NCBI GenBank assembly: GCA_022834735.1
Contig: BQKD01000001.1
Span: 2,581,659 to 2,645,658 of the forward strand
Direction: 5' to 3'
DNA: 64,000 bases
From: Erysipelotrichaceae bacterium OPF54
GTDB lineage: Bacteria; Bacillota_I; Bacilli_A; Erysipelotrichales; Erysipelotrichaceae
The notes under the pieces were generated by a model. That model ran no database searches, had not been told where the DNA came from, and was given only the letters and a program-made list of their open reading frames with translations. Of this stretch, positions 1 to 64,000 are shown one piece after another (positions within the stretch are counted from its first letter, which is position 1; every line of letters begins with the position of its first letter). The translations under genes and the position numbers were made by a program.

Positions 1-1734
1 ATCTTTGATCTTCTTGAGCGCGGTTTTCAATGCCATCTTTTCGACCGGATTGAGATCCATGTCCGTGATCGGCTTGCCGTCGCGCAGTTTCGTGGTGGCA
101 TACAGCAGATCTCTGACATCATAGGCACTGCCCCAGACTTCCGGAACACCGCGGTCAATATCGCATAACGTATAAACGGCTTCCATTCCCGTACGCATCG
201 AGTATTCGGTCGTAAAGATCGTATCTCTTGGCGTTTCGGCAAACTGACCGATGAACGCGAAATTCTTCGCCCCTTCAGGCACTACATTTGGACGGTCATC
301 TTTTTGTCTTGGCATAAAGAAGGCGGTAATATACGGCATCATGCAAGGAATCGTATTGGCACTCTTTTCAGCCATTTCCTCGATCTGGTCTTCAGGAACT
401 CCTAAATGATACAGCCATTCCATGCAGATTTCCTTTCCGGTGCAGTCGCGCATCGGCTTTTTGATATAGTTGCCAGGAACGTCGGTAAAGAGGCCGTAGA
501 TCCAGCCGACGAGCTGATCTTTCGGCTGATCCCGGAACTGCGGCTGACGATTGAATGTCCACGACATGAGCCAGTTCGAATCTTTGACCGTAACGATACC
601 TCCCGTTACGACACGTCCCGAGAACGGATCGCGCTTTGTGATCTTTTCGATATATGGCGGGATCTTGTCGTCGAGTGTCGTTACAGTGGCCGACATCCAG
701 TTTGTCTTTTCCGGTGTCGAGCAGAATTTATGCGGATGACCAAACGATTTGTCCTGGGAAGCGATATTTTTCCACATATCCCATACTCCGCCAGGTTTCA
801 GTTCAGTGTTGAATTTGGCCGGTTCATCCTGACTTCCGAAGGATGAATTTTCTACGCAGCTTCCATTCGTGATGAATACGAGATCGTTTTCTGTCAGGTC
901 GAGCTGTTCCTGCTTGCCGTCTTTTGTGATCTGCAGACCAGTAACGACTTTATGATCCGGTTCGATATCAAACTGCACATCGTCCACTTTGACTCCATAC
1001 TGGAAGTCGACACCGTGATCTTTCAAATAGTTGACCATTGGCAGGATCATTGACTCGTACTGATTGTATTTTGTAAAACGCAAGGCAGAAAAATCAGGAA
1101 GGCCGTCAATATGATGAATATATCGCTGGATATACCGCTTCATTTCCAGCGCGCTGTGCCAGTTTTCAAACGCAAACATCGTACGCCAGTACAGCCAGAA
1201 ATTGGAATTGAGAACTTCATCATCGAAGTAATCGGTGATCACCTTGTTTTCCAGTTCCTTTTCAGGCGTGAAGAACAGCTTCATGATTTCCATCTGTCCT
1301 TTATCGGAAAGGCCGAATTTATTATCCGTATGTGCGTCCTGGCCACGGTTCACAGTAGCGCGGCACATCGAATAGTTCGGATCTTTTTTATTCAAATAAT
1401 AATAGTAGTCGAGCAGGGACATATTCGGATCCTCGATCGAAGGAATATCCCGGTACAGATCCCACATCACTTCAAAATGATTGTCCATTTCGCGTCCGCC
1501 GCGCATCGTAAAACCAAGCTGAGCATAGTCCCAGCCATCGCACGCGCCGCCAGGCAGCGCATCCTTTTCAAGGATGTGGATCCTGCTGCCATCCATTTGT
1601 GCGTCGCGCACAAGATAGCATGCTGCCGTCAGTCCAGCCAGTCCTGAGCCAATGATATATGCTGATTTGTTTTCAATGCCTTCCGGCTTCAACGGATGAG
1701 CGAAGGCTTCATAATTTCCACTAGAATAATACAT
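1..1734 (-). CDS. ohyA: Oleate hydratase, 3' end cut by window edge
   Basis: This is an FAD-dependent fatty acid hydratase of the MCRA (myosin cross-reactive antigen) family, which adds water to the cis-9 double bond of oleate to give 10-hydroxystearate. The frame is open for 578 codons from an ATG at 1732-1734 to base 1 without a stop, so the C-terminus lies outside the window. Near the N-terminus, about residues 24-35, is the dinucleotide fold YIIGSGLAGLTAA, and the family stretch GGREMDNHFE follows. A good GGAGG lies upstream. The gene is monocistronic on its 5' side because the metK terminator separates it from metK. Host-associated Firmicutes use this enzyme to detoxify unsaturated fatty acids; that role here is inferred from the family. 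Identity is secure. Confidence 0.93.
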   Translation of the reverse strand, partial: MYYSSGNYEAFAHPLKPEGIENKSAYIIGSGLAGLTAACYLVRDAQMDGSRIHILEKDALPGGACDGWDYAQLGFTMRGGREMDNHFEVMWDLYRDIPSIEDPNMSLLDYYYYLNKKDPNYSMCRATVNRGQDAHTDNKFGLSDKGQMEIMKLFFTPEKELENKVITDYFDDEVLNSNFWLYWRTMFAFENWHSALEMKRYIQRYIHHIDGLPDFSALRFTKYNQYESMILPMVNYLKDHGVDFQYGVKVDDVQFDIEPDHKVVTGLQITKDGKQEQLDLTENDLVFITNGSCVENSSFGSQDEPAKFNTELKPGGVWDMWKNIASQDKSFGHPHKFCSTPEKTNWMSATVTTLDDKIPPYIEKITKRDPFSGRVVTGGIVTVKDSNWLMSWTFNRQPQFRDQPKDQLVGWIYGLFTDVPGNYIKKPMRDCTGKEICMEWLYHLGVPEDQIEEMAEKSANTIPCMMPYITAFFMPRQKDDRPNVVPEGAKNFAFIGQFAETPRDTIFTTEYSMRTGMEAVYTLCDIDRGVPEVWGSAYDVRDLLYATTKLRDGKPITDMDLNPVEKMALKTALKKIKD

Positions 1735-1797
1735 ATTATTTCCTCCATACTGTCTTCATTATAGATTTACCTTCGTCAATTTTCTTCTTTGATGCAT

Positions 1798-1827
1798 CAA
1801 AAATGCGTGTCCCGAAAGACACGCATG
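1798..1827 (-). terminator. metK intrinsic terminator
   Basis: Read on the minus strand, the 9-bp stem ATGCGTGTC/GACACGCAT is followed by a short T run. It lies six bases after the metK stop and before the oleate hydratase start. Confidence 0.85.
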
Positions 1828-1832
1828 GTTCC

Positions 1833-2942
1833 TTATTTTTCCTCTTTTTCCAGAGGTTTCATTTCCTTGATCTGTTCCCAGCTGAACTGCGGATCTCCAA
1901 AATGTCCGTAGCAGCTCGTCTTCTTGTAGATCGGCTTTCTCAGATCCAGTTCATCGATAATGTTGTTGACATCAAAGCTGAAATTCTTCTTCACAACTTC
2001 GAGAAGCTGTTCATCGCTCATGACACCCGTACCGAATGTATCGATACAGATACTGATCGGTTCCTTCTTGCCGATCGCGTAGGACACTTCGACTTCGGCA
2101 CGCCGCGCCAGCTTGCTGGCCACGATGCTCTTGGCAACCTTGCGCGCATAGTAGGCAGCAGAACGATCCACCTTCGTCGGATCTTTTGAAGAGAAGCATC
2201 CGCCGCCGATCCGGCCGCGTCCGCCATAGGTGTCGCACACGATCTTGCGTCCGGTCGTACCGGAATCGCCGAAGCTGCCGCCGACCACAAAGCTTCCCGA
2301 CGGATTAATATAGTATTTCGTATTTTCATCCAGAAGATCCTGATCAACGACCGGTTTGATGACCTTTTCCATGATGATTTCTTTCAGCTCTTCCTGGGAA
2401 AGCCCCACATCATGCTGGGAGCTGACAACGATCGTATCGATCCGCTTCGGTTCATCGTTTTCGTATTCCACAGATACCTGTGTCTTTCCGTCCGGCTTCA
2501 GTCTCGGATCCTCTTTTCTCACCTTGGCAAGCTGCATCGCAAGCTGATGCGCATAATAGATCGGCATCGGCATATATTCGGGCGTTTCATCACACGCATA
2601 GCCGAACATGATTCCCTGATCGCCTGCGCAGATCTCGTCTTTATTGACCGCGTTGTGGATCTCGGGCGACTGTTCGTTGACAACCACTGTTACGTGATAT
2701 TCCTCGTCGTAACCGATTTTTCGGATCGTATCCAGAGCGATCTTTTCATAGTCAATATCGGCTTTTGTGTTCGCCTCGCCGTAGACCAGGATGAAATCAT
2801 CCTTGATCGTAGCTTCCACCGCCATATTGGAGTACGGATCCTGGCTTAACGCTTCATCAAGGATCGCATCCGCGATCTGATCGCAAATTTTATCCGGATG
2901 TCCTTCTGTAACACTTTCACTCGTAAAGATGTAGTTTTTCAT
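1833..2942 (-). CDS. metK: S-adenosylmethionine synthase
   Basis: MetK makes S-adenosylmethionine from ATP and methionine in the cytosol. The 369-residue protein starts MKNYIFTSESVTEGHPDK and has the family signature GAGDQGIMFGYA (seen as CAGDQGIMFGYACDE) and the glycine-rich GGGCFSSKDPTKVDRS loop. The frame remains open to 3032, but that extension runs through the leader RNA. The ATG at 2940-2942 with an AGGAGG a few bases upstream is therefore the start. The leader contains a terminator hairpin directly before the ribosome binding site, so expression is probably controlled by transcription attenuation. Its own terminator follows at 1798-1827. Confidence 0.97.
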   Translation of the reverse strand: MKNYIFTSESVTEGHPDKICDQIADAILDEALSQDPYSNMAVEATIKDDFILVYGEANTKADIDYEKIALDTIRKIGYDEEYHVTVVVNEQSPEIHNAVNKDEICAGDQGIMFGYACDETPEYMPMPIYYAHQLAMQLAKVRKEDPRLKPDGKTQVSVEYENDEPKRIDTIVVSSQHDVGLSQEELKEIIMEKVIKPVVDQDLLDENTKYYINPSGSFVVGGSFGDSGTTGRKIVCDTYGGRGRIGGGCFSSKDPTKVDRSAAYYARKVAKSIVASKLARRAEVEVSYAIGKKEPISICIDTFGTGVMSDEQLLEVVKKNFSFDVNNIIDELDLRKPIYKKTSCYGHFGDPQFSWEQIKEMKPLEKEEK

Positions 2943-2953
2943 ATTACCTCCTA

Positions 2954-2982
2954 TAAAAAAACGCATGCCAAGAAGCATGCGT
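2954..2982 (-). terminator. Attenuator hairpin in the metK leader
   Basis: On the minus strand the perfect 8-bp stem ACGCATGC/GCATGCGT with loop TTCTTG is followed by at least seven T residues. The metK GGAGG and ATG come next. A strong terminator inside a 5' leader indicates conditional termination. Confidence 0.85.
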
Positions 2983-2998
2983 AAAGTTACATTACTTC

Positions 2999-3082
2999 TT
3001 ATCGATGTTAGCTGGACCACCTTAATTCTCATCAGGTTGGTGTGAGGTCAACGAGCTAACTCTCTACCTCATCTCTTGATAA
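2999..3082 (-). ncRNA. Divergent SAM-clan-like riboswitch of metK
   Basis: The leader RNA can be drawn with the SAM-I topology. P1 is UUAUC (3078-3082) with GAUAA (2999-3003). The junction AAGAG (3073-3077) is identical to the SAM-I J1/2. P2 is UGAGGU (3066-3071) with ACCUCA (3043-3048). P3 is ACCAACCU (3034-3041) with AGGUGGU (3016-3022), with one bulged A. The P2 loop GUUAGCU (3054-3060) is fully complementary to AGCUAAC (3007-3013), the position of the SAM-I pseudoknot. P4 and the usual kink-turn and GGUGCUAA core letters are missing. Position upstream of metK and of a terminator supports SAM sensing. Binding is inferred, not shown. Confidence 0.6.
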
Positions 3083-3100
3083 TTGATCGATTGTAGTTCT

Positions 3101-3129
3101 ATTTAAACAGAAATCAGACGATATTTCAA
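3101..3129 (-). promoter_or_regulatory. Probable metK promoter
   Basis: On the minus strand, TTGAAA (3124-3129) and TTAAAT (3101-3106) are separated by 17 bases, upstream of the leader. It overlaps the last codons of the small membrane ORF. Moderate match to a sigma-A promoter. Confidence 0.45.
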
Positions 3130-3317
3130 TCGTTATTATTCTTCAGATCGGAAATATACTTTTTCAGGATCAGGAACCGGATGATCCCGAAAATCAGGAC
3201 ACCGATCCCGATAAAAAAGATTTCCCGGCGGTCCGCAAACAGGCCGACGATCCCGATCACTATGCCAAGCCCTGCAAGCTGCAGCTGCCTGAACAGCACT
3301 TTCATCTCATCGCTCAT
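3126..3317 (-). CDS. Small two-helix membrane protein
   Basis: This 63-residue protein has a short charged N-terminus and two hydrophobic segments, roughly residues 13-28 and 33-51, the first rich in Gly and Ile (GLGIVIGIVGLF). A charged Lys/Asn/Asp tail follows. I do not recognise a named family. Its ATG overlaps the metG stop codon (TAATG), so translation is probably coupled to metG. No terminator is evident between it and the metK promoter. Function unknown. Confidence 0.7.
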   Translation of the reverse strand: MSDEMKVLFRQLQLAGLGIVIGIVGLFADRREIFFIGIGVLIFGIIRFLILKKYISDLKNNND

Positions 3318-5275
3318 TAACGCACAGTCGTTCCGTTCGGAAGTTCTTTTTCGATCGTTGTCACGCTCAGATCGTTTTCGTTTGCCGCGCAGAGGATCAT
3401 TCCCTGCGATTCAACACCCCGCAGCTTCACCGGCTTCAGATTGGTCACCACGATGACCTGTCTGCCGACAAGATCTTCCGGCTTGTAGTGTTCGGCAATT
3501 CCGCTGACGATCTGACGAACTTCATTTCCCAGATCGATCTGCTCGACAAGCAGGCGGTCCGCCTTAGGATGCGGTTCGCATTTCACGATCGTGCCTACCT
3601 TCAGCTCGACCTTGGCAAAATCATCAATGGAAATTTCCGGCTTCTTTTCCTCTTCCACGACAATTTCTTCTTTTTTCGCCGCTTTTCCGGCTTCCTTTGT
3701 ATCCCTCTCGAGCTGTTCGAAAAATTCCTTTTCATCGATACGCGCAAACAGGACCGGCGCCTTGGCAATGACCTTGCCGCCTTCCTCGAGATGGCCGAAG
3801 GACTCTGTAGATTCCAGGGAACGCTGGCGCGTATTGAGCATATCGAGGATCTGACGGCTCGTATCCGGCAGGAAGCTTTCGAGCAGTACGGCCGCGATCC
3901 GGATCGACTCCAGAAGATTGTAGAGCACCGTCGCCAGTCTTTCCTTGTCCTCCTCGTTTTTTGCCAGGATCCACGGAGAAGTTTCATCAATATATTTATT
4001 CGTCCTGCGAAGCAGCTTGAATATTTCGTCCAGAGCAGCTCCGACCTGAAGCTCCTCCATTTTTTCCTCCACCTTTTCTTTTGTGGAAAGAGCAGTGGAA
4101 ATCAGACCCTCGTCGACCGGATCATATATTTTCGGATTTTTGATCTCGCCGCCAAAATATTTATTGACCATGGAAATCGTACGGGAAACAAGATTTCCAA
4201 GCACATTGGCCAGATCGGAATTGATCCGTTCGATCAGCAGCTCCCATGTGATCGTTCCGTCATTGGCAAACGGCATTTCATGCAGACAGTAATAGCGGAC
4301 CGCATCCACGCCGAAGTATCTGACCAGTTCTTCCGCATACATTACGTTTCCTTTGGATTTGGACATCTTTCCATCGCCGAACAGAAGCCAAGGATGTCCA
4401 AAAACCTTTTTCGGCATCGGCAGATCCAGAGCCATCAGAAAGATCGGCCAGTAGATCGTGTGGAATCGAAGGATATCTTTTCCGATAATGTGCGTTGCCG
4501 GCCAGTATTTTTTAAACTGTTCCGACTGCTCCTCATAAGGAAGATCCGCATCATATCCCAGGCTCGTAATATAGTTGCTGAGCGCATCCACCCATACATA
4601 AATGACATGTTTCGGATCAAAGTCGACCGGAACGCCCCACGTAAACGATGTACGGGAAACGCACAGATCCTGAAGGCCCGGACGCAGGAAATTGTTCAGC
4701 ATCTCGTTCTTTCTTGATTCAGGCTGAATGAAATCCGGATGCTCTTCGATATACTGGATCAGCCGGTCCGCGTATTTCTGCATATTGAAGAAATACGCCT
4801 CTTCCTTCGCCTTCTGCACCGGACGTCCGCAATCCGGGCATTTGCCGTCGACAAGCTGGCTTTCTGTCCAGAACGACTCGCATGGCGTACAGTACCAGCC
4901 TTCATACTCGCTTTTGTAAATATCGCCCTGCTCATAAAACCGTTTGAAGATCTTCTGTACCGCTTCGACATGTTTTTCATCGCTCGTGCGGATGAAGTAA
5001 TTGTAGCTTGTGTTCATCAGATCCCAGTTGGAACGGATCTGTCCGGCCACATCATCTACAAACTGCTGCGGGGTGACACCCGCCTCTTTCGCCTTTTCCT
5101 CGATCTTGATCCCGTGCTCATCCGTTCCTGTCTGAAAAAAGACATCATAGCCCTGGGCACGTTTAAAGCGCGCGATCGCATCCGATAAAATAATTTCATA
5201 CGTGTTTCCGATATGGGGACGACCTGATGTGTAGGCGATCGCCGTAGTTAAATAATAAGGTTCTTTTGTACTCAT
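3317..5275 (-). CDS. metG: Methionyl-tRNA synthetase with C-terminal tRNA-binding domain
   Basis: MetG charges tRNA-Met with methionine. The 652-residue protein shows the class I ATP site as GRPHIGN near residue 20 and KMSKSKGN in the middle. Between them is a zinc knuckle with two pairs of cysteines (CTPC and CPDC, about residues 129-147). After the helical anticodon-binding domain and a Lys/Glu-rich linker, the last 100 residues form an EMAP/Trbp111-type OB fold (VELKVGTIVKCEPHPKADRL), as in dimeric Firmicute enzymes. It lies 12 bases downstream of the RDD-PHP gene and is coupled to a small membrane protein, so the three form an operon. Confidence 0.97.
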   Translation of the reverse strand: MSTKEPYYLTTAIAYTSGRPHIGNTYEIILSDAIARFKRAQGYDVFFQTGTDEHGIKIEEKAKEAGVTPQQFVDDVAGQIRSNWDLMNTSYNYFIRTSDEKHVEAVQKIFKRFYEQGDIYKSEYEGWYCTPCESFWTESQLVDGKCPDCGRPVQKAKEEAYFFNMQKYADRLIQYIEEHPDFIQPESRKNEMLNNFLRPGLQDLCVSRTSFTWGVPVDFDPKHVIYVWVDALSNYITSLGYDADLPYEEQSEQFKKYWPATHIIGKDILRFHTIYWPIFLMALDLPMPKKVFGHPWLLFGDGKMSKSKGNVMYAEELVRYFGVDAVRYYCLHEMPFANDGTITWELLIERINSDLANVLGNLVSRTISMVNKYFGGEIKNPKIYDPVDEGLISTALSTKEKVEEKMEELQVGAALDEIFKLLRRTNKYIDETSPWILAKNEEDKERLATVLYNLLESIRIAAVLLESFLPDTSRQILDMLNTRQRSLESTESFGHLEEGGKVIAKAPVLFARIDEKEFFEQLERDTKEAGKAAKKEEIVVEEEKKPEISIDDFAKVELKVGTIVKCEPHPKADRLLVEQIDLGNEVRQIVSGIAEHYKPEDLVGRQVIVVTNLKPVKLRGVESQGMILCAANENDLSVTTIEKELPNGTTVR

Positions 5276-5287
5276 AAGATTTCCTTT

Positions 5288-6844
5288 CTAGGTATTTGCC
5301 GGATCGGCGGCTTTCGTAAAGATGCGTACGAGCGCAAGTCCTTTTTCCGGACAGTTCGTCACACCAAGATGACGTCCCGGACGGCTAGGTCCGTGGAAGT
5401 CGCTTCCAGCTGACACAAATAATTTATCTCTCTGCACTATTTTAAGCAGTGCCGTCATCGTCTGTTTCTGAATGACCGGCGAGAAGCATTCGATTCCGTC
5501 AAGACCAAGCCCGACAAGCTTTTCGATCGTGCTGTCGTCGATATAATCCAGATGCCAGCTTGACAGGATCGCAATACCATTCGCATCATGGATCGCGTCG
5601 ATGATCTCCCTGGCAGACGGATACTTTCCTTCCACGAAGCATGGTCCGCCTTTGCCGAATACCGCATTTTTGAAACGTACCATCGCCTCTTTGTCGTTGG
5701 CTGATGTTTCCAGATATTTTTTCACGAACGGAAGACTGCGCGTCTGCCGGTTCCTGAATACCATTTCAGTGATCTGCTGGGCCGTGATCGTCTGGAACCG
5801 GGAATTGGTCATCAGCGAATCGAGATCGATCACGATATTCGAATACTGCTCGAATTTCTTTACTCTTTCGATCGACATTTCCTTTTCGCGCCGGAGCGAT
5901 TCCTGCTCGAGAATATTGAATATCTCAAGATTCCAGTCTATGTAGTAACCAAGGATACGGATACGTTCCTGGCCGTAAACACAGTCGAATTCCACGCCCG
6001 GGATATACTGGATATTGTAGAGGTGGGCAAAACGATGCGCTGCCGCATTGACGCGCGCACAGTTGTGATCCGTAATGGAAATGGTTTCCATCCCGTTGTT
6101 TTTCGCCATCTTGAAGATCTCCTCCACATCGTAGCAGCCGTCGTCGCTGTAGTTCGAGCGGATATGCAGATCGATCGGCGAAACATTCTGGGCCAGTTCG
6201 TCTTTTGCAGGGGCCTGCCGTTTCCGGCTTTCCTGTACTTCCTGCTTCTCTTCCTGTTCCTCCTCATCCTCTATGATCTCGATATTCATATCCGGATCTC
6301 TTACCGGTATGATCTTGAATACAAGATCGAAAAGCGTCTGTTCATTCGGCATAGCCAGGGCGCACAGACCGTTGACGGTCCACCAGATCAGCATGCCCGG
6401 TGTCTTGAAAAAATAGCCAAGCACCATGGTCGGCACACCGAACCCGAACACCTGACGCATGATCAGATGAAGCGGGCTTGCCAGTTTTTTATTGCGCTGC
6501 ACAAGCCGCAGGTTCATAAGTCCGTAGCCGATCGACTGCCCTTTGAATTTGGCCGTGACAAGAGGGAGGACGATCACACATGTCACGAAAAGAAGGGCAA
6601 ACATCAAATAAAACAGCAAGTCAAAAAAATGCGGGGGAATCAGTCCGCATAAAATGAGCAAAAATTCAATTACCCAAATATATACCGGAAGAAGACATAT
6701 ATTCACATCAATTAAAAACGCAAAAAAATGCGCCTGAAGGTCATCTTTATTTCGCGTGAGAGGTTTTGCGTTTTTATATCCACCATGCTGGTAGAGCTGG
6801 GCCCTTTTCAATGCAAGCCCGATATATTGTCTGATTGAGTTCAT
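5288..6844 (-). CDS. Membrane-anchored RDD-PHP fusion protein
   Basis: This 518-residue protein joins two domains not usually in one chain. Residues about 30-185 are an RDD-type membrane domain with several hydrophobic helices and the typical KGQSIGYGLMNLRLV segment. An acidic Glu-rich linker of about 30 residues follows. Residues about 224 to the end form a PHP phosphoesterase domain like that of TrpH-type nucleotidases. Its motifs are DLHIRSNYSDDG (the second metal His of HxH is Arg), ITDHN, GVEFD, SSWH and GSDFHG. I chose the ATG at 6842-6844, with AGAAAGG upstream, over an upstream start inside the promoter region. It precedes metG by 12 bases. The substrate is unknown, and the altered HxH could lower or change metal binding. 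Confidence 0.85.
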   Translation of the reverse strand: MNSIRQYIGLALKRAQLYQHGGYKNAKPLTRNKDDLQAHFFAFLIDVNICLLPVYIWVIEFLLILCGLIPPHFFDLLFYLMFALLFVTCVIVLPLVTAKFKGQSIGYGLMNLRLVQRNKKLASPLHLIMRQVFGFGVPTMVLGYFFKTPGMLIWWTVNGLCALAMPNEQTLFDLVFKIIPVRDPDMNIEIIEDEEEQEEKQEVQESRKRQAPAKDELAQNVSPIDLHIRSNYSDDGCYDVEEIFKMAKNNGMETISITDHNCARVNAAAHRFAHLYNIQYIPGVEFDCVYGQERIRILGYYIDWNLEIFNILEQESLRREKEMSIERVKKFEQYSNIVIDLDSLMTNSRFQTITAQQITEMVFRNRQTRSLPFVKKYLETSANDKEAMVRFKNAVFGKGGPCFVEGKYPSAREIIDAIHDANGIAILSSWHLDYIDDSTIEKLVGLGLDGIECFSPVIQKQTMTALLKIVQRDKLFVSAGSDFHGPSRPGRHLGVTNCPEKGLALVRIFTKAADPANT

Positions 6845-6893
6845 TTGTTCACAAACCTTTCTGCTGTCTATTATTATATAAAAAATAACCAAC

Positions 6894-6916
6894 GAAAAAA
6901 AGAGTCATACGACTCT
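6894..6916 (-). terminator. Terminator after the surface protein gene
   Basis: On the minus strand, AGAGTC/GACTCT with a three-to-four-base loop precedes a run of seven T residues, just past the stop at 6920. It separates this gene from the RDD-PHP operon. Confidence 0.8.
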
Positions 6917-6919
6917 CAT

Positions 6920-8311
6920 TTAAAATTCTTTTCTTTTCGACAGCAGCAGCACGCTCAAGGCCAGAGCGCCCGCGCAAAGCACTCCATAGAATCCGGTATG
7001 GGTTGCCTGGGCCGTACGTACCCGCGGCGTGATCGTTCCCGACCCGAACTGGATGGACTGCGCTTCCTGAAGCAGCTTCTGATACGATTTGCCTCCCTGC
7101 TGTTCCAGGGCCGCATTGACCGCATCCTTATCCGCTTTCGACAGACGGTTCCAGGCCGAAAGTCCGGAAATGATCTTTGAATAGTTATTACCTGTTGCGC
7201 TCTTGTAGATCATCCCGTTATCGCTGGCAAAGGTGCGGATAAATGTATCGGCACCTTCGGAAAGCGTTGTCGTCTGTTCCGGCTGCTGCACTGCAGGAAC
7301 ACTCGCCTGCTGCGCAGGCAAGGCACTTTTGTTTTCCTCCCGGATATTTTCGACCGGATCAGCTTCCGGAACAGGATCCGTCATCAGCCGCTCGATCAAG
7401 GATGGCGCAGGAGCCTGAGGCTGCCCGGCTTCCTGAATGTTTTCGGTACCGGACGGTGAAAGCTGGGGCTGAACGGTCTGTTTTTGAGGGTCCAGACCCT
7501 CGCTCACCTGCATGATGAATAGATCGGCAGTCTTTGCTTCCTCTAGGACCGGTGCCGGATCAGACGGACCGTTTTCCGCATCCGGATCGGTATTCTCCGG
7601 ATCGTCAGCTGGTTCCGTTCCTTGTTCCGGCTGGATCGGACCGTTTTGCGATCCGTCGTTTCCGGCTTCCGGCATCGGATCCGAAGCGGCAGGCACGTTA
7701 TTGTCCGGCACATCGGTTCCTGGTACGGGCTGTCCGGCTTCTGTGCCGGCCCCGCTGTTTCCGGTATCCGTATTGTCGCCGGCCGCATTGCCAGCCGGAT
7801 CCTGATTGACGGTCTCCTGTTTTTTGGCTGCTTCCGCTTCCGCTACCTTTTTTTCCTGATCTGCGCAAGCGACCAGCTCGTCATATGTCGAAATCGTGAT
7901 CGCCGGTCTGGCCGGGTCGGACGGTGCCGCCTTTTTCTGTTCTCCGATCCTGTCTGCGTAAACTGTTCGGATCTGCTCCTGCAGGTCGGCAGGCAGCGTC
8001 TGAAACAGCGCCGCCCCGTCGAGGATGATCTTATAATTCGTTTGATCCGCGTGGATAATAAGCTGCGGAATTGTTTGTTGTTTCTGAGTGGCCGGATCAA
8101 TGATGGGCTGTCCTGTCTGCGGATCATTCTGCAAGACCTGAACCGAACAGTACATATCAATAAACTGATCCGCTGAAGTGATCTGAATGATCTCATTTTC
8201 TGCCGCCGCATTGGCGTACAGGCTCTCTTTTGCCAGCAGAGTCATATTCGGCATTGCCGCCGTCATAGACAACATGGTACTGGTCACAGTGATCAGCAAT
8301 CGTTTGTTCAT
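6920..8311 (-). CDS. Secreted surface protein with Pro/Asp-rich stalk and C-terminal anchor-like tail
   Basis: The 463-residue product begins MNKRLLITVTSTMLSMTAAM, a signal peptide. A folded N-terminal part of about 130 residues follows, then a long low-complexity stretch rich in Pro, Asp, Glu, Gly and Asn, then a second globular patch (NYSKIISGLSAWNRLSKADK). The protein ends in a hydrophobic helix followed by SKRKEF. This is the layout of a sortase substrate, but no LPxTG is present; the residues before the helix read QATHTGF. The start is the ATG at 8309-8311 with AAAGGA nine bases upstream. No family is recognised. A cell-surface spacer or adhesin-like role is only inference. Both flanks are separate transcription units. 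Confidence 0.8.
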   Translation of the reverse strand: MNKRLLITVTSTMLSMTAAMPNMTLLAKESLYANAAAENEIIQITSADQFIDMYCSVQVLQNDPQTGQPIIDPATQKQQTIPQLIIHADQTNYKIILDGAALFQTLPADLQEQIRTVYADRIGEQKKAAPSDPARPAITISTYDELVACADQEKKVAEAEAAKKQETVNQDPAGNAAGDNTDTGNSGAGTEAGQPVPGTDVPDNNVPAASDPMPEAGNDGSQNGPIQPEQGTEPADDPENTDPDAENGPSDPAPVLEEAKTADLFIMQVSEGLDPQKQTVQPQLSPSGTENIQEAGQPQAPAPSLIERLMTDPVPEADPVENIREENKSALPAQQASVPAVQQPEQTTTLSEGADTFIRTFASDNGMIYKSATGNNYSKIISGLSAWNRLSKADKDAVNAALEQQGGKSYQKLLQEAQSIQFGSGTITPRVRTAQATHTGFYGVLCAGALALSVLLLSKRKEF

Positions 8312-8367
8312 AGCGTCACGTCCTTTCTGCACACACGTTTTATTGTATCAATTTTCAGGACATAATA

Positions 8368-9501
8368 CTAGCGCCAATAATTTTTCACAAATTCCCTTGA
8401 CTCTTTGTCGCTTTTTTCAAGATCTTCATAATCCGGATCGGCAATATACGCTATGGCCTCGATCGCCTTGTTTATGCTCGTTTCGATATCCAGAAAGGAA
8501 ATTTCCCCGTTCAGGAACATTTCGACCGCCTGCTCGTCCGCTCCGTTGAATACCGCGCCGAGATTTCCTTCCCGCTCCCCGATTTCATATGCCGTTTTCA
8601 GCATCGGGAAACGCGTGGTATCCATCGTGCGAAAATGGAGATCCCGGGTCCTTGTCATATCGAGCGGATGCTCCTCTTTCAGGACAAGACGGTCCGGATA
8701 AGCCAGCGCATACTGGATCGGCAGCCGCATATCCGCGCTTCCAAGCTGAGCCATGATCGCATGATCCTCAAATTCGACCATGGAATGGACGATACTTTCA
8801 TCATGCAGCACGACATCGATCCGGGAAAAAGGCATATCGAACAAGTAATGCGCTTCTATGACCTCAAACCCTTTATTGACCATGGTCGCGCTGTCGATCG
8901 TGATCCGTCTTCCCATGTTCCAGTTTGGATGAGAAAGGGCCTGCTCTACTGTCACATCTTTCAGCTGTTCCCTGTTCAGGTGGCGAAAACTTCCTCCGGA
9001 CGCCGTGATGATGAGCCTGGATGCTTCTTTTTCCTTATTGCCCTGCAGACATTGAAAAATGGCACTATGCTCTGAATCGATCGGATACAGTTTTGTGCCC
9101 GTTTTCTGCATCATTTTCCTGACCAGCATGCCTCCTGCCACGAGACTTTCCTTATTGGCAAGAGCCACGTCGATCCCCTTCGCAAGGGAGGCGAGGGTCG
9201 GCTTAAGGCCCCGGAAGCCGACCGTCGCATTGACGAGAAGATCATAATCGCAATGTTCGATACACTGGACCATATTGTCCCGCCCGTAAAACACTTCGCA
9301 GTTCGCAAATTCTTTTTCAGGCTTTTTTGCCAGTCCGACCACTTTGACAGACGGATGCTTCTTTACGATCTCATGCAGTTTCTTTTCATTGTGCCCGGCA
9401 CTTGCGCCAACCAGTTCAAACAGATCAGGGTGCTGCTCGATCACATCGACCGTCTGTTGCCCGATGGATCCTGTAGCGCCCAGCAGTAATATACGTTTCA
9501 T
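8368..9501 (-). CDS. dxr: 1-deoxy-D-xylulose 5-phosphate reductoisomerase
   Basis: Dxr converts DXP to 2-C-methyl-D-erythritol 4-phosphate with NADPH, the committed step of the non-mevalonate isoprenoid pathway. The 377-residue protein starts MKRILLLGATGSIGQQT, an NADPH-binding fold. It contains the metal and substrate segments ALANKESLVAGG, PIDSEHSAIFQCL and TASGGSFR, and the GRRITIDSATMVNKG segment. The length is normal. A GGAGC ribosome site lies upstream and the glgP terminator precedes it. It shows that this organism makes isoprenoids by the MEP route. No other MEP gene is in the window. Confidence 0.97.
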   Translation of the reverse strand: MKRILLLGATGSIGQQTVDVIEQHPDLFELVGASAGHNEKKLHEIVKKHPSVKVVGLAKKPEKEFANCEVFYGRDNMVQCIEHCDYDLLVNATVGFRGLKPTLASLAKGIDVALANKESLVAGGMLVRKMMQKTGTKLYPIDSEHSAIFQCLQGNKEKEASRLIITASGGSFRHLNREQLKDVTVEQALSHPNWNMGRRITIDSATMVNKGFEVIEAHYLFDMPFSRIDVVLHDESIVHSMVEFEDHAIMAQLGSADMRLPIQYALAYPDRLVLKEEHPLDMTRTRDLHFRTMDTTRFPMLKTAYEIGEREGNLGAVFNGADEQAVEMFLNGEISFLDIETSINKAIEAIAYIADPDYEDLEKSDKESREFVKNYWR

Positions 9502-9530
9502 AATAATGCTCCTTTTTATCTATTATATAG

Positions 9531-9554
9531 AAAAAGAGGAACATGTGTTCCTCT
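9531..9554 (-). terminator. glgP terminator
   Basis: On the minus strand, AGAGGAAC and GTTCCTCT pair around a four-base loop and are followed by a short T run, just after the glgP stop. Confidence 0.85.
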
Positions 9555-9560
9555 AATTGA

Positions 9561-11969
9561 TCATTTGAATGGAATCGGAGAGAGTCCCCAGATCTCATTG
9601 GCATATTCGCGGATCGTGCGGTCGCTCGAGAAATACCCCGATTTGGCAATATTCACAAGCATCATGCGCGCCCAGCGCGAACGGTCCTGATACATCTGCG
9701 CCACCTGGGACTGCGCATACAAATACGCTTCAAAATCCGCAAGCACGAAGAACTCGTCATTTCTTAGCATCAGATCGTTATAGATCAGCTGGAATTCGTT
9801 CGGATCGTTCGACCACGTGTTGTTCTTGAGGCTCTCGATCACTTCGCGGATATTCGCGTCGCTGTTGTAAAGATTCCATGCATTGTACGAGTTTTCCTTG
9901 CGAAGCTCGTCGATATCTTCTACATGCAGACCGAAGATCTGGGCATTGTCGTACCCTACCTGTTCAACGATTTCCACATTGGCTCCATCAAGAGTTCCAA
10001 GCGTCAGGGCCCCGTTCATCATGTATTTCATGTTTCCGGTACCGCTCGCTTCTTTTCCTGCCGTAGAAATCTGTTCGCTGACATCGGCCGCGTTCATCAG
10101 GATCTCAGCTACAGAAACCGAATAGTTCGGAATGAAGACCACTTTCATATATTGAGAAATTTCCGGATCATTGTTGACTTTTTCCGCCACCATATTGATC
10201 AGCTTGATGATTTCCTTGGCAAGCGCATAGCTTGGTGCCGCCTTGGCCGAGAAGAAGAATGTTCTCGGATAAATACGGAAACCGCGATCCTTTTTCATAT
10301 GCAGATACAGATGCATGATATGGAAAATATTCAGCAGCTGGCGTTTGTAGGCATGCAGGCGTTTTGCCTGGCAGTCGAAGATCGAATCCACATTTACATC
10401 GATATCGAGTGTCTTTTTCACATAGTCAGCCAGGATCTGCTTGCGTTCGCGCTTCACGGCCATGAAACGCTCCTGCAGGACCGGATCATTGACATGAGGC
10501 ATCAGACGGGTCAGCTGTTCCGGATCTTTGATAAATCCGTCTCCGATCATTTCGATCAGCAGCTGGGTCAGCTGCGGATTGGAGTACATGAGCCAGCGGC
10601 GATGCGTGATGCCGTTTGTCTTATTATTGAAACGCTCCGGATACAGGGACGCGAACTGTGCCATGACATCGTTGATCAGGATCTGGGTATGGATCTTGGC
10701 TACGCCGTTGACACTGTGGCTGCCAACGATCGCAAGATGGGCCATATGAACCTGGTTGTCCTTCAGGATCGCTACCTGATTGTGCATATAGCCTTTTCCT
10801 TTATGATCCAGTTCATAACGGAAACGGCGGTCGATCTCCTCGATGATCATGTATACGCGCGGCAACAGCTGGCGCATCATGTCCTGCGGCCATTTTTCCA
10901 GCGCCTCGGCCATGACCGTATGGTTCGTATAAGCAACCGTGCGGCATACGATGCTCCATGCCGGATCCCAGTCATAATTATAATCATCCATCAGCACACG
11001 CATGAGCTCAGGGATAACGAGCACCGGATGGGTATCGTTGAGCTGGATAGCCACTTTATCCGGCAGATTATCCAGGCTCGGATACACGCGAAGATGCGAT
11101 TCGATGATCTGGTTGATCCCTGCGCAGACAAAGAAATATTCCTGTTTCAGGCGCAGCTTCTTCCCCTCCTGGGTCGAATCATCCGGATATACATTGGCCG
11201 TCAGCGCCATGACGTCGTTCAGATACTCGCTCAGCTTTCCGGACTGAACAGAATCCTCATCGACCTGGGCATCCCATAAACGCAGGGTATTCGTAGTTTT
11301 CGTATGATAGCCGACGATCGGTTCGTCATACGGCACAGCCCTGACCACGAAATCCGGCGCATACGACATATGGAACTTGCCGTTGTAATCCATGTATGCG
11401 TCGATCTTGCCTCCGAACTTGACCTGCACGGCATGCTGCGGCTTCCAGACCTCCCACACATTTCCGTTCTTGAGCCAGCAGTCCGGCAGTTCCACCTGGC
11501 GGTAGTTTTCTATTTTCTGTTTGAACAGACCATACCGGTAGCGGATACAGTTTCCGTTGCCGGCCAGATCCAGCGATGCCAGCGAATCCAAAAAGCAGGC
11601 TGCCAGGCGGCCAAGGCCTCCATTTCCCAGGCCGGCATCGCTTTCCATTTCCTCCATCTCATTAATGCTGAGACCGCATTCCTCCAAACCTTCCTTGACG
11701 ATATCGTACAAGCCAAGGTTCATTAAATTATTTGTCAAAAGTCTGCCCATCAAAAATTCCATGGAAAAATAATAAAGCTGTTTCGTATGAGATTCCTTGA
11801 CAGCATTTTTTGTTTCTTTCCAATGAATTCCTGCATAGTCGCGTACCATGTCCCCTAACACGACATAGCGTTCCACCGGATAAGTGTCTTCAAAGTTGCG
11901 GCCGTACTGCTCAGATACTGCCAGCTTGAAACTTTCGACAAACTCTTCTTTCGAACTAAAATTTGACAT
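9561..11969 (-). CDS. glgP: Glycogen/maltodextrin phosphorylase
   Basis: This cytosolic enzyme releases glucose 1-phosphate from alpha-1,4-glucans. The protein of 802 residues shows the N-terminal SDAGLGNGGLGRLAACFLDS signature, the active-site stretch NDTHP, and the PLP lysine region EASGTGNMKYMMNGALTLG near residue 640. Two ATGs are six bases apart. The second (11967-11969) has the better spacing from GGAGGG, so I use it; the other would add two residues. The gene stands alone between its terminator and an orphan regulator in the same direction, with no other glycogen gene nearby. Substrate preference cannot be read from sequence alone. Confidence 0.96.
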   Translation of the reverse strand: MSNFSSKEEFVESFKLAVSEQYGRNFEDTYPVERYVVLGDMVRDYAGIHWKETKNAVKESHTKQLYYFSMEFLMGRLLTNNLMNLGLYDIVKEGLEECGLSINEMEEMESDAGLGNGGLGRLAACFLDSLASLDLAGNGNCIRYRYGLFKQKIENYRQVELPDCWLKNGNVWEVWKPQHAVQVKFGGKIDAYMDYNGKFHMSYAPDFVVRAVPYDEPIVGYHTKTTNTLRLWDAQVDEDSVQSGKLSEYLNDVMALTANVYPDDSTQEGKKLRLKQEYFFVCAGINQIIESHLRVYPSLDNLPDKVAIQLNDTHPVLVIPELMRVLMDDYNYDWDPAWSIVCRTVAYTNHTVMAEALEKWPQDMMRQLLPRVYMIIEEIDRRFRYELDHKGKGYMHNQVAILKDNQVHMAHLAIVGSHSVNGVAKIHTQILINDVMAQFASLYPERFNNKTNGITHRRWLMYSNPQLTQLLIEMIGDGFIKDPEQLTRLMPHVNDPVLQERFMAVKRERKQILADYVKKTLDIDVNVDSIFDCQAKRLHAYKRQLLNIFHIMHLYLHMKKDRGFRIYPRTFFFSAKAAPSYALAKEIIKLINMVAEKVNNDPEISQYMKVVFIPNYSVSVAEILMNAADVSEQISTAGKEASGTGNMKYMMNGALTLGTLDGANVEIVEQVGYDNAQIFGLHVEDIDELRKENSYNAWNLYNSDANIREVIESLKNNTWSNDPNEFQLIYNDLMLRNDEFFVLADFEAYLYAQSQVAQMYQDRSRWARMMLVNIAKSGYFSSDRTIREYANEIWGLSPIPFK

Positions 11970-12047
11970 ATTCATTCCCTCCTGTCGATAAATTATACCA
12001 AGAGAAAACTATTATTCAAACATTTTCCCGTAATTTTCCGTTAATTT

Positions 12048-12506
12048 TTATCTTAATTTCACTACCGGAAAATGCCATCGATAGCCTTTTCCAAAAAATG
12101 TGTCAATATAGGGGTCCCCTTTATATTCGCCAAGCCGTTTTCGTAAACGGCTGATACAGCTTGACAGCGCATTGTCGCTTACCCCCTGGCTCAGCACCTC
12201 AAGCAGATTGCACCGGGAAACGATGACCATCGGATCAAGCACCAGTTTGACCAGGACCCGGAAACTTTCCTTGTTGAGCGCAATTTCGTGATTGTCGCGC
12301 CACACCTGTCCTGTCGTGAAATTGATGCTCAGATCTGCAGTCTTAAAAATACACTCGATCATGGCTGTGTCTGGAACATAAACGATCGTCGGACAATCAT
12401 TGATCATCCATTTTTGAAAGGCTCCTTTCGGACAGTAGGATACGATCTTCATCGTAAATTCTGTATCCCACGGCACGGCCAGCAATTTGGGCTTTTGTTT
12501 GTTCAT
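12048..12506 (-). CDS. Orphan OmpR/PhoB-type winged-helix regulator without receiver domain
   Basis: The 152-residue protein has a C-terminal winged-helix DNA-binding domain, residues about 60-150. Its motif is of the response regulator class: LNKESFRVLVKLVLDP, then NALSSCISRLRKRLGE, then the wing YIDTFFGKGYRWHF. The N-terminal 55 residues contain no phosphoacceptor aspartate and are too short for a receiver. The ATG at 12504-12506 has only a weak ribosome site; an alternative GTG at 12543-12545 would add 13 residues. The region upstream holds TTGAAA and TACTAT 18 bases apart (about 12560-12590). No kinase gene is adjacent. Targets are unknown; glgP just downstream in the same direction is one candidate. 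Confidence 0.8.
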   Translation of the reverse strand: MNKQKPKLLAVPWDTEFTMKIVSYCPKGAFQKWMINDCPTIVYVPDTAMIECIFKTADLSINFTTGQVWRDNHEIALNKESFRVLVKLVLDPMVIVSRCNLLEVLSQGVSDNALSSCISRLRKRLGEYKGDPYIDTFFGKGYRWHFPVVKLR

Positions 12507-12606
12507 CTTATATTCTCGTTTCGTATTATTTTTACATATATGCACTTTTTGTAAACGTTTATACCAAAATAGTATTCTTTCTTATATAATCTTTTCAAGC
12601 AAGACG

Positions 12607-12630
12607 CAAAAAAAAGCGCTACTGCGCTTT
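12607..12630 (-). terminator. Terminator of the flippase-mnmG-divIC operon
   Basis: On the minus strand, AAAGCGC/GCGCTTT with a four-base loop is followed by a T run. The stem overlaps the stop codon of the gene ending at 12619. Confidence 0.85.
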
Positions 12631-13128
12631 TGAAGTAAAGTCCTGAATTTGAATTATTCTCTTTTTATAATCTGTCAGTATTACCGAAACGAGCGGATCG
12701 CTGTTCTTTGAACCGATCAGTACGCATTTCTGTTCTGCCACGATACACTCTCCATAAACAAGGCCGGCAAAATCCATTTGCGAAAATCCGACTGTCGCCC
12801 TGCCGTGTTCATCGATCCGGACCGCGGAAGCCGCGAACCAGGCAGCTTCCGGACTTTTTTTATCCCTGAGCGCTTCAAACAGAAGCTCGGCACCCGTCTT
12901 GGCATGCGGGGACGCTTTCGGTCTGGAAAACAGACCGGTATTTTTCCTTTTCTTTTTCAGATCATTGCGGGTCGCAAAATCATGCATCGCTTCCTGCTGT
13001 TCAGCGTATTTCGCATAACTGTCCAGCACATGCTGCGGCGTATCCTGCCGAAACGACACCACTCCATTTTCCTCGGAATAATACGCCTTGTATTTGCGCC
13101 ATTCATACATCGATGTGTCAAACGCCAT
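12619..13128 (-). CDS. Hypothetical protein downstream of divIC
   Basis: I do not recognise this 169-residue protein. It has an aromatic, charged N-terminus, a Lys/Arg-rich centre (NDLKKKRKNTGLFSRPK), and a C-terminal half of alternating hydrophobic residues that looks like a small beta-rich fold. No signal peptide or membrane helix is seen. The chosen ATG (13126-13128) has AGGA at good spacing. An ATG six bases upstream overlaps the divIC stop as ATGA. Either way, translation is coupled to divIC. It is the last gene of the operon. Confidence 0.75.
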   Translation of the reverse strand: MAFDTSMYEWRKYKAYYSEENGVVSFRQDTPQHVLDSYAKYAEQQEAMHDFATRNDLKKKRKNTGLFSRPKASPHAKTGAELLFEALRDKKSPEAAWFAASAVRIDEHGRATVGFSQMDFAGLVYGECIVAEQKCVLIGSKNSDPLVSVILTDYKKRIIQIQDFTSKAQ

Positions 13129-13130
13129 AC

Positions 13131-13457
13131 TCATTCCTCATCTTTTTGAAGGTCGATGCTCGGAAACTTAAAGACCTGTTCTCCTTCGCGGCTGACCAGG
13201 TATTTCCCCCGGGCAATATATTCCACATAATCCGGGTTGGACAGATTTTCCTTCGTGGTTTCCAGTTCCTTCTTTTTCTCATCGAGCTGAGCCGCTTCCT
13301 GCAGATTGCTCTGGATCTGGCTCTTCAGCTCAAACGTCGTTTTCAATTCCGAGAAGCTGCTGTAAAAAAGAAAAGCGGAGGCTGTTATCAGCATGCAGGA
13401 AATCACAGCTTTCTGCATCATGAGCTTTTTTCTGTTCTTCTTTTTTATGTGCTTCAT
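13131..13457 (-). CDS. divIC: Septum formation initiator, DivIC/FtsB type
   Basis: This 108-residue single-pass membrane protein has a short basic cytoplasmic tail, one transmembrane helix (residues about 16-33), a coiled coil in which EKKKELETTKENL is typical, and the family ending NPDYVEYIARGKYLV. DivIC works with FtsL and DivIB at the division site to activate septal wall synthesis. It lies 41 bases after mnmG and overlaps the next gene's start region. The FtsB/DivIC label rests on the NPxYxExxAR-like motif and architecture. Confidence 0.85.
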   Translation of the reverse strand: MKHIKKKNRKKLMMQKAVISCMLITASAFLFYSSFSELKTTFELKSQIQSNLQEAAQLDEKKKELETTKENLSNPDYVEYIARGKYLVSREGEQVFKFPSIDLQKDEE

Positions 13458-13498
13458 ATCCTTTCCTCCCCTTTTTCCCTATTTACACTTTCATTATA

Positions 13499-15349
13499 TC
13501 ATTTTTTCACATACATTGCCAAAATCGCAATGTCACTCGGATTGATCCCTGAGATCCTCGATGCCTGACCTAGCGTGAGCGGCCGGATCTCATCCAGCTT
13601 CTGCCGCGCTTCCAGCGAAAGATTTTCCATCGTTTTGTATTCGAGGCCGGCCGGCAGCTTCTTTTGTTCCATAGCCTGCAGATGGGCTGCGTCGCGCTTT
13701 GCTTTTTCTATATACCCCGCATATTTTACTTCGATCTCGATTTCCTGTGCCAGCTCAGGATCGTATTCCTTTCCGATCACCGGCGCAAGCGCCTTCAAGG
13801 TCACTTTCGGCCGTTTCAGAAGTTCCAGGGCCGAAGTTCCATGCTTCAGCTCATCATAGCCGAGCGAAGCAAATACGCGGCCGATCCTTTCGTCAGGCCG
13901 TATGTGTGTATTGGCCAGCTCCTCTCTGATCTGATCGAGCGCGTCCATTTTGGCACGAAACGCATCATGGCGCCCTTTCGATACCAGACCGATCGCATAC
14001 GCTTTGGCAAGCAGACGCTGATCGGCATTGTCATGACGAAGCAGCAGACGATATTCCGCTCTCGACGTAAGAAGACGGTACGGCTCCTTCGTACCTTTTG
14101 TGCTCAGATCATCGATCATGACTCCGATATAGGCTTCATCGCGCCGCAGCACGAACGGCTCTTTGCCGTCGATCTTCAGGGCCGCGTTGGCGCCGGCCAT
14201 CAGGCCTTGTCCGGCCGCCTCCTCATAGCCGCTCGTTCCATTGACCTGTCCGGCTGTAAACAGATTTTCGACGATCTTGCTTTCGAGGCTCGGTTTCATC
14301 TGAAGCGGATCGATCGCATCGTATTCGATCGCATAGGCATATTTTTCTATGATGCAGTTTTCAAGACCAGGCAGGGAATGGACCATCTTTTCCTGCACAT
14401 CGACCGGCATCGAAGTGGAAAAGCCCTGAATATAGATCGTATCGAGCTCCTTTGACTCCGGTTCGAGGAACAGCTGATGGCGCGGCTTGTCCGAAAAACG
14501 GACCAGCTTGTCTTCGATGCTCGGGCAGTAGCGCGGTCCGACCCCTTTGACAAGGCCGGAATACATGGCCGAATCATGCAGATGTTCCCGAATGATCTCG
14601 TGAGTGGATGGCGTCGTATAAATTAAATGACAGATTTCCTGCTTTTCGAAAGGCAGGACATCTTCTTTTTTTGTTGTTTCGGAAAAACGCAGGAACGCAT
14701 TCGTTCCCGGCTGTTTTTCGGCTTTGGAAAAATCGATCGAATCCATTTTTACCCGGCATGGTGTTCCGGTCTTGAGGCGGAAAGTCCTGATCCCGGCATC
14801 GCGCAGGCTCTGGGAAAGCGTGTCGATCGTCGGCTGATCTTCCGGACCGCTCTTTGTGGATGTATGACCGCGCAGAACATTGGAGGTCATATAGGTGCCG
14901 GAAGTGATGATCACGGTTTTTGACGGAATGATCGTACCATCCGTACATTCCACACCAACCGCTTTCTGATTTTCGATCAGCACCCTGGCAGCACCATTCT
15001 CGATCACATCCAGATTTTTCTGTGCAAGCAGAGCTTCCTTCATAAACCGTTTGTAAGCGATCTTGTCGCTTTGTACCCGCAGCGACCACACGCCTGGTCC
15101 TTTTGTCGTATTGAGCATCTTGAACTGCAGCGCAGTCCGATCGGCCGCGATCGGCATGATCCCGCCCATCGCATCGATCTCGCGGACGACGATCCCTTTT
15201 GCCGGTCCGCCCACGCTCGGGTTGCACGGCATGGATCCGACCATATCAAGGCTCATCGTAATAAGACATGTTTTTTTATTCATTCGGGCAGCGGCCATGG
15301 CAGCTTCGATTCCTGCATGTCCTCCCCCTACCACAACGACATCGTACAT
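13499..15349 (-). CDS. mnmG: tRNA uridine-5-carboxymethylaminomethyl modification enzyme
   Basis: MnmG (GidA), with MnmE, installs the cmnm5 group on the wobble uridine of certain tRNAs using FAD, glycine and methylene-THF. The 616 residues begin MYDVVVVGGGHAGIEAA (FAD fold). They include the family segments MPCNPSVGGPAKG and RAEYRLLLRHDNAD, plus a C-terminal helical domain ending SRISGINPSDIAIL. The length is normal. It follows the flippase gene by two bases and is followed by divIC. The MnmE gene, often adjacent in Firmicutes, is not in this window. Confidence 0.97.
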   Translation of the reverse strand: MYDVVVVGGGHAGIEAAMAAARMNKKTCLITMSLDMVGSMPCNPSVGGPAKGIVVREIDAMGGIMPIAADRTALQFKMLNTTKGPGVWSLRVQSDKIAYKRFMKEALLAQKNLDVIENGAARVLIENQKAVGVECTDGTIIPSKTVIITSGTYMTSNVLRGHTSTKSGPEDQPTIDTLSQSLRDAGIRTFRLKTGTPCRVKMDSIDFSKAEKQPGTNAFLRFSETTKKEDVLPFEKQEICHLIYTTPSTHEIIREHLHDSAMYSGLVKGVGPRYCPSIEDKLVRFSDKPRHQLFLEPESKELDTIYIQGFSTSMPVDVQEKMVHSLPGLENCIIEKYAYAIEYDAIDPLQMKPSLESKIVENLFTAGQVNGTSGYEEAAGQGLMAGANAALKIDGKEPFVLRRDEAYIGVMIDDLSTKGTKEPYRLLTSRAEYRLLLRHDNADQRLLAKAYAIGLVSKGRHDAFRAKMDALDQIREELANTHIRPDERIGRVFASLGYDELKHGTSALELLKRPKVTLKALAPVIGKEYDPELAQEIEIEVKYAGYIEKAKRDAAHLQAMEQKKLPAGLEYKTMENLSLEARQKLDEIRPLTLGQASRISGINPSDIAILAMYVKK

Positions 15350-15351
15350 CG

Positions 15352-16959
15352 TCAGGCCTTCTTTCTATTTATATTAAAATGGAATACGCTTTGCGGCACC
15401 TGCAGAACGCCTGTCAGCGCCAGATACAGACCGACAGTCAGGATTCCGTTGACTGCCAGCTTTATAAAACAGAACCATCGCGATCCGGCCGAGCCATCCA
15501 GTCCGATCGCAGTAAGGAGCGTTGCGCACCCCCACATCAGAAAGCAGACCGCAATTTCCACGACCGCTTTATGAAGCATTCCTTTAAACGGCACGCCAAA
15601 GGCCCGGTGAACTTCCTTCAGATTGGAATAGATCAGATAAATGGCCCCGATCAGCGAAGAGAGGACCGCGCCAGGATAGCCGGTCAGCCAGATCAGCGGG
15701 ACCATCAGAACGCCTTTGATCACAGAATAGTACAGCAGCCGCCTGAGCACATAGCGGCGCAGGCCCAGAGCCATCATGATATTCGTGATGACAGGCATCA
15801 ATGTACCGGTAAACGCTTCGATTGCCATCCACCGCAGGATGCTTCCCGACAGATCCAGATCCGAGCTCGAGAACATGACGTAAAAGATCGGTTTGGCGTA
15901 AATAAAGATGCAGAACGAAAGCATGAGCCCGATATATAAAATAATATTCAGGCAGTCGATCACATTTTTGCGCACGAGCCGGATGTTCTTCTCCTCCAGG
16001 GCCGAGGTGATGTGCGGGATGATGGCTGCGGTGAATCCCGGAGCAAGGATCATCGGGATCGCAATGATCTTGGTGCCGGAATAGTTGAATCCGGCCAGGA
16101 TCAAATTGTACTGCGCCTCCGTATACCCTTTGAGCTGCAGTCCGATCGGCAGAAGCAGCGAATTGTACAGCGAATCGCTGTAGCCAAGAATAGCGACCAC
16201 AAAATACGGGATGGCAAGCAGGATGAATTCGCGCAGCAGCTTCTGCGAATTGACGGCCCTCGTTTTCTGGCAGGCAGCCTGCCCGGCAATGTGTGCCGTC
16301 ACTTTTTTATCGAAAACAAAGATCTGGATAAGGCCCGCCACTGCCGCAACGACCGTGCTGGCTACAGAAGCATACAACGCCCACTTGCGTTCCATCCCGA
16401 ATACATAGACGAGCAGTGCAGAGACGCTGAGCAGGAATCCGACCCGGAAAATCTGTTCAAATGTCTGCGAGAACGCATATTCTTCGATTTCCTTCCTTCC
16501 CTGAATAAATCCGCGGAACGCGGAAAGCACCGGAACGAAGAACAGTGCGACGGCAAGGATACACAGGATGATCTGCATGGTCTGCGTATCGCTTCCGGCG
16601 CTGATCACGTTGGCAAGAGGCCATGAAATGAGCATCATGCATACCATGCCGACAAAGCCTGTCAGCGACAGGAAAGAAATCGAGATCCGCTTGATGAGCA
16701 GGATCGTTTTCGGATCGTTCTTTGTGGTATATTTGGCGACAAGGGTCGCGACCGCAAACGGGAAACCTGCACTGAAAATATTCAGGAAGTACGAATAAAA
16801 CGTATACGCGGTTCCGTAAAAATTTATATATTGTTCCGATCCGAGGATCGTATTAAGAGGAATGACATAAAACAGGCTGATCAGTTTCGCGAAGAAATAG
16901 CCGCCCGTCCCGATCAATCCACTATATATGATCGACTTTTTAACATTTTCTTTTTGCAT
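15352..16959 (-). CDS. Polysaccharide/lipid II flippase of the YtgP-SpoVB (MurJ-like) group
   Basis: This 535-residue integral membrane protein has about 14 hydrophobic helices. The start has the family pattern GTGGYFFAKLISLFYVIPLN, followed by AGFPFAVATLVAKY. Members flip undecaprenyl-linked precursors such as lipid II across the membrane. YtgP is the MurJ of Bacillus; SpoVB is a paralogue. I chose the ATG at 16957-16959, with AAGGAG eight bases upstream. The longer frame runs through the promoter region. It is the first gene of an operon with mnmG and divIC, which fits a cell wall and division role. Lipid II as substrate is inferred. Confidence 0.88.
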   Translation of the reverse strand: MQKENVKKSIIYSGLIGTGGYFFAKLISLFYVIPLNTILGSEQYINFYGTAYTFYSYFLNIFSAGFPFAVATLVAKYTTKNDPKTILLIKRISISFLSLTGFVGMVCMMLISWPLANVISAGSDTQTMQIILCILAVALFFVPVLSAFRGFIQGRKEIEEYAFSQTFEQIFRVGFLLSVSALLVYVFGMERKWALYASVASTVVAAVAGLIQIFVFDKKVTAHIAGQAACQKTRAVNSQKLLREFILLAIPYFVVAILGYSDSLYNSLLLPIGLQLKGYTEAQYNLILAGFNYSGTKIIAIPMILAPGFTAAIIPHITSALEEKNIRLVRKNVIDCLNIILYIGLMLSFCIFIYAKPIFYVMFSSSDLDLSGSILRWMAIEAFTGTLMPVITNIMMALGLRRYVLRRLLYYSVIKGVLMVPLIWLTGYPGAVLSSLIGAIYLIYSNLKEVHRAFGVPFKGMLHKAVVEIAVCFLMWGCATLLTAIGLDGSAGSRWFCFIKLAVNGILTVGLYLALTGVLQVPQSVFHFNINRKKA

Positions 16960-17066
16960 TGGATTCTCCTTCAGCTTCTCATTATAGCACAGTATGCGCA
17001 CTCTTCCATCCGGCATTCTTGATTTGTTTGCGCCATAAAAATACAATAGAAAAAAAGGAGAAAGCT

Positions 17067-17348
17067 ATGAAACATATTGTATTGATCAAATTGAAAGAAA
17101 GAACCAGGACAAATCAGGAAGCGGTGGCTTCGATCCTGAAAAAAATGACCGTTGATACGATCCCGTATGTCCATTCGTTTTTCGTTGGCGAGGATTTTCT
17201 CGATTCCCGGCGCAGCTATGACGTGCTGCTCGAAGTCACGCTCGATAAAAAGGATCTGGAAAAATACGCGAACGATCCGTTCCACACTGCCATCAAAAAA
17301 GAATTTGCGCCCTATATGGATCATTCGGTAACGATCGATGTCGACTGA
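17067..17348 (+). CDS. Dabb (stress-responsive alpha/beta barrel) domain protein
   Basis: The 93-residue protein starts MKHIVLIKLKERTR and has the Dabb pattern: a first strand MKHIVLIKL, a YVHSFFVGEDFL segment, a SYDVLLEVTL strand, and a helix with KYANDPFHTAIKKEF near the end. Such proteins form dimeric ferredoxin-like barrels; the function is mostly unknown. The ATG at 17067 has AAGGAG. It overlaps the next gene by 11 bases, so the two are translated together. It is divergent from the flippase operon. Confidence 0.88.
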   Translation: MKHIVLIKLKERTRTNQEAVASILKKMTVDTIPYVHSFFVGEDFLDSRRSYDVLLEVTLDKKDLEKYANDPFHTAIKKEFAPYMDHSVTIDVD

Positions 17349-18852
17349 ATTTTTCGTCTGCACCAGCGAGCAGGCAAGATGGGCGGACCAGCAGGCCATC
17401 CATTCGTGCCGTATCCCTTCCCTGATCCTGATGGAGCATGCGGCGCTCGGCTGTACCGAATATATTTTCAATCATACACAGCCGCATGAGAGCGGACTGA
17501 TCGTGTGCGGTCCGGGAAATAACGGGGCCGACGGGATGGCGATCGCACGTCTGCTCCATGAGCGGCAAAGGAAAGTATTTGTGGTCGCTCCTTTAAAAGA
17601 ACAGATCAGAAAGGACGAACGGATACAGTATGAAATGCTGGACTGCCATCCTATCCCCGTCTATGAAATGAACGATCCGGCTGTCAACGAGCTGTTTTCA
17701 CAGTGCGGCTACATCGTGGATGCTCTGTTCGGATCCGGCCTTTCGCGTCCGGTCGACGGAGCGTGGCTGGAACTGATCAGAAAAATCAACAAAGCACAAG
17801 CCAAAGTTTTTAGTGTCGATATTCCCAGCGGGCTGAACGGGACAAGCGGAACACCTTGTCCCGAAGCGGTGCATGCTTCCTATACGTTTGCGCTGGACTG
17901 CATCAAGCAGGGAGAGATATTTCCATCCGGAGCTCCGTACTGCCAGACGATCGTTCCGGTCCCGATCGGTATTCCATCATTTCTGCATGCCGGTGATCCT
18001 GTGCTTCTGGATGAATCATTCATACGCTCTCTTATTCCAAAGCGTTCCGCGTTCGGATACAAGGGAATGTTCGGCAAAGCGCTGATGATCGGCGGAAGCA
18101 TGCAGATGCCTGGTGCCATTTCGATGGCTTCTTCGGCTTGTTTCAGGAGCGGGATCGGTCTGCTGAGCGTCTTTGTCCCGGAATCGATCTGTTCCATCCT
18201 GCAGACAAAATCAAATCTGATCATGAGCGTTCCAGCTCTGGAGGAAAAAGGCAGGTTTGCCGCGAAAAGCGCTGAGCAGCTGCGAAGCATTGCTGGCCGA
18301 TATACCGTGTTCAGTATCGGAAACGGGATGCAGAAAACCGAGGTCGCCGAAGAGCTGCTTCATGTCGTCCTGACGACAGCCTCCCCGGTCATCGTGGATG
18401 CGGACGCGTTGTGGGCGCTTGGAAGACATCTGGAATGGCTCAAAGGGCGCGATGCGCTGACGATCGTGACGCCGCATATCGGGGAAATGAGCGATCTGAC
18501 CGGGATCCCGGTTTCGCAGATCGAAGCTGATCCATTCCAGGCTGTCAGGGATTTCTGCAGAGCTTATCCCCGCTGTGTCGTGGTTCTCAAGTCATGTTTT
18601 ACCTTGATCAGCCAGGGCGAAAAGATGTTCGTGCTGCATCATCCCAACGATGCCTTGTCCAAAGGAGGATCGGGCGATGTCCTTGCCGGTATCGTGACTG
18701 GTCTTTGCGGATGGTTCGAAAACGGACTGGATGCTGCCTTATGCGCCGCCTACATCCATTCTCTGGCGGCAGACACATCCTGTCCGGTCAGCTTCAGTGC
18801 CGAGGAGCTGATCGATAATCTGGGCGCGGTATTTGAGCGGCTGGAAAAATAG
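17338..18852 (+). CDS. nnrD: Bifunctional NAD(P)H-hydrate epimerase/dehydratase
   Basis: This is a metabolite repair enzyme that restores damaged NADHX and NADPHX. The N-terminal YjeF_N epimerase domain, residues about 1-210, carries GPGNNGADGMAIARLL, DALFGSGLSRPVDG and SVDIPSGLNG. The C-terminal domain, about 225-504, is the ribokinase-like ADP/ATP-dependent dehydratase with GYKGMFGKALMIGGS and the catalytic GGSGDVLAGIVTGL. The fused form, 504 residues, is the common bacterial arrangement. The ATG sits inside the end of the Dabb gene, and a terminator follows at 18871. Confidence 0.95.
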   Translation: MSTEFFVCTSEQARWADQQAIHSCRIPSLILMEHAALGCTEYIFNHTQPHESGLIVCGPGNNGADGMAIARLLHERQRKVFVVAPLKEQIRKDERIQYEMLDCHPIPVYEMNDPAVNELFSQCGYIVDALFGSGLSRPVDGAWLELIRKINKAQAKVFSVDIPSGLNGTSGTPCPEAVHASYTFALDCIKQGEIFPSGAPYCQTIVPVPIGIPSFLHAGDPVLLDESFIRSLIPKRSAFGYKGMFGKALMIGGSMQMPGAISMASSACFRSGIGLLSVFVPESICSILQTKSNLIMSVPALEEKGRFAAKSAEQLRSIAGRYTVFSIGNGMQKTEVAEELLHVVLTTASPVIVDADALWALGRHLEWLKGRDALTIVTPHIGEMSDLTGIPVSQIEADPFQAVRDFCRAYPRCVVVLKSCFTLISQGEKMFVLHHPNDALSKGGSGDVLAGIVTGLCGWFENGLDAALCAAYIHSLAADTSCPVSFSAEELIDNLGAVFERLEK

Positions 18853-18870
18853 ACCAGAACATTCATTGTG

Positions 18871-18900
18871 CCAGGAAGGATCTTCGCGTTCCTTCCTTTT
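18871..18900 (+). terminator. Terminator after nnrD
   Basis: GGAAGGA and TCCTTCC pair around a short loop, followed by TTTTT. The 22-base core at 18875-18896 recurs with one change at 19648-19669 after the toxin gene. Confidence 0.85.
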
Positions 18901-19011
18901 TCATATCGCGCGATTTGTTGTGTTAAATCTTATGATTTCGTTCGAATTTATCGAACTCTTCCAAATAATCGTATATAATATAAATGATTTTATGAAAGGA
19001 GAACGTATTCG

Positions 19012-19239
19012 ATGATCATTACTGCCACTGAATTTAAAACAAATTTTGGAAAATATCTGGAACTTGTTCCTAAAGAAGATATCTTTATAACCCGGAACGG
19101 AAAAATTGTCGCTAAAATTGTGAATCCGCAAATATCAGCTGTGGATTCCTTGAGAGGACTTCTCAGCAACACTTCTTATGATATGGATAAGGATTCTTTA
19201 CGACAGGAGCGTTTATCAAAATATGAAAGTCATGTGTGA
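19012..19239 (+). CDS. Phd/YefM-type antitoxin
   Basis: The 75-residue protein starts MIITATEFKTNFGKYLE and continues DIFITRNGKIVAKIVNP, the fold of Phd/YefM antitoxins that bind operator DNA and neutralise a partner toxin through the C-terminal tail. AAAGGAG precedes the ATG at 19012. The stop overlaps the PIN-domain toxin start by 17 bases. Autoregulation of the pair is expected from the family. Confidence 0.9.
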   Translation: MIITATEFKTNFGKYLELVPKEDIFITRNGKIVAKIVNPQISAVDSLRGLLSNTSYDMDKDSLRQERLSKYESHV

Positions 19240-19636
19240 TACAAACATCATACTTGATGTGTTATTGGAACGGGAGCCTTTTGTCGAAGATTCTTATAAG
19301 CTTTTGAGACTTTGTGAAGAACACGATATAAACGGCTTTGTATCCGCTTCATCTATTACGGATATTTTTTATATTGTAAAAAAATATACTCGCAATACCG
19401 AAATCGCTTATCAGGCAATCGGAAAGCTTCTGGAGATTGTCAAAGTCTGCAGTGTCACAAATGAAGATGTGCTCATCGCATTTCAAAAAAAGGCAAAAGA
19501 TTTCGAAGATTGTCTTGTTGCTACATGCGCAGGATCCATAAATTGCGACTATATTGTAACCCGGAATAAGAAAGATTTTAAAGAATTTGATATTCCTGTA
19601 TTTACGCCAGCTGAATTGCTTTCGACTTTTTTCTAA
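19223..19636 (+). CDS. PIN-domain toxin, VapC-like
   Basis: This 137-residue predicted ribonuclease has the PIN acidic residues: CDTNIILDVL near the N-terminus, an acidic centre around EDSYKLL, KDFEDCLVATCA (Asp) and YIVTRNKKDF (Asp). VapC toxins cut RNA, often tRNA or rRNA. The ATG at 19223 lies inside the antitoxin gene, with AGGAG 12 bases upstream; an in-frame ATG nine bases later is possible. Pairing a PIN toxin with a Phd/YefM antitoxin is a known hybrid arrangement. RNA target unknown. Confidence 0.88.
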   Translation: MKVMCDTNIILDVLLEREPFVEDSYKLLRLCEEHDINGFVSASSITDIFYIVKKYTRNTEIAYQAIGKLLEIVKVCSVTNEDVLIAFQKKAKDFEDCLVATCAGSINCDYIVTRNKKDFKEFDIPVFTPAELLSTFF

Positions 19637-19643
19637 TAATTTC

Positions 19644-19675
19644 AATAGAAGGATCTTCACGTTCCTTCCCTTTTT
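19644..19675 (+). terminator. Terminator of the toxin-antitoxin operon
   Basis: GAAGGA and TCCTTC pair around a ten-base loop and are followed by a T run. The sequence is nearly identical to the terminator before the module. Confidence 0.8.
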
Positions 19676-19686
19676 ATTTTCAAAGC

Positions 19687-19713
19687 AAAAAAAGAGCATC
19701 ACAGGGATACTCT
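19687..19713 (-). terminator. MFS gene terminator
   Basis: On the minus strand a seven-pair stem (AGAGTAT with ATGCTCT, one G-U pair) precedes a run of seven T residues, downstream of the MFS stop at 19723. Confidence 0.75.
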
Positions 19714-19722
19714 CCATTATTT

Positions 19723-20922
19723 TCATGAGAAAAGGTGCTGATCGGTTCCTTCCGGCAGACGGAATACGACCAGAAGCAGCATACCGACCGCAAGGATACC
19801 GGCCAGGATGAGGAATGTCAGCGCATATCCTTCCATGTCGATCATGGTACCGGCTAAATTGTTGAAAACGATCGAGGCAAGGTTTTTTACTGTGGCTGCC
19901 AGTGCCAGAGCGCTGATCTGCTGTTTTGGCGAAACGAGCGAGCTGACGATCTTGAGATTGATCATGATAACCAGCATGCCGGCCGGATGTTTGGCCATCA
20001 AGGTGATCCCGATCTTTGCGGCCATCGGCATGTTCAGCCCATATATGAGCAATTGGATCATAGCCAGGGAAAAGGCGATCAGCGACAGTTTCTTGCTTGT
20101 GCATCGATCCATGAATTTTCCGGAGAAAAAGACGAGAGGGAGCTCGCACAGCACCGCGATCGACAGGATCGTGGAGGCTGCGGAAGCGGGCAGCCCCTCA
20201 TAAGTAAACATGCTGGGAACAAAGGTATGGGTTGCCTGGGTAACACCGGTAAAAAGAGCGTAGACAACAAGGTAATATACATATTTTCGATTGGCAAGCA
20301 AGGAGCGGAAGCCTGTCTTTTCTTCTTTTCCCGTCATTTGATCTTTCTCTTTGATTTCCTCTGCCTCGACTGGATCAACATCGATGCGCAGTGTGCCTAT
20401 GATACAGATCAGGATCGAAACAACAAACGCGATAAAAATAGCGGATGGACTAATAGCATCATATAAATAGCCGGCAGCCTGTGTCCCGAGCGCATACCCG
20501 ATCGTTCCCCAGATCCGGATCTTTCCGTACGGAAACGGCGAGGTCGTTGCCAGCTTCTCGACGATCGGATTGGTGCTGTTGAGCAGGACCATCGTGATCG
20601 CATAAAAAAGAGCGATTGTAATAAAGCTGCGGCAGAACACGAACACCAGGCCTGTCGCTGCGGCAGCGCAGAAAGCAATCGTACTGATTCTTTTCATTCC
20701 GTACCGGTCGGCTGCCGATCCGATGAGGGGCTGAAAGATCATCGAAGCAAGAAACGAGATCGAGACGATCCAGGAAGCCTGTCCGGCGCTGAAACCAAGC
20801 CCGATCAAGTAAATAGAGATAAGCACGGAAAAAAGTGCCCATCCTGAATAGTAAAAATTGAACATCAGAAAATAGCTGAAATAGGTATTTTTCAGTTTTC
20901 CGCGAACGAGCAGATCAGACAT
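19723..20922 (-). CDS. MFS transporter
   Basis: This 399-residue membrane protein has 12 predicted helices in two halves and the MFS loop motif GSAADRYGMKR between helices 2 and 3. The KIRIWGTIGYALG segment resembles the oligosaccharide:proton symporter and related sugar or nucleoside groups. A charged loop of about 30 residues rich in Glu and Lys joins the halves. Of two ATGs, the one at 20920-20922 has the better spacing from GGAGG. It is divergent from an AraC-family regulator gene 104 bases away, which suggests an inducible carbohydrate uptake system. Substrate not known. Confidence 0.87.
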   Translation of the reverse strand: MSDLLVRGKLKNTYFSYFLMFNFYYSGWALFSVLISIYLIGLGFSAGQASWIVSISFLASMIFQPLIGSAADRYGMKRISTIAFCAAAATGLVFVFCRSFITIALFYAITMVLLNSTNPIVEKLATTSPFPYGKIRIWGTIGYALGTQAAGYLYDAISPSAIFIAFVVSILICIIGTLRIDVDPVEAEEIKEKDQMTGKEEKTGFRSLLANRKYVYYLVVYALFTGVTQATHTFVPSMFTYEGLPASAASTILSIAVLCELPLVFFSGKFMDRCTSKKLSLIAFSLAMIQLLIYGLNMPMAAKIGITLMAKHPAGMLVIMINLKIVSSLVSPKQQISALALAATVKNLASIVFNNLAGTMIDMEGYALTFLILAGILAVGMLLLVVFRLPEGTDQHLFS

Positions 20923-21026
20923 ATTCATTTCCTCCTTGACAGCTACAGGATACCTTTTTGCGAAAGAAATAATAATCGCTTTTCTTAACTTACAAGGTGG
21001 TGTATTTTAAGGTTGGAAAGAAGAGA

Positions 21027-22004
21027 ATGGATATGAATATGGAAGAAGCGATCGAAATCTTAAATCACAACTATCATGAGCGTGTGTGGGATCACAACGA
21101 GACGGCCCGAACCGAAGAGGAAAAAATGATGGTTCCGTGGCCTGGTACCGAAGAAGAGCAGATCGTGATCAGCGCGCACAAAGATGTCGGCATTTTTCAG
21201 AAATTTCACCGGCATGATTTTTTCTTTGTTAATTTTGCATATAGAGGGGATTTCAAAGCACTGACGCGGGAAGACGACCAGACGATCACGATCCACGAAA
21301 ACGACTGCTACATGGCCCAGCCGTATTCGGGCTATGCGGTTACTGCGGATGCAGGCAGCGAAAATACGATCATTGCGATCCTGATCAAACGAAACGGATT
21401 TTTCAACGAATTCTTTGCTCCGCTCTCCAGCAGCCTGAAGCTGTTCAATTTTTTTCTTCATGCCGAGAACGATCCGAAAAGCGATACGGCTTTTTACATT
21501 CCGTTCGAAACGGGCGAGCCGATCCGGCCTCTGGTCGAACTGATGTGTATCGAATATGCCGGCAAGGATGAACACACCCAGACGATCCTTAAACCGCTCG
21601 TACTGGCTTTTTTCCTTTACTTGATGAAGCGCTGCGAAGAGATCGCGGTCGATGAACAGGTCCCTTTGCCGCTGGCCAGGCAGCTCGAACAGTATATCCG
21701 GGATCATTGTGCGCATATTTCCCTGCAGGCGCTTGCGGATCATTTTGCCTATCATCCCAATTATGTTTCATCTTATCTGAAAAAGAGCCTGGGCAAAGGG
21801 TTTTCGCAGATCGTTCTGGAGCAGCGGATGAAAAACGCGAAACGGATCCTGCTGTATTCCAGCCTTTCTGTCGAGCGCACGGCACAAATGATCGGCTATC
21901 CGGATCCGTCCAATTTTTATAAAGCGTTCAGGGAATACTATCATATGACGCCGAAACAGTTTGTTCTGGATCAAAGAAACCGCCAGCAGAAAAAAAACCG
22001 GTAG
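21027..22004 (+). CDS. AraC-family transcriptional regulator
   Basis: The 325-residue protein has an N-terminal cupin-like sensing half (HRHDFFFVNFAYRGDF, with a histidine-containing strand) and a C-terminal double helix-turn-helix, residues about 225-320. The latter contains ISLQALADHFAYHPNYVSSY, LKKSLGKGFSQIV and IGYPDPSNFYKAFREYY. It probably controls the divergent MFS gene. The ATG at 21027 is preferred with GGAAAGAAGAGA upstream; tandem GTG codons at 20997 are possible. The ligand is unknown. Confidence 0.9.
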   Translation: MDMNMEEAIEILNHNYHERVWDHNETARTEEEKMMVPWPGTEEEQIVISAHKDVGIFQKFHRHDFFFVNFAYRGDFKALTREDDQTITIHENDCYMAQPYSGYAVTADAGSENTIIAILIKRNGFFNEFFAPLSSSLKLFNFFLHAENDPKSDTAFYIPFETGEPIRPLVELMCIEYAGKDEHTQTILKPLVLAFFLYLMKRCEEIAVDEQVPLPLARQLEQYIRDHCAHISLQALADHFAYHPNYVSSYLKKSLGKGFSQIVLEQRMKNAKRILLYSSLSVERTAQMIGYPDPSNFYKAFREYYHMTPKQFVLDQRNRQQKKNR

Positions 22005-22018
22005 AATCCGGTTTTAGC
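21994..22018 (+). terminator. Terminator of the AraC-type gene
   Basis: AAAACCGG and CCGGTTTT form an eight-pair stem overlapping the stop codon. The T run is inside the stem, so termination is plausible but not strong. Confidence 0.6.
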
Positions 22019-22029
22019 TATTCTGTTAT

Positions 22030-22326
22030 TTAATAATCGGCACGAAGATAATACACCTTTTTATCAAACATTTTCGTATTGAACCCGTAGGCGTCATAAT
22101 CGCCTTCCTCGCCGGACCAGTCATTGTCGAGCTGGTCGAGGATTTCCTTAATCCGGCCCTTTTCGGCCTGCCATGTGGCATAAAACTCGATACAGTTGTT
22201 CAGGCTTGCCTGCTCCCTGCATGGAGAAAAGGATGGATCGGGCAGAAGTTCTTTCAGTTCATCCTGTATACGGCGCACGTCTTCCTCTATGCCTTCCACA
22301 ACGACATATAAGGTGGCTTTTGTCAT
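22030..22326 (-). CDS. Hypothetical protein, last gene of the DUF1846 operon
   Basis: The 98-residue acidic protein starts MTKATLYVVVEGIEEDVRRI, then ELLPDPSFSPCREQASL, and ends FDKKVYYLRADY. The pattern of alternating strands and helices suggests a small ferredoxin-like or ACT-like fold, but I do not recognise a family. Its ATG overlaps the previous stop as TAATG, so it is translated together with the gene at 22326-22610. No membrane segment or signal peptide. Confidence 0.72.
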   Translation of the reverse strand: MTKATLYVVVEGIEEDVRRIQDELKELLPDPSFSPCREQASLNNCIEFYATWQAEKGRIKEILDQLDNDWSGEEGDYDAYGFNTKMFDKKVYYLRADY

Positions 22327-22610
22327 TATTCGACCTTCTCGAGAACGTATCTGCACAGTTTCTTCAAGTTTGCATCGTTGTTCAGATTGATGACCTTTCC
22401 TAAAGAAAGGTTCAGAGCGGCAAGCCTGACTTCGCTGTCTTCTACGGCAATATTCAGCGTTCCGGCTGCATTTTCATAAAACACATCGAACAGATAGCTT
22501 GTCCTGGCTCCTTCCGTTTCCTTGTTTCTTAGATCAAATTTGAATGCTTCCTTGTTTTTGAGGATGATGCGCACGGCACCAGCTCCTGAAGACGGAATAG
22601 TTTTTCCCAT
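22326..22610 (-). CDS. Hypothetical protein, middle gene of the DUF1846 operon
   Basis: The 94-residue protein starts MGKTIPSSGAGAVRIILKNK and ends KLCRYVLEKVE. It reads as a small alpha/beta protein without membrane segments, and I cannot name a family. Two starts are possible: the ATG at 22608-22610, or a TTG six bases upstream that sits closer to AAAGGA. It begins eight bases after the DUF1846 stop and is coupled to the next gene. The three-gene order suggests a shared function, which is inference. Confidence 0.7.
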   Translation of the reverse strand: MGKTIPSSGAGAVRIILKNKEAFKFDLRNKETEGARTSYLFDVFYENAAGTLNIAVEDSEVRLAALNLSLGKVINLNNDANLKKLCRYVLEKVE

Positions 22611-22618
22611 AATCAATT

Positions 22619-24079
22619 TTATCCTTTCTGTTCCTCATAGGTGACCTGGATCCCGAGGCTCCTGAATATCGACAGATCGACATCCGATACTCTGGATGTA
22701 ATATGGGCCTGGGTCCCGTCGAGGGATTTCAGCTGTTCCAAAGCTTTTTTTGCATTTTTATTCGTTCTTGCGCTCAGCGCAAGCGCAATGAGAGTTTCAT
22801 TCGAGTGAAGTCTTGGATTCTGGCTCCCCAGAAAATTCGTTTTCAGCATCTGGATCGGTCCGAACGCTTCGGCATCGATCAGCACTTCCTCATCATCGAT
22901 GTGGGCGAGATCTTTCAGGGCATTGATCACGATCGAAGAGCAAGGTCCCATAAAATCGCTCGTTTTGCCGGTAATGATCGTTCCGTCATCAAGTTCGATC
23001 GCGCCCGAATACGTTTTTGTTTCCTTCTCTTTGGCGAAAGCCGCTTTTACGCACGGCCTGTCGTTTGTCGTGATGTGGGCCTGCTGCAGAAGAAGTTCCT
23101 GCTTCTGCAGTTCATCTTCCGGACATAATTCCTTGTAGTAGCGCGTCTTGGTCGCGTAATAGCGGCGGATGATCTCCTGATTCGACGCGTATCGGCACGC
23201 CTCGTCATCGCTGATGCACAATCCGGCCATATTCACTCCCATATCGGTCGGCGATTTGTACGGACTTGTGCCGTAAATTTCTTCAAACATGTGCTGCAGA
23301 ACCGGGAAGATCTCGATATCGCGGTTGTAGTTGACCGTGATCTTGTTGTAAGCCGACAAGTGGAACGGGTCGATCATGTTCACATCGTTCAGATCGGCCG
23401 TGGCCGCTTCATAGGCGATATTGACCGGATGGTTCAAAGGAAGGTTCCAGATCGGAAACGTTTCGAATTTGGCATAGCCGGCTTTGACTCCATGCTTGTT
23501 TTCATGATAAAGCTGGGACAGGCACGTTGCCATTTTTCCGCTGCCCGGACCTGGCGCTGTCACGACCACAAGCGGTCGGGTCGTCTGGATGTAGTCGTTT
23601 TTGCCGAACCCCTTTTCAGAAATGATCTTTTTTGTGTTGGTCGGATATCCTTCGATCGTATAATGACGATACACAGAAATGTTTTTCTTCTTTAATTTCG
23701 ACTCAAACTTTTTCACTTCTTTTTGGCCGGTATACTGCGTGATCACGACGGAACCGACGTACAATCCGATTTCGGTAAATTCCTCGATCAGACGGAAGAC
23801 TTCCTCATCATAGCCGATCCGCAGATCAGAACGCATCTTCTTTTCATGCAGGTGATTGGCATTGATGGCGATCACGATTTCCGCGTGATCTTTTAATTGA
23901 AGAAGCATCTGCAGCTTGCTGTCGGGCGCAAACCCCGGCAGCACGCGGCTCGCATGATAATCATCGAATAATTTTCCTCCGAATTCGAGATAGAGCTTAT
24001 CTCCGAATTGCGCGATTCGTTCGAATATATGCTGTGACTGAAGTGTCAGATATTTATTGTTGTCAAATCCTGTTTTCAC
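22619..24079 (-). CDS. DUF1846/UPF0371 family protein
   Basis: The 486-residue protein begins with GTG then KTGFDNNKYLTLQSQHIFER, and contains KLYLEFGGKLFDDYHASRVL, typical of the UPF0371 family, including the nucleotide-like loop VTAPGPGSGKMATCLSQLYH. The GTG at 24077-24079 is chosen because AGAGG lies seven bases upstream and a good promoter precedes it. A longer frame upstream crosses the promoter. Members form two P-loop-like halves of unclear function. It heads an operon with two small unknown genes. Confidence 0.92.
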   Translation of the reverse strand: MKTGFDNNKYLTLQSQHIFERIAQFGDKLYLEFGGKLFDDYHASRVLPGFAPDSKLQMLLQLKDHAEIVIAINANHLHEKKMRSDLRIGYDEEVFRLIEEFTEIGLYVGSVVITQYTGQKEVKKFESKLKKKNISVYRHYTIEGYPTNTKKIISEKGFGKNDYIQTTRPLVVVTAPGPGSGKMATCLSQLYHENKHGVKAGYAKFETFPIWNLPLNHPVNIAYEAATADLNDVNMIDPFHLSAYNKITVNYNRDIEIFPVLQHMFEEIYGTSPYKSPTDMGVNMAGLCISDDEACRYASNQEIIRRYYATKTRYYKELCPEDELQKQELLLQQAHITTNDRPCVKAAFAKEKETKTYSGAIELDDGTIITGKTSDFMGPCSSIVINALKDLAHIDDEEVLIDAEAFGPIQMLKTNFLGSQNPRLHSNETLIALALSARTNKNAKKALEQLKSLDGTQAHITSRVSDVDLSIFRSLGIQVTYEEQKG

Positions 24080-24101
24080 ATTATTACCTCTTTGCGTAAA
24101 A

Positions 24102-24130
24102 ATTATAGCATCCTTCATTCGTTTGGGCAA
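24102..24130 (-). promoter_or_regulatory. Promoter of the DUF1846 operon
   Basis: On the minus strand, TTGCCC (24125-24130) and a consensus TATAAT (24102-24107) are separated by 17 bases, just upstream of the GTG start. Confidence 0.75.
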
Positions 24131-24221
24131 AAAATATAGAGAGGCTGATCCTGGTTCTATGAACAGCTTTCCTTCGCCTGTTTTCCGGCTCTTCCTTCTT
24201 TTTTCCGGTAGGAAGGCCCAC

Positions 24222-24245
24222 AAAAAAGGAAGGAATCAACCTTCC
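24222..24245 (-). terminator. rpiB terminator
   Basis: On the minus strand, GGAAGG and CCTTCC pair around a six-base loop and precede six T residues. The rpiB stop codon lies in the loop. Confidence 0.8.
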
Positions 24246-24685
24246 ATTTCCTCAATTGCCATGAGTTTCTCGATTCGTTTGATATGGCGTTCTCCGTTGG
24301 AAAACGGTGTGGTCAGGAATGTATTGACAATATCCTTGACGACTTCGATTCCTGTTGTTCTCTGTCCGACAGCCAGCATGTTGGCGTCATTGTGCTCCCG
24401 GGTCAGCCGGGCCATTGTCGTATCGAAACAAAGTCCGCAGCGGATCCCTTTTACTTTATTGGCCGAGATCCCGATCCCGATCCCCGTGCCGCACATTACG
24501 ATCCCTTTTTCTACTTCTCCTGACTGCACGAGCTTGGCGCACTTATATCCGTAATCCGGATAGTCCACGCTTTCTTTTCCGTCGCAGCCGCAATCGATCA
24601 CTTCATGCCCCTGTTCGACCAGCATGGCGATAATTTCTGTCTTGTATTCTACGGCTCCATGATCACAGGCTATACCGATTTTCAT
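24236..24685 (-). CDS. rpiB: Ribose 5-phosphate isomerase B
   Basis: RpiB interconverts ribose 5-phosphate and ribulose 5-phosphate in the pentose phosphate pathway. The 149-residue protein starts MKIGIACDHGAVEYK with the conserved Asp-His, has the active-site loop MCGTGIGIGISANK with the catalytic cysteine, and LTREHNDANMLAVG. The length is normal. The ATG at 24683-24685 has AAAGGAGG upstream; the 39-codon upstream extension is not supported. LacAB-type galactose-6-phosphate isomerases share the fold, but the MCGTGIGI pattern favours RpiB. Confidence 0.94.
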   Translation of the reverse strand: MKIGIACDHGAVEYKTEIIAMLVEQGHEVIDCGCDGKESVDYPDYGYKCAKLVQSGEVEKGIVMCGTGIGIGISANKVKGIRCGLCFDTTMARLTREHNDANMLAVGQRTTGIEVVKDIVNTFLTTPFSNGERHIKRIEKLMAIEEMEG

Positions 24686-24867
24686 TGTATGATCCTCCTT
24701 TTGCAGATTCATCTTATCAAAATTCCTCCTCTTTTTCATCTTTAAAAACACACTCATGCATAATGAAGAACTTGTAAGCCGGAGAAAGAAAAACAGATTC
24801 ATGAAAATTTTTTACTTTTTTTATGAAAATATTTTCTATTGTGTTATACTTAGAAAGTAAATTTTAG

Positions 24868-26208
<1,341 letters not shown>

Positions 26209-26226
26209 TCGGCTCCTGATCGGTCG

Positions 26227-26259
26227 AAAAGGCATTTTCGCAGGAAGATGCCTTTTTTT
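26227..26259. terminator. Bidirectional terminator between gdhA and the HAD operon
   Basis: AAAGGCAT and ATGCCTTT pair around a 12-base loop and are followed by a T run in the gdhA direction. On the other strand the stem is followed by a shorter T run, so it may serve the convergent HAD operon too. Confidence 0.8.
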
Positions 26260-26296
26260 CTGCCGAAAAAAAGCTTCCGTCATTTCGAAAGCTCAT

Positions 26297-26926
26297 TTAC
26301 ATTGTAAGGATCGTTTCCTCTAATTCTTTTGTGTCGGCGGCTGTATGAGCCACTCCGTCAAACTCATAAGGCCCGGCAAAACCATACGTCACCCCGATAA
26401 ATTTCACACCGGTCTGCTCTGCGCCGTTCCTGTCAAAGATCCGGTCTCCGACCATGATCGTTTTTTCATCGCGGCCCAGTTCATGGATCACTTTCTCTAT
26501 GATCTCTTTTTTATCGGTCATCGTTTCATCCAGGTTGCTGCCGACGATCAGATCAAAATACTGTTCCAGATCAAAATGATCAAGGATCTTTCGGACGTAC
26601 ACTTCCGGTTTCGAACTTCCGACAGCCAGACGGATCCCTTTGGATCTCAGCAAAGCGAGCAGCTCCGGGATGCCCGGATATACTTTATTTTCAAAAATGC
26701 CTTTTTCGGAATAATATTCCCGATATACGCTCACAGCTTCTTTTGCCTGCCTTTCGCTGAAACTGTAAAACTTCATGAACGAACGGCTGAGCGGAGGCCC
26801 GATAAACCGGCGCAGCCGGCTGATATCCTCTTCAATTCCATAATGTCTCAAGGCGTACTGGACCGATTTTGTGATTCCCTCTTCAGAATTGGTCAGCGTG
26901 CCATCCAGATCAAATATAACGATCAT
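26297..26926 (-). CDS. HAD hydrolase, phosphoglycolate phosphatase-like
   Basis: The 209-residue HAD superfamily phosphatase shows all four motifs: IFDLDGTLTNSEEG, a VGSSKPEVY Ser motif, the Lys (DKKEIIEKV), and MVGDRIFDRNGA. The cap is a small helical insert (residues about 15-80), which places it with the Gph/PGP subfamily. It lies 17 bases after a Cof-type HAD gene in the same operon. The actual substrate cannot be told from sequence. Confidence 0.9.
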   Translation of the reverse strand: MIVIFDLDGTLTNSEEGITKSVQYALRHYGIEEDISRLRRFIGPPLSRSFMKFYSFSERQAKEAVSVYREYYSEKGIFENKVYPGIPELLALLRSKGIRLAVGSSKPEVYVRKILDHFDLEQYFDLIVGSNLDETMTDKKEIIEKVIHELGRDEKTIMVGDRIFDRNGAEQTGVKFIGVTYGFAGPYEFDGVAHTAADTKELEETILTM

Positions 26927-26943
26927 TTATATCACCTTGTTCA

Positions 26944-27753
26944 TCATAGCACATACTGCCGGATCAGGTCAGCGATCGCATCTTCGTCATTGGTCGTTTC
27001 AAGGATCACATCGCATTCAGGCTTCATGGTTTCTACTGTATTGGCAACGCCGGCACCAAGCCCGGCTGCCCGGATCATGGACAGGTCGTTGTAGTTGTCG
27101 CCCACGGCTGCCATTTCCTCTTTTCTGATTCCCAGCAGATTGCCCAGTATGTGCATTGCCGCCCCTTTGTTCACCCCTTTTTTATTAAATTCGAGGTAGC
27201 GGTTGGATGAATAGGAGACATCCAGATCTTCTGTCATATGAACCATATCCTGTTCGATCTGATTGAGGTATGCGCGATCCGTATTCACATAGAGCACCTT
27301 GATTATTTCCTGCCCTTTCAGAAAATCAAGATTTTTATCATCGAATGCCGTAAAAGCCATGCGTCCGTTCAGATAGTCGATCTCGCCGTCGAAGATATTG
27401 TAGATCCACACCGTTTCCAGAGTATATACGTGAATGCACACATCATACTTCAGACCGTTGAAAAACAGCTTCTCTGCCGTATCGAAATCGAGCCCTTCAA
27501 AGTGGATCAGGCGGTTATCCTTATTTTCCGTTATAACGCCGCCGTTATAGGATATCGTATATTCTCCTTCCATGTCTTTTGATCCGATTTCCTCGAGCGT
27601 TGTCTGAATGCTGGAATAGCCTCGTCCTGTCGCGCATACAAACTTTACACCCTTGTCCCTTGCTTTCTGGATGTATTCGCGGTTTTTCAAGCTGACCGTA
27701 CGGTCTGTGCTCAATAATGTTTCGTCAAGATCGCTTGCGATTAATTTGATCAT
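26944..27753 (-). CDS. Cof-type HAD-IIB hydrolase
   Basis: The 269-residue sugar-phosphatase-like protein starts MIKLIASDLDETLLSTDRTV. It has the Thr motif CATGRGYSSI, Lys in NKKGVNKGAAMHIL, and the fourth motif VAAVGDNYNDLSMI. The large cap domain between motifs 1 and 3 is the type IIB kind. Family members dephosphorylate sugar phosphates, nucleotides or FMN-like compounds. It is the first gene of a two-HAD operon. A perfect sigma-A promoter and a terminator-containing leader of about 150 bases precede it, so its expression is probably sensed through the RNA. Confidence 0.93.
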   Translation of the reverse strand: MIKLIASDLDETLLSTDRTVSLKNREYIQKARDKGVKFVCATGRGYSSIQTTLEEIGSKDMEGEYTISYNGGVITENKDNRLIHFEGLDFDTAEKLFFNGLKYDVCIHVYTLETVWIYNIFDGEIDYLNGRMAFTAFDDKNLDFLKGQEIIKVLYVNTDRAYLNQIEQDMVHMTEDLDVSYSSNRYLEFNKKGVNKGAAMHILGNLLGIRKEEMAAVGDNYNDLSMIRAAGLGAGVANTVETMKPECDVILETTNDEDAIADLIRQYVL

Positions 27754-27764
27754 AATTTCCTCCT

Positions 27765-27799
27765 AAAAAAAGGGAGAGCGGTATTCCCGGACCGCTCTC
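27765..27799 (-). terminator. Attenuator in the HAD operon leader
   Basis: On the minus strand the nine-bp stem GAGAGCGGT/ACCGCTCTC with an eight-base loop is followed by at least seven T residues, and then by the AGGAGG of the first HAD gene. Confidence 0.85.
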
Positions 27800-27902
27800 A
27801 ATGTTACCTTTCTAAACTTTCCATTATTTCACTTAACTCTGAAATAATTAATCCCCAGGAAACAGCAACTCAACTCTCCCTATAAAGTGTGTTTCTATTT
27901 CC
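27800..27902 (-). ncRNA. Unassigned structured leader RNA of the HAD operon
   Basis: The transcript from about 27902 contains nested helices: GUUGC with GUAAC, UUUCC with GGAAA, and AUUAUUUC with GAAAUAAU (27824-27848 region). Its 5' segment AGGGAGAG (27774-27781) is fully complementary to CUCUCCCU (27771-27778), which includes the 3' arm of the terminator. Two exclusive structures, terminator and antiterminator, can therefore be drawn. The layout is that of a riboswitch or protein-sensing leader. I cannot match it to a known class. Confidence 0.55.
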
Positions 27903-27908
27903 ACCCTC

Positions 27909-27937
27909 AATATACCAAGGTAAAGTTGTTCTGTCAA
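27909..27937 (-). promoter_or_regulatory. Promoter of the HAD operon leader
   Basis: On the minus strand, TTGACA (27932-27937) and TATATT (27909-27914) are separated by exactly 17 bases. It starts transcription near 27902. Confidence 0.88.
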
Positions 27938-27973
27938 CGAAATGTATTTAAAAAAACACATTTTTTAAACATA

Positions 27974-28037
27974 TTTTCCCTGAGTAAATTATTGGTTCAA
28001 CCAAATTTTCCCAAAGTAAATTATTGGTTCGACCAAA
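27974..28037. repeat. Exact tandem pair of 32-bp repeats
   Basis: Two units, 27974-28005 and 28006-28037, differ at three of 32 positions. Each carries an inverted repeat, TTGGT with ACCAA around a short centre. They lie directly upstream of the HAD leader promoter and could be operator sites. They are also just downstream of the GDPD gene. Confidence 0.85.
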
Positions 28038-28051
28038 CCAATAGACAGTTG

Positions 28052-28864
28052 TCATTTTTTCATGAGTTCCAGGCCAAGAGCCGGATCATCGGTAATGACG
28101 CCGTCCGCTCCCATATCGCGGCAGCGTTCGATTTCCTCCTGCTTATTGATGGTCCATCCCCAGACCTGTTTATCGTGTTCATGAGCCAGATCGATGTCTT
28201 CTTTTTTGAGCTGGCCGAAATTGACCGCGAATGAATCGATCCAGCCGCATTTTACATAGCTTTCGATATTCTGATCATTATTCATGAGCAGCTGCTTGAA
28301 CATATCCGGATAACGGCTGTCGATCGCAATAAGACTTTGAACATCCCAGGTCTGCACTGTGATGGATTTTTTCAGCTTCGGATTTTTTTCGATCAGCGCC
28401 TGAAAACTGTCAAGTGCCGGCGTTCCTTCCTTCAGTTCGATCAGATATAACACTCTATTCCCAAAATGATTGAAAAATTCCTGAACGGTATGTAATCTTT
28501 CGCCATTTGCGACTGTCAGGCCCGAAAGTACTTCATCATTCGTTTCAGAAATGATATAATCTTGACCGGTCAAACGATTCGTCGTCGGATCATGGGACAC
28601 GTACAGTGTTCCATCTTTCGACCGATATACATCCAGCTCGATCTGCCGGCATCCTTCCTCAAGCGCCTTGTCGTACGCTTCGAACGTATGTTCTGTTATA
28701 TTGGCAGAGGCACCCCGATGGGCAATTACTCTGATCTCGGGTTTTTCGTATTGATGGGAAACCATATCGGTTGCATGCTCGATCTCGATCACATGAAATC
28801 CGAAGATAAAAAAGGCACAGACCATACCTGCCAGCACGATCAGTAAGTTTCTTAATTTCGTCAT
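28052..28864 (-). CDS. Membrane-anchored glycerophosphodiester phosphodiesterase
   Basis: The 270-residue protein has an N-terminal membrane helix (residues about 5-25), then a GDPD TIM barrel. Signature motifs are VIAHRGASANITEHT, EGCRQIELDVYRSKDG and LYVSHDPTTNRLTG, plus IELKEG and a WTIN segment. GDPD hydrolyses glycerophosphodiesters to glycerol 3-phosphate and an alcohol. The N-terminal helix would place the active domain outside the cell, where it could act on lipid or teichoic acid fragments. The gene is monocistronic and divergent from the SDR gene. Confidence 0.93.
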   Translation of the reverse strand: MTKLRNLLIVLAGMVCAFFIFGFHVIEIEHATDMVSHQYEKPEIRVIAHRGASANITEHTFEAYDKALEEGCRQIELDVYRSKDGTLYVSHDPTTNRLTGQDYIISETNDEVLSGLTVANGERLHTVQEFFNHFGNRVLYLIELKEGTPALDSFQALIEKNPKLKKSITVQTWDVQSLIAIDSRYPDMFKQLLMNNDQNIESYVKCGWIDSFAVNFGQLKKEDIDLAHEHDKQVWGWTINKQEEIERCRDMGADGVITDDPALGLELMKK

Positions 28865-28916
28865 ATGTCTATTTTACCCGTTTTTCTTAATATAGACATT
28901 AAAATGAGTAAGGAAT

Positions 28917-28945
28917 TTGACAATCAAATACAGTTTGGCAATATT
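28917..28945 (+). promoter_or_regulatory. Probable SDR gene promoter
   Basis: TTGACA at 28917-28922 is followed after 17 bases by AATATT at 28940-28945, upstream of the SDR ATG. The -10 is imperfect. Confidence 0.6.
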
Positions 28946-28981
28946 TAAATAAAGATATAGAAATAGAAAGGCAATAAAACA

Positions 28982-29776
28982 ATGAAAACAATTCTTATCA
29001 CGGGAACTCATTCCGGTGTCGGAAAAGAAACCGCAAAACTGTTTGCATCCAAAGGATGGAATGTCATTGCGGGCATGAGAGATCCGAAACAGGACAAAAC
29101 ATTTACTGATATGGAAAACGTCAAGGTCGTGAAGCTCGACGTGACAAATCCGGAAGATATCGAAAAGACGGAGAAAGAAATTCTTGATAATGGCGGTCTG
29201 GATGTCGTATTCAACAATGCCGGGATCGGTGTCAAAGGATGTCTGGATGCAACGCCGATCGATGCGATCCAGGACGTTTTCAAAACGGATCTGATGGGTC
29301 CGATCCAGATCATGAAAGCTTTCATTCCTTATTTCAAAAACGAAAGAAAAGGAATGCTCGTCGCGACTTCATCGCTGTCGGGCGAAATTTCTTTCCCGTA
29401 TGATTCCGTATATGCGGCAGCAAAGCACGCGTTGACAGGATTATGCGAGTCTCTGTATTACGAACTGCAGCCTTACGACATCAAAGTCAAGCTCATCGTA
29501 CCTGGTCCGATCAATACAAGCTTCAAGATGAAAACATTCAACTCGAACCAGAACCTGATGCCTGCAAGAAGACTTTCCAAAATTCTTATTCCTGATTTCA
29601 ACAAGATCACAGAGCCAAAGGAAGTGGCACAGGCTGTATACGAGGCGGCGACATCCGACAACAATCAGTTTGAATATATTGTCGGCGATGTTGCCAGCGA
29701 GCTCATCGCAAAATACCGCGCAGAGGGTGTGGAAAAATTCAAGGACGAGCTTTCTGCAGAATTATTCAACAAATAA
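28982..29776 (+). CDS. Short-chain dehydrogenase/reductase
   Basis: The 264-residue classical SDR starts MKTILITGTHSGVGKETAKL with the TGxxxGxG cofactor motif. It has NNAGIGVKG, the catalytic Ser in ATSSLSGE, and Tyr/Lys in YAAAKHALTG, followed by PGPINT. The motif and chain length suggest an NAD(P)-dependent oxidoreductase of unknown substrate. It stands alone with its own promoter and a shared terminator. Confidence 0.92.
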   Translation: MKTILITGTHSGVGKETAKLFASKGWNVIAGMRDPKQDKTFTDMENVKVVKLDVTNPEDIEKTEKEILDNGGLDVVFNNAGIGVKGCLDATPIDAIQDVFKTDLMGPIQIMKAFIPYFKNERKGMLVATSSLSGEISFPYDSVYAAAKHALTGLCESLYYELQPYDIKVKLIVPGPINTSFKMKTFNSNQNLMPARRLSKILIPDFNKITEPKEVAQAVYEAATSDNNQFEYIVGDVASELIAKYRAEGVEKFKDELSAELFNK

Positions 29777-29792
29777 TAAATATATTTGCATC

Positions 29793-29820
29793 AAAAAGCG
29801 CTGCATCGACAGCGCTTTTC
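29793..29820. terminator. Bidirectional terminator between SDR and Cof-type gene
   Basis: AAAAGCGCTG pairs perfectly with CAGCGCTTTT around a six-base loop. T residues follow on both strands, so it can serve both convergent genes. Confidence 0.88.
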
Positions 29821-29821
29821 T

Positions 29822-30658
29822 TTATGCGTTAAAAATGTGATCTTCCAGATACCGGCCCAGTCCATCTTCTTCCACTGTATAGTCTGTAACAGCATCTGCA
29901 ATTTGTTTTGTCTGCGCGGATCCGTTAGCCAGACATACGCCCCAGCCGGCCTTTTCGAGAAGAGGGATATCGTTTTCCATATCCCCGAACCCGATGACTT
30001 CATCCGGAGCATAGCCGTTGTGTTCCATGTACTTTTCGAGTCCCATTCCTTTATTGACGCGCGGATCAAGAAATTCGATCGTGACATTATCGCCGACCGC
30101 AAAGGTCTGGGTCATCACCCAGGAACCATCGTCGTAAGGTGCGAGCTTTTCGAGGATCCGCTCTTTTTCGCTTGCCAGACAATGCACTTCGATCTTTCCG
30201 GTATCGCACTGGCTCAGACGATCAATATCGCCTACGATCACATGGGAATTGTTCCTTTCCATGGAATCTTTCATAAATTCATCCATCCGCAGACACAGGA
30301 TCCGGTCATAACCCTTTTCGTAAATGATCGCATTCAGATCAAATCCCTGAAGAAGTTCCAGGATCAGTCTTACTTTTTTCTTATCGAGCAGATAATAATG
30401 ATTGATTTCCTCATCCCCCTGCTGCCAGAGATCCCCGCCATTCATTCCGATCGCAAAATCGAAATCAAAAGAAAGATTCCAGAATTTCGGTTTTTCAAGT
30501 ACTCTCGAATCGAGCGGTCTGCCTGTCGCAACACCGATCTTAATGCCATCCTGATGCATTTTTTCGAGTGCCTCTCTGGTGTGAGGCATGAGACGTTCTC
30601 CTTTTCCAGCGAGCGTGCCGTCTATATCTGCAACAAATACTTTGATATGATCGTTCAT
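29822..30658 (-). CDS. Cof-type HAD-IIB hydrolase
   Basis: The 278-residue HAD-IIB protein begins MNDHIKVFVADIDGTLAGKG, has GVATGRPLD, GMNGGDLW and the C-terminal GFGDMENDIPLLEKAG motif. The cap domain is of the IIB kind. I chose the ATG at 30656-30658 with GAGGGG upstream rather than the upstream in-frame start. The gene is monocistronic and ends at the shared terminator. Likely a phosphosugar or cofactor phosphatase. Confidence 0.92.
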   Translation of the reverse strand: MNDHIKVFVADIDGTLAGKGERLMPHTREALEKMHQDGIKIGVATGRPLDSRVLEKPKFWNLSFDFDFAIGMNGGDLWQQGDEEINHYYLLDKKKVRLILELLQGFDLNAIIYEKGYDRILCLRMDEFMKDSMERNNSHVIVGDIDRLSQCDTGKIEVHCLASEKERILEKLAPYDDGSWVMTQTFAVGDNVTIEFLDPRVNKGMGLEKYMEHNGYAPDEVIGFGDMENDIPLLEKAGWGVCLANGSAQTKQIADAVTDYTVEEDGLGRYLEDHIFNA

Positions 30659-30783
30659 GTTGTACCCCTCTCTTTTTTTCATAGGTATCATAAAAACTTT
30701 CCTTTAAAAAATCAATGCGATTTCCGGCTTCGGATCTTTTTTTCAGGATCTGCCGCAATTTCTGGAAAAACCTGAAACAAGCA

Positions 30784-30810
30784 CAAAAAAACCCGGATAC
30801 GGATCCGGGT
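30784..30810 (-). terminator. rplM-rpsI terminator
   Basis: On the minus strand, ACCCGGAT and ATCCGGGT pair around a four-base loop and precede seven T residues. Downstream of the rpsI stop. Confidence 0.88.
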
Positions 30811-30839
30811 CTTGAGCAAACTGTAAAACGATAATGAAA

Positions 30840-31247
30840 TTAACGTTTTGAGTACTGAGGTCTGCGGCGAGCGGCCTTGAGACCGTATTTCTTACGTTCT
30901 TTCGCACGTGGGTCACGTGTTACGAAACCTGCAGCCTTCAATACTGGACGATAGTCTTCGCTTGCTTCCATCAAAGCGCGCGTAATACCGTGACGCATTG
31001 CACCAGCCTGTCCAGTGAATCCGCCACCAGTAACATTGATCAATACATCGAACTGGTCGAGCGTATTTGTCAGTTCAAGCGGGGATTTAACGACCTGCTG
31101 AAGAATGCTGGATGGAACATACTGTTCCAGCGTTTTTCCGTTTACTTCGATTTTTCCAGTACCTGGACGCAAAAAGACACGAGCAACAGATTTTTTACGA
31201 CGTCCAACACCGTGGTACTGAACGAGATTCGACTTTTTCACTGCCAT
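30840..31247 (-). CDS. rpsI: 30S ribosomal protein S9
   Basis: The 135-residue small-subunit protein has the conserved [19 protein letters not shown] start, [19 protein letters not shown] in the centre, and the basic tail RRRPQYSKR whose last arginine touches the P-site tRNA. It lies 12 bases after rplM, in the universal rplM-rpsI order. Confidence 0.98.
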
Positions 31248-31259
31248 CTTCTATTCCTC

Positions 31260-31697
31260 CTATCCTTTCACCTTGAGCTCAACTGGTTTTTGAGCTGCAT
31301 GCGGATGTTCGCTGCCTGCATAGACAAACAGGTGTCCGCGCATCTGATCACCAAGCTTCGTGTGAGGAAGCATACCCTGAATTGCATGCTCTACCCATTC
31401 AACCGGATATTTCTGTTTCATTTCTTTGGCTGTGCGTGTACGCAGTCCTCCAAAGTATCCTGAATGGTTATAGTATTTTTCCGTTTCAAGCTTGTTACCA
31501 GTCATTACGACTTTATCAGCATTGATAACGATCACGCAATCACCGCAATCTACGTTTGGTGTGTAAATCGGTTTGTGTTTTCCTCTTAATACATGTGCAC
31601 ATGTTGTTGCCAGACGACCCAAAGTTTGACCTTCTCCATCAACAACATACCATGTACGTGTCACTTCAGCTGGCTTTGCCATTGTTGTTTGACGCAT
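31260..31697 (-). CDS. rplM: 50S ribosomal protein L13
   Basis: The 145-residue protein starts MRQTTMAKPAEVTRTWYVVD. This resembles the Bacillus L13 start, and GGAGG precedes it. The conserved centre VINADKVVMTGNK and the AIQGMLPHTKLG block are present. An in-frame upstream extension to 31739 is not supported. L13 is an early assembly protein. The leader in front (31698-31757) is of the kind that L13 itself can bind. Confidence 0.98.
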   Translation of the reverse strand: MRQTTMAKPAEVTRTWYVVDGEGQTLGRLATTCAHVLRGKHKPIYTPNVDCGDCVIVINADKVVMTGNKLETEKYYNHSGYFGGLRTRTAKEMKQKYPVEWVEHAIQGMLPHTKLGDQMRGHLFVYAGSEHPHAAQKPVELKVKG

Positions 31698-31757
31698 ATG
31701 TGTTTTCCTCCTGTGATTTGAGCATTTACCGGGGCTCAATCGGCCAGAGTGTAGCCA
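31698..31757 (-). promoter_or_regulatory. Candidate L13 leader
   Basis: The short leader between promoter and rplM contains the hairpin UUGAGC with GCUCAA around CCCGGUAAAU (about 31716-31737), preceded by a GGCUACACUCUGGCC segment that can form a second helix. This resembles the Firmicute L13 autoregulatory leader in position and size. Assignment to that class is inference. Confidence 0.5.
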
Positions 31758-31763
31758 AGTTAA

Positions 31764-31791
31764 ATAATACCAAAAAGGTCCGGTTTGTCAA
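31764..31791 (-). promoter_or_regulatory. rplM promoter
   Basis: On the minus strand, TTGACA (31786-31791) and TATTAT (31764-31769) are 16 bases apart. It gives rplM-rpsI their own transcript. Confidence 0.85.
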
Positions 31792-31809
31792 TTGAAAATA
31801 TATTTTATT

Positions 31810-32646
31810 TTAATTTTCGCGCATGAGTTCCCTGCTCATCAGATATTCGTAATTGATCGGTTCGATCGTATGCACGATATCGATGCCCAGGGAATCAAGA
31901 TACGCCTGTGCTTCCTCATACAGCCGTGCATCCAGATCGTGCGGGCTGTGGGCATCCATTCCGATAATGGCCTTGCATCCGCATTCTGCCGCCAGCTCCC
32001 AGAATTTATGATGAGGATACATTTCTTTTTTCGACTGCCGGTTCGCCTGCATTCCCAGCACATTGTATTCGACAGGAATATCGAGGCGCGCGCATTCGAT
32101 GCATACCCTGCGGAATCCTTCCTCGATCGAGTCGCACCATTCGATATAATCGTTGCGCATGATCAGTTCGGGATGAGCCAGATAAGCATACATTCCGGTA
32201 CGCAGACCTTCGATGCACGTTTCAAAATACCGGCTGATATAGCGTGGAGCCATATGGCCAAAATACACCCCGTATTCATCGCTCAGATAAAAATGATTGC
32301 CCAGGATCAGATAATCGATCTGCTGTTCCACGCAAAACTCAAGCATCCAGTCCTTATACATCGGATAGTATTCCGCTTCCAGACCGAGCAGAATGGTAAT
32401 GCGCTCTTTATATTTTTCTTTTAAATACAGAACGCTTCGTTTATACTCCTCAAACTCCTGTACCCGCATCCGGATGCGGGAAACGTATTTCGAGCTGTAT
32501 TCCCAGCAGGCATGGTCGGAGAATCCGAGTACCTTGTACCCGTTCGCGATCGCTTCGAGCACATATTCTTCGTCGGAACCGGATGCGTGATGGCAGCGAA
32601 AAGTATGCGTATGATAATTTGTTTTGAAGTCTGCGTTAGTGTCCAT
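31810..32646 (-). CDS. PHP-domain phosphatase, histidinol-phosphatase-like
   Basis: The 278-residue PHP protein has NYHTHTFRCHHASGSDEEYV, GFSDHACWEY, a GLEAEYYP segment, LAHPELI and GMDAHSPHDL, all metal-binding positions of HisK/HisJ-type histidinol-phosphate phosphatases. No his genes are nearby, so the true substrate may be another phosphomonoester. It overlaps the truA end by 11 bases, so it belongs to the ecf-truA operon. Confidence 0.85.
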   Translation of the reverse strand: MDTNADFKTNYHTHTFRCHHASGSDEEYVLEAIANGYKVLGFSDHACWEYSSKYVSRIRMRVQEFEEYKRSVLYLKEKYKERITILLGLEAEYYPMYKDWMLEFCVEQQIDYLILGNHFYLSDEYGVYFGHMAPRYISRYFETCIEGLRTGMYAYLAHPELIMRNDYIEWCDSIEEGFRRVCIECARLDIPVEYNVLGMQANRQSKKEMYPHHKFWELAAECGCKAIIGMDAHSPHDLDARLYEEAQAYLDSLGIDIVHTIEPINYEYLMSRELMREN

Positions 32647-33376
32647 AATAAACCTCCATTAAGTACAAGCCCTGAGGAGCCGCATTATAAGGGCAGGCAT
32701 GCTTATCTCTGGCTTCGAGCATCTCCTTTATGGCTGAAGGCGCGATACGGCCCCGACCGACAGCCAGCAGCGCTCCTGTCATCATTCGTATTTGGTAACG
32801 AAGAAATCCTGTCCCTGTAAATTCAAAAACGAGATCGTTTTCCTTTTCATCGATCGTGATCCGGCTGATCGTCTTCACCCGGGGCTTTCGCGGATCGATC
32901 TTATGAGAAGAAAAGCTTGTATAGTCATGAGTGCCCAGCAGGTATTGCGAAGCCGTGCGCATTGCTTCGATATCGACATGTCCTTTCAGAACATTTTTAT
33001 ATTTATAAATGAACGGATCCGATTCGTCATAGGAGCAAACATATCGATATTGTTTTCCCTTTGCGCTGAAGCGGGCGTGAAAATCATCCGGCATCTTTTC
33101 ACAGGAAAGGATGCGGATATCGAGCGGCAGGATCCCGTTGAGCGCCCGCTGATACTGCTGCGGATCGATCCCGTCTCTTCCGTGAAAATGAATGACCTGA
33201 CCATACGCGTGGACCTTGGCGTCGGTCCTGCCGCTTGCGGTAACTTCTGTTTTTTCATGGTGGATCGTTTCCAGCGCCTTTTCTACTATTTCCTGGATCC
33301 CGGTCGCATTGGTCTGCTTCTGCCAGCCCGCATAATTCGATCCGTCATACGCCATGACTGCTTTCACTACGTACAT
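32636..33376 (-). CDS. truA: tRNA pseudouridine synthase A
   Basis: TruA makes pseudouridine at positions 38-40 of tRNA anticodon stems. The 246-residue protein starts MYVVKAVMAYDGSNYAGWQKQ and has the catalytic aspartate in SGRTDAKVHAYGQV. The usual glycine after GRTDA is lysine here. The conserved GTGFLRYQIRMM block is also present. It overlaps the ecfT stop (TGATG), a common Firmicute arrangement ecfA1-ecfA2-ecfT-truA. Confidence 0.96.
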   Translation of the reverse strand: MYVVKAVMAYDGSNYAGWQKQTNATGIQEIVEKALETIHHEKTEVTASGRTDAKVHAYGQVIHFHGRDGIDPQQYQRALNGILPLDIRILSCEKMPDDFHARFSAKGKQYRYVCSYDESDPFIYKYKNVLKGHVDIEAMRTASQYLLGTHDYTSFSSHKIDPRKPRVKTISRITIDEKENDLVFEFTGTGFLRYQIRMMTGALLAVGRGRIAPSAIKEMLEARDKHACPYNAAPQGLYLMEVYYGH

Positions 33377-34182
33377 CAGGCAATACCGGTTATCTGGATC
33401 GCAATACAGATCGCCAGGATAAGCACGGAAATAGTCATACCCGCATAGTCGGCTGCATGCATCTTCAGCACTTTATAACGAGTCCGCTTTTTCTGAGGAT
33501 CATATCCTCTGGCTTCCATAGCGTTCGCAAGCTGATCGGCACGATCAAAAGCCGAGACGAATAAAGGAACGATCAGAGCGAGCACAGCCATGACCTTCTC
33601 TTTCAATGTCCCGTTCTCCAGATCGACGCCGCGGGATGCCTGCGCATTCATGATCCGCTGCGTCTCCTCGATCAAAGTCGGAATAAAACGCAGCGCGATG
33701 CTGATCATCATCGCGATGATATGAGCCGGCAGTCCGATTTTCTCGAACGGATGAAGCAGCTTTTCGATCCCGAGGGTCAGATCGAGCGGTTTTGTCGTGG
33801 CGGTCAGGATGGTCGTAATAATGATCATGAGCATCAGTCTTACGAGAATATATAAGGTCTGGTAGACGGCATCCGAATAAACGGAGAACCATCCGATCCG
33901 GATCCACGGCTGTCCTGTTTTTACTACAAGGATATTGATGATCAAAAGGAAGACCATCATAAACATCATAGGTTTTACGGATCGAAGAGCAAAGCCGATA
34001 CTTAGCTTCGATAAAGCAAGTGCTGCCACGATAAAGGCTCCGATCAGCAAATATCCCCAGATTCCTGCCGGAACAAAAATGGCGATCATCAGAAATAGCA
34101 TGATCATGATCTTGGCGCGCGGATCCATGCGGTTGACTGCCGAATCAAGCGGAAGATACCGTCCAAGCGCTATATTATTCAT
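33376..34182 (-). CDS. ecfT: Energy-coupling factor transporter transmembrane protein EcfT
   Basis: EcfT is the scaffold subunit that links the ATPases to interchangeable substrate-binding S components for vitamins. The 268-residue protein starts MNNIALGRYLPLDSAVNRMDPRAK, has five to six membrane helices, and carries the two Ala-Arg-Gly coupling helices (AQASRGVD and AMEARGYDP) that contact the ATPases. It overlaps ecfA2 by eight bases and truA by one. Confidence 0.96.
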   Translation of the reverse strand: MNNIALGRYLPLDSAVNRMDPRAKIMIMLFLMIAIFVPAGIWGYLLIGAFIVAALALSKLSIGFALRSVKPMMFMMVFLLIINILVVKTGQPWIRIGWFSVYSDAVYQTLYILVRLMLMIIITTILTATTKPLDLTLGIEKLLHPFEKIGLPAHIIAMMISIALRFIPTLIEETQRIMNAQASRGVDLENGTLKEKVMAVLALIVPLFVSAFDRADQLANAMEARGYDPQKKRTRYKVLKMHAADYAGMTISVLILAICIAIQITGIA

Positions 34183-35035
34183 GACAAATCACCTGCTCTT
34201 TCACATAGGCTGCCAGTTCATCCATTTCAATGATCTCATCCGGAATGTTAAATCCTTTTTCATTCAGCATCTTTTTCAAACGGATTACGGCAGGCGGATT
34301 GATACCGATTTCTTCCATGTATTCCGGATGCTGGAAGAATTCCCTGACATCGCTTTCGATCTTGACTTTTCCATGATCGAAAACGATGACGTGGTCACAG
34401 TAATTTTTCACATGTTCCATATCGTGAGACACGAGCAAAACGGTCTTCCCTTCTTTTTTATTCAGATTCATGAACAGGGACATCATTTCATCGGCTCCCT
34501 GCGGATCGAGGCCGGCAGTCGGTTCATCGAGCACCAGCACATCCGGATCGAGCACGAGGATCCCAGCAATGGCTACCCGGCGTTTCTGGCCTCCGGAAAG
34601 ATCGAAAGGGGAGCGTTCAAGATAGGTTTCATCAAGACCAACGACCGGGATGACTTTTTTCACAAGTTCGCTGGCTTCCTCTTCGGTACTTCCAAAATTT
34701 TTCGGTCCAAATGCGATATCCTTTTCGATCGTTTCTTCGAAAAGCTGGTACTCAGGAAACTGAAACACGAGCCCCACTTTTTTTCGCAATTCCTTTACGT
34801 CTTTGATTTTTGTTCCTGCTTCGATATGGTAGTTTTCTATATCCACGCTTCCGGAGGTTGGTATGAGCAGAGCATTCAGATGCTGCACAAATGTACTCTT
34901 TCCTGATCCGGTCTGCCCGATGATTGCCGTCACCTTTCCTTGCGGAATATTCAAAGTAATGCCATCGAGGGCAAGATGTTCGAAAGGGGTTCCAGGATTA
35001 TAGGCATGTGTCAGTTTATTTGTTTTAATTGACAT
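34175..35035 (-). CDS. ecfA2: Energy-coupling factor transporter ATPase EcfA2
   Basis: The second ATPase subunit of the ECF core has Walker A GQTGSGKST, Q-loop VFQFPEYQLFEETI, signature LSGGQKRR and Walker B VLVLDEPT, then the SHDME H-loop. The protein is 286 residues from the ATG at 35033-35035; the longer frame is inside ecfA1. It overlaps ecfA1 by 25 bases, ensuring equal translation. Confidence 0.96.
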   Translation of the reverse strand: MSIKTNKLTHAYNPGTPFEHLALDGITLNIPQGKVTAIIGQTGSGKSTFVQHLNALLIPTSGSVDIENYHIEAGTKIKDVKELRKKVGLVFQFPEYQLFEETIEKDIAFGPKNFGSTEEEASELVKKVIPVVGLDETYLERSPFDLSGGQKRRVAIAGILVLDPDVLVLDEPTAGLDPQGADEMMSLFMNLNKKEGKTVLLVSHDMEHVKNYCDHVIVFDHGKVKIESDVREFFQHPEYMEEIGINPPAVIRLKKMLNEKGFNIPDEIIEMDELAAYVKEQVICHE

Positions 35036-35838
35036 AATTGCTGTACAACTCCTTCCAGTGTGCATTCTCTTTCTATTTCCACACCTTCTTTTATGAGCAG
35101 ATCGGAAAACTTCAACGCAAACGGAACATCGAGTTTCATTTCTTTGAGCCTTTTCTCCTGCCTGAAGATTTCCATTGGTCTGCCCGACATTTCGACCTGT
35201 CCGTCCCGCAGCACGATCACATATTCGCTTTGAGCGACTTCCTCCATATCGTGCGTGATGGAGATGATCGTTACATTTTTTTGTTCATGCAGTTTCCTGA
35301 TCTGTTCATTGATGCTTTTTTTTCCTTGCGGATCAAGCATGCTGGTCGATTCGTCAAAGATGATGATATCCGGTTCGATCGCGAGAATGCCTGCGATTGC
35401 GACCCGCTGTTTCTGCCCGCCGGAAAGATTGGTCGGTTCGGAATCCAGGTAGGCAGACATCCCGACCTTGGCTGCCGATCGTTCAATGATTTCCTGCATG
35501 TTCTCCTGGGGCACGCAATGATTTTCGAGCCCGAACGCAATATCATCCGCAACTGTCGATCCGATAAACTGGTTGTCGGGATTTTGAAATACGATGCCGA
35601 CATGGTCGCGGATCGTATATACGGTTTCTTCATTTAGCGTTTGACCTAATATTTGAATGGTTCCTGATCTGGCTTCGAGCAGCCCGATCAGCAGTTTGGC
35701 GATCGTGCTCTTGCCCGAACCATTATGTCCGATGATCGTGGTATAGCTTCCTTTCGGTATGGCGAAAGAAATATCTTTGATCGTTTCCCTTTCTTCTGTG
35801 TACGAGAAAACGAGATTTTTTACATTTACTGCGTCCAT
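35011..35838 (-). CDS. ecfA1: Energy-coupling factor transporter ATPase EcfA1
   Basis: The first ATPase subunit has Walker A GHNGSGKST, Q-loop IVFQNPDNQFIGSTV, signature LSGGQKQR, Walker B IIIFDEST and an H-loop THDMEE. The 275-residue length is normal. With EcfA2 and EcfT it forms the shared energising module for S components such as the RibU-like protein at 51009. A TATAAT lies at about 35868-35873. It begins the operon ecfA1-ecfA2-ecfT-truA-PHP. Confidence 0.96.
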   Translation of the reverse strand: MDAVNVKNLVFSYTEERETIKDISFAIPKGSYTTIIGHNGSGKSTIAKLLIGLLEARSGTIQILGQTLNEETVYTIRDHVGIVFQNPDNQFIGSTVADDIAFGLENHCVPQENMQEIIERSAAKVGMSAYLDSEPTNLSGGQKQRVAIAGILAIEPDIIIFDESTSMLDPQGKKSINEQIRKLHEQKNVTIISITHDMEEVAQSEYVIVLRDGQVEMSGRPMEIFRQEKRLKEMKLDVPFALKFSDLLIKEGVEIERECTLEGVVQQLCQLKQIN

Positions 35839-35900
35839 AAAACACCTCCTTGTAAACAGAGTTATTATACATTAAATTGCGATAAGAATAGTAAAAAGGC

Positions 35901-35935
35901 AAAAAAAATGATCAGATTGCTCTGATCACTTTTTT
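35901..35935 (-). terminator. Terminator before the ecf operon
   Basis: On the minus strand, TGATCAGA and TCTGATCA pair around GCAA and are followed by eight T residues. It ends the methyltransferase transcript, just past the stop at 35936. A run of T also follows on the plus strand. Confidence 0.88.
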
Positions 35936-36361
35936 CTATTTTGCGAAATTAAAGCCTTGATACTGAACGTCGACCGCTTTCATTGCGCTGATCACTGCGG
36001 ATGCGAGGAAGGTTAATCCTTCAATTGTCGATTCTCCGTTGTAAAGAACATCGACCACGTTCGTTTTCGCATCAAAAGAAGATGAAAGACCGTCTTTTGC
36101 CAGTTCCTCCTGGAATTTATCGGCAGCTTTTGAATCGGCTACCGCAAAGGACAAAGTAACGGGGAAGTTCTTTTTGTCTTCTCCTACCCATGAAAGTATA
36201 TCGGCTTTCATGGCAGGAATTTCTTCGCTCTCATTATCGTTCGGTGCAGGAAGCAGATAGTTGTCGAGCTGCTTATTCTTTCGGTCAGTCACGACTTTTA
36301 CGATTCCGGCTGTTCCGGCTGCGATACCTGCAAGGGCAGCAATCCATTTTAACCATTTCAT
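35936..36361 (-). CDS. Small membrane-anchored or secreted protein of unknown function
   Basis: The 141-residue protein starts MKWLKWIAALAGIAAGTAGI, one hydrophobic helix that is either an anchor or a signal peptide. An acidic-to-neutral soluble domain follows with the segments SFAVADSKAADKFQEELAKD and VVDVLYNGESTIEG. No family recognised. The ATG overlaps the methyltransferase stop (four-base ATGA overlap), so it is translationally coupled. Confidence 0.75.
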   Translation of the reverse strand: MKWLKWIAALAGIAAGTAGIVKVVTDRKNKQLDNYLLPAPNDNESEEIPAMKADILSWVGEDKKNFPVTLSFAVADSKAADKFQEELAKDGLSSSFDAKTNVVDVLYNGESTIEGLTFLASAVISAMKAVDVQYQGFNFAK

Positions 36362-36948
36362 GATTTTTTCCTCCTTGTCACGGCTACTCCGTCCCCTACA
36401 TCATAAAAGGTCGTCTCCCAGTCTTCGAGCGTACTTAAATACTCCCGATAGGCGCGGATCTTTCGAACGAGATGTTTCGTGTTGCGGTTATGTGTAAGTT
36501 CGGGATTGTCAACCATACCGTGAAAATTCATATTATCTGATACGATTATACCATTTTGGCTTAAAAGGGGAGAGTACTTTGCAAAGAAACGCTGATACTG
36601 TGCTTTTGCGGCATCTATAAAGATACAATCAAACAGCTGCTGTTCGATTTCTACTTCATTGGCATCTCCTTCGATCAAAGTGATCTGTTTTTCCTTGTCG
36701 CTGGCCGCAATATTTCTCCTTGCCTGTCTGATCATTTCCGGATCTCTTTCGATCGTCACGATTTTAATATGTGGATCGAGAGACGCGATCGCCAGCGATG
36801 TTTTGGCGATCGCTGTTCCAATTTCCAGAAATGATCTCACGTCGTTTGTTTTTATCTCGTTTATAAGGAATTCGAGCCCATCATCAAACATGACAGGGAC
36901 GTGATTTTCTTTTGCATATTTTTTTAAAAGTGTCTGCTCGCTATTCAT
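36358..36948 (-). CDS. SAM-dependent O-methyltransferase, TrmR (YrrM)-like
   Basis: The 196-residue class I methyltransferase has the SAM motif FLEIGTAIAKTSLAIA, the acidic post-I residue in VTIERDPEMI, and FDCIFIDAAKAQYQRFF with the metal-binding pattern, then VSDNMNFHG. This matches the caffeoyl-CoA-like O-methyltransferase family that includes TrmR, which methylates 5-hydroxyuridine at tRNA position 34 in Bacillus. It begins immediately after the rplQ terminator, so readthrough or a hidden promoter must drive it. Confidence 0.85.
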   Translation of the reverse strand: MNSEQTLLKKYAKENHVPVMFDDGLEFLINEIKTNDVRSFLEIGTAIAKTSLAIASLDPHIKIVTIERDPEMIRQARRNIAASDKEKQITLIEGDANEVEIEQQLFDCIFIDAAKAQYQRFFAKYSPLLSQNGIIVSDNMNFHGMVDNPELTHNRNTKHLVRKIRAYREYLSTLEDWETTFYDVGDGVAVTRRKKS

Positions 36949-36959
36949 AAATGCTCCTT

Positions 36960-36991
36960 AAAAAAAAGTGAAGTAGTCTATACTACTTCAC
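36960..36991 (-). terminator. Terminator of the ribosomal superoperon
   Basis: On the minus strand the ten-bp perfect stem GTGAAGTAGT/ACTACTTCAC is followed by eight T residues. It overlaps the last codons of rplQ. Confidence 0.9.
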
Positions 36992-37345
36992 AAATTCAAC
37001 GATTGCCATCGGAGCGGCATCGCCACGACGAATCCGGGTTTTCACTACGCGTGTGTACCCTCCGGTACGGTCTGCATACTCTGGTCCAATTTCATTGAAA
37101 AGTTTCTGCAGAGCTGTTGTGCCGTTTTCGTCTACTTCGATATTGCGAACATAAGCGGCAGCCTGACGACGGGCATGCAGGTCTCCTCTTTTTGCAAGAG
37201 TAACCAGGCTATCTACTACTGCGCTTACTTCTTTTGCTTTCATTTCTGTTGTTTCGATCTGACCATACTGGATCACGGAAGTAGCCATGTTGCGAAGCAA
37301 CGCTTTTCGATGATCTGCTGTACGGCCTAATTTACGATTACGCAT
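36983..37345 (-). CDS. rplQ: 50S ribosomal protein L17
   Basis: The 120-residue protein starts [20 protein letters not shown] and ends [15 protein letters not shown], with the family pattern throughout. L17 lines the polypeptide tunnel exit region. It is the last gene of the long superoperon, 17 bases after rpoA, as is usual in bacteria. Confidence 0.98.
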
Positions 37346-37362
37346 GGTCGTTCCTCCTCTGT

Positions 37363-38316
37363 TTATTCATTACTTGATTTGAAAGACAAGCCTAAAGAAT
37401 AAATTTTATCTTTGACTTCTTTCAAAGATTTCTTTCCGAGATTGCGCACATGCATCATTTCATCTTCTGTTTTCTGGACCAGTTCTTCTACAGTCGTGAT
37501 CCCGGCGCGTTTCAAGCAGTTATAAGAACGAACAGAAAGTTCAAGATCCTCGATCATCTTCGACTGAACTCCCTTGGTCGAGGCATCGTTTTCCTCTTCC
37601 TGTGCGGATTCATCTTCGATCGCGTTTTCTTCAAGATTTTTAAGAATAGCCAGGTGGTCTCTTAAGATCTTGGAAGCTATGGAAAGAGCTTCGGACGGTT
37701 TCAACGTGCCATCCGTATCGATTTCCATTGTCAGCTCGTCATATTCCTGTCCTTTATCGTTCGTTTTCGGCTCGCACACATACGCCACACGTTTAACGGG
37801 TGAATAAAGCGCATCCGTATATATGGTTCCTAATGGCTGATTATCTGTCTGATACATGTGTTTGTTGGTTTCGGCACCAACATAACCTCTGCCTAAACGG
37901 GCGGAAAGTTCCATATCAAGGGAACCTCCCTGCGACAAAGTACAGATTTCCAGATCAGGATTCAACACTTCGACCCCTTCCGGACATTCAATATCCTTGG
38001 CATATACCACACATGGTCCCTGCTTATTGATGCGCAGGGTATGGATCGCATTGTCATGAATATCCATTTTAAGGATCAGCTGCTTGATTTTGAGAATAAG
38101 GGAAGCGACATCTTCGCTTACACCTTTGATTCCGGTAAACTCATGATACACTCCATCAATCCGGATCGCGAATACTGCGCCGGACGGAACCGATGACAGC
38201 ATTACGCGACGAAGCGAATTTCCTAACGTAATCCCAAATTGACTTTCCAGTGGAGCAAAAATAAATTTACCCGTCGTCTGTGTGTCTTCTACTGTTTGAA
38301 TTTCATACTTTGTCAT
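37363..38316 (-). CDS. rpoA: RNA polymerase alpha subunit
   Basis: The 317-residue protein has the N-terminal assembly domain ([17 protein letters not shown]) and, after an acidic linker, the C-terminal domain that contacts DNA and activators ([34 protein letters not shown]). The length is normal. rpsD, which often sits just upstream in the proteobacterial alpha operon, is absent, as is normal for Firmicutes. Confidence 0.98.
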
Positions 38317-38341
38317 TTAGGCACCTCCTTATAGTGTCCTA

Positions 38342-38731
38342 TTATCCACGAGGTCTTTTTGGCGGACGGCATCCGTTATGAGGGATCGGCGTCACATCGT
38401 TGATCATTGTGATCTCTAATCCTGCTACCTGCAGGGCTCTTACTGCCGCTTCGCGTCCAGGTCCAGGTCCTTTTACTTCTACGCTCACGCTCTTCATTCC
38501 ATGATCCATTGCCGCTTTTCCGGCTGCTTCGGCCGCCATCTGCGCCGCATACGGCGTGCTCTTCCGGCTTCCTTTGAATCCTAATGCTCCTGCCGAGCTC
38601 CATGATACGGCATTTCCTGCCTCATCCGTGATCGTAATGATCGTATTGTTGAAAGTCGAGTGAATATGAGCACATCCTCTGGCTATATTCTTTTTAACAC
38701 GACGTTTTCTTGTTTTCTGTACTTTTGCCAT
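38342..38731 (-). CDS. rpsK: 30S ribosomal protein S11
   Basis: The 129-residue protein has [20 protein letters not shown] near the start and the C-terminal [19 protein letters not shown], the universal S11 signature. S11 lies on the platform near the E site. Standard rpsM-rpsK-rpoA order, 14 bases after rpsM. Confidence 0.98.
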
Positions 38732-38745
38732 GTCTGCTCTCCTTC

Positions 38746-39111
38746 CTACTTCTTCTTATTGGCAACTGTCTTCGCTTTGCCTTTTCTCGTTCTTGCGTTC
38801 GTCTTTGTTCTCTGTCCTCGTACCGGCAGCCCTTTGCGATGACGGATCCCACGGTAGCATCCGATCTCCATCAGCCGCTTGATGTTCAGCTGCACTTCCC
38901 GGCGAAGATCTCCTTCCACCTTGATCTTGTCTACTTCCTTCCGGATCGCATTCAGTTCCGCTTCGCTCAGATCCTTGATCCTCTTGTCTTCGCTTACGTT
39001 CGCTGCTGCCAATACTTCTTTTGCCGTCGTACGGCCGATTCCATAAATATACGTCAATGAGATGACTGCTCGTTTATCGTTTGGAATATCTACTCCTGCT
39101 ATACGTGCCAT
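38746..39111 (-). CDS. rpsM: 30S ribosomal protein S13
   Basis: The 121-residue protein starts [20 protein letters not shown] and ends in a basic tail that carries [21 protein letters not shown]13 is in the head of the small subunit and forms inter-subunit bridges. It lies 13 bases after rpmJ. Confidence 0.98.
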
Positions 39112-39124
39112 TCGTTCCTCCTAA

Positions 39125-39241
39125 TTAGTTTCCTTGTCTCTGTTTATGCTTCGGGTTCTCGCAAATTACCATCACTCTTCCTTTGCGGCGGATGACCCGG
39201 CATTTGTCACAGATTGGTTTTACAGATGGTCTTACTTTCAT
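39125..39241 (-). CDS. rpmJ: 50S ribosomal protein L36
   Basis: This 38-residue protein starts [20 protein letters not shown]. It has the zinc-binding pattern C-x2-C-x12-C-x4-H (Cys11, Cys14, Cys27, His32), so it is the zinc form of L36. The ATG at 39239-39241 has GGAGG upstream. It is the smallest gene of the superoperon. The normal neighbour infA is missing upstream; a 132-base structured gap takes its place. Confidence 0.95.
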
Positions 39242-39286
39242 CTTATTTCCTCCTGTCACTTTATGCCACGTATTGACCTGCTAAAA

Positions 39287-39339
39287 TGCGTATGAAATCA
39301 TGCGGATTTTAACAGAAACGTGGGCTTCTGTTATACGCA
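39287..39339 (-). ncRNA. Three-way junction RNA between adk and rpmJ
   Basis: In the non-coding gap, P1 pairs 39287-39293 with 39333-39339 (seven bp), P3 pairs 39294-39299 with 39305-39310 (six pairs, one G-U) and P2 pairs 39311-39317 with 39326-39332 (seven bp). The helices abut with no unpaired junction bases. The RNA ends about 46 bases before the rpmJ start, so a translation or processing role is possible. Confidence 0.5.
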
Positions 39340-39376
39340 AATAAATGCGCTTATATATTATAAGCGCAATTTATTA
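39340..39376 (-). ncRNA. Long hairpin after the adk stop
   Basis: AATAAAT plus GCGCTTATA pairs with TATAAGCGC plus ATTTATT with one bulged base, giving about 16 pairs. It overlaps the adk stop codon and has no T run after it. It is more likely an RNA processing or stabilising structure than a terminator. Confidence 0.6.
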
Positions 39377-40021
39377 GTTTTTCAAGGCTTCCTCGATGGA
39401 AGGCCAAATTTCATCCATGCTGCGATCAGCATCAATGTGTTTTACAATACCTTTATTCTCGTAGTATGCAATAACTGGCTCGGTATTTTTTGCATACTCA
39501 TCAAGACGTACTTTTAGACTTTCCTCGTTGTCGTCTTTACGCTGAGACAACGGTTCACCATCCACATCGCAGATGCCTTCATGTTTTGGTGGAGTCGTAT
39601 ATATATTATATATAGCTCCGCACTTTTTGCATGTACGACGCCCGGTAATTCGTTTTGTCAAAACATCAAACGGAACATCCATCGCCAATACAAAATCAAC
39701 CGCTTCGTCCGTTCCTTTTGTCATTTCTTCAAACGCTTTCGCCTGATCGAGCGTGCGTGGATAGCCGTCCAGCAAATACCCGTTTTTCTTATCGGTGAGA
39801 TTTGCCAGATAATCCGCTACCATTTTATTCGTAATTTCATCCGGAACAAGAAGTCCTTTTTCCGTATACGCTTTGGCCTGCTGTCCAAGCGGAGTACCGT
39901 TTGCGATGTTTGCGCGGAAGATATCTCCAGTCGAGATGTGGTTTAAGTTAAACTCATCTTTAATTCGGCTTGAGAACGTACCTTTGCCAGATCCAGGTGC
40001 ACCCATAATAAAGATGTTCAT
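39374..40021 (-). CDS. adk: Adenylate kinase
   Basis: Adk interconverts ATP, ADP and AMP. The 215-residue long-form enzyme has the P-loop GAPGSGKGT, the AMP site LDGYPRTLDQAKAF and DVPFDVLTKRI. The lid domain has CKKC followed later by a Cys and Asp (CDVD), the zinc-binding pattern of Gram-positive Adk with one Cys replaced by Asp. It lies 12 bases after secY. The expected map and infA genes after it are not here. Confidence 0.97.
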   Translation of the reverse strand: MNIFIMGAPGSGKGTFSSRIKDEFNLNHISTGDIFRANIANGTPLGQQAKAYTEKGLLVPDEITNKMVADYLANLTDKKNGYLLDGYPRTLDQAKAFEEMTKGTDEAVDFVLAMDVPFDVLTKRITGRRTCKKCGAIYNIYTTPPKHEGICDVDGEPLSQRKDDNEESLKVRLDEYAKNTEPVIAYYENKGIVKHIDADRSMDEIWPSIEEALKN

Positions 40022-40033
40022 ATTAATCTCCCT

Positions 40034-41323
40034 TTAGTCTTCGAAATACTTCTTATACGATTTTTGTGTAATTAATCCTTGAACCTGTCGTACCGTTTCG
40101 ATCGCAACACCAACAACGATGATCATTCCCGTTCCGCCCAAAGCCATTGAACTAGGAAGTTCCGGCCAGATCAGCGGCATCACATGAGGCATTACTGCGA
40201 TGAAAGCCAGAGCAACAGCCCCCAGGACCGTGATACGGGACAATACGCGATTGATATAATCTTCTGTTTCTTTTCCAGGACGGACACTTGGGATGTATGC
40301 CCCGGATTTACCCAGATTTTCCGCAATTTTTTCCGGATTGATCTGCATCTTCGTATAGAAGAAAGTAAACAGAAGGATCAGTACTACATACACTGCAAGA
40401 GAATACCATGTCTGCAGTCCCAGCCAATTCTGCATCGGTCTGATCCAGTCGTTTTCCGGGAAGAAACTTGCGATCTGCAGTGGTGCCATCATCAATGACG
40501 AAGCAAAGATTACCGGAATTACGCTCGCCGAGTTGACCTTGAGCGGCAGATAATTCATTTTGCTGTTGTTCGCCAATGTGACGGAGCTTGATGTATACTG
40601 GATCGGTATTTTTCTTTCGGCGGTATTGATCAAAGTCACAAAAATAATAATCAACAAGTAAATAACGATATATGCTGCAAAAAGCAATGCGCCATTTGCG
40701 ATATTCCCTTCAATAAGAGATGACCATGCAGAGGAGAACTGCTGCGGCATCCGCCCAACAATTCCAGCCATGATGACCATCGAAATTCCGTTTCCTATTC
40801 CTTTTAATGATATTTGATCTCCGATCCAGACAAGGAACATCGTTCCGGCCGTGAAGATCGTTGAGATAAACAGTAATTTTGCAACAGTAACTCCGCCTAC
40901 GATCAATCCTGTATATGTATGCGAAAATCCGTATACTAATGAAAAGGATTGAACGAAAGCGAAAACCACTGCAAGATATCTCGTGTATTTATCTAATTTT
41001 TTTCGACCATTAGCTCCTGATTTGGATAGCTCAGTCAAACTAGGGATTACATCCATGCTCAGCAACTGAATGATGATCGAAGATGTAATATAGGGTGTAA
41101 CTCCAAGAGCAAATACTGAAAACTGCTCCAGACCTCCACCGCCCAGCAGGTTCAACATGGCAAACAGAGAATTTTCTCCGATTCCTGCTACCAGATCAGA
41201 TGTATTTACGTCCGGGATCGTGATGGCACAACCGAGACGGTATACAAGAAAGGCAAAGAGAGTAAAGAATATCCGGTTCCGGATATCTTTATTTGTCCAC
41301 ATTGCCTTAATGCTTGATGCCAT
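40034..41323 (-). CDS. secY: Protein translocase subunit SecY
   Basis: SecY is the channel subunit of the Sec translocon. The 429-residue protein has ten membrane helices. The plug and helix 2 region LFAMLNLLGGGGLEQFSVFA and the cytoplasmic loop KMQINPEKIAENLGKSGAY are characteristic. It follows rplO by three bases in the spc cluster, its usual place. Confidence 0.98.
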   Translation of the reverse strand: MASSIKAMWTNKDIRNRIFFTLFAFLVYRLGCAITIPDVNTSDLVAGIGENSLFAMLNLLGGGGLEQFSVFALGVTPYITSSIIIQLLSMDVIPSLTELSKSGANGRKKLDKYTRYLAVVFAFVQSFSLVYGFSHTYTGLIVGGVTVAKLLFISTIFTAGTMFLVWIGDQISLKGIGNGISMVIMAGIVGRMPQQFSSAWSSLIEGNIANGALLFAAYIVIYLLIIIFVTLINTAERKIPIQYTSSSVTLANNSKMNYLPLKVNSASVIPVIFASSLMMAPLQIASFFPENDWIRPMQNWLGLQTWYSLAVYVVLILLFTFFYTKMQINPEKIAENLGKSGAYIPSVRPGKETEDYINRVLSRITVLGAVALAFIAVMPHVMPLIWPELPSSMALGGTGMIIVVGVAIETVRQVQGLITQKSYKKYFED

Positions 41324-41326
41324 TAA

Positions 41327-41764
41327 TTAGCAGACCTCTACTTTTCCGCCTGCGTTTTCAATAGCTTCCTGCGCTGATTTAGAGAATTTTGCTGCCGTAA
41401 CAGTCAGTTTCTTAGTCAGCTCGCCATTTCCAAGAATTTTTACACCATTTAATTCTTTTTTTACCAGACCGCTTTCGATCAAAAGTGCAGGAGTAACGTT
41501 CGTACCGTCCTCAAAACGATTCAGGTCTTTCACGTTAACAATTGCATATTCTTTGCGGTTGAAGTTTGTAAATCCACGTTTAGGAAGACGACGTGCGATC
41601 GGTGTCTGACCACCTTCGAAACCGATCCGGGTTCCGCCGCCGCTACGTGCGTTCTGTCCTTTCTGGCCTCGGGTGGAAGTTTTTCCCATTCCGCTTCCAG
41701 GACCACGTCCAACACGTTTCTTTGCTGTACGTGGGCTCAGGGATGACATTTCATGTAATTTCAT
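41327..41764 (-). CDS. rplO: 50S ribosomal protein L15
   Basis: The 145-residue protein starts [20 protein letters not shown] and has the glycine-rich GQNARSGGG segment, typical of L15. It follows rpsE by only 15 bases, so there is no space for rpmD (L30), which usually lies between them. Confidence 0.98.
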
Positions 41765-41779
41765 TTCATCTACCTCCGA

Positions 41780-42292
41780 TTAATAACCACGGATTTCTTC
41801 CGGAGTTTTTCCACGAAGTTCGGCAACCTGCTCAACAGTTCTCAGGCTCTTCAGACCTTCGACAGTCGCACGCACCACATTGATCTTAGTACGTGAACCG
41901 AGGCATTTTGTCAGGATATCGCTGATACCTGCCAGTTCGATCACTGCACGGGCAGCACCGCCGGCGATAACACCGGTACCTTCGCTTGCCGGGCGCATGA
42001 ATACTGAACCTGCACCATAATTTCCTGTTACTTCATGAGGAATCGTCGTTCCGATAATAGGAACTGTAAATACATTTTTCTTCGCATTGTCTACGGCTTT
42101 ACGGATCGCATCAGGTACTTCTTTTGCTTTTCCGGTTCCGATTCCAACGCGTCCTTTACGGTCACCAACAACAACTAATGCCGCAAAGCGGAAGTTACGA
42201 CCACCTTTAACAACTTTCGTAACACGGTTAATGGCTACGACTTGTTCTTCAAATTCTTTCTGGTCTCTTCTAGGTTTTCTTTCATTTGCCAT
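41780..42292 (-). CDS. rpsE: 30S ribosomal protein S5
   Basis: The 170-residue protein has [19 protein letters not shown] and the C-terminal [20 protein letters not shown] block. S5 is important for decoding accuracy and mRNA helicase activity. The usual rpsE position after rplR is kept. Confidence 0.98.
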
Positions 42293-42304
42293 TGTCAGGA
42301 CCTC

Positions 42305-42661
42305 CTAAAATTCTAAGCCAGCTTCACGAGCTGCGTCAGCAAGAGCTGCAACACGACCAGTGTAGATATAACCGCCACGGTCGAATACAACCTTCTTGAT
42401 TCCTTTTTCTTGAGCACGTTTAGCAAGTTCGGCTCCAACTTTTTTTGCAGCCTCGATGTTTCCACCGTTTTCAAGCTTCATGTCGACGCTTGAAGCCGCT
42501 GCCAGCGTGTTTCCATTCACATCGTCAATGATCTGTGCATGGATATGAGCATTACTTCTGAATACATTCAAACGTGGGCATTCAGGAGTCCCGCTTAAAT
42601 TTTTACGTACACGCACATGACGACGTAGTCTTTGTGAATTACGTGATTCTTTTTTCAACAT
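42305..42661 (-). CDS. rplR: 50S ribosomal protein L18
   Basis: The 118-residue protein has [20 protein letters not shown] and ends [15 protein letters not shown], the L18 signature. L18 binds 5S rRNA with L5 and L25. It is 21 bases after rplF. Confidence 0.98.
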
Positions 42662-42682
42662 ATTAGATCTCCTCTCCCACTA

Positions 42683-43228
42683 TTATTTCTTACCGGCTGT
42701 CTTGCCTTCCTTGCGGCGTACGACTTCACCTTTGTAGCGAATACCTTTGCCTTTGTATGGTTCAGGTTTGCGGACAGCACGGATATTTGCAGAATATTCA
42801 CCAACGAGCTGTTTATCGATTCCGGCAACCTTGATCGTTGTTGCGCTTGGGCATGTAACTTCAAGACCTTCTACGATATCCATCTCTACCGGATGAGAGT
42901 AACCAACGTTCATAGTCAGTTTATTGCCTTTAACAGCTGTACGGAATCCGATTCCGACTAATTCGAGTTCTTTAGCGAATCCTTCCGAAACTCCGACAAC
43001 CATGTTGTGCAGAAGCGCACGAGTTGTTCCGTGAAGCTGTTTTGTGTGTTTTTCGTCATTTGGACGTTTAACAGTGACTTCGCTGCCTTCCACATTGATC
43101 ATCATCAATGGTGAAAATTTACGAGTTAAAGTTCCTTTAGGTCCTTTAACAGTCACCTCATTCCCTGCAGCAACTTCAACAGTTACGCCTGCAGGAATGG
43201 TAATCAGTTTATTCCCGATACGTGACAT
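42683..43228 (-). CDS. rplF: 50S ribosomal protein L6
   Basis: The 181-residue protein starts [20 protein letters not shown]. It carries two L6 repeats and the C-terminal signature [20 protein letters not shown]. It contacts the sarcin-ricin loop region near the factor-binding site. Confidence 0.98.
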
Positions 43229-43245
43229 TTTTTATTTTCCTCCTA

Positions 43246-43641
43246 TTACCAGATGTATGCGATTACTTCGCCGCCAACGTGGTTTTTCTTCGCATCACGG
43301 TCTGTCATCATTCCATTCGATGTGGAAATGATCGCTGTTCCAAGTCCGTTCAGTACGCGCGGCAGATTTTCAACCTGGGCGTAAACACGGAGTCCCGGTT
43401 TTGAGATACGGCGAAGTCCGCTGATAACACGTTCTCCGTTCTTTCCGTATTTCAGGTCGATCGTCAGGACTTTCTTGACGTCGCCTTCAATTTTATAATC
43501 GTTGATGTATCCTTCACTCTTCAAGATCTCAGCAATAGCTTTTTTCTCTTTGCTGGAAGGCATGCTCACTGTTTCGTGTTTCTGCTGCAATGCATTACGA
43601 ATACGAGTAAGCATATCTGCGATTGGATCTGTCATATTCAT
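43246..43641 (-). CDS. rpsH: 30S ribosomal protein S8
   Basis: The 131-residue protein has [16 protein letters not shown] and ends [18 protein letters not shown]8 binds the central domain of 16S rRNA. In many bacteria it also represses the spc operon; no target site is assigned here. Confidence 0.98.
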
Positions 43642-43659
43642 AAATCGTATGCCTCCTTA

Positions 43660-43845
43660 TTACCAGCTTGCCTTCTTAACTCCCGGGATCTGACCTTTGT
43701 AAGCCAGTTCGCGGAAGCAGATACGGCAAAGTTTATATTTTCTTAAAACAGAGTGTGGACGTCCGCAGCGCTCGCAGCGTGTATATTCACGCACTTTATA
43801 TTTTTGAGGACGCTGCTGTTTATTGATCATTGCTTTTTTAGCCAT
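43660..43845 (-). CDS. rpsN: 30S ribosomal protein S14 type Z
   Basis: The 61-residue short S14 has two Cys pairs, [20 protein letters not shown], which bind zinc. It is the zinc-dependent form (called rpsZ or rpsN1), and begins [10 protein letters not shown]. No zinc-free paralogue is in the window. Confidence 0.97.
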
Positions 43846-43857
43846 AATTTCCTCCTC

Positions 43858-44397
43858 TTATTTTTTGAAAGGCATTCCCATTGCAGTTAACAATGCTTTT
43901 GCCTCGTCATTAGTTTTTGCTGTTGTCACGATAACAACATCCATACCACGAGTACGGTTAACCTTATCGAAATCAATTTCTGGGAAAATGATCTGTTCTT
44001 TCACGCCCAGTGTGTAGTTGCCGCGTCCGTCGAAGCTTGTATCGCTTACGCCACGGAAGTCACGTACACGAGGCAGTGAAATGTTGAACAATTTATCAAG
44101 GAAATCATACATTTTGTCGGAGCGCAGTGTCACCTTGCATCCGATCGGCATTCCTTCACGCAATTTGAAGTTCGCAATTGATTTTTTTGCTTTTGTGATT
44201 ACAGGTGCCTGTCCTGTAATGGCAGCTAATTCCTCTACTGCCTCATCAAGCAGCTTGGAGTTCTGGATCGCATCACCAACACCAATGTTTACTACGACTT
44301 TGTCGATTTTCGGAACTTCCATAATTGATGAGTAGTTGAATTCCTTCATCAATTGAGGGACAACGTCGTTTTTATATTTTTCCAATAAACGGTTCAT
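43858..44397 (-). CDS. rplE: 50S ribosomal protein L5
   Basis: The 179-residue protein has [20 protein letters not shown] and [16 protein letters not shown]5 binds 5S rRNA and forms the bridge to the small-subunit head near S13. Normal length and order. Confidence 0.98.
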
Positions 44398-44406
44398 GAT
44401 ACCCTC

Positions 44407-44730
44407 CTACTTCACTTCTGTGCCCGATTTTACGAACACACGAACTTTTTCTTTCTTTCCGTCTTTGTTTGTACGGAATTCATAACGCACGCGGCTAGGT
44501 GCTTTTGCTTTTTCATCATACAGCATAACGTTGGATACGTGGATCTTTGCTTCTTTTTCAATGATCCCGCCATCCGGATTCTGCTGTGTCGGTTTCTGGT
44601 GTTTTTTCACGACATTTACGCCTTCGACAATTACTTTGTCTTCGCGCGGAAATGCTTCTTTTACTTCACCGATCGTGCCTTTGTAAGCACCTGTAATAAC
44701 TTGAACTTTATCACCTTTTTTAATTCTCAC
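44407..44730 (-). CDS. rplX: 50S ribosomal protein L24
   Basis: The 107-residue protein starts [20 protein letters not shown], a KOW motif, and has [20 protein letters not shown]24 starts 50S assembly on the 5' domain of 23S rRNA. Confidence 0.98.
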
Positions 44731-44742
44731 AAGACACTCCTC

Positions 44743-45111
44743 CTACAATACTTCTGGCGCAAGAGAAACGATTTTCATGAAATCCTTGTCACGCAGCTCA
44801 CGGGCAACAGGTCCGAAAATACGAGTTCCTCTTGGTGTTTTGTCATCTTTGATCAATACTACTGCATTATCATCGAACTTGATGTACGTTCCGTTGTCGC
44901 GGCGGACACCACGTTTTGTACGAACGATAACGCCTTTTACTACATCGCCTTTTTTTACGGTTCCACCAGGAGCAGCCTGTTTAACAGCGCATACAACAAT
45001 GTCACCGATGTTAGCGAATTTTCTTACCGAGCCGCCTAAACAACGGATGACAAGGACTTCCTTGGCTCCGGTGTTGTCGGCAACACGCAAACGGCTTTCA
45101 TTTTGAATCAT
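44743..45111 (-). CDS. rplN: 50S ribosomal protein L14
   Basis: The 122-residue protein starts [20 protein letters not shown] and has the [20 protein letters not shown] signature at the end. L14 forms an inter-subunit bridge. It is 17 bases after rpsQ. Confidence 0.98.
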
Positions 45112-45128
45112 TGTGTTAACCTCCTAGT

Positions 45129-45386
45129 TTATCCTTCAGCTTTTTCTACAATTTCAAGCAGACGGAAACGTTTTGTAGCCGAAAGAGGACGAGTTTCCAT
45201 AATTGTAACTACATCACCTTCGCGAGCTGTGTTGTTTTCATCATGTGCTTTGTATTTTTTTGTATATTTAACACGTTTTCCGTAGATCGGATGTGTTTTC
45301 TTCGTTTCAACGGCAACAGTGATCGTTTTATCCATTTTATCGGATACAACTTTTCCTCTATAAACCTTACGAGCATTTCTTTCCAT
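45129..45386 (-). CDS. rpsQ: 30S ribosomal protein S17
   Basis: The 85-residue protein has [20 protein letters not shown] and [18 protein letters not shown]17 is an early 16S-binding protein. Twelve bases after rpmC. Confidence 0.98.
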
Positions 45387-45398
45387 TGATCAGCCCTC

Positions 45399-45599
45399 CT
45401 ACTTCGCTGCGGCGTTTTCACGCTCAGTCATAATCGTTTTAATACGAGCAATCGTTTTCTTTACTGTTTTCAAACGTGCCGTATTTTCCAACTGTCCTGT
45501 CGCCTGCTGAAAACGGAGGTTAAATAATTCGTCTTTCAATGCATCGATTTCCTTTAAAAGTTCTTCGTTGGTTTTTTCACGGATTTCTTTTGCGTTCAT
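45399..45599 (-). CDS. rpmC: 50S ribosomal protein L29
   Basis: The 66-residue helical protein has [20 protein letters not shown]-like residues, seen here as [20 protein letters not shown]29 sits at the tunnel exit near the trigger factor site. Its start overlaps the rplP stop by one base. Confidence 0.97.
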
Positions 45600-46015
45600 T
45601 ATTCAACTTCTCCTTTTCTAACAAAGCGAGTCTTCACAGGAAGCTTGTGAGAAGCTAATCGCAAAGCTTCACGAGCTACTTCCTCGCTTACTCCTCCGAC
45701 TTCGAACATGACGCGTCCCGGCTTAACTACCGCAACCCATCCTTCTGGAGCACCTTTACCGGAACCCATACGAACTTCGAGAGGTTTTTTCGTTCTAGCC
45801 AAATGAGGGAAGATACGAATCCATACTTTACCACCACGTTTCATATAACGTGTCATCGCGATACGGGCAGCCTCGATCTGACGGTTGCTTACATAGTTTC
45901 CCGATTCAGCTACCAGACCATATTCACCAAAGTCTACTGAACGTCCTGCCTTGCTGCGGCCTTCATAGCTCAGACGATGAGGACGACGGTACTTTGTACG
46001 TTTAGGCATTAACAT
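45599..46015 (-). CDS. rplP: 50S ribosomal protein L16
   Basis: The 138-residue protein starts [20 protein letters not shown], aligned to the MLLPKR start of Bacillus L16, with GGAGG eight bases upstream. The start overlaps the rpsC end by 14 bases. [20 protein letters not shown] is the conserved loop. L16 contacts the A-site tRNA elbow. Confidence 0.98.
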
Positions 46016-46853
46016 CTTCGTTACCTCCTTTATTTACAGGAGCAGCAGCCTTGTCGGCATTGCCGCGGCCGTTTGCCCCTCTAGGAGCGCGGTTGTTGTT
46101 GCGTCCATCTCCGCGGCGGTTGTTGTTGCGGCGGCGATTGCGCATAGGACGCTGTTTCGGAGCTTCAGGTTCCTTGACCATTTCGCCAGGAAGAACTTCT
46201 CCGCGGCAGATCCATACTTTTACGCCAAGACGTCCGTATGTCGTGCTTGCTTCTTCCCATGCGTAGTCGATATCGCTGCGCAGCGTATGAAGAGGAACGA
46301 CACCTTCGGAATAGCCTTCCGTACGAGCCATATCGGCTCCGCCAAGACGTCCGGAAACAGAAGTTTTGATTCCTTTTGCTCCTGCGCGCATTGTATTCTG
46401 GATCGCTTTTTTCTGTGTTGCACGGAAAGATTTACGGTTTTCCAGTTCGTTGGCGATCCAACGGGCAACCAGGCGTGCATCCAGGTTCGGATTGGCAATT
46501 TCAACAACGTTGATCTGAACGTTCTTGACTTTTGTCATCTTGATGATCTGTTTTTTCAATCCTTCGATCGATTTTCCATCCTGACCGATCACGACACCAG
46601 GATGCGCTGTACGAATGATGATCGTTAAGCGATTGTTCGTACGCTCGATTTCGATTCTTGAGATCTGAGGATCTGCTTTGCGCTTGTCGGCAGCAGCCGC
46701 TGACAATTTTGCATAGTAATCTTCGATAAATTCGCGAATACGAACATCTTCCATCAGCAATGTTCCGAATTCTTTATCGTCAGAATACCATCTTGACTGC
46801 CAGTCGCGGATGATTCCGACACGCATTCCGATCGGACTTACTTTTTGACCCAT
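46002..46853 (-). CDS. rpsC: 30S ribosomal protein S3 with long basic tail
   Basis: The 283-residue protein starts [19 protein letters not shown] and has the KH domain ([17 protein letters not shown]) and the C-terminal S3 domain ([20 protein letters not shown]). The conserved part ends near residue 220, and a tail of about 60 residues rich in Asn, Arg, Gly and Ala follows. Bacillus S3 is 218 residues, so this tail is an unusual extension, likely flexible and RNA-binding. It is continuous with the gene and has no frameshift. Confidence 0.97.
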
Positions 46854-46863
46854 ATCGATCCTC

Positions 46864-47199
46864 CTACTCTTTCTCAGCCACGATTACTGTGATGTGGCTT
46901 GTACGTTTATGAATTGGGCTTGCGCTTCCTTTTGCACGAGGCATGTAGCGTTTCATCGTTACGCCTTCATCTGCATAGCAAGCTTTTACATAAAGTTTTG
47001 TTTCATCTAAATCATTGTTGTGAACCGCATTGGCAACTGCAGACTTCAGAACTTTACCAACAAGTTCTCCACCCTTGTTCGGGAGAAATTTGCAGATTGC
47101 AGCGGCTTCTTCTACGTCTTTACCACGGATCAAGTCTAAAACAAGTCTAGCCTTACGAGGTTGAATGCGTAGAGTTTTTGCTGTTGCTTTTACTTCCAT
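46864..47199 (-). CDS. rplV: 50S ribosomal protein L22
   Basis: The 111-residue protein starts [20 protein letters not shown] and ends with the [17 protein letters not shown] block, whose beta hairpin lines the exit tunnel. Of two adjacent ATGs, the second has GGAGG eight bases upstream and matches the family start. Confidence 0.97.
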
Positions 47200-47211
47200 C
47201 ATCTGTTCCTC

Positions 47212-47490
47212 CTATTTTCTGCCTTTCTTGTCATCTTTAGCATGATCGGCATATTTGCGTGTTGGAACAAACTCACCGAGCTTGTGGCCAACCATATCTT
47301 CTGTTACATAAACAGGTAAATGTTCTTTTCCGTTGTATACCGCAAAAGTATGCTCAACAAATTGAGGGAAGATCGTTGAACGGCGGCTCCACGTTTTGAT
47401 TACTTCTTTTTTTCCGGCAGCATTCAATGCCATGACTTTTTTCATCAAATGCTCGTCACAGAAAGGACCTTTTTTCAAACTACGACTCAT
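47212..47490 (-). CDS. rpsS: 30S ribosomal protein S19
   Basis: The 92-residue protein starts [20 protein letters not shown] and has [20 protein letters not shown]19 is in the head of the 30S subunit near S13. Confidence 0.98.
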
Positions 47491-47504
47491 GTCTTATCCT
47501 CCTT

Positions 47505-48338
47505 CTACTTACCGTTGCGGCGACGTACGATCAGTTTCGTACTAGCTTTTTTATGCTTGCGCGTCTTCACACCAAGAGCTTTCTTGCCCCAAGGTGTCAT
47601 TGGTGATTTACGTCCGATCGGAGTACGTCCTTCACCACCACCATGAGGGTGATCGTTAGGGTTCATAACCGAACCGCGAACTGTCGGGCGCACGCCTTTC
47701 CAGCGATTACGGCCGGCTTTACCAAGATTTACCAGGTTGTGGTCTTCGTTGCCTACAGTACCAACTGTTGCGCGGCAGTTTGCCAGCACACGACGTACTT
47801 CACCGGAAGTCAGACGAAGTGTTACATATTTGTCTTCGATACCGAGGATCTGAGCAGAAGCACCGGCACTGCGTGCCATCTGTCCGCCTTTGCCCGGCTT
47901 CAGTTCGATGTTGTGAACAACAGTACCTTCTGGCATGTTGCGCAGTTCCATCGCGTTTCCTACACGGATATCGGCTTCGGCGCTGGAAATGATCTTGTCC
48001 CCGACCTTCAATCCTTTTGGAGCGATGATATAGCGCTTTTCACCATCTACATAGTGAAGCAGCGCGATATTTGATGTACGGTTCGGATCATATTCGATTG
48101 CAGCAACTGTTGCAGGAATATCATCTTTGTTCCGCTTAAAGTCAATGATTCGGTACGCACGCTTGTGCCCTCCGCCTTGATGACGTGTCGTGATACGACC
48201 TAAATTGTTACGGCCACCTTTGCTCTTCAACGGAGCCAGCAGACTTTTTTCCGGAGTATTCTTTGTGATCTCCTCATTTGTCAGCGTGGACATTCCACGG
48301 CGGCCAGGTGTAGTAGGTTTATACTTTTTGATTGGCAT
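47505..48338 (-). CDS. rplB: 50S ribosomal protein L2
   Basis: The 277-residue protein has [20 protein letters not shown] and the [20 protein letters not shown] signature with the histidine near the peptidyl transferase centre. Length is normal. It follows rplW by 57 bases, the largest gap in this part; I see nothing in it beyond the ribosome site. Confidence 0.98.
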
Positions 48339-48395
48339 AAACTAAATTTCCTCCTATTCGCAATATTTATTCAGGAAATAGCGACTTCTCCCTGA

Positions 48396-48686
48396 TTATT
48401 CTTCGCCAAACAGATCGATCGTCTGGCCTTCCTTGATTTTCACGATTGCTTTGCGCACGCGATTTGTTTTTCCTTCAAAACGTCCGACACGGCGTTTCTT
48501 AGGTTTTACATTAATTGTGTTGACCTGTTCCACATCTACATTGAACAGTGCCTCCACAGCTTTCTTTACTTCGAACTTGTTAACACCTTTCGCGATCTCG
48601 AAAGTTACTTTGTTGTCTTCAGCCATCAGCTTCATTGATTTTTCAGTGATGATCGGGCGAAGAATTACATCTCTGTAGTCAGTCAT
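48396..48686 (-). CDS. rplW: 50S ribosomal protein L23
   Basis: The 96-residue protein has DVILRPIITEKSMKLMAEDN and a NVKPKKRRVGRFEGKTNRVR loop. L23 is the trigger-factor and SRP docking site at the tunnel exit. It overlaps the rplD stop by one base. Confidence 0.98.
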   Translation of the reverse strand: MTDYRDVILRPIITEKSMKLMAEDNKVTFEIAKGVNKFEVKKAVEALFNVDVEQVNTINVKPKKRRVGRFEGKTNRVRKAIVKIKEGQTIDLFGEE

Positions 48687-49315
48687 TACGCCAATGCCTC
48701 CTCAATTTCTTTTACAGCCGCACTGGTTACGACGATTTTGTTTGCATTTACCAGATCGTAAACATTGATCGCTTTTGAAGTCATCATGCTGACACCCGGA
48801 ATGTTTCTTGCGGACAAGTAAGCATTCGTATTGTCATCTGCTTCCGCAAGGATGAACAATGTTTTGCAAGGTGCCTGGATCGCATCGATGACAGCCACAA
48901 AATCTTTCGTTTTAGGCGCTGCCATTTCCAATTTATCCATAACGCTCATTGCCTGCTCGAGCACTTTTTCAGAAAGAGCCGATTTCAATGCCAGGCGACG
49001 AACTTTCTTATTGATCTTATATCCGTAGCTGCGTGGCGTGGCACCGAATACCGTTCCGCCGCCTCTGTACTGCGGAGCACGGATCGATCCCTGACGGGCG
49101 CGGCCTGTACCTTTCTGACGATAAGGTTTGCGTCCGCCGCCGCGTACTTCCGAACGGCCTTTTGTGCTTGCCGTACCCTGACGACGGCTTGCCTGCTGCA
49201 TGATCAACGCATCATAGAGAGCTTGTTGGTTCGGTTCGATACCGAATACTTCATCATTCAGTTCGATTGTTCCTACCACTTCGCCAGCTTGGTTAATTAC
49301 ATCTAAAGCTGCCAT
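48686..49315 (-). CDS. rplD: 50S ribosomal protein L4
   Basis: The 209-residue protein has [20 protein letters not shown], the loop that reaches into the exit tunnel (macrolide contact), and [20 protein letters not shown]. In some bacteria L4 represses the S10 operon; a leader capable of structure is noted upstream of rpsJ. Confidence 0.98.
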
Positions 49316-50010
49316 TATTCACTGACCTCCTCATTTACTGTGTAGTCGATCAAAGTAACAGGTGCCTTGTTTCCTTTTGAAGTTTTAGCTGTACGGATCA
49401 TAACCAAACCTTTTTTAGGTCCAGGTACACAACCTTTGATCAGAATGTAGTTGTTTTCTTTATCTACTTTAATAACAGTCAGGTTAGGATTTGTTGTACG
49501 GTACCCGCCTTCCTGACCAGCCATCATCGTACCTTTCATGATACGTCCCTGGCGTGAAGTGATACCGTTGGTTGCCAGTGAACCGATATGACGGATGTTC
49601 TTCGAACCACCGTGTGTCTTTGGTCCCTGGTGTGCATTGTTGCGCACGATCGTACCCTGGTATCCTTTACCTTTGCTTGTTCCGATTACATCGACCTGCT
49701 CGCCGGCCTCGAACATATCAACACCGACTGTGTCTCCGACATTCACATCGAGCTCGCAGTCGCGAACTTCACGAACGAAACGTTTCGGAGCTGTATCCGC
49801 TTTTTTGCAGTGTCCGATGTTTGCTTTTGTGGCACGACGCTCTTTTACATCCTCGAACCCGAGCTGTACTGCTTCGTATCCATCAGTTTCGACAGTTTTT
49901 TTCTGAAGAACAACGTTAGGCGTTGCTTCGATCACTGTTACAGGAATCAACTCGCCGTCTGTAGTGAAGACCTGAGTCATCCCTAATTTTCTTCCTAATA
50001 GTCCTTTCAT
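49315..50010 (-). CDS. rplC: 50S ribosomal protein L3
   Basis: The 231-residue protein starts [20 protein letters not shown], with GGAGG eight bases upstream. An upstream in-frame start is not supported. The central [20 protein letters not shown] loop approaches the peptidyl transferase centre. Confidence 0.98.
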
Positions 50011-50024
50011 CTTTGACACCTCCA

Positions 50025-50336
50025 TTAAAGTTTAATCTCGATGTCAACACCGCTAGGAAGTTCAAGTCTCTGTAAAGAATCGATTGTTTCCTTAGTTGGT
50101 GCAACGATCTCAATCAAACGCTTGTGCGTACGCATTTCGAACTGCTCACGTGAGTCTTTGTACTTGTGAACTGCACGAAGAATTGTTACCACTTGCTTTT
50201 CTGTTGGCAACGGTACCGGGCCAATCACTTTTTTTGCCCCGTGTTTTGTCGCAGCATCGACGATTTTTTTGGCACTCTCATCCAGGATGCGGTGCTCATA
50301 CGCTTTTAAGCGAATTCTCATTGTATTGTTTGCCAT
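50025..50336 (-). CDS. rpsJ: 30S ribosomal protein S10
   Basis: The 103-residue protein has [20 protein letters not shown] and the tip sequence [21 protein letters not shown]10 also acts as NusE in transcription antitermination. It is the first gene of the ribosomal superoperon, behind a promoter at 50453-50481 and a 110-base leader. Confidence 0.98.
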
Positions 50337-50446
50337 GGTTTTCTCCTTTCGTTTATTCTAGATAAACATACTCCATGCGAATTACCTGACCTCACCCATG
50401 ACAACGCTTTTCAGTGGGTCAGCAACCTCGCACTTCTTCGCAATGC
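50337..50446 (-). promoter_or_regulatory. rpsJ leader with possible regulatory hairpin
   Basis: Between promoter and rpsJ, CUGACCCAC can pair with GUGAGGUCAG (one bulged A) around a loop of about 17 bases, and GUUUAU pairs with AUAAAC just upstream of the ribosome site. No T run is present. This may be an autoregulatory leader of the S10 operon; no known class is assigned. Confidence 0.4.
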
Positions 50447-50452
50447 TCAAAA

Positions 50453-50481
50453 ATAATAGCACACATGACCAGCCCGCGCAA
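50453..50481 (-). promoter_or_regulatory. S10 superoperon promoter
   Basis: On the minus strand, TTGCGC (50476-50481) and TATTAT (50453-50458) are separated by 17 bases, upstream of rpsJ and downstream of the terminator at 50505-50528. Confidence 0.8.
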
Positions 50482-50504
50482 TAGGAAAACTCATATTTTA
50501 AAAG

Positions 50505-50528
50505 AAAAAAGTCCGGAATTCTCCGAAC
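50505..50528 (-). terminator. Terminator after the PNPOx-fold gene
   Basis: On the minus strand a seven-pair stem (GTTCGGA with TCCGGAC, one G-U pair) is followed by six T residues. Confidence 0.75.
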
Positions 50529-50538
50529 CATTTTCCCT

Positions 50539-50997
50539 TTACTCATCGTATTGTCTGCGTTCGACGCTTTGGGCATCGAAATCAATGAACAGCTGAAATG
50601 CTTTCCTGTTCTCGTCCTCGTCCCACACCTCGACAAACTTCGGTTCCACTTCGATCAGGATCTCCGTGTCGACATGGGAATACGCATTGTAGGACTGCCA
50701 CAGGTATTTCTTGTACAGCGTCTCGAAAGTTCTTCCTTCTTCATCGACAACGAGCCCTTTGACCGTTGCCACACCTTCCACCTGAACGCCGTTCCAGCAC
50801 ATAGCGACCCGCGGATTGACATACAGCTGCTGTGTCTTGCGGAAATTCTTATCTGTCTTGAAATAGATGCGGTCATTATAAAACAGACAGCTTACATTGC
50901 GCACCATCGGATAGTTGTCTGCACAGCTTGCCAGGGCCATGATCTTCCATTCCCCGAGCTTTTCATCCATAATTTTTTTTGCTTCATTAAATTTCAT
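50539..50997 (-). CDS. Pyridoxamine 5'-phosphate oxidase-fold flavoprotein
   Basis: The 152-residue protein has the split beta-barrel pattern of the PNPOx-like FMN proteins: MALASCADNYPMVRNVSCLF, IYFKTDKNFRKTQQL and NPRVAMCWNGVQVEGVATVK. Members bind FMN, F420 or heme and reduce or oxidise small molecules. It follows the RibU-like gene by 11 bases. Co-transcription with a riboflavin transporter fits a flavin cofactor, though the substrate is unknown. Confidence 0.87.
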   Translation of the reverse strand: MKFNEAKKIMDEKLGEWKIMALASCADNYPMVRNVSCLFYNDRIYFKTDKNFRKTQQLYVNPRVAMCWNGVQVEGVATVKGLVVDEEGRTFETLYKKYLWQSYNAYSHVDTEILIEVEPKFVEVWDEDENRKAFQLFIDFDAQSVERRQYDE

Positions 50998-51008
50998 CTT
51001 GTTTCTCC

Positions 51009-51656
51009 TTAAAATAATCCATTCATCGTGCAGATGATCAGCACGACAGATACAGCCATGAACCCGCCTATGACAGCCATCGAACGGCCCGTAGATACGC
51101 CTGTGCTTTCTTTTACGAGGCCGGAGCGGCGAAGCGCGGTAACGACCGGTTTATATATAAACAAAGTAACGCCTGAATTGATCCCGCATTTTAACAAGTT
51201 GAACGGAATAATTCCTGGAACGAGCATTGCCGCTACCGCTTCACGCGGCATGCCATAGTAGATCGGGGTAATGATATAGTTCCACAGCGTCATGCTGGCT
51301 GTGCAGAACAGCGTTCCCAGAAAAAGTCCGAGGATCGCGCCGTTTTTCGTATGCATCTTCTTGTATACAAAAGCGGCGGTGCACGCAAACGTACACGTTG
51401 AAATGACGTTCATCAGGATATCGAGGATCGTTCCGCCCCGGAAAAGCAGTTCAAGCACCGAGCAGATCGCGCTGATCACAAATGAAGTGAGCGGTCCGTA
51501 AATGAAGCCGCCGATCACGATCACGATATCTTTCGGATCGAATTTCAGAAAGGAAACGGCAGGAACGATCGGAAAAGAGATCAGCAGATTGAGCACCATG
51601 GCCATCGCACACAACAAACCGACAGTTGTCATTTTTTTCGTTTTCGAATTATTCAT
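51009..51656 (-). CDS. ribU: ECF transporter S component, RibU-like (riboflavin)
   Basis: The 215-residue membrane protein has six hydrophobic helices with the S-component pattern TTVGLLCAMAMVLNLLISF, KFDPKDIVIVIGGFIYGP and FNLLKCGINSGV. RibU binds riboflavin and pairs with EcfA1-EcfA2-EcfT, which is encoded at 33376-35838. The FMN riboswitch directly upstream makes riboflavin the most likely substrate. GGAGG precedes the ATG at 51654-51656. Confidence 0.93.
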   Translation of the reverse strand: MNNSKTKKMTTVGLLCAMAMVLNLLISFPIVPAVSFLKFDPKDIVIVIGGFIYGPLTSFVISAICSVLELLFRGGTILDILMNVISTCTFACTAAFVYKKMHTKNGAILGLFLGTLFCTASMTLWNYIITPIYYGMPREAVAAMLVPGIIPFNLLKCGINSGVTLFIYKPVVTALRRSGLVKESTGVSTGRSMAVIGGFMAVSVVLIICTMNGLF

Positions 51657-51677
51657 ATTGACACCTCCTGATAATAG

Positions 51678-51712
51678 AAAACGCGCCTAAAATAAACTTC
51701 TAGGTGCGTTTT
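51678..51712 (-). terminator. Expression platform hairpin of the FMN riboswitch
   Basis: On the minus strand, AAAACGCACCTA pairs with TAGGCGCGTTTT, with one G-U pair, and the T residues lie at the end of the stem. It sits between the aptamer and the ribU ribosome site. Confidence 0.7.
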
Positions 51713-51737
51713 TCGACTATTAAAAAATGTCAAAAGA

Positions 51738-51848
51738 ACTCTTCTTTCATCCAGACTATAACTGTTGCTGCCGGAGTTTCGCCGGCTCGGCCCGAAGGTT
51801 CGCGGAGTATACCGCCAGTAGAGAATTTCACTCTGCCCTGAAGATTTA
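51738..51848 (-). ncRNA. FMN riboswitch (RFN element)
   Basis: On the minus strand the conserved aptamer blocks appear in order: AUCUUCAGGGCAGAGUGAAA, then UCUCUACUGGCGGUAUA, GCGAACCUUCGG with GCCGAGCCGG, and UUAUAGUCUGGAUGAAAGAA closing P1 with UCUUC. It regulates the RibU-like transporter and the PNPOx-fold gene. It represses at high FMN through the hairpin at 51678-51712. Confidence 0.95.
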
Positions 51849-51895
51849 TCTTATGCGCCTTCATTATAATCCAGGGCATTTTCCATGTAAATAGA

Positions 51896-52537
51896 TCAGC
51901 CGCCTGTTTTTAAAAATTCATTCAGTATTTTTTTGAATTTTTTCTTTTCGACATAATAGGCGACGATCAATACCACGAGCGTAAAGTCCAGATTAGGCGG
52001 AAGTGCCATCTTGAGCAGAATGCTGAGCAGGAAAGAGGACCCGTCAAGATAAATGAAGTCTCTGGTTCCTGTGCAGTTTTTAAGCATCCTGTATTTTACT
52101 CTCAGGTTGGCGAACAGGATCACAGCGCCGATCGCGCCTACGATCGAGTCCACAGAAAAATTGATAAAATATACACCTGCCATAACGGCCCTTAGAAAGA
52201 ACAGTACCATCGTTCCGGTCATGATGATCATCAGCCCGGTCATCGTAAACTTTTCTTCATAGTTCTTTTCGACTTCATAGATCGTTTTTTTGAAGGCTGA
52301 GGATTTCCGCCACGTCTGCAGGTTGGCCGGGGTCAGCTTCATTGCTTTTCCCCGCTCCTGGGCATGGGCATATTTTTTTAAATAAAATGTGGCATACACT
52401 TCTTTTTTCAGACCGGACCAGTTCTTCTTTTTATCGATCGCGTCAACTACATCCAGAAAAGAACGATCTTCATCTTTGGCGAGCGCATCTTTTATATCGA
52501 TACCTGCCCACGAATACGGTGAAGACTTCTTTTTCAT
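51896..52537 (-). CDS. Multi-pass membrane protein of unknown function
   Basis: The 213-residue protein has a charged, Lys-rich cytoplasmic N-terminal half (residues 1-95, no membrane segment) and four hydrophobic helices in the C-terminal half (for example LMIIMTGTMVLFFLRAVMAG). It ends with a Lys-rich tail. The family is not recognised; it resembles DUF1129/DUF1048-like proteins only in layout. The start overlaps the M18 peptidase stop (ATGA), so it is co-translated with the peptidase. Confidence 0.75.
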   Translation of the reverse strand: MKKKSSPYSWAGIDIKDALAKDEDRSFLDVVDAIDKKKNWSGLKKEVYATFYLKKYAHAQERGKAMKLTPANLQTWRKSSAFKKTIYEVEKNYEEKFTMTGLMIIMTGTMVLFFLRAVMAGVYFINFSVDSIVGAIGAVILFANLRVKYRMLKNCTGTRDFIYLDGSSFLLSILLKMALPPNLDFTLVVLIVAYYVEKKKFKKILNEFLKTGG

Positions 52538-53853
52538 TCGAAGATTACCTGTTCGGATTCACTGATCTTGATATTCGTTCCAAAGTATTTCTCGAGCACT
52601 TCGATCGCATACATCGTATCTTTTGATCCGGCTGTTTCATAACTGGAATGCATGGCCAGCTGAGGCAGTCCGATATCTACCGCGTTGACAGATACCTGGG
52701 TATTGGAAAGATTTCCAAGGGTCGATCCGCCGATCTTGTCGGAACGGTTCGCAAACGTCTGTACCGGCACACCAGCCTGCTGGCACAGATGGGTAAATAC
52801 GGATCGCGAAAAAGCATCTGTCGTATATTTCTGATTGGCCGACTCTTTGATCACGATCCCTTTGTTCATATAGGATCCGTTACTTGTATCGGTCTCTTCC
52901 GGATGATTTGGATGGACGGCATGTGCATTGTCGCAGGATACGAGGAAGGATCCGGCAACAGCCTGATAATATTCATCCTCTGTTTTTCCCAAATTGATAT
53001 TGATCCGTTTCAAGGTGTCTTTCAGGAATGTAGACATGGCTCCCTGTTTCGTATTGGAACCGACTTCCTCGTTATCGAAGCAGCAGTATACGTTGACTGC
53101 CTTGTCGTTCTCTGCATTCAGGAATGCTTTCAGCGATACGAAGGCGCACTGCAGATCATCAAGCTTTGGCGAAGAGACGAATTCGTTTTCATAGCCCCAT
53201 ACGATGCCTTTCTGGCGATTGACAAGGAACAGGTCCTTTCCGAAAATATCCTTGGCGTCGACGCCGATCTCCTTGGCGATCATGGCATCGAATTCGCCTT
53301 TTTTCACGGCGCCTGCCGAGAAGAGCGGACAGAGATCGACTGCGCGGTTGTATTTGTATCCGTCGTTCACGGTACGGTTGAAATGGATCGCGACATTCGG
53401 GATCAAAAGAATGTCCTTATCGATATACAGCAGCTTGTTCACTAATGAATTTCCTTCTTTCACAAGAACTCGTCCGGCAACGCTCAAAGGACGATCAAAC
53501 CATGTATTGTCGATCATTCCGCCATAGGCTTCTACATTGAGCTTTACATATTCCCCGGCGCCATCCAGTTCGGCAACGGATTTGATCTTGTATGTTGGCG
53601 AGTCGGAGTGAGCAGCGGTCATCTGGAAATGATAATCGCTCAATTCCTTTCCGACCTTGAATGCGATCACGCTTGTATTATTTCTTGTGGTATAGTATTT
53701 TCCGCCTTTTGCAAGCGTCCATTTTTTTCCTTCCGGCAAATACTCGAAACCGGCAGTTTTCAGATATTTTTTAATTGTCTCGATCGAATGAAACATGCTT
53801 GGACTGTTTTCAATAAATTCCAGCAGTTCATTTGAAGTATCTAAATAATTCAT
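52534..53853 (-). CDS. apeB: M18 family aminopeptidase
   Basis: The 439-residue cytosolic metallopeptidase removes N-terminal, often acidic, residues from peptides. Metal and catalytic positions are seen in TAAHSDSPTYK (His and Asp), KLDDLQCAF (Asp), CCFDNEEVGSNTKQG (Glu-Glu) and the C-terminal LAMHSSYETAG (His). Length and motifs match the M18 group. It is the first gene of a pair with a membrane protein. Confidence 0.94.
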   Translation of the reverse strand: MNYLDTSNELLEFIENSPSMFHSIETIKKYLKTAGFEYLPEGKKWTLAKGGKYYTTRNNTSVIAFKVGKELSDYHFQMTAAHSDSPTYKIKSVAELDGAGEYVKLNVEAYGGMIDNTWFDRPLSVAGRVLVKEGNSLVNKLLYIDKDILLIPNVAIHFNRTVNDGYKYNRAVDLCPLFSAGAVKKGEFDAMIAKEIGVDAKDIFGKDLFLVNRQKGIVWGYENEFVSSPKLDDLQCAFVSLKAFLNAENDKAVNVYCCFDNEEVGSNTKQGAMSTFLKDTLKRININLGKTEDEYYQAVAGSFLVSCDNAHAVHPNHPEETDTSNGSYMNKGIVIKESANQKYTTDAFSRSVFTHLCQQAGVPVQTFANRSDKIGGSTLGNLSNTQVSVNAVDIGLPQLAMHSSYETAGSKDTMYAIEVLEKYFGTNIKISESEQVIFE

Positions 53854-53884
53854 GATAATTCCTCCTTTTTGTAGTGTAGCACAA

Positions 53885-53918
53885 AAGAAAAAGGAAATCA
53901 GTGAATGACTTCCTTTTC
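53885..53918 (-). terminator. Terminator after the permease gene
   Basis: On the minus strand, AAAAGGAAGTCA pairs with TGATTTCCTTTT except at one position, around a short loop, and T residues follow. It lies just after the stop at 53924. Confidence 0.8.
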
Positions 53919-53923
53919 ATTGT

Positions 53924-55390
53924 TTATTGGTTGATGGTTCCGTCACGAAGATCCTGACGTTTTCTGATTTCAGGCATGATCAGACCTAAAAGCAGGAACA
54001 CGAATGGCGATAAGGCATTGAATACTGTACGAACAGGATCGCCCGCTGCATACATACCGAGGATGCAGCAGATCAATGTGACAGCAAAGCACCATACTCC
54101 GAAGAATTTTGCGATTCCGTTGTTTTTGACAAACATGTACTCGCGCGGGAACTTGTCAGTCAGCTTGCGCAGCATGATGTAGGCAAAGAATACCCACAAA
54201 TAGCGCAGAGGCATACATACGGAATTCAATCGTGTCAGCCACGTGATAATGTCGGATGCGTCTTTTCCTAAAAGCTGGATCAGGATAATTGCTCCGGACA
54301 ATACAACGATCAGTTTAATTCCGTTGATATAGGCTCCTTTATCATTTTGCACAAGCAGCTGTTTCGGAACGAACTGACGGGCATTGCCATCGTCAAGCAG
54401 CATTCGCAGCGGCGCATCGATGCTCAATACGAGTGTGGAGAACTGTCCGATCGTGTTGCATGCACCATAGAAAATTACGAAAAGGTTGCCTACATGATAA
54501 TATTCCCCAAGTCTCTGGAACGCTTCATAAGCGCCGTTTGCGATAAACGATGCCTGCGCTTCTCCGGTAATTTCGGCTCCAGAGAACATCATGCCCAAGG
54601 CTACAGTTCCCAGGACCGCACAGATCATGACCATGATCGCAAGAGAGATCATGCCTTTCGGAAAGTTCTTTGCCGGATTGTCCACTTTATTTACGTATGG
54701 CGAAATTTTTTCGCATCCGCCTACCGCGAAAATAAGGATGGACAAGGAAGTGAAGTACTCGACATTAAATTTCGGGATCAGCGATTCCCAGCTCCAGTCC
54801 AGCGGAACATAGGATGCGCCCGGATTGATGGCAGGGGCCGCGATCATCATGATGATAAACAGGATCGACATGACGAACATGCTTGATCCTGCGGCTGTTG
54901 TCAATGCCTTTAAAGGCGAGAGTCCTTTGGAAGCTACCCAGCAGAAGAACAGGAATACGACGCCTGTGGCGATCTGTACCTGCCATGCAGGAAGCGAATC
55001 ATACCAGTCATTGCTCAATGTCATCCATGCGATGGCTTTGAGCCCTCCGGAACCTTTGGATGCGATATAAGGAATATGTACTACCCAGTACGTATACCCC
55101 GCATAATACGCAAGTTTCGGATTCGTTGTTTCGAGCACCCACGAGGTGACACCTCCGCCTGCTGTTTTAAATGCTGAGCCAAGTTCGCCGACCATCAGTG
55201 CGTATGGAACAAAATACAGAACGAATACCATGATCCATGAGAAGATTACTTGTGTTCCATGAAAGTATCCAAATCCGTTTGTTACATTTCCGAATCCCCA
55301 GACGGTGGAAAATGCCATAAACGCAAGAGTATACCACTTGATCTTGGAATTGGCGCCGGCAGCTTGGCTGCCTGAATTGTCTTTAGACAT
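53924..55390 (-). CDS. APC superfamily amino acid permease
   Basis: The 488-residue protein has about 12 membrane helices with the APC pattern: AFMAFSTVWGFGNVTNGFG at helix 1, MVGELGSAFKTAGGGVTSWV and the FAVGGCEKISPYVNKVDNPA stretch near helix 6. It transports amino acids by cation symport or exchange; resemblance to the YjeM/GadC-type branch is only suggestive. The gene has its own strong promoter and a CcpA-like operator, so it may respond to carbon source. Confidence 0.88.
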   Translation of the reverse strand: MSKDNSGSQAAGANSKIKWYTLAFMAFSTVWGFGNVTNGFGYFHGTQVIFSWIMVFVLYFVPYALMVGELGSAFKTAGGGVTSWVLETTNPKLAYYAGYTYWVVHIPYIASKGSGGLKAIAWMTLSNDWYDSLPAWQVQIATGVVFLFFCWVASKGLSPLKALTTAAGSSMFVMSILFIIMMIAAPAINPGASYVPLDWSWESLIPKFNVEYFTSLSILIFAVGGCEKISPYVNKVDNPAKNFPKGMISLAIMVMICAVLGTVALGMMFSGAEITGEAQASFIANGAYEAFQRLGEYYHVGNLFVIFYGACNTIGQFSTLVLSIDAPLRMLLDDGNARQFVPKQLLVQNDKGAYINGIKLIVVLSGAIILIQLLGKDASDIITWLTRLNSVCMPLRYLWVFFAYIMLRKLTDKFPREYMFVKNNGIAKFFGVWCFAVTLICCILGMYAAGDPVRTVFNALSPFVFLLLGLIMPEIRKRQDLRDGTINQ

Positions 55391-55424
55391 CTAATTTCTC
55401 CTTTCGAACAAAACAATTACTTTA

Positions 55425-55453
55425 AATATCCCATACTTTTATGGGGCTGTCAA
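55425..55453 (-). promoter_or_regulatory. Permease promoter
   Basis: On the minus strand, TTGACA (55448-55453) and GATATT (55425-55430) are exactly 17 bases apart. Confidence 0.8.
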
Positions 55454-55460
55454 TGCAACA

Positions 55461-55474
55461 TTAAAGCGCTTTGA
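55461..55474 (-). promoter_or_regulatory. cre-like CcpA operator
   Basis: TTAAAGCGCTTTGA differs from the frequent cre form TGAAAGCGCTTTCA at only two symmetric positions. It is a perfect ten-base palindrome at its core. It lies eight bases upstream of the permease -35. Function is inferred. Confidence 0.5.
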
Positions 55475-55476
55475 CC

Positions 55477-55516
55477 AAAAAAAACAAGGACACCTGCATT
55501 CTGTCCTTGTTTTTTG
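55477..55516 (-). terminator. Second terminator between tuf and the permease
   Basis: On the minus strand, AACAAGGACA pairs with TGTCCTTGTT around a nine-base loop and precedes eight T residues. It backs up the tuf terminator and insulates the permease promoter. Confidence 0.85.
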
Positions 55517-55530
55517 ATAAAAAATAGATA

Positions 55531-55556
55531 GAAAAAAAGACAGCCGAAGCTGTCTG
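55531..55556 (-). terminator. tuf terminator
   Basis: On the minus strand, AGACAGC and GCTGTCT pair around a stable TTCG tetraloop and are followed by seven T residues, 13 bases after the tuf stop. Confidence 0.92.
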
Positions 55557-55568
55557 ATTTTTGAAAAA

Positions 55569-56753
55569 TTAACCGATGATCTCAGTAACGTTTCCGGCAC
55601 CTACAGTGTGGCCACCTTCACGAATAGAGAATTTCGTTCCGTTTTCAAGAGCGATCGGAGCGATCAGTTCAACGTTCATTTCTACGTTGTCGCCAGGCAT
55701 AACCATGTCAGTTCCTTCTGGAAGAGTGATGACACCCGTTACGTCCGTTGTACGGAAGTAGAACTGAGGACGGTAGTTAGAAACGAATGGAGTATGACGT
55801 CCACCTTCATCTTTGCTCAGTACGTAAACCTGTGCTTTGAATGTAGTGTGAGGGTTAACGCTTCCTGGTTTAGCAAGAACCTGTCCACGCTGGATCTCGT
55901 CACGTGCAACACCACGGAGCAGAGCACCGATGTTGTCGCCGGCCTGTGCTTCGTCCAGCTGTTTGTGGAACATTTCAAGACCAGTCAATACGGATTTGCG
56001 AGTTGGTTTGATACCAACGATCTCAACTTCGTCGCCGAGGTGAGCTGTACCACGTTCAACACGTCCTGTAGCAACTGTACCACGTCCGGAAATTGTCATA
56101 ACATCTTCGACAGCCATCAGGAATGGTTTATCGATGTCACGAACTGGATCAGGGATCCAAGTGTCAACTGCATCCATCAGTTCATCGATCGATGCTTCAT
56201 ATTTAGCGTCTCCTTCAAGAGCCTTCAGTGCAGAACCGCGGATGATCGGAGTTTCGTCACCGTCGAATCCGTACTCGTTAAGAAGTTCACGAACTTCCAT
56301 TTCTACGAGGTCAACGAGTTCTTCGTCATCAACCATATCACACTTGTTCAGGTAAACTACGATGTAAGGAACACCTACCTGACGAGCAAGAAGGATGTGT
56401 TCACGAGTCTGAGGCATAGGTCCGTCAGAAGCGGCAACGACAAGGATCGCACCGTCCATCTGCGCTGCACCAGTGATCATGTTCTTAACGTAGTCAGCAT
56501 GACCCGGGCAGTCTACGTGAGCGTAGTGACGTTTTTCAGTCTGATATTCAACGTGTGCAGTATTGATCGTGATACCACGTTCTTTTTCTTCTGGAGCACC
56601 GTCGATTTCATCGTAAGCTTCTGCTTTGGCCATACCTTTTTTAGCCAAAACACTAGTAATAGCTGCAGTTAAAGTCGTTTTTCCGTGGTCAACGTGACCA
56701 ATGGTACCGATATTAACATGAGTTTTACTTCTGTCAAATTTTTCCTTAGCCAT
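55569..56753 (-). CDS. tuf: Elongation factor Tu
   Basis: EF-Tu carries aminoacyl-tRNA to the ribosome with GTP. The 394-residue protein has the P-loop [14 protein letters not shown], the switch DCPGHADY, the guanine motif NKCDMVDD, and domains II and III with [19 protein letters not shown]. It has its own promoter upstream in addition to readthrough from fusA. A pair of terminators follows. Confidence 0.98.
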
Positions 56754-56782
56754 TTAAATTTTCCTCCTAAATGCTAATATTC

Positions 56783-56810
56783 ATAATAATTCGGTTTAAT
56801 TTTAATGCAA
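56783..56810 (-). promoter_or_regulatory. tuf promoter
   Basis: On the minus strand, TTGCAT (56805-56810) and TATTAT (56783-56788) are 16 bases apart. The 12-base palindrome CAATGCGCATTG (56808-56819) overlaps the -35. Confidence 0.65.
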
Positions 56811-56841
56811 TGCGCATTGAAAATCAACCTCATATTGTGAA

Positions 56842-58920
56842 CTAATCCTGCGCAGATGCGCTTTCTTTGATGATCTTCTCAGAAATACTCTTCGGTACTT
56901 CTGCATAATGATCAAATTTCATGGAATAGTTACCGCGACCCTGTGTGAATCCACGCAGATCCGTAACATATCCGAACATTTCCGACAGCGGGATCATAGC
57001 ACGAACGATGATCGCATTTCCGCGCTCTTCCTGATCCGTGATCTGTCCACGACGGCTTGAAACGTCACCCATAACAGAACCAAGGTATTCCGATGGTGCT
57101 GTAACTTCTACGAGCATGATCGGCTCAAGAAGAACAGGTTTGCACTTCTTGCCTGCTTCGCGCAGAGCCATGCTGGCAGCAATTTTGTATGCCATTTCAG
57201 AAGAGTCGACGTCATGGTAGGATCCGTCGAATAATGTTGCTTTCACATCAATGACCGGATATCCGGCGATCATACCGTTTTCAAGAGCGGCCTCAAGACC
57301 TTCCTGTGTCGGTTTGATATATTCGCGAGGCACGCTTCCGCCGACGATCGCGTCAACAAATTCAAATCCTTTGCCTTCGTTCGGTTCGAAACGGATCCAT
57401 ACGTGACCGTACTGACCACGTCCACCGGACTGACGTACGTATTTTCCTTCGCATTCAGCAGACTGACGGATCGTTTCACGGTAAGCTACCTGCGGCTGTC
57501 CAACAACAGCTTCTACTTTAAATTCACGGCGCAGACGGTCTACGATGATGTCCAGGTGAAGTTCACCGACACCGGCAATGATCGTCTGTCCTGTTTCTTC
57601 GTTTGTATACGTTTTGAACGTAGGATCTTCTTCAGCGAGCTTGGAAAGAGCCAGACCCATTTTATCCTGATCCGCTTTTGTTTTCGGTTCCAGCGACAAT
57701 TCGATCACTGGTTCCGGGAATTCCATGGATTCAAGAATGATCGGGTTCTTTTCGTCGCAGAGGGTATCTCCTGTTGTCGTATTTTTCAATCCGACAGCTG
57801 CGGCGATATCGCCTGCGTATACTTCAGAGATTTCTTTACGGGCATTTGCATGCATCTGCACGATACGTCCGAAACGTTCTCTCTTATCTTTGTTCGAGTT
57901 CAGTACATAGCTTCCTGAAGTTGCTGTTCCCGAGTAAACGCGGAAGAAGGACAGCTTGCCTACGAACGGGTCTGTCGCGATCTTGAATGCAAGAGCAGCG
58001 AATGGTTCTTCGTCGCTTGCATGACGTTCATCCGGTTCGCCATCAAGAGTCGTACCTTTGATTGCCGGGATATCCAGCGGTGAAGGCAGATAATCAACAA
58101 CTGCATCCAGAACCATCTGAACACCTTTGTTCTTATAAGCGGAACCGCACAGTACAGGGAAGAAGTCTCCGGCGCATACTGCAATACGCAGAACACGTTT
58201 GATTTCTTCGATGCTTGGTTCTTCGCCTTCAAGGACCTGCATCATCAGATCTTCATCGTAGTCGGCAAGATATTCGATCAGCTTCATACGATATTCCTCT
58301 GCAAGATCAACAAGATCTTCAGGAATTTCTGCGATCTCGATGTCTGTACCGAGGTCATTTTTATAAATTTCAGCTTTGCGTTCGATCAGATCGACGATTC
58401 CTCTGAAATCGCCTTCTGCACCGATTGGAAGCTGGATCGGGCATGATTTTGCACCCAGACGATCAATGATCGTATTGCATGACATAATGAAGTCAGCACC
58501 GGTCGCATCCATTTTATTTACGAATACGATGCGCGGAACTCCATATTCTGTTGCCTGGCGCCAAACAGTTTCTGTCTGTGGCTCAACACCGGCTTTCGCA
58601 TCCAATACAGTTACCGCACCATCCAACACACGAAGGGAACGTTCAACTTCGACAGTGAAGTCAACGTGGCCCGGAGTATCGATAATGTTGATACGGCAGC
58701 CTTTCCAATGGCATGTCGTTGCAGCGGAAGTGATCGTGATACCACGTTCCTGTTCCTGCTCCATCCAGTCCATTGTACTCGCACCGTCATGTGTTTCACC
58801 AATCTTGTGGTTTACACCTGTATAGTAAAGGATACGTTCAGTCGTTGTCGTTTTTCCGGCGTCAATATGCGCCATGATACCAATATTGCGAGTATCTTTT
58901 AATGAAAATTCTCTTGGCAT
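56842..58920 (-). CDS. fusA: Elongation factor G
   Basis: EF-G drives translocation and, with RRF, recycling. The 692-residue protein has [28 protein letters not shown] and [10 protein letters not shown] for GTP binding, and domain IV with [19 protein letters not shown] and [14 protein letters not shown] near the end. Length is normal and it is clearly EF-G1. It lies 23 bases after rpsG. Confidence 0.98.
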
Positions 58921-58943
58921 TTAACCGACATCCTTTCTTTCGA

Positions 58944-59414
58944 TTACCAGCGGTAATGTGCAAATGCTTTGTTAGCTTCTGCCATTTTATGAACAGATTC
59001 GCGTTTTTTCACACTGGCACCCGTGTTGTTTGCCGCATCGATGATCTCCGCAGCAAGGCGCTGTTCCATTGTTTTTTCGTTGCGCAGACGGGCATAGTTA
59101 ACAAGCCAGCGCAGACCGAGAGTCAGACGACGTTCGTCGCTTACTTCTACCGGCACCTGGTAGTTCGCGCCACCTACACGGCGAGCTTTAAGCTCAAGCT
59201 GAGGCATAACATTTTCCAATGCTTCCTCGAAAACTTCCATAGGCTGTTTTCCAGTTTTCACTTCGACGATGTCGAAAGCGTTATATAAAATTTTCTGAGC
59301 TGTTCCTCTTTTTCCATCGATCATGATTTTATTGATCAGTCGAGTAACCAGCTTAGAGTTGTAAATCGGGTCTACTAATACATCACGTTTAGCAATATGT
59401 CCTTTTCTAGGCAT
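58944..59414 (-). CDS. rpsG: 30S ribosomal protein S7
   Basis: The 156-residue protein starts [20 protein letters not shown] and ends [15 protein letters not shown]7 starts assembly of the 30S head and represses the str operon in some bacteria. 26 bases after rpsL. Confidence 0.98.
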
Positions 59415-59440
59415 AGTTTATTTCTCCTTTCACGATCGAC

Positions 59441-59854
59441 TTATTTTTTAGGTTTCTTTGTTCCGTATAATGAACGGGACTGTTTGCGGTCGTTTACACC
59501 AGCGCAGTCAAGAGTACCGCGGATGATGTGGTAACGAACACCTGGCAAGTCTTTGACACGTCCTCCACGGATCAGCACGACACTGTGCTCCTGCAGGTTA
59601 TGTCCGATTCCTGGAATGTACGCAGTAACTTCCATTCCGTTCGAAAGACGAACACGGGCATATTTACGAAGCGCAGAGTTTGGCTTCTTCGGAGTCATCG
59701 TACCAACACGAGTACATACTCCACGTTTCTGAGGAGATGAGAGATTGGTTGGTTTTGATTTCAACGAGTTGTAACCACGGTTCAAAGCCGGCGACTTTGA
59801 TACGTTTTGACTAGCCTTACGACCTTTACGAATCAACTGATTGATTGTAGGCAT
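59441..59854 (-). CDS. rpsL: 30S ribosomal protein S12
   Basis: The 137-residue protein starts [20 protein letters not shown] and has the decoding loop [15 protein letters not shown] and [14 protein letters not shown]. Both lysines in which mutations commonly give streptomycin resistance are present, so this is the wild-type form. I chose the ATG at 59852-59854 with GGAGGA upstream; an upstream ATG would add nine residues. It is the first gene of the str operon. Confidence 0.98.
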
Positions 59855-59973
59855 AAGATCCTCCTTCCAAATTTCTAACAATTTCTAATGTAACTTAAGT
59901 ACACGAATCCGGGCGGTTCATCTTATGCCCATTTTTTAAGGCCCATCTTTTGGACCTCACGCGTACATTTAAC

Positions 59974-60002
59974 AGAATACTCTGAAGCCTCTTCTTTGTC
60001 AA
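59974..60002 (-). promoter_or_regulatory. str operon promoter
   Basis: On the minus strand, TTGACA (59997-60002) and TATTCT (59974-59979) are 17 bases apart. Transcription would start near 59967, leaving a leader of about 113 bases with a weak GGUCC/GGGCC hairpin. Confidence 0.85.
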
Positions 60003-60095
60003 GACCTATTTTTACTTTTTCTTTAAATCAAATTGCTTCTTTGAACTTGAACAAAGGCTTATAATAATGTAAAAAACAAGAAAAGAGGAATACAC

Positions 60096-60908
60096 ATGAA
60101 ACATAAAATCGTATTTATCGACATGGATGGCACGCTCTATCAGACAGAAAACGATGTGATACAGGAATCAAGTATCGCGGCCATTCAATCTTTGAAAAAT
60201 GCCGGTTATATCGTTGCGGCAGCTACCGGGCGTCCTCTCAACCAAATGAAACTTATTCTCGAACGTGTAAAATTCGACTATTACGTCCTGATCAACGGAG
60301 GATATGTCCTCGATTCCGAATTCAATATGATCGGAAGCGATCCGATCAGTGCCGAAACGACCAAAGATCTTGTAGAGCTGGCCAACTGCAACGAATTCGG
60401 CCTGATGTTTCATTTCGGAGACGCAACGTACATATATAATGACTTTTATCCGATGTATTATTTCTGTAAATACTGCAACGTGCTGGATTCCCTGTTCTAT
60501 GATCCGAACCAGGCCTTCCATAAACGTCACGATGCCTTCAACGCGGTCGTGCTCACAAAGGATGCCGGGAAGCTGCAGGAATTCATGGAGGAACACCCTG
60601 ATCTGCGCGCAGACCTGATCAATGTGAAGACAGACGGATTCTGCTATGATATTTTCAACGCGGACAACGACAAGGCGCACGGCATCGAAATGATCCTGGA
60701 GCGGGAAGGATTAGACTGGAATGATGTGATCGCGTTCGGCGACAGCACAAACGATACGAAAATGCTGGAAAAGGCGGATATCGGTGTGGCGATGGGCAGC
60801 GCGAGCGATTACGTAAAAAGCTATGCCGACTTCTCTACGACCGACGTCTTCCATCATGGTCTGTTCAACGCCCTTAAAAAGATCCTTGCCGAAGAAGCAG
60901 ACAGCTGA
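60096..60908 (+). CDS. Cof-type HAD-IIB hydrolase
   Basis: The 270-residue protein starts MKHKIVFIDMDGTLYQTEND. It has AAATGRPLNQMKLI, LINGGYVLDSE and the terminal motif IAFGDSTNDTKMLEKADIG. The large cap is of the IIB kind. It is divergent from rpsL and sits in the gap where rpoB and rpoC would be in other Firmicutes. Probably a phosphosugar phosphatase. Confidence 0.92.
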   Translation: MKHKIVFIDMDGTLYQTENDVIQESSIAAIQSLKNAGYIVAAATGRPLNQMKLILERVKFDYYVLINGGYVLDSEFNMIGSDPISAETTKDLVELANCNEFGLMFHFGDATYIYNDFYPMYYFCKYCNVLDSLFYDPNQAFHKRHDAFNAVVLTKDAGKLQEFMEEHPDLRADLINVKTDGFCYDIFNADNDKAHGIEMILEREGLDWNDVIAFGDSTNDTKMLEKADIGVAMGSASDYVKSYADFSTTDVFHHGLFNALKKILAEEADS

Positions 60909-60925
60909 ATTTCTTTAACAAACAC

Positions 60926-60958
60926 CAGGTACCGGCTCATAAGCCGATACCTGTTTTT
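60926..60958 (+). terminator. Terminator of the Cof-type gene
   Basis: CAGGTACCGGCT pairs with AGCCGATACCTG except for one position, around a four-base loop, and five T residues follow. It overlaps the 3' end of the convergent ABC gene. Confidence 0.85.
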
Positions 60959-61859
60959 ATTTCTTATTTCCAGCTATGTATACACGTTCCTCATCACCAG
61001 CTTTTTCTTTCGAAAAAACGCAGAACATTTTTCCGTCCACAATTCCAGTATACAAGTAGCCGTCCTTATAAGGAATACATAGCTTCTTCTGCCACCCTTT
61101 TACCTGGACGCTTCCTTGTTCTTTATGAAAGCTGCAGGCGCTCACCGGGACGAAAGTTCCGTTCCATTCGTTCATACCTAAAAGAGAGAGCGCGGACGCG
61201 ATTTCGTAAGTGGCTGGATGCAAAGAGATCTCATATGGTGTTCCCTGCTGCACTATTTTTCCATGCTCGATCACGATCATATGTTCAGCCAGCAGCAGAG
61301 CTTCCTGAAAATCATGGGAAACCCAGACAAGCGTGATGCCTAGCTGCTCGACCCACTCGATCAGTTCAAGTATCATTGTCTTTTTGAGGCCCTGGTCAAG
61401 ATGGCTGAACGCCTCATCCATGAGCAGAATATCGGGATGCGAAACAAGCGCCCGGGCGATGGCTGCTCTTTGTTTCTGCCCGCCCGATAAAGTCGATGCT
61501 TTTTGATATAAATACTCTGCTGTATGAGTAAGAGTGGCGATCCTCTCCACTTTGTCTTTTATTTGTTCGCGGGAATAACGGCTATGATCGAGACCGAAGG
61601 CAATATTATCAAATACGTTCAAATGCCGAAAAAGCCGGTCTTCCTGAAAAACAAATGATATTTTATCGGACTTGTCGATCACGACCTTGCCGGATGTCGG
61701 AGAAATCAGTCCGGCCATGATCGAGAGGATCGTCGTTTTTCCGGAACCTGAAGGCCCGTACAAGACGGTCCGTCTATCGTTTTCTATCTCGAAACTGATG
61801 TCGTTCAGGGCAGCCACATCGGATGAATATATTTTGGAAACATGGTCAAAACAGATCAT
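60957..61859 (-). CDS. Orphan ABC transporter ATP-binding protein
   Basis: The 300-residue ATPase has Walker A GPSGSGKTT, VFQEDRLFRHLNVFDNIA (Q-loop), signature LSGGQKQR, Walker B ILLMDEAF and SHD. About 75 residues after the ATPase look like a TOBE-type regulatory domain (GTFVPVSACSFHKEQ). Together these fit a ferric iron, molybdate or polyamine importer class. No membrane subunit or binding protein is nearby, so it is orphaned or works with a distant permease. It is separated from rplL by a terminator. Confidence 0.87.
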   Translation of the reverse strand: MICFDHVSKIYSSDVAALNDISFEIENDRRTVLYGPSGSGKTTILSIMAGLISPTSGKVVIDKSDKISFVFQEDRLFRHLNVFDNIAFGLDHSRYSREQIKDKVERIATLTHTAEYLYQKASTLSGGQKQRAAIARALVSHPDILLMDEAFSHLDQGLKKTMILELIEWVEQLGITLVWVSHDFQEALLLAEHMIVIEHGKIVQQGTPYEISLHPATYEIASALSLLGMNEWNGTFVPVSACSFHKEQGSVQVKGWQKKLCIPYKDGYLYTGIVDGKMFCVFSKEKAGDEERVYIAGNKK

Positions 61860-61885
61860 ATATTCCTCCTCCTTTCTTCCTATAC

Positions 61886-61910
61886 GAAAAAAGAGCTCGC
61901 AATGAGCTCT
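61886..61910 (-). terminator. rplJL terminator
   Basis: On the minus strand, AGAGCTC pairs with GAGCTCT around a five-base loop and six T residues follow. Downstream of rplL. Confidence 0.88.
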
Positions 61911-61936
61911 GATTTTTAAGAATGTGTAAATTATTC

Positions 61937-62305
61937 TTACTTAATTTCAACAGTTGCACCGGCAGCCATCAATTTTTCTTTGATCTGGTCTGCTTCTTCC
62001 GGAGCGATGTTTTCTTTGATCGTTGCTGGAGCAGAGTCTACTAATTTCTTAGCATCTACAAGTCCAAGACCTGTGATCTCACGTACTGCTTTGATAACAG
62101 CAACTTTTGTTCCACCAACAGAAGACAAAGTTACAGTGACTTCAGTAGGTCCTGATGCAGCTTCTTCGGCAGCAGCTGGTGCAGCTACAGCAGCGGCAGC
62201 AACAACACCAAATTTGTCTTCGATCGCTTTTACTAAATCGTTAAGTTCTAAAATTGTAGCTTCTTCTAAGTAAGCAAGAATATCTTCCTGAGTTAATTTA
62301 GCCAT
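61937..62305 (-). CDS. rplL: 50S ribosomal protein L7/L12
   Basis: The 122-residue protein starts [20 protein letters not shown], has an Ala-rich hinge near residues 37-50 and the C-terminal factor-binding domain ([20 protein letters not shown]). L12 dimers on L10 recruit translation factors. It follows rplJ by 24 bases. rpoB is not downstream. Confidence 0.98.
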
Positions 62306-62329
62306 GTTCTTTTCCTCCTAATATTGTAA

Positions 62330-62857
62330 TTATGCGGCAGCTTCTTCAGCAGGTGCTGGATTGCTTCCGTTTTCTTTTGCTTCTGCCAACGCTTTAACAG
62401 TCATAGCGAACTTGATGACTGGCGCATTCAGTACAGACGCAAATTTAGCAAGCATGCCTTCCTTGTTAGGCAATGCAGACAGTGTCTTGATCGTTTCCTC
62501 TGTTACGACCTCACCGTCAACGATACCAGTTTTTAAAATCAGTTTTTCGTGTCCTTTCGCAAATTTTGCCAGTACACGAGCTGGAGCAACTGGATCTTTA
62601 CCGAATGCTAATGCATTTGGTCCTTTTAAAGTTTCTGCGAACTTGTCATATCCCAGATTTTCTGCGGCACGACGTGCAGTCGTGTTTTTGTAAACCTTGA
62701 AATCAACGTCTTCAGCACGAAGAGCGCGACGGAGTTCAGTAAGTTCCTTTACTGTCAGGCCACGGTATTCGACCATAACGACAGAACTTGCGTTTTCCAT
62801 CTTCTCTGTAAGAGCTTTGACATCGGCTTCCTTTTGAGCAAGGATATCTTTGTTCAT
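62330..62857 (-). CDS. rplJ: 50S ribosomal protein L10
   Basis: The 175-residue protein starts MNKDILAQKEADVKALTEKM, with the conserved MVEYRGLTVKELTELRRALR and NTTARRAAENLGY. L10 anchors L7/L12 dimers and represses its operon through the leader upstream. I chose the ATG at 62855-62857 with GAGG upstream rather than a GTG nine bases before it. Confidence 0.98.
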   Translation of the reverse strand: MNKDILAQKEADVKALTEKMENASSVVMVEYRGLTVKELTELRRALRAEDVDFKVYKNTTARRAAENLGYDKFAETLKGPNALAFGKDPVAPARVLAKFAKGHEKLILKTGIVDGEVVTEETIKTLSALPNKEGMLAKFASVLNAPVIKFAMTVKALAEAKENGSNPAPAEEAAA

Positions 62858-62888
62858 CCGATCCACCTCTTCTTTCTGTATATCGTTA

Positions 62889-62997
62889 CAATATTCAAAA
62901 GAAAAGTCTGCGCGAGGGCAGACTTCAACATCATTGGTAAGTATGACCCCTCGGTAACATGATTAAGCAGATTGCCGTTACTGTCTTTGGAATATTG
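62889..62997 (-). ncRNA. L10 leader with attenuator
   Basis: The leader shows the L10-binding pattern CAAAGACAGUAACGGCA, then UGCUUAAUCAUGUUACCGAG. A terminator stem AAGUCUGC/GCAGACUU (62904-62925) with T residues follows. CAAUAUUC (62990-62997) pairs perfectly with GAAUAUUG (62889-62896), closing the whole element. It regulates rplJ-rplL by L10(L12) binding. Confidence 0.85.
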
Positions 62998-63037
62998 ATA
63001 ACAATTTTATATTACTTATAATTTCTGATTTGTCAAA

Positions 63038-63724
63038 TTATTTTTGACGTTCTACGTGGATGCCAGGACCCATTGTCGTAGAGAGCACAAGGTTTTTGAT
63101 ATAAGTACCTTTAACTTTTGTAGGACGCGCTTTCGCGATCACGTTGTAAATAGCGCGGAAGTTTTCAACCAGTTTGTCATCATCAAAGCTGATCTTTCCG
63201 ATCAATACGTTGATGTTTCCTTCTTTGTCGACACGGTAAGTTACTTTACCTTTTTTTACTTCATTGACAGCGTTGGCAACATCCATCGTTACTGTTCCTG
63301 TCTTAGGGTTAGGCATCAGGCCTTTTGGTCCGAGCACACGTCCTAAACGTCCTAATTTGCCCATCATGTTTGGAGTGGCGATCAATACATCAAATCCGAA
63401 CCATCCGCCCTGGATCTTCTGGATCAATTCGTCAGCTCCTACGAAGTCTGCTCCTGCAGCTTCCGCTTCTTTTGCTTTGTCGCCTTCAGCAACTACGGCA
63501 ACAGTCTGTGTTTTTCCTGTTCCGTTAGGAAGAACCATTGCGCCGCGGATCTGCTGATCTGCATGACGAGGATCTACATTCAAGTTGAAGCTTACTTCAA
63601 CTGTTTCATCAAATTTTGCTGTTGCCGCTTTTTTTGCCAGCGCAACAGCTTCTTCTACTGAATAAAGACGATTACGATCGACTAATTTTTCAGCTTCTGC
63701 AAATCTTTTACTTACTTTTGCCAT
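63038..63724 (-). CDS. rplA: 50S ribosomal protein L1
   Basis: The 228-residue protein has [40 protein letters not shown] and [19 protein letters not shown], the L1 signature. L1 forms the mobile stalk at the E site. It lies 13 bases after rplK, in normal order. Confidence 0.98.
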
Positions 63725-63737
63725 GAATCGTACCTCC

Positions 63738-64000
63738 TTATTCCATTCCTTCTACTTTGATTCCCATATTGCGGGCTGTTCCAGCAACGATCTTCATTGC
63801 TGCTTCAACATCGTTAGCGTTCAGGTCCGGCATTTTGTATTCAGCGATCTCTCTCAACTGATCGACCGTGATCGTACCTGCTGTCTGCTTCTGATCGCCG
63901 CTGGCTTTTGAAATTCCTGCCGCTTTCTTCAGCATATTGGCTGCTGGTGTTGTTTTCAATTCGAAATCAAATGATTTGTCTTCGTAAGCTGTGATGATTA
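63738..64000 (-). CDS. rplK: 50S ribosomal protein L11, 5' part outside the window
   Basis: The last about 87 residues are seen: [20 protein letters not shown], then the C-terminal RNA-binding domain [19 protein letters not shown] and ending [14 protein letters not shown]. The start lies beyond base 64000. L11 is at the GTPase-associated centre. It is the first gene of the rplK-rplA pair. Confidence 0.97.

Follow-up and report, generated by a model that had tools for sequence, protein, structure and literature searches.

A conserved, terminator-bearing leader RNA upstream of a HAD phosphatase operon in Erysipelotrichaceae: a candidate transcription attenuator

The FMN riboswitch (RF00050) is often terminator-controlled in Firmicutes. 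Among HAD phosphatases, AraL of B. subtilis is reportedly a sugar phosphatase of low specificity with regulated expression, control being said to run through the structure of its mRNA. The trpB and fthC motifs, candidate RNAs described in the available part of PMC11109978, consist of hairpins followed by an intrinsic terminator; the fthC motif has three hairpins, the third of which is terminator-like, and 69 representatives, in Streptococcus only, with a proposed upstream ORF. The sole mention of the Erysipelotrichaceae in that part of the text is the idnO motif, which lies between manX and idnO (PMC11109978). In the HMP-PP riboswitch (thiS motif) the aptamer is embedded in the terminator, according to the title of PMC6478431. 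A term search within the accessible text of PMC11109978, PMC8632094 and PMC6478431 did not find the word "phosphatase", and a full-text literature search returned no paper that we recognised as describing the leader reported here.

This leader lies on the minus strand of a 64,000 nt stretch of Erysipelotrichaceae bacterium OPF54 DNA (below, the window), directly ahead of two HAD phosphatase genes; its features are collected in Table 1. The original prediction had called its promoter perfect, and the TTGACA-17-TATATT arrangement is indeed present, but 11 of the 12 consensus bases make that wording slightly too strong; the leader, put at about 150 bases, measures about 138 nt from a start that we infer to be near 27902, and its RNA would begin with GGAAAUAG. 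The strong terminator claimed just before the ribosome site is there, with stem, U7 tract and AGGAGG all on the minus strand, and Pfam and NCBIfam agree that a Cof-type gene (TIGR00099) and a Gph-like gene (HAD_2) follow. Since the terminator abuts the ribosome site, the HAD genes can be read from the leader promoter by read-through only. Both promoter and terminator are assigned by their consensus, and a consensus scan around the locus gives 7 promoter-like sites where 7.5 are expected (the leader promoter being the best of the 7) and 7 terminator-like sites where 3.8 are expected. The closest solved structure to the Cof-type protein by sequence is YidA (1rkq, E 1.9e-31); this likeness is compatible with a sugar-phosphate phosphatase and does not show it to be one.

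Table 1. Positions of the leader, its parts and associated features (window coordinates unless a locus or contig is named)
Feature	Position	Strand	Remarks
Cof-type HAD-IIB phosphatase gene	26944..27753	-	TIGR00099, 146.1 bits (cut-off 137); ATG at 27753
Gph/PpaX-like HAD phosphatase gene (HAD_2)	26297..26926	-	Pfam/NCBIfam
Sigma-70-type promoter	27909..27937	-	TG before -10
-35 box TTGACA; -10 box TATATT	27937-27932; 27914-27909	-	Spacer 17 nt
Leader RNA, inferred start to end of U-tract	27765..27902	-	~138 nt
Helix P1	27858..27902	-	GGAAAUAG...CUGUUUCC plus inner helix; engages part of AGGGAGAG
Helix P2	27823..27848	-	AUUAUUUCA/UGAAAUAAU
29-nt block UGGGGAUUAAUUAUUUCAGAGUUAAGUGA	27829..27857	-	Identical in both species
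Putative antiterminator strand AGGGAGAG	27874..27881	-	Invariant
UUCCUGG, possible inner antiterminator strand	27855..27861	-	Can pair with terminator loop CCGGGAA
Intrinsic terminator hairpin	27774..27799 (stem 27799-27774)	-	9 bp, 8-nt loop
Conserved terminator loop CCGGGAAU	27790-27783	-	
Terminator U-tract	27765..27771	-	U7, after CC
Ribosome binding site AGGAGG	27759..27764	-	Directly 3' of U-tract
Operator-like site TTTACCTTGGTATA	27911..27924	-	Overlaps -10 box
Operator-like site TTTACTCAGGGAAA	27975..27988	-	
Operator-like site TTTACTTTGGGAAA	28007..28020	-	32 bp from the TTTACTCAGGGAAA copy
Second palindrome TTGGTNNAACCAATAA, two copies	27989-28004, 28021-28036	-	One per 32-bp repeat
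Relic of leader terminator, third genome	L066 3700-4059 (G002:C115)		
Noncoding locus of ~490 nt	L072 ~1501-2000 (G000:C1 ~2252902-2253400), L071	-	Between GntR and MATE genes
Tandem TetR-like gene pairs, two species	L087, L088, L093, L086		TTTACYNNGGTAAA palindrome at start
Known leaders in the window	51735-51849; 62891-63008; 50349-50446		Rfam: FMN riboswitch; L10 leader; S10-Clostridia leader

The leader is very probably a genuine, conserved and uncatalogued RNA. Rfam 15 has no match at gathering score in 27765-27937; between 27700 and 28050 only two irrelevant eukaryotic models appear up to E 10 (E 1.1 and 4.4), and the homologous locus of Firmicutes bacterium M10-2 (L032) has no match up to E 1. 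The Rfam scan that had been suggested as a check thus upholds the original prediction in that no relevant family is found. The FMN riboswitch model, which has a hit elsewhere in the window, gives none in the leader, and a link to the phosphometabolite or flavin ligands that the original prediction mentioned is at most conjectural.

Conservation of sequence is the strongest evidence that this predicted RNA is real. The leader is 85% identical between the window and M10-2, where its copy precedes the orthologous HAD gene (73% identical at the protein level) with the same neighbours, and the promoter stretch (27903-27940) is 84% identical. The two HAD genes that follow are less conserved than the leader (68% and 60% identity), and identity at third codon positions of the Cof-type HAD, Gph-type HAD, GDPD, gdhA and SDR genes is 39-48%. 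In the aligned 11.8-kb block, the remaining intergenic stretches longer than 20 nt, six in number, have identities of 31, 44, 50, 53, 56 and 85%; the last of these (window 31704-31809), which lies before the gene taken as rplM, is conserved like the leader and is perhaps a ribosomal-protein leader, with no Rfam leader at gathering score. Of all 138-nt windows of the aligned block, 6.5% attain the conservation of the leader, most of them within rpsI and rplM. The terminator sequence GGTCCGGGAATNCC occurs once per genome in all three genomes of the genus. In the third (G002) only the terminator half of the leader is present, beside an apparent insertion-sequence end; after it, a histidine phosphatase gene stands where the Cof-type HAD would be, followed by the Gph-type HAD. 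The remaining leader, GDPD and the Cof-type HAD were not found in this draft of 150 contigs.

From the two leaders we made a model (R1) and used it to search 272 genomes of the family, 294 of the order and 395 of the class, in draws that overlap; the larger scans used stricter filters, by which weak matches are lost, and M10-2 is taken as absent from the class draw. Among the genomes searched, matches above 30 bits were found only in the window's species (G000) and in M10-2 (G001). Eight weak matches, seven in the family and one in the class (G493, 29.9 bits), were called chance after their alignments were viewed; that in G493 is inside an ORF resembling, by eye, the GTPase BipA/TypA, and one in G126 overlaps the end of an ORF. 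Nothing was found when viral contigs were scanned for 28 of the 29 invariant bases. The leader hairpin is absent before the ribosome site at 49 of 52 related HAD loci (some of which are the same place twice), so a HAD gene elsewhere does not need it; the three loci that have it (L032, L033 and L034) are from the window's species and M10-2 (twice). The scan behind this count had a loop limit of 9, two of its loci (L016 and L025) have less than 250 nt upstream, and L031 matched a partial protein whose upstream region was not properly read. Some terminator-like hairpin is present 84-98 nt upstream at L011, L014 and L048. We note that two Selenomonadaceae loci, L016 and L019, have terminator-like hairpins with a loop of 12, seen by eye; that of L019 was rejected as a HAD leader and is read as the terminator of the upstream gene.

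The leader is predicted to fold into P1, P2 and the terminator. Its folding z score is -2.18 for the window, where 6 of 200 shuffles do equally well, and -2.28 for M10-2 (4 of 200). All 27 tested pairs in these helices are standard in both species, although they were chosen on the same two sequences, which favours them: 22 are invariant, three differ on one side, and two differ on both sides, a C-G to U-A change in P1 and a G-C to A-U change in the terminator. P1 keeps 15 of its 15 tested pairs and the terminator 9 of 9, each including one of the two-sided changes. When partners were slid by 1-3 columns as a control on the two-row alignment, 42-55% of cells were paired. The observed values of pair conservation are attained in 130 of 500 shuffles; this shuffle control is therefore not passed, as is expected of an alignment of two sequences only. 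RNAalifold, unaided on the same alignment, recovered P1 and the terminator, did not predict P2, and drew a different small hairpin there. P2 does form in the single-sequence folds of both species, and its AUUAUU/AAUAAU pairing is possible in M10-2 despite a 4-nt length difference; it has no covariation between the two. The original prediction had named helices without conservation in relatives as what would count against it, and in M10-2 both the leader and its pairing are kept.

Two mutually exclusive folds had also been proposed, in which a 5' segment pairs with the 3' arm of the terminator. The complementarity stands, AGGGAGAG being exactly complementary to CUCUCCCU, part of that arm, but AGGGAGAG lies about 22 nt into the leader and not at its very 5' end. 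It falls within an 11-nt invariant run, and its M10-2 partner is UUCUCCCU, with one G-U pair. On three measures, 8-25 of 1000 dinucleotide shuffles do as well as this outer pairing in the window, and 58-210 of 1000 in M10-2, where it is not clearly above chance. Our own scan found 19 terminator-like sites in the window, and that of the leader ranks first among them in the strength of the upstream complement to the 3' arm. An inner helix is possible between UUCCUGG, at the end of P1, and the terminator loop CCGGGAA, and it nests inside the AGGGAGAG/CUCUCCCU helix. In duplex energy, 2 (window) and 38 (M10-2) of 1000 shuffles equal this inner helix; in run length, 75 and 95 do. Together the two helices would occupy most of the terminator loop and 3' arm, which could explain the conservation of the loop, also in G002. 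The terminated fold is more stable than the best fold containing the outer helix by 7.5 kcal/mol in the window and 8.7 kcal/mol in M10-2, and more stable than folds with both helices by 9.5 and 13.1 kcal/mol, respectively. P1 is complete within the first 46 nt of the leader. Because the terminated fold is computed to be more stable by about 8 kcal/mol, the default state of the leader is probably OFF.

Three operator-like palindromes, which the original prediction had not mentioned, overlap or precede the promoter. When at most one mismatch is allowed, three locations of the 64-kb window carry TTTACYNNGGKAWA, each of them at the leader promoter and 32 and 64 bp apart; these give 4 matches (one place matching on both strands), for a shuffle mean of 1.14, and four are reached in 2 of 100 shuffles. 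Two or more copies of TTGGTNNAACCAATAA occur in 6 of 100 shuffles. Window positions 27975-28036, between the GDPD gene and the promoter, form a 32-bp tandem repeat with the palindromes TTGGTNNAACCAATAA and TTTACYNNGGGAAA. Genome-wide, TTTACYNNGGKAAA has 8 matches versus 5 for a control pattern in the window's species, 4 versus 3 in M10-2 and none in G002, and TTACYNGAGTAA has 9 versus 5, 5 versus 7 and none; these counts are near their controls and prove little, and the positions say more. In both species operator-like sites lie at the start of two tandem TetR-like gene pairs, which are perhaps autoregulated; Pfam confirms TetR_N for four proteins of the window's species, and no TetR subfamily model reached its cut-off for the tandem proteins. 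Sites are also found in both species upstream of the GH1 gene of a PTS IIA/GH1 operon (by eye in M10-2; the PTS IIA and GH1 domains were confirmed in the window's species) and between genes for a PTS IID protein and a glycolipid-type glycosyltransferase (again by eye in M10-2). The simplest reading of this distribution would be a repressor of the TetR type whose regulon includes some sugar genes. A mannonate dehydratase-like gene was rejected as a regulon member, its site (G000:C1:2517340, L103) being inside ORF 506-1642, and 144 nt downstream of another site (G000:C1:731930, L099) is an unidentified ORF. Two further loci of this genome, L091 and L092 (G000:C1 near 2820469 and 2934100), are more than 100 kb apart and have an identical ORF list and sequence round the operator site, which may be a duplication or an artefact of assembly; the contamination listed for this genome is 9.27%.

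Taken together, these findings make it likely that the leader attenuates transcription of the HAD-phosphatase operon in cis; we infer its start, default state, switching and regulation as follows. Polymerase would start near 27902 and P1 would form at once, holding part of AGGGAGAG, followed by P2; the terminator hairpin would then form and halt transcription just before the ribosome site. An effector, which might be a ligand, a protein that binds RNA, a second RNA, or a ribosome or polymerase that has paused, would open P1 or prevent it, and the freed AGGGAGAG would pair with CUCUCCCU, perhaps along with UUCCUGG and CCGGGAA, so that the terminator would be blocked and both phosphatases made. 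Initiation would be separately controlled by a repressor, probably of the TetR type, at the palindromes that overlap and precede the promoter, and such control may place the HAD operon in a carbohydrate-related regulon.

One candidate for a partner RNA is a noncoding locus of about 490 nt. The next-best R1 matches of both genomes fall in it and are mutually orthologous; their scores, 16.6 bits (E 2.1) and 17.2 bits (E 1.1), are in themselves at chance level. The ~490-nt stretch is 75% identical between the two species, versus 45% at third positions of the GntR gene, and it contains no ORF of at least 80 amino acids, no tRNA and no tmRNA. On its minus strand a conserved promoter-like stretch follows operator-like sites, and the locus ends before GntR with a hairpin of at least 10 bp and a U-tract; neither is in the output of the consensus scanner, whose loop limit of 8 this hairpin exceeds with its loop of 9, and this promoter and terminator are our own reading. 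Against Rfam, L071 has sub-threshold matches only (SpF25 sRNA, 31.0 bits, cut-off 48, E 0.043, on the other strand; mir-268, E 0.15), and the locus may possibly represent a new large RNA. Just before its putative terminator is TTCACTTAATTGTAAAATAATCAATCC, identical in both species, which can form 23 Watson-Crick pairs and one G-U pair of 27 with the 29-nt block of the window's leader, and one fewer in M10-2. In an ungapped comparison, shuffling the partner RNA gives a match as good in 1 (window) and 2 (M10-2) of 1000 cases, and shuffling the leader does so in 0 and 1 of 1000, values that do not amount to genome-wide significance, the locus having been picked by a genome-wide search; of 820 own-genome chunks 2 score as high, both of them overlapping pieces of L004, a locus fetched for its resemblance to the leader. 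RNAduplex, run on the whole leader and the ~490-nt RNA, is not informative: 55 and 33 of 300 shuffles do equally well, and the other strand is about as good. The near-complement is suggestive only, and the locus is worth testing because of its operator-like sites and double conservation. A circuit of two RNAs, in which the ~490-nt RNA, under the same TetR-type operator, would pair over 27 nt with the 29-nt block, melt P2 and so shift the choice between terminator and antiterminator, has in our judgement a small chance of being correct.

Other explanations of the leader were weighed against a cis-acting attenuator. A small-molecule riboswitch would be a special case of it, with P1, P2 and the 29-nt block forming an aptamer for a HAD-related (phospho)metabolite whose binding selects the fold. 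Bases conserved outside the helices, including the 29-nt invariant run, and a terminator/antiterminator platform ahead of metabolic target genes speak for this, but no relevant Rfam match was obtained even at E up to 10, no junction or pseudoknot was recognised in the leader, and among the genomes searched it is present in two species of one genus only, whereas most riboswitch classes are distributed more widely than that; we consider a riboswitch unlikely. Less probable still is an element that does not switch, a constitutive terminator or a partial insulator whose one effect is to lower HAD expression. The much greater stability of the terminated fold and an M10-2 antiterminator pairing that is within reach of chance would suit such an element, yet it would hardly keep 85% identity over 138 nt, with a 29-nt block far from the hairpin, and we rate it as very unlikely.

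The leader could instead be a free-standing, trans-acting small RNA, with the HAD genes living on read-through. Its own promoter and terminator, its high conservation outside the helices as well, and the near-complement of the 29-nt block on the minus strand of the conserved ~490-nt locus all fit a trans-acting RNA. This complementarity alone is not rare genome-wide, however, M10-2 too has the leader ahead of its HAD gene, and the U-tract ends about 12 nt before the start codon and abuts AGGAGG, as in attenuators, which together make a free-standing RNA quite unlikely in our view. Translation of a leader peptide might also be coupled to attenuation, AGGGAGAG then being the ribosome site of a short ORF. 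TTG (window) and GTG (M10-2) codons do lie 7 and 6 nt after AGGGAG, but the frames that follow differ (LLFPGD in the window, 20 codons in M10-2); a frame of nine codons, LGINYFRVK, is open in both species with the same stop, but its first codon is CTG in the window and TTG in M10-2, no ribosome site precedes it, and nearly all of it falls within the identical block, where its conservation is indistinguishable from that of the nucleotides. Moreover, conserved bases continue across the 4-nt length difference. No ORF with a usual start and a ribosome site was found in both species, and for want of such a shared frame we judge a leader peptide to be extremely improbable.

If a cis-acting attenuator is the correct explanation, the leader would add an uncatalogued RNA regulator of phosphatases, and its effector would point to their substrate. 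The operator-like sites would tie these phosphatases to TetR-type control, perhaps together with sugar genes, in little-studied relatives among the Erysipelotrichaceae, and the possible partner RNA makes a model of trans-acting riboregulation directly testable.

Compared with the described systems, the leader shares terminator control with the FMN riboswitch (RF00050) and does not match its model. AraL and the Cof-type enzyme, which are likened here by description, are both HAD phosphatases with regulation in view. The HMP-PP riboswitch, with an aptamer reportedly inside its terminator, has different target genes; the terminator loop of the leader is conserved too, but the leader has no Rfam match. 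Evidence for a counterpart in the leader of the upstream ORF proposed for the fthC motif is poor. The trpB and fthC motifs, compared here by the Rfam scan only, are like the leader in having hairpins and an intrinsic terminator, and differ in genes and taxa. The palindromes at the leader promoter resemble TetR-family operators in that such a palindrome is also found at the promoters of tandem genes with TetR_N domains.
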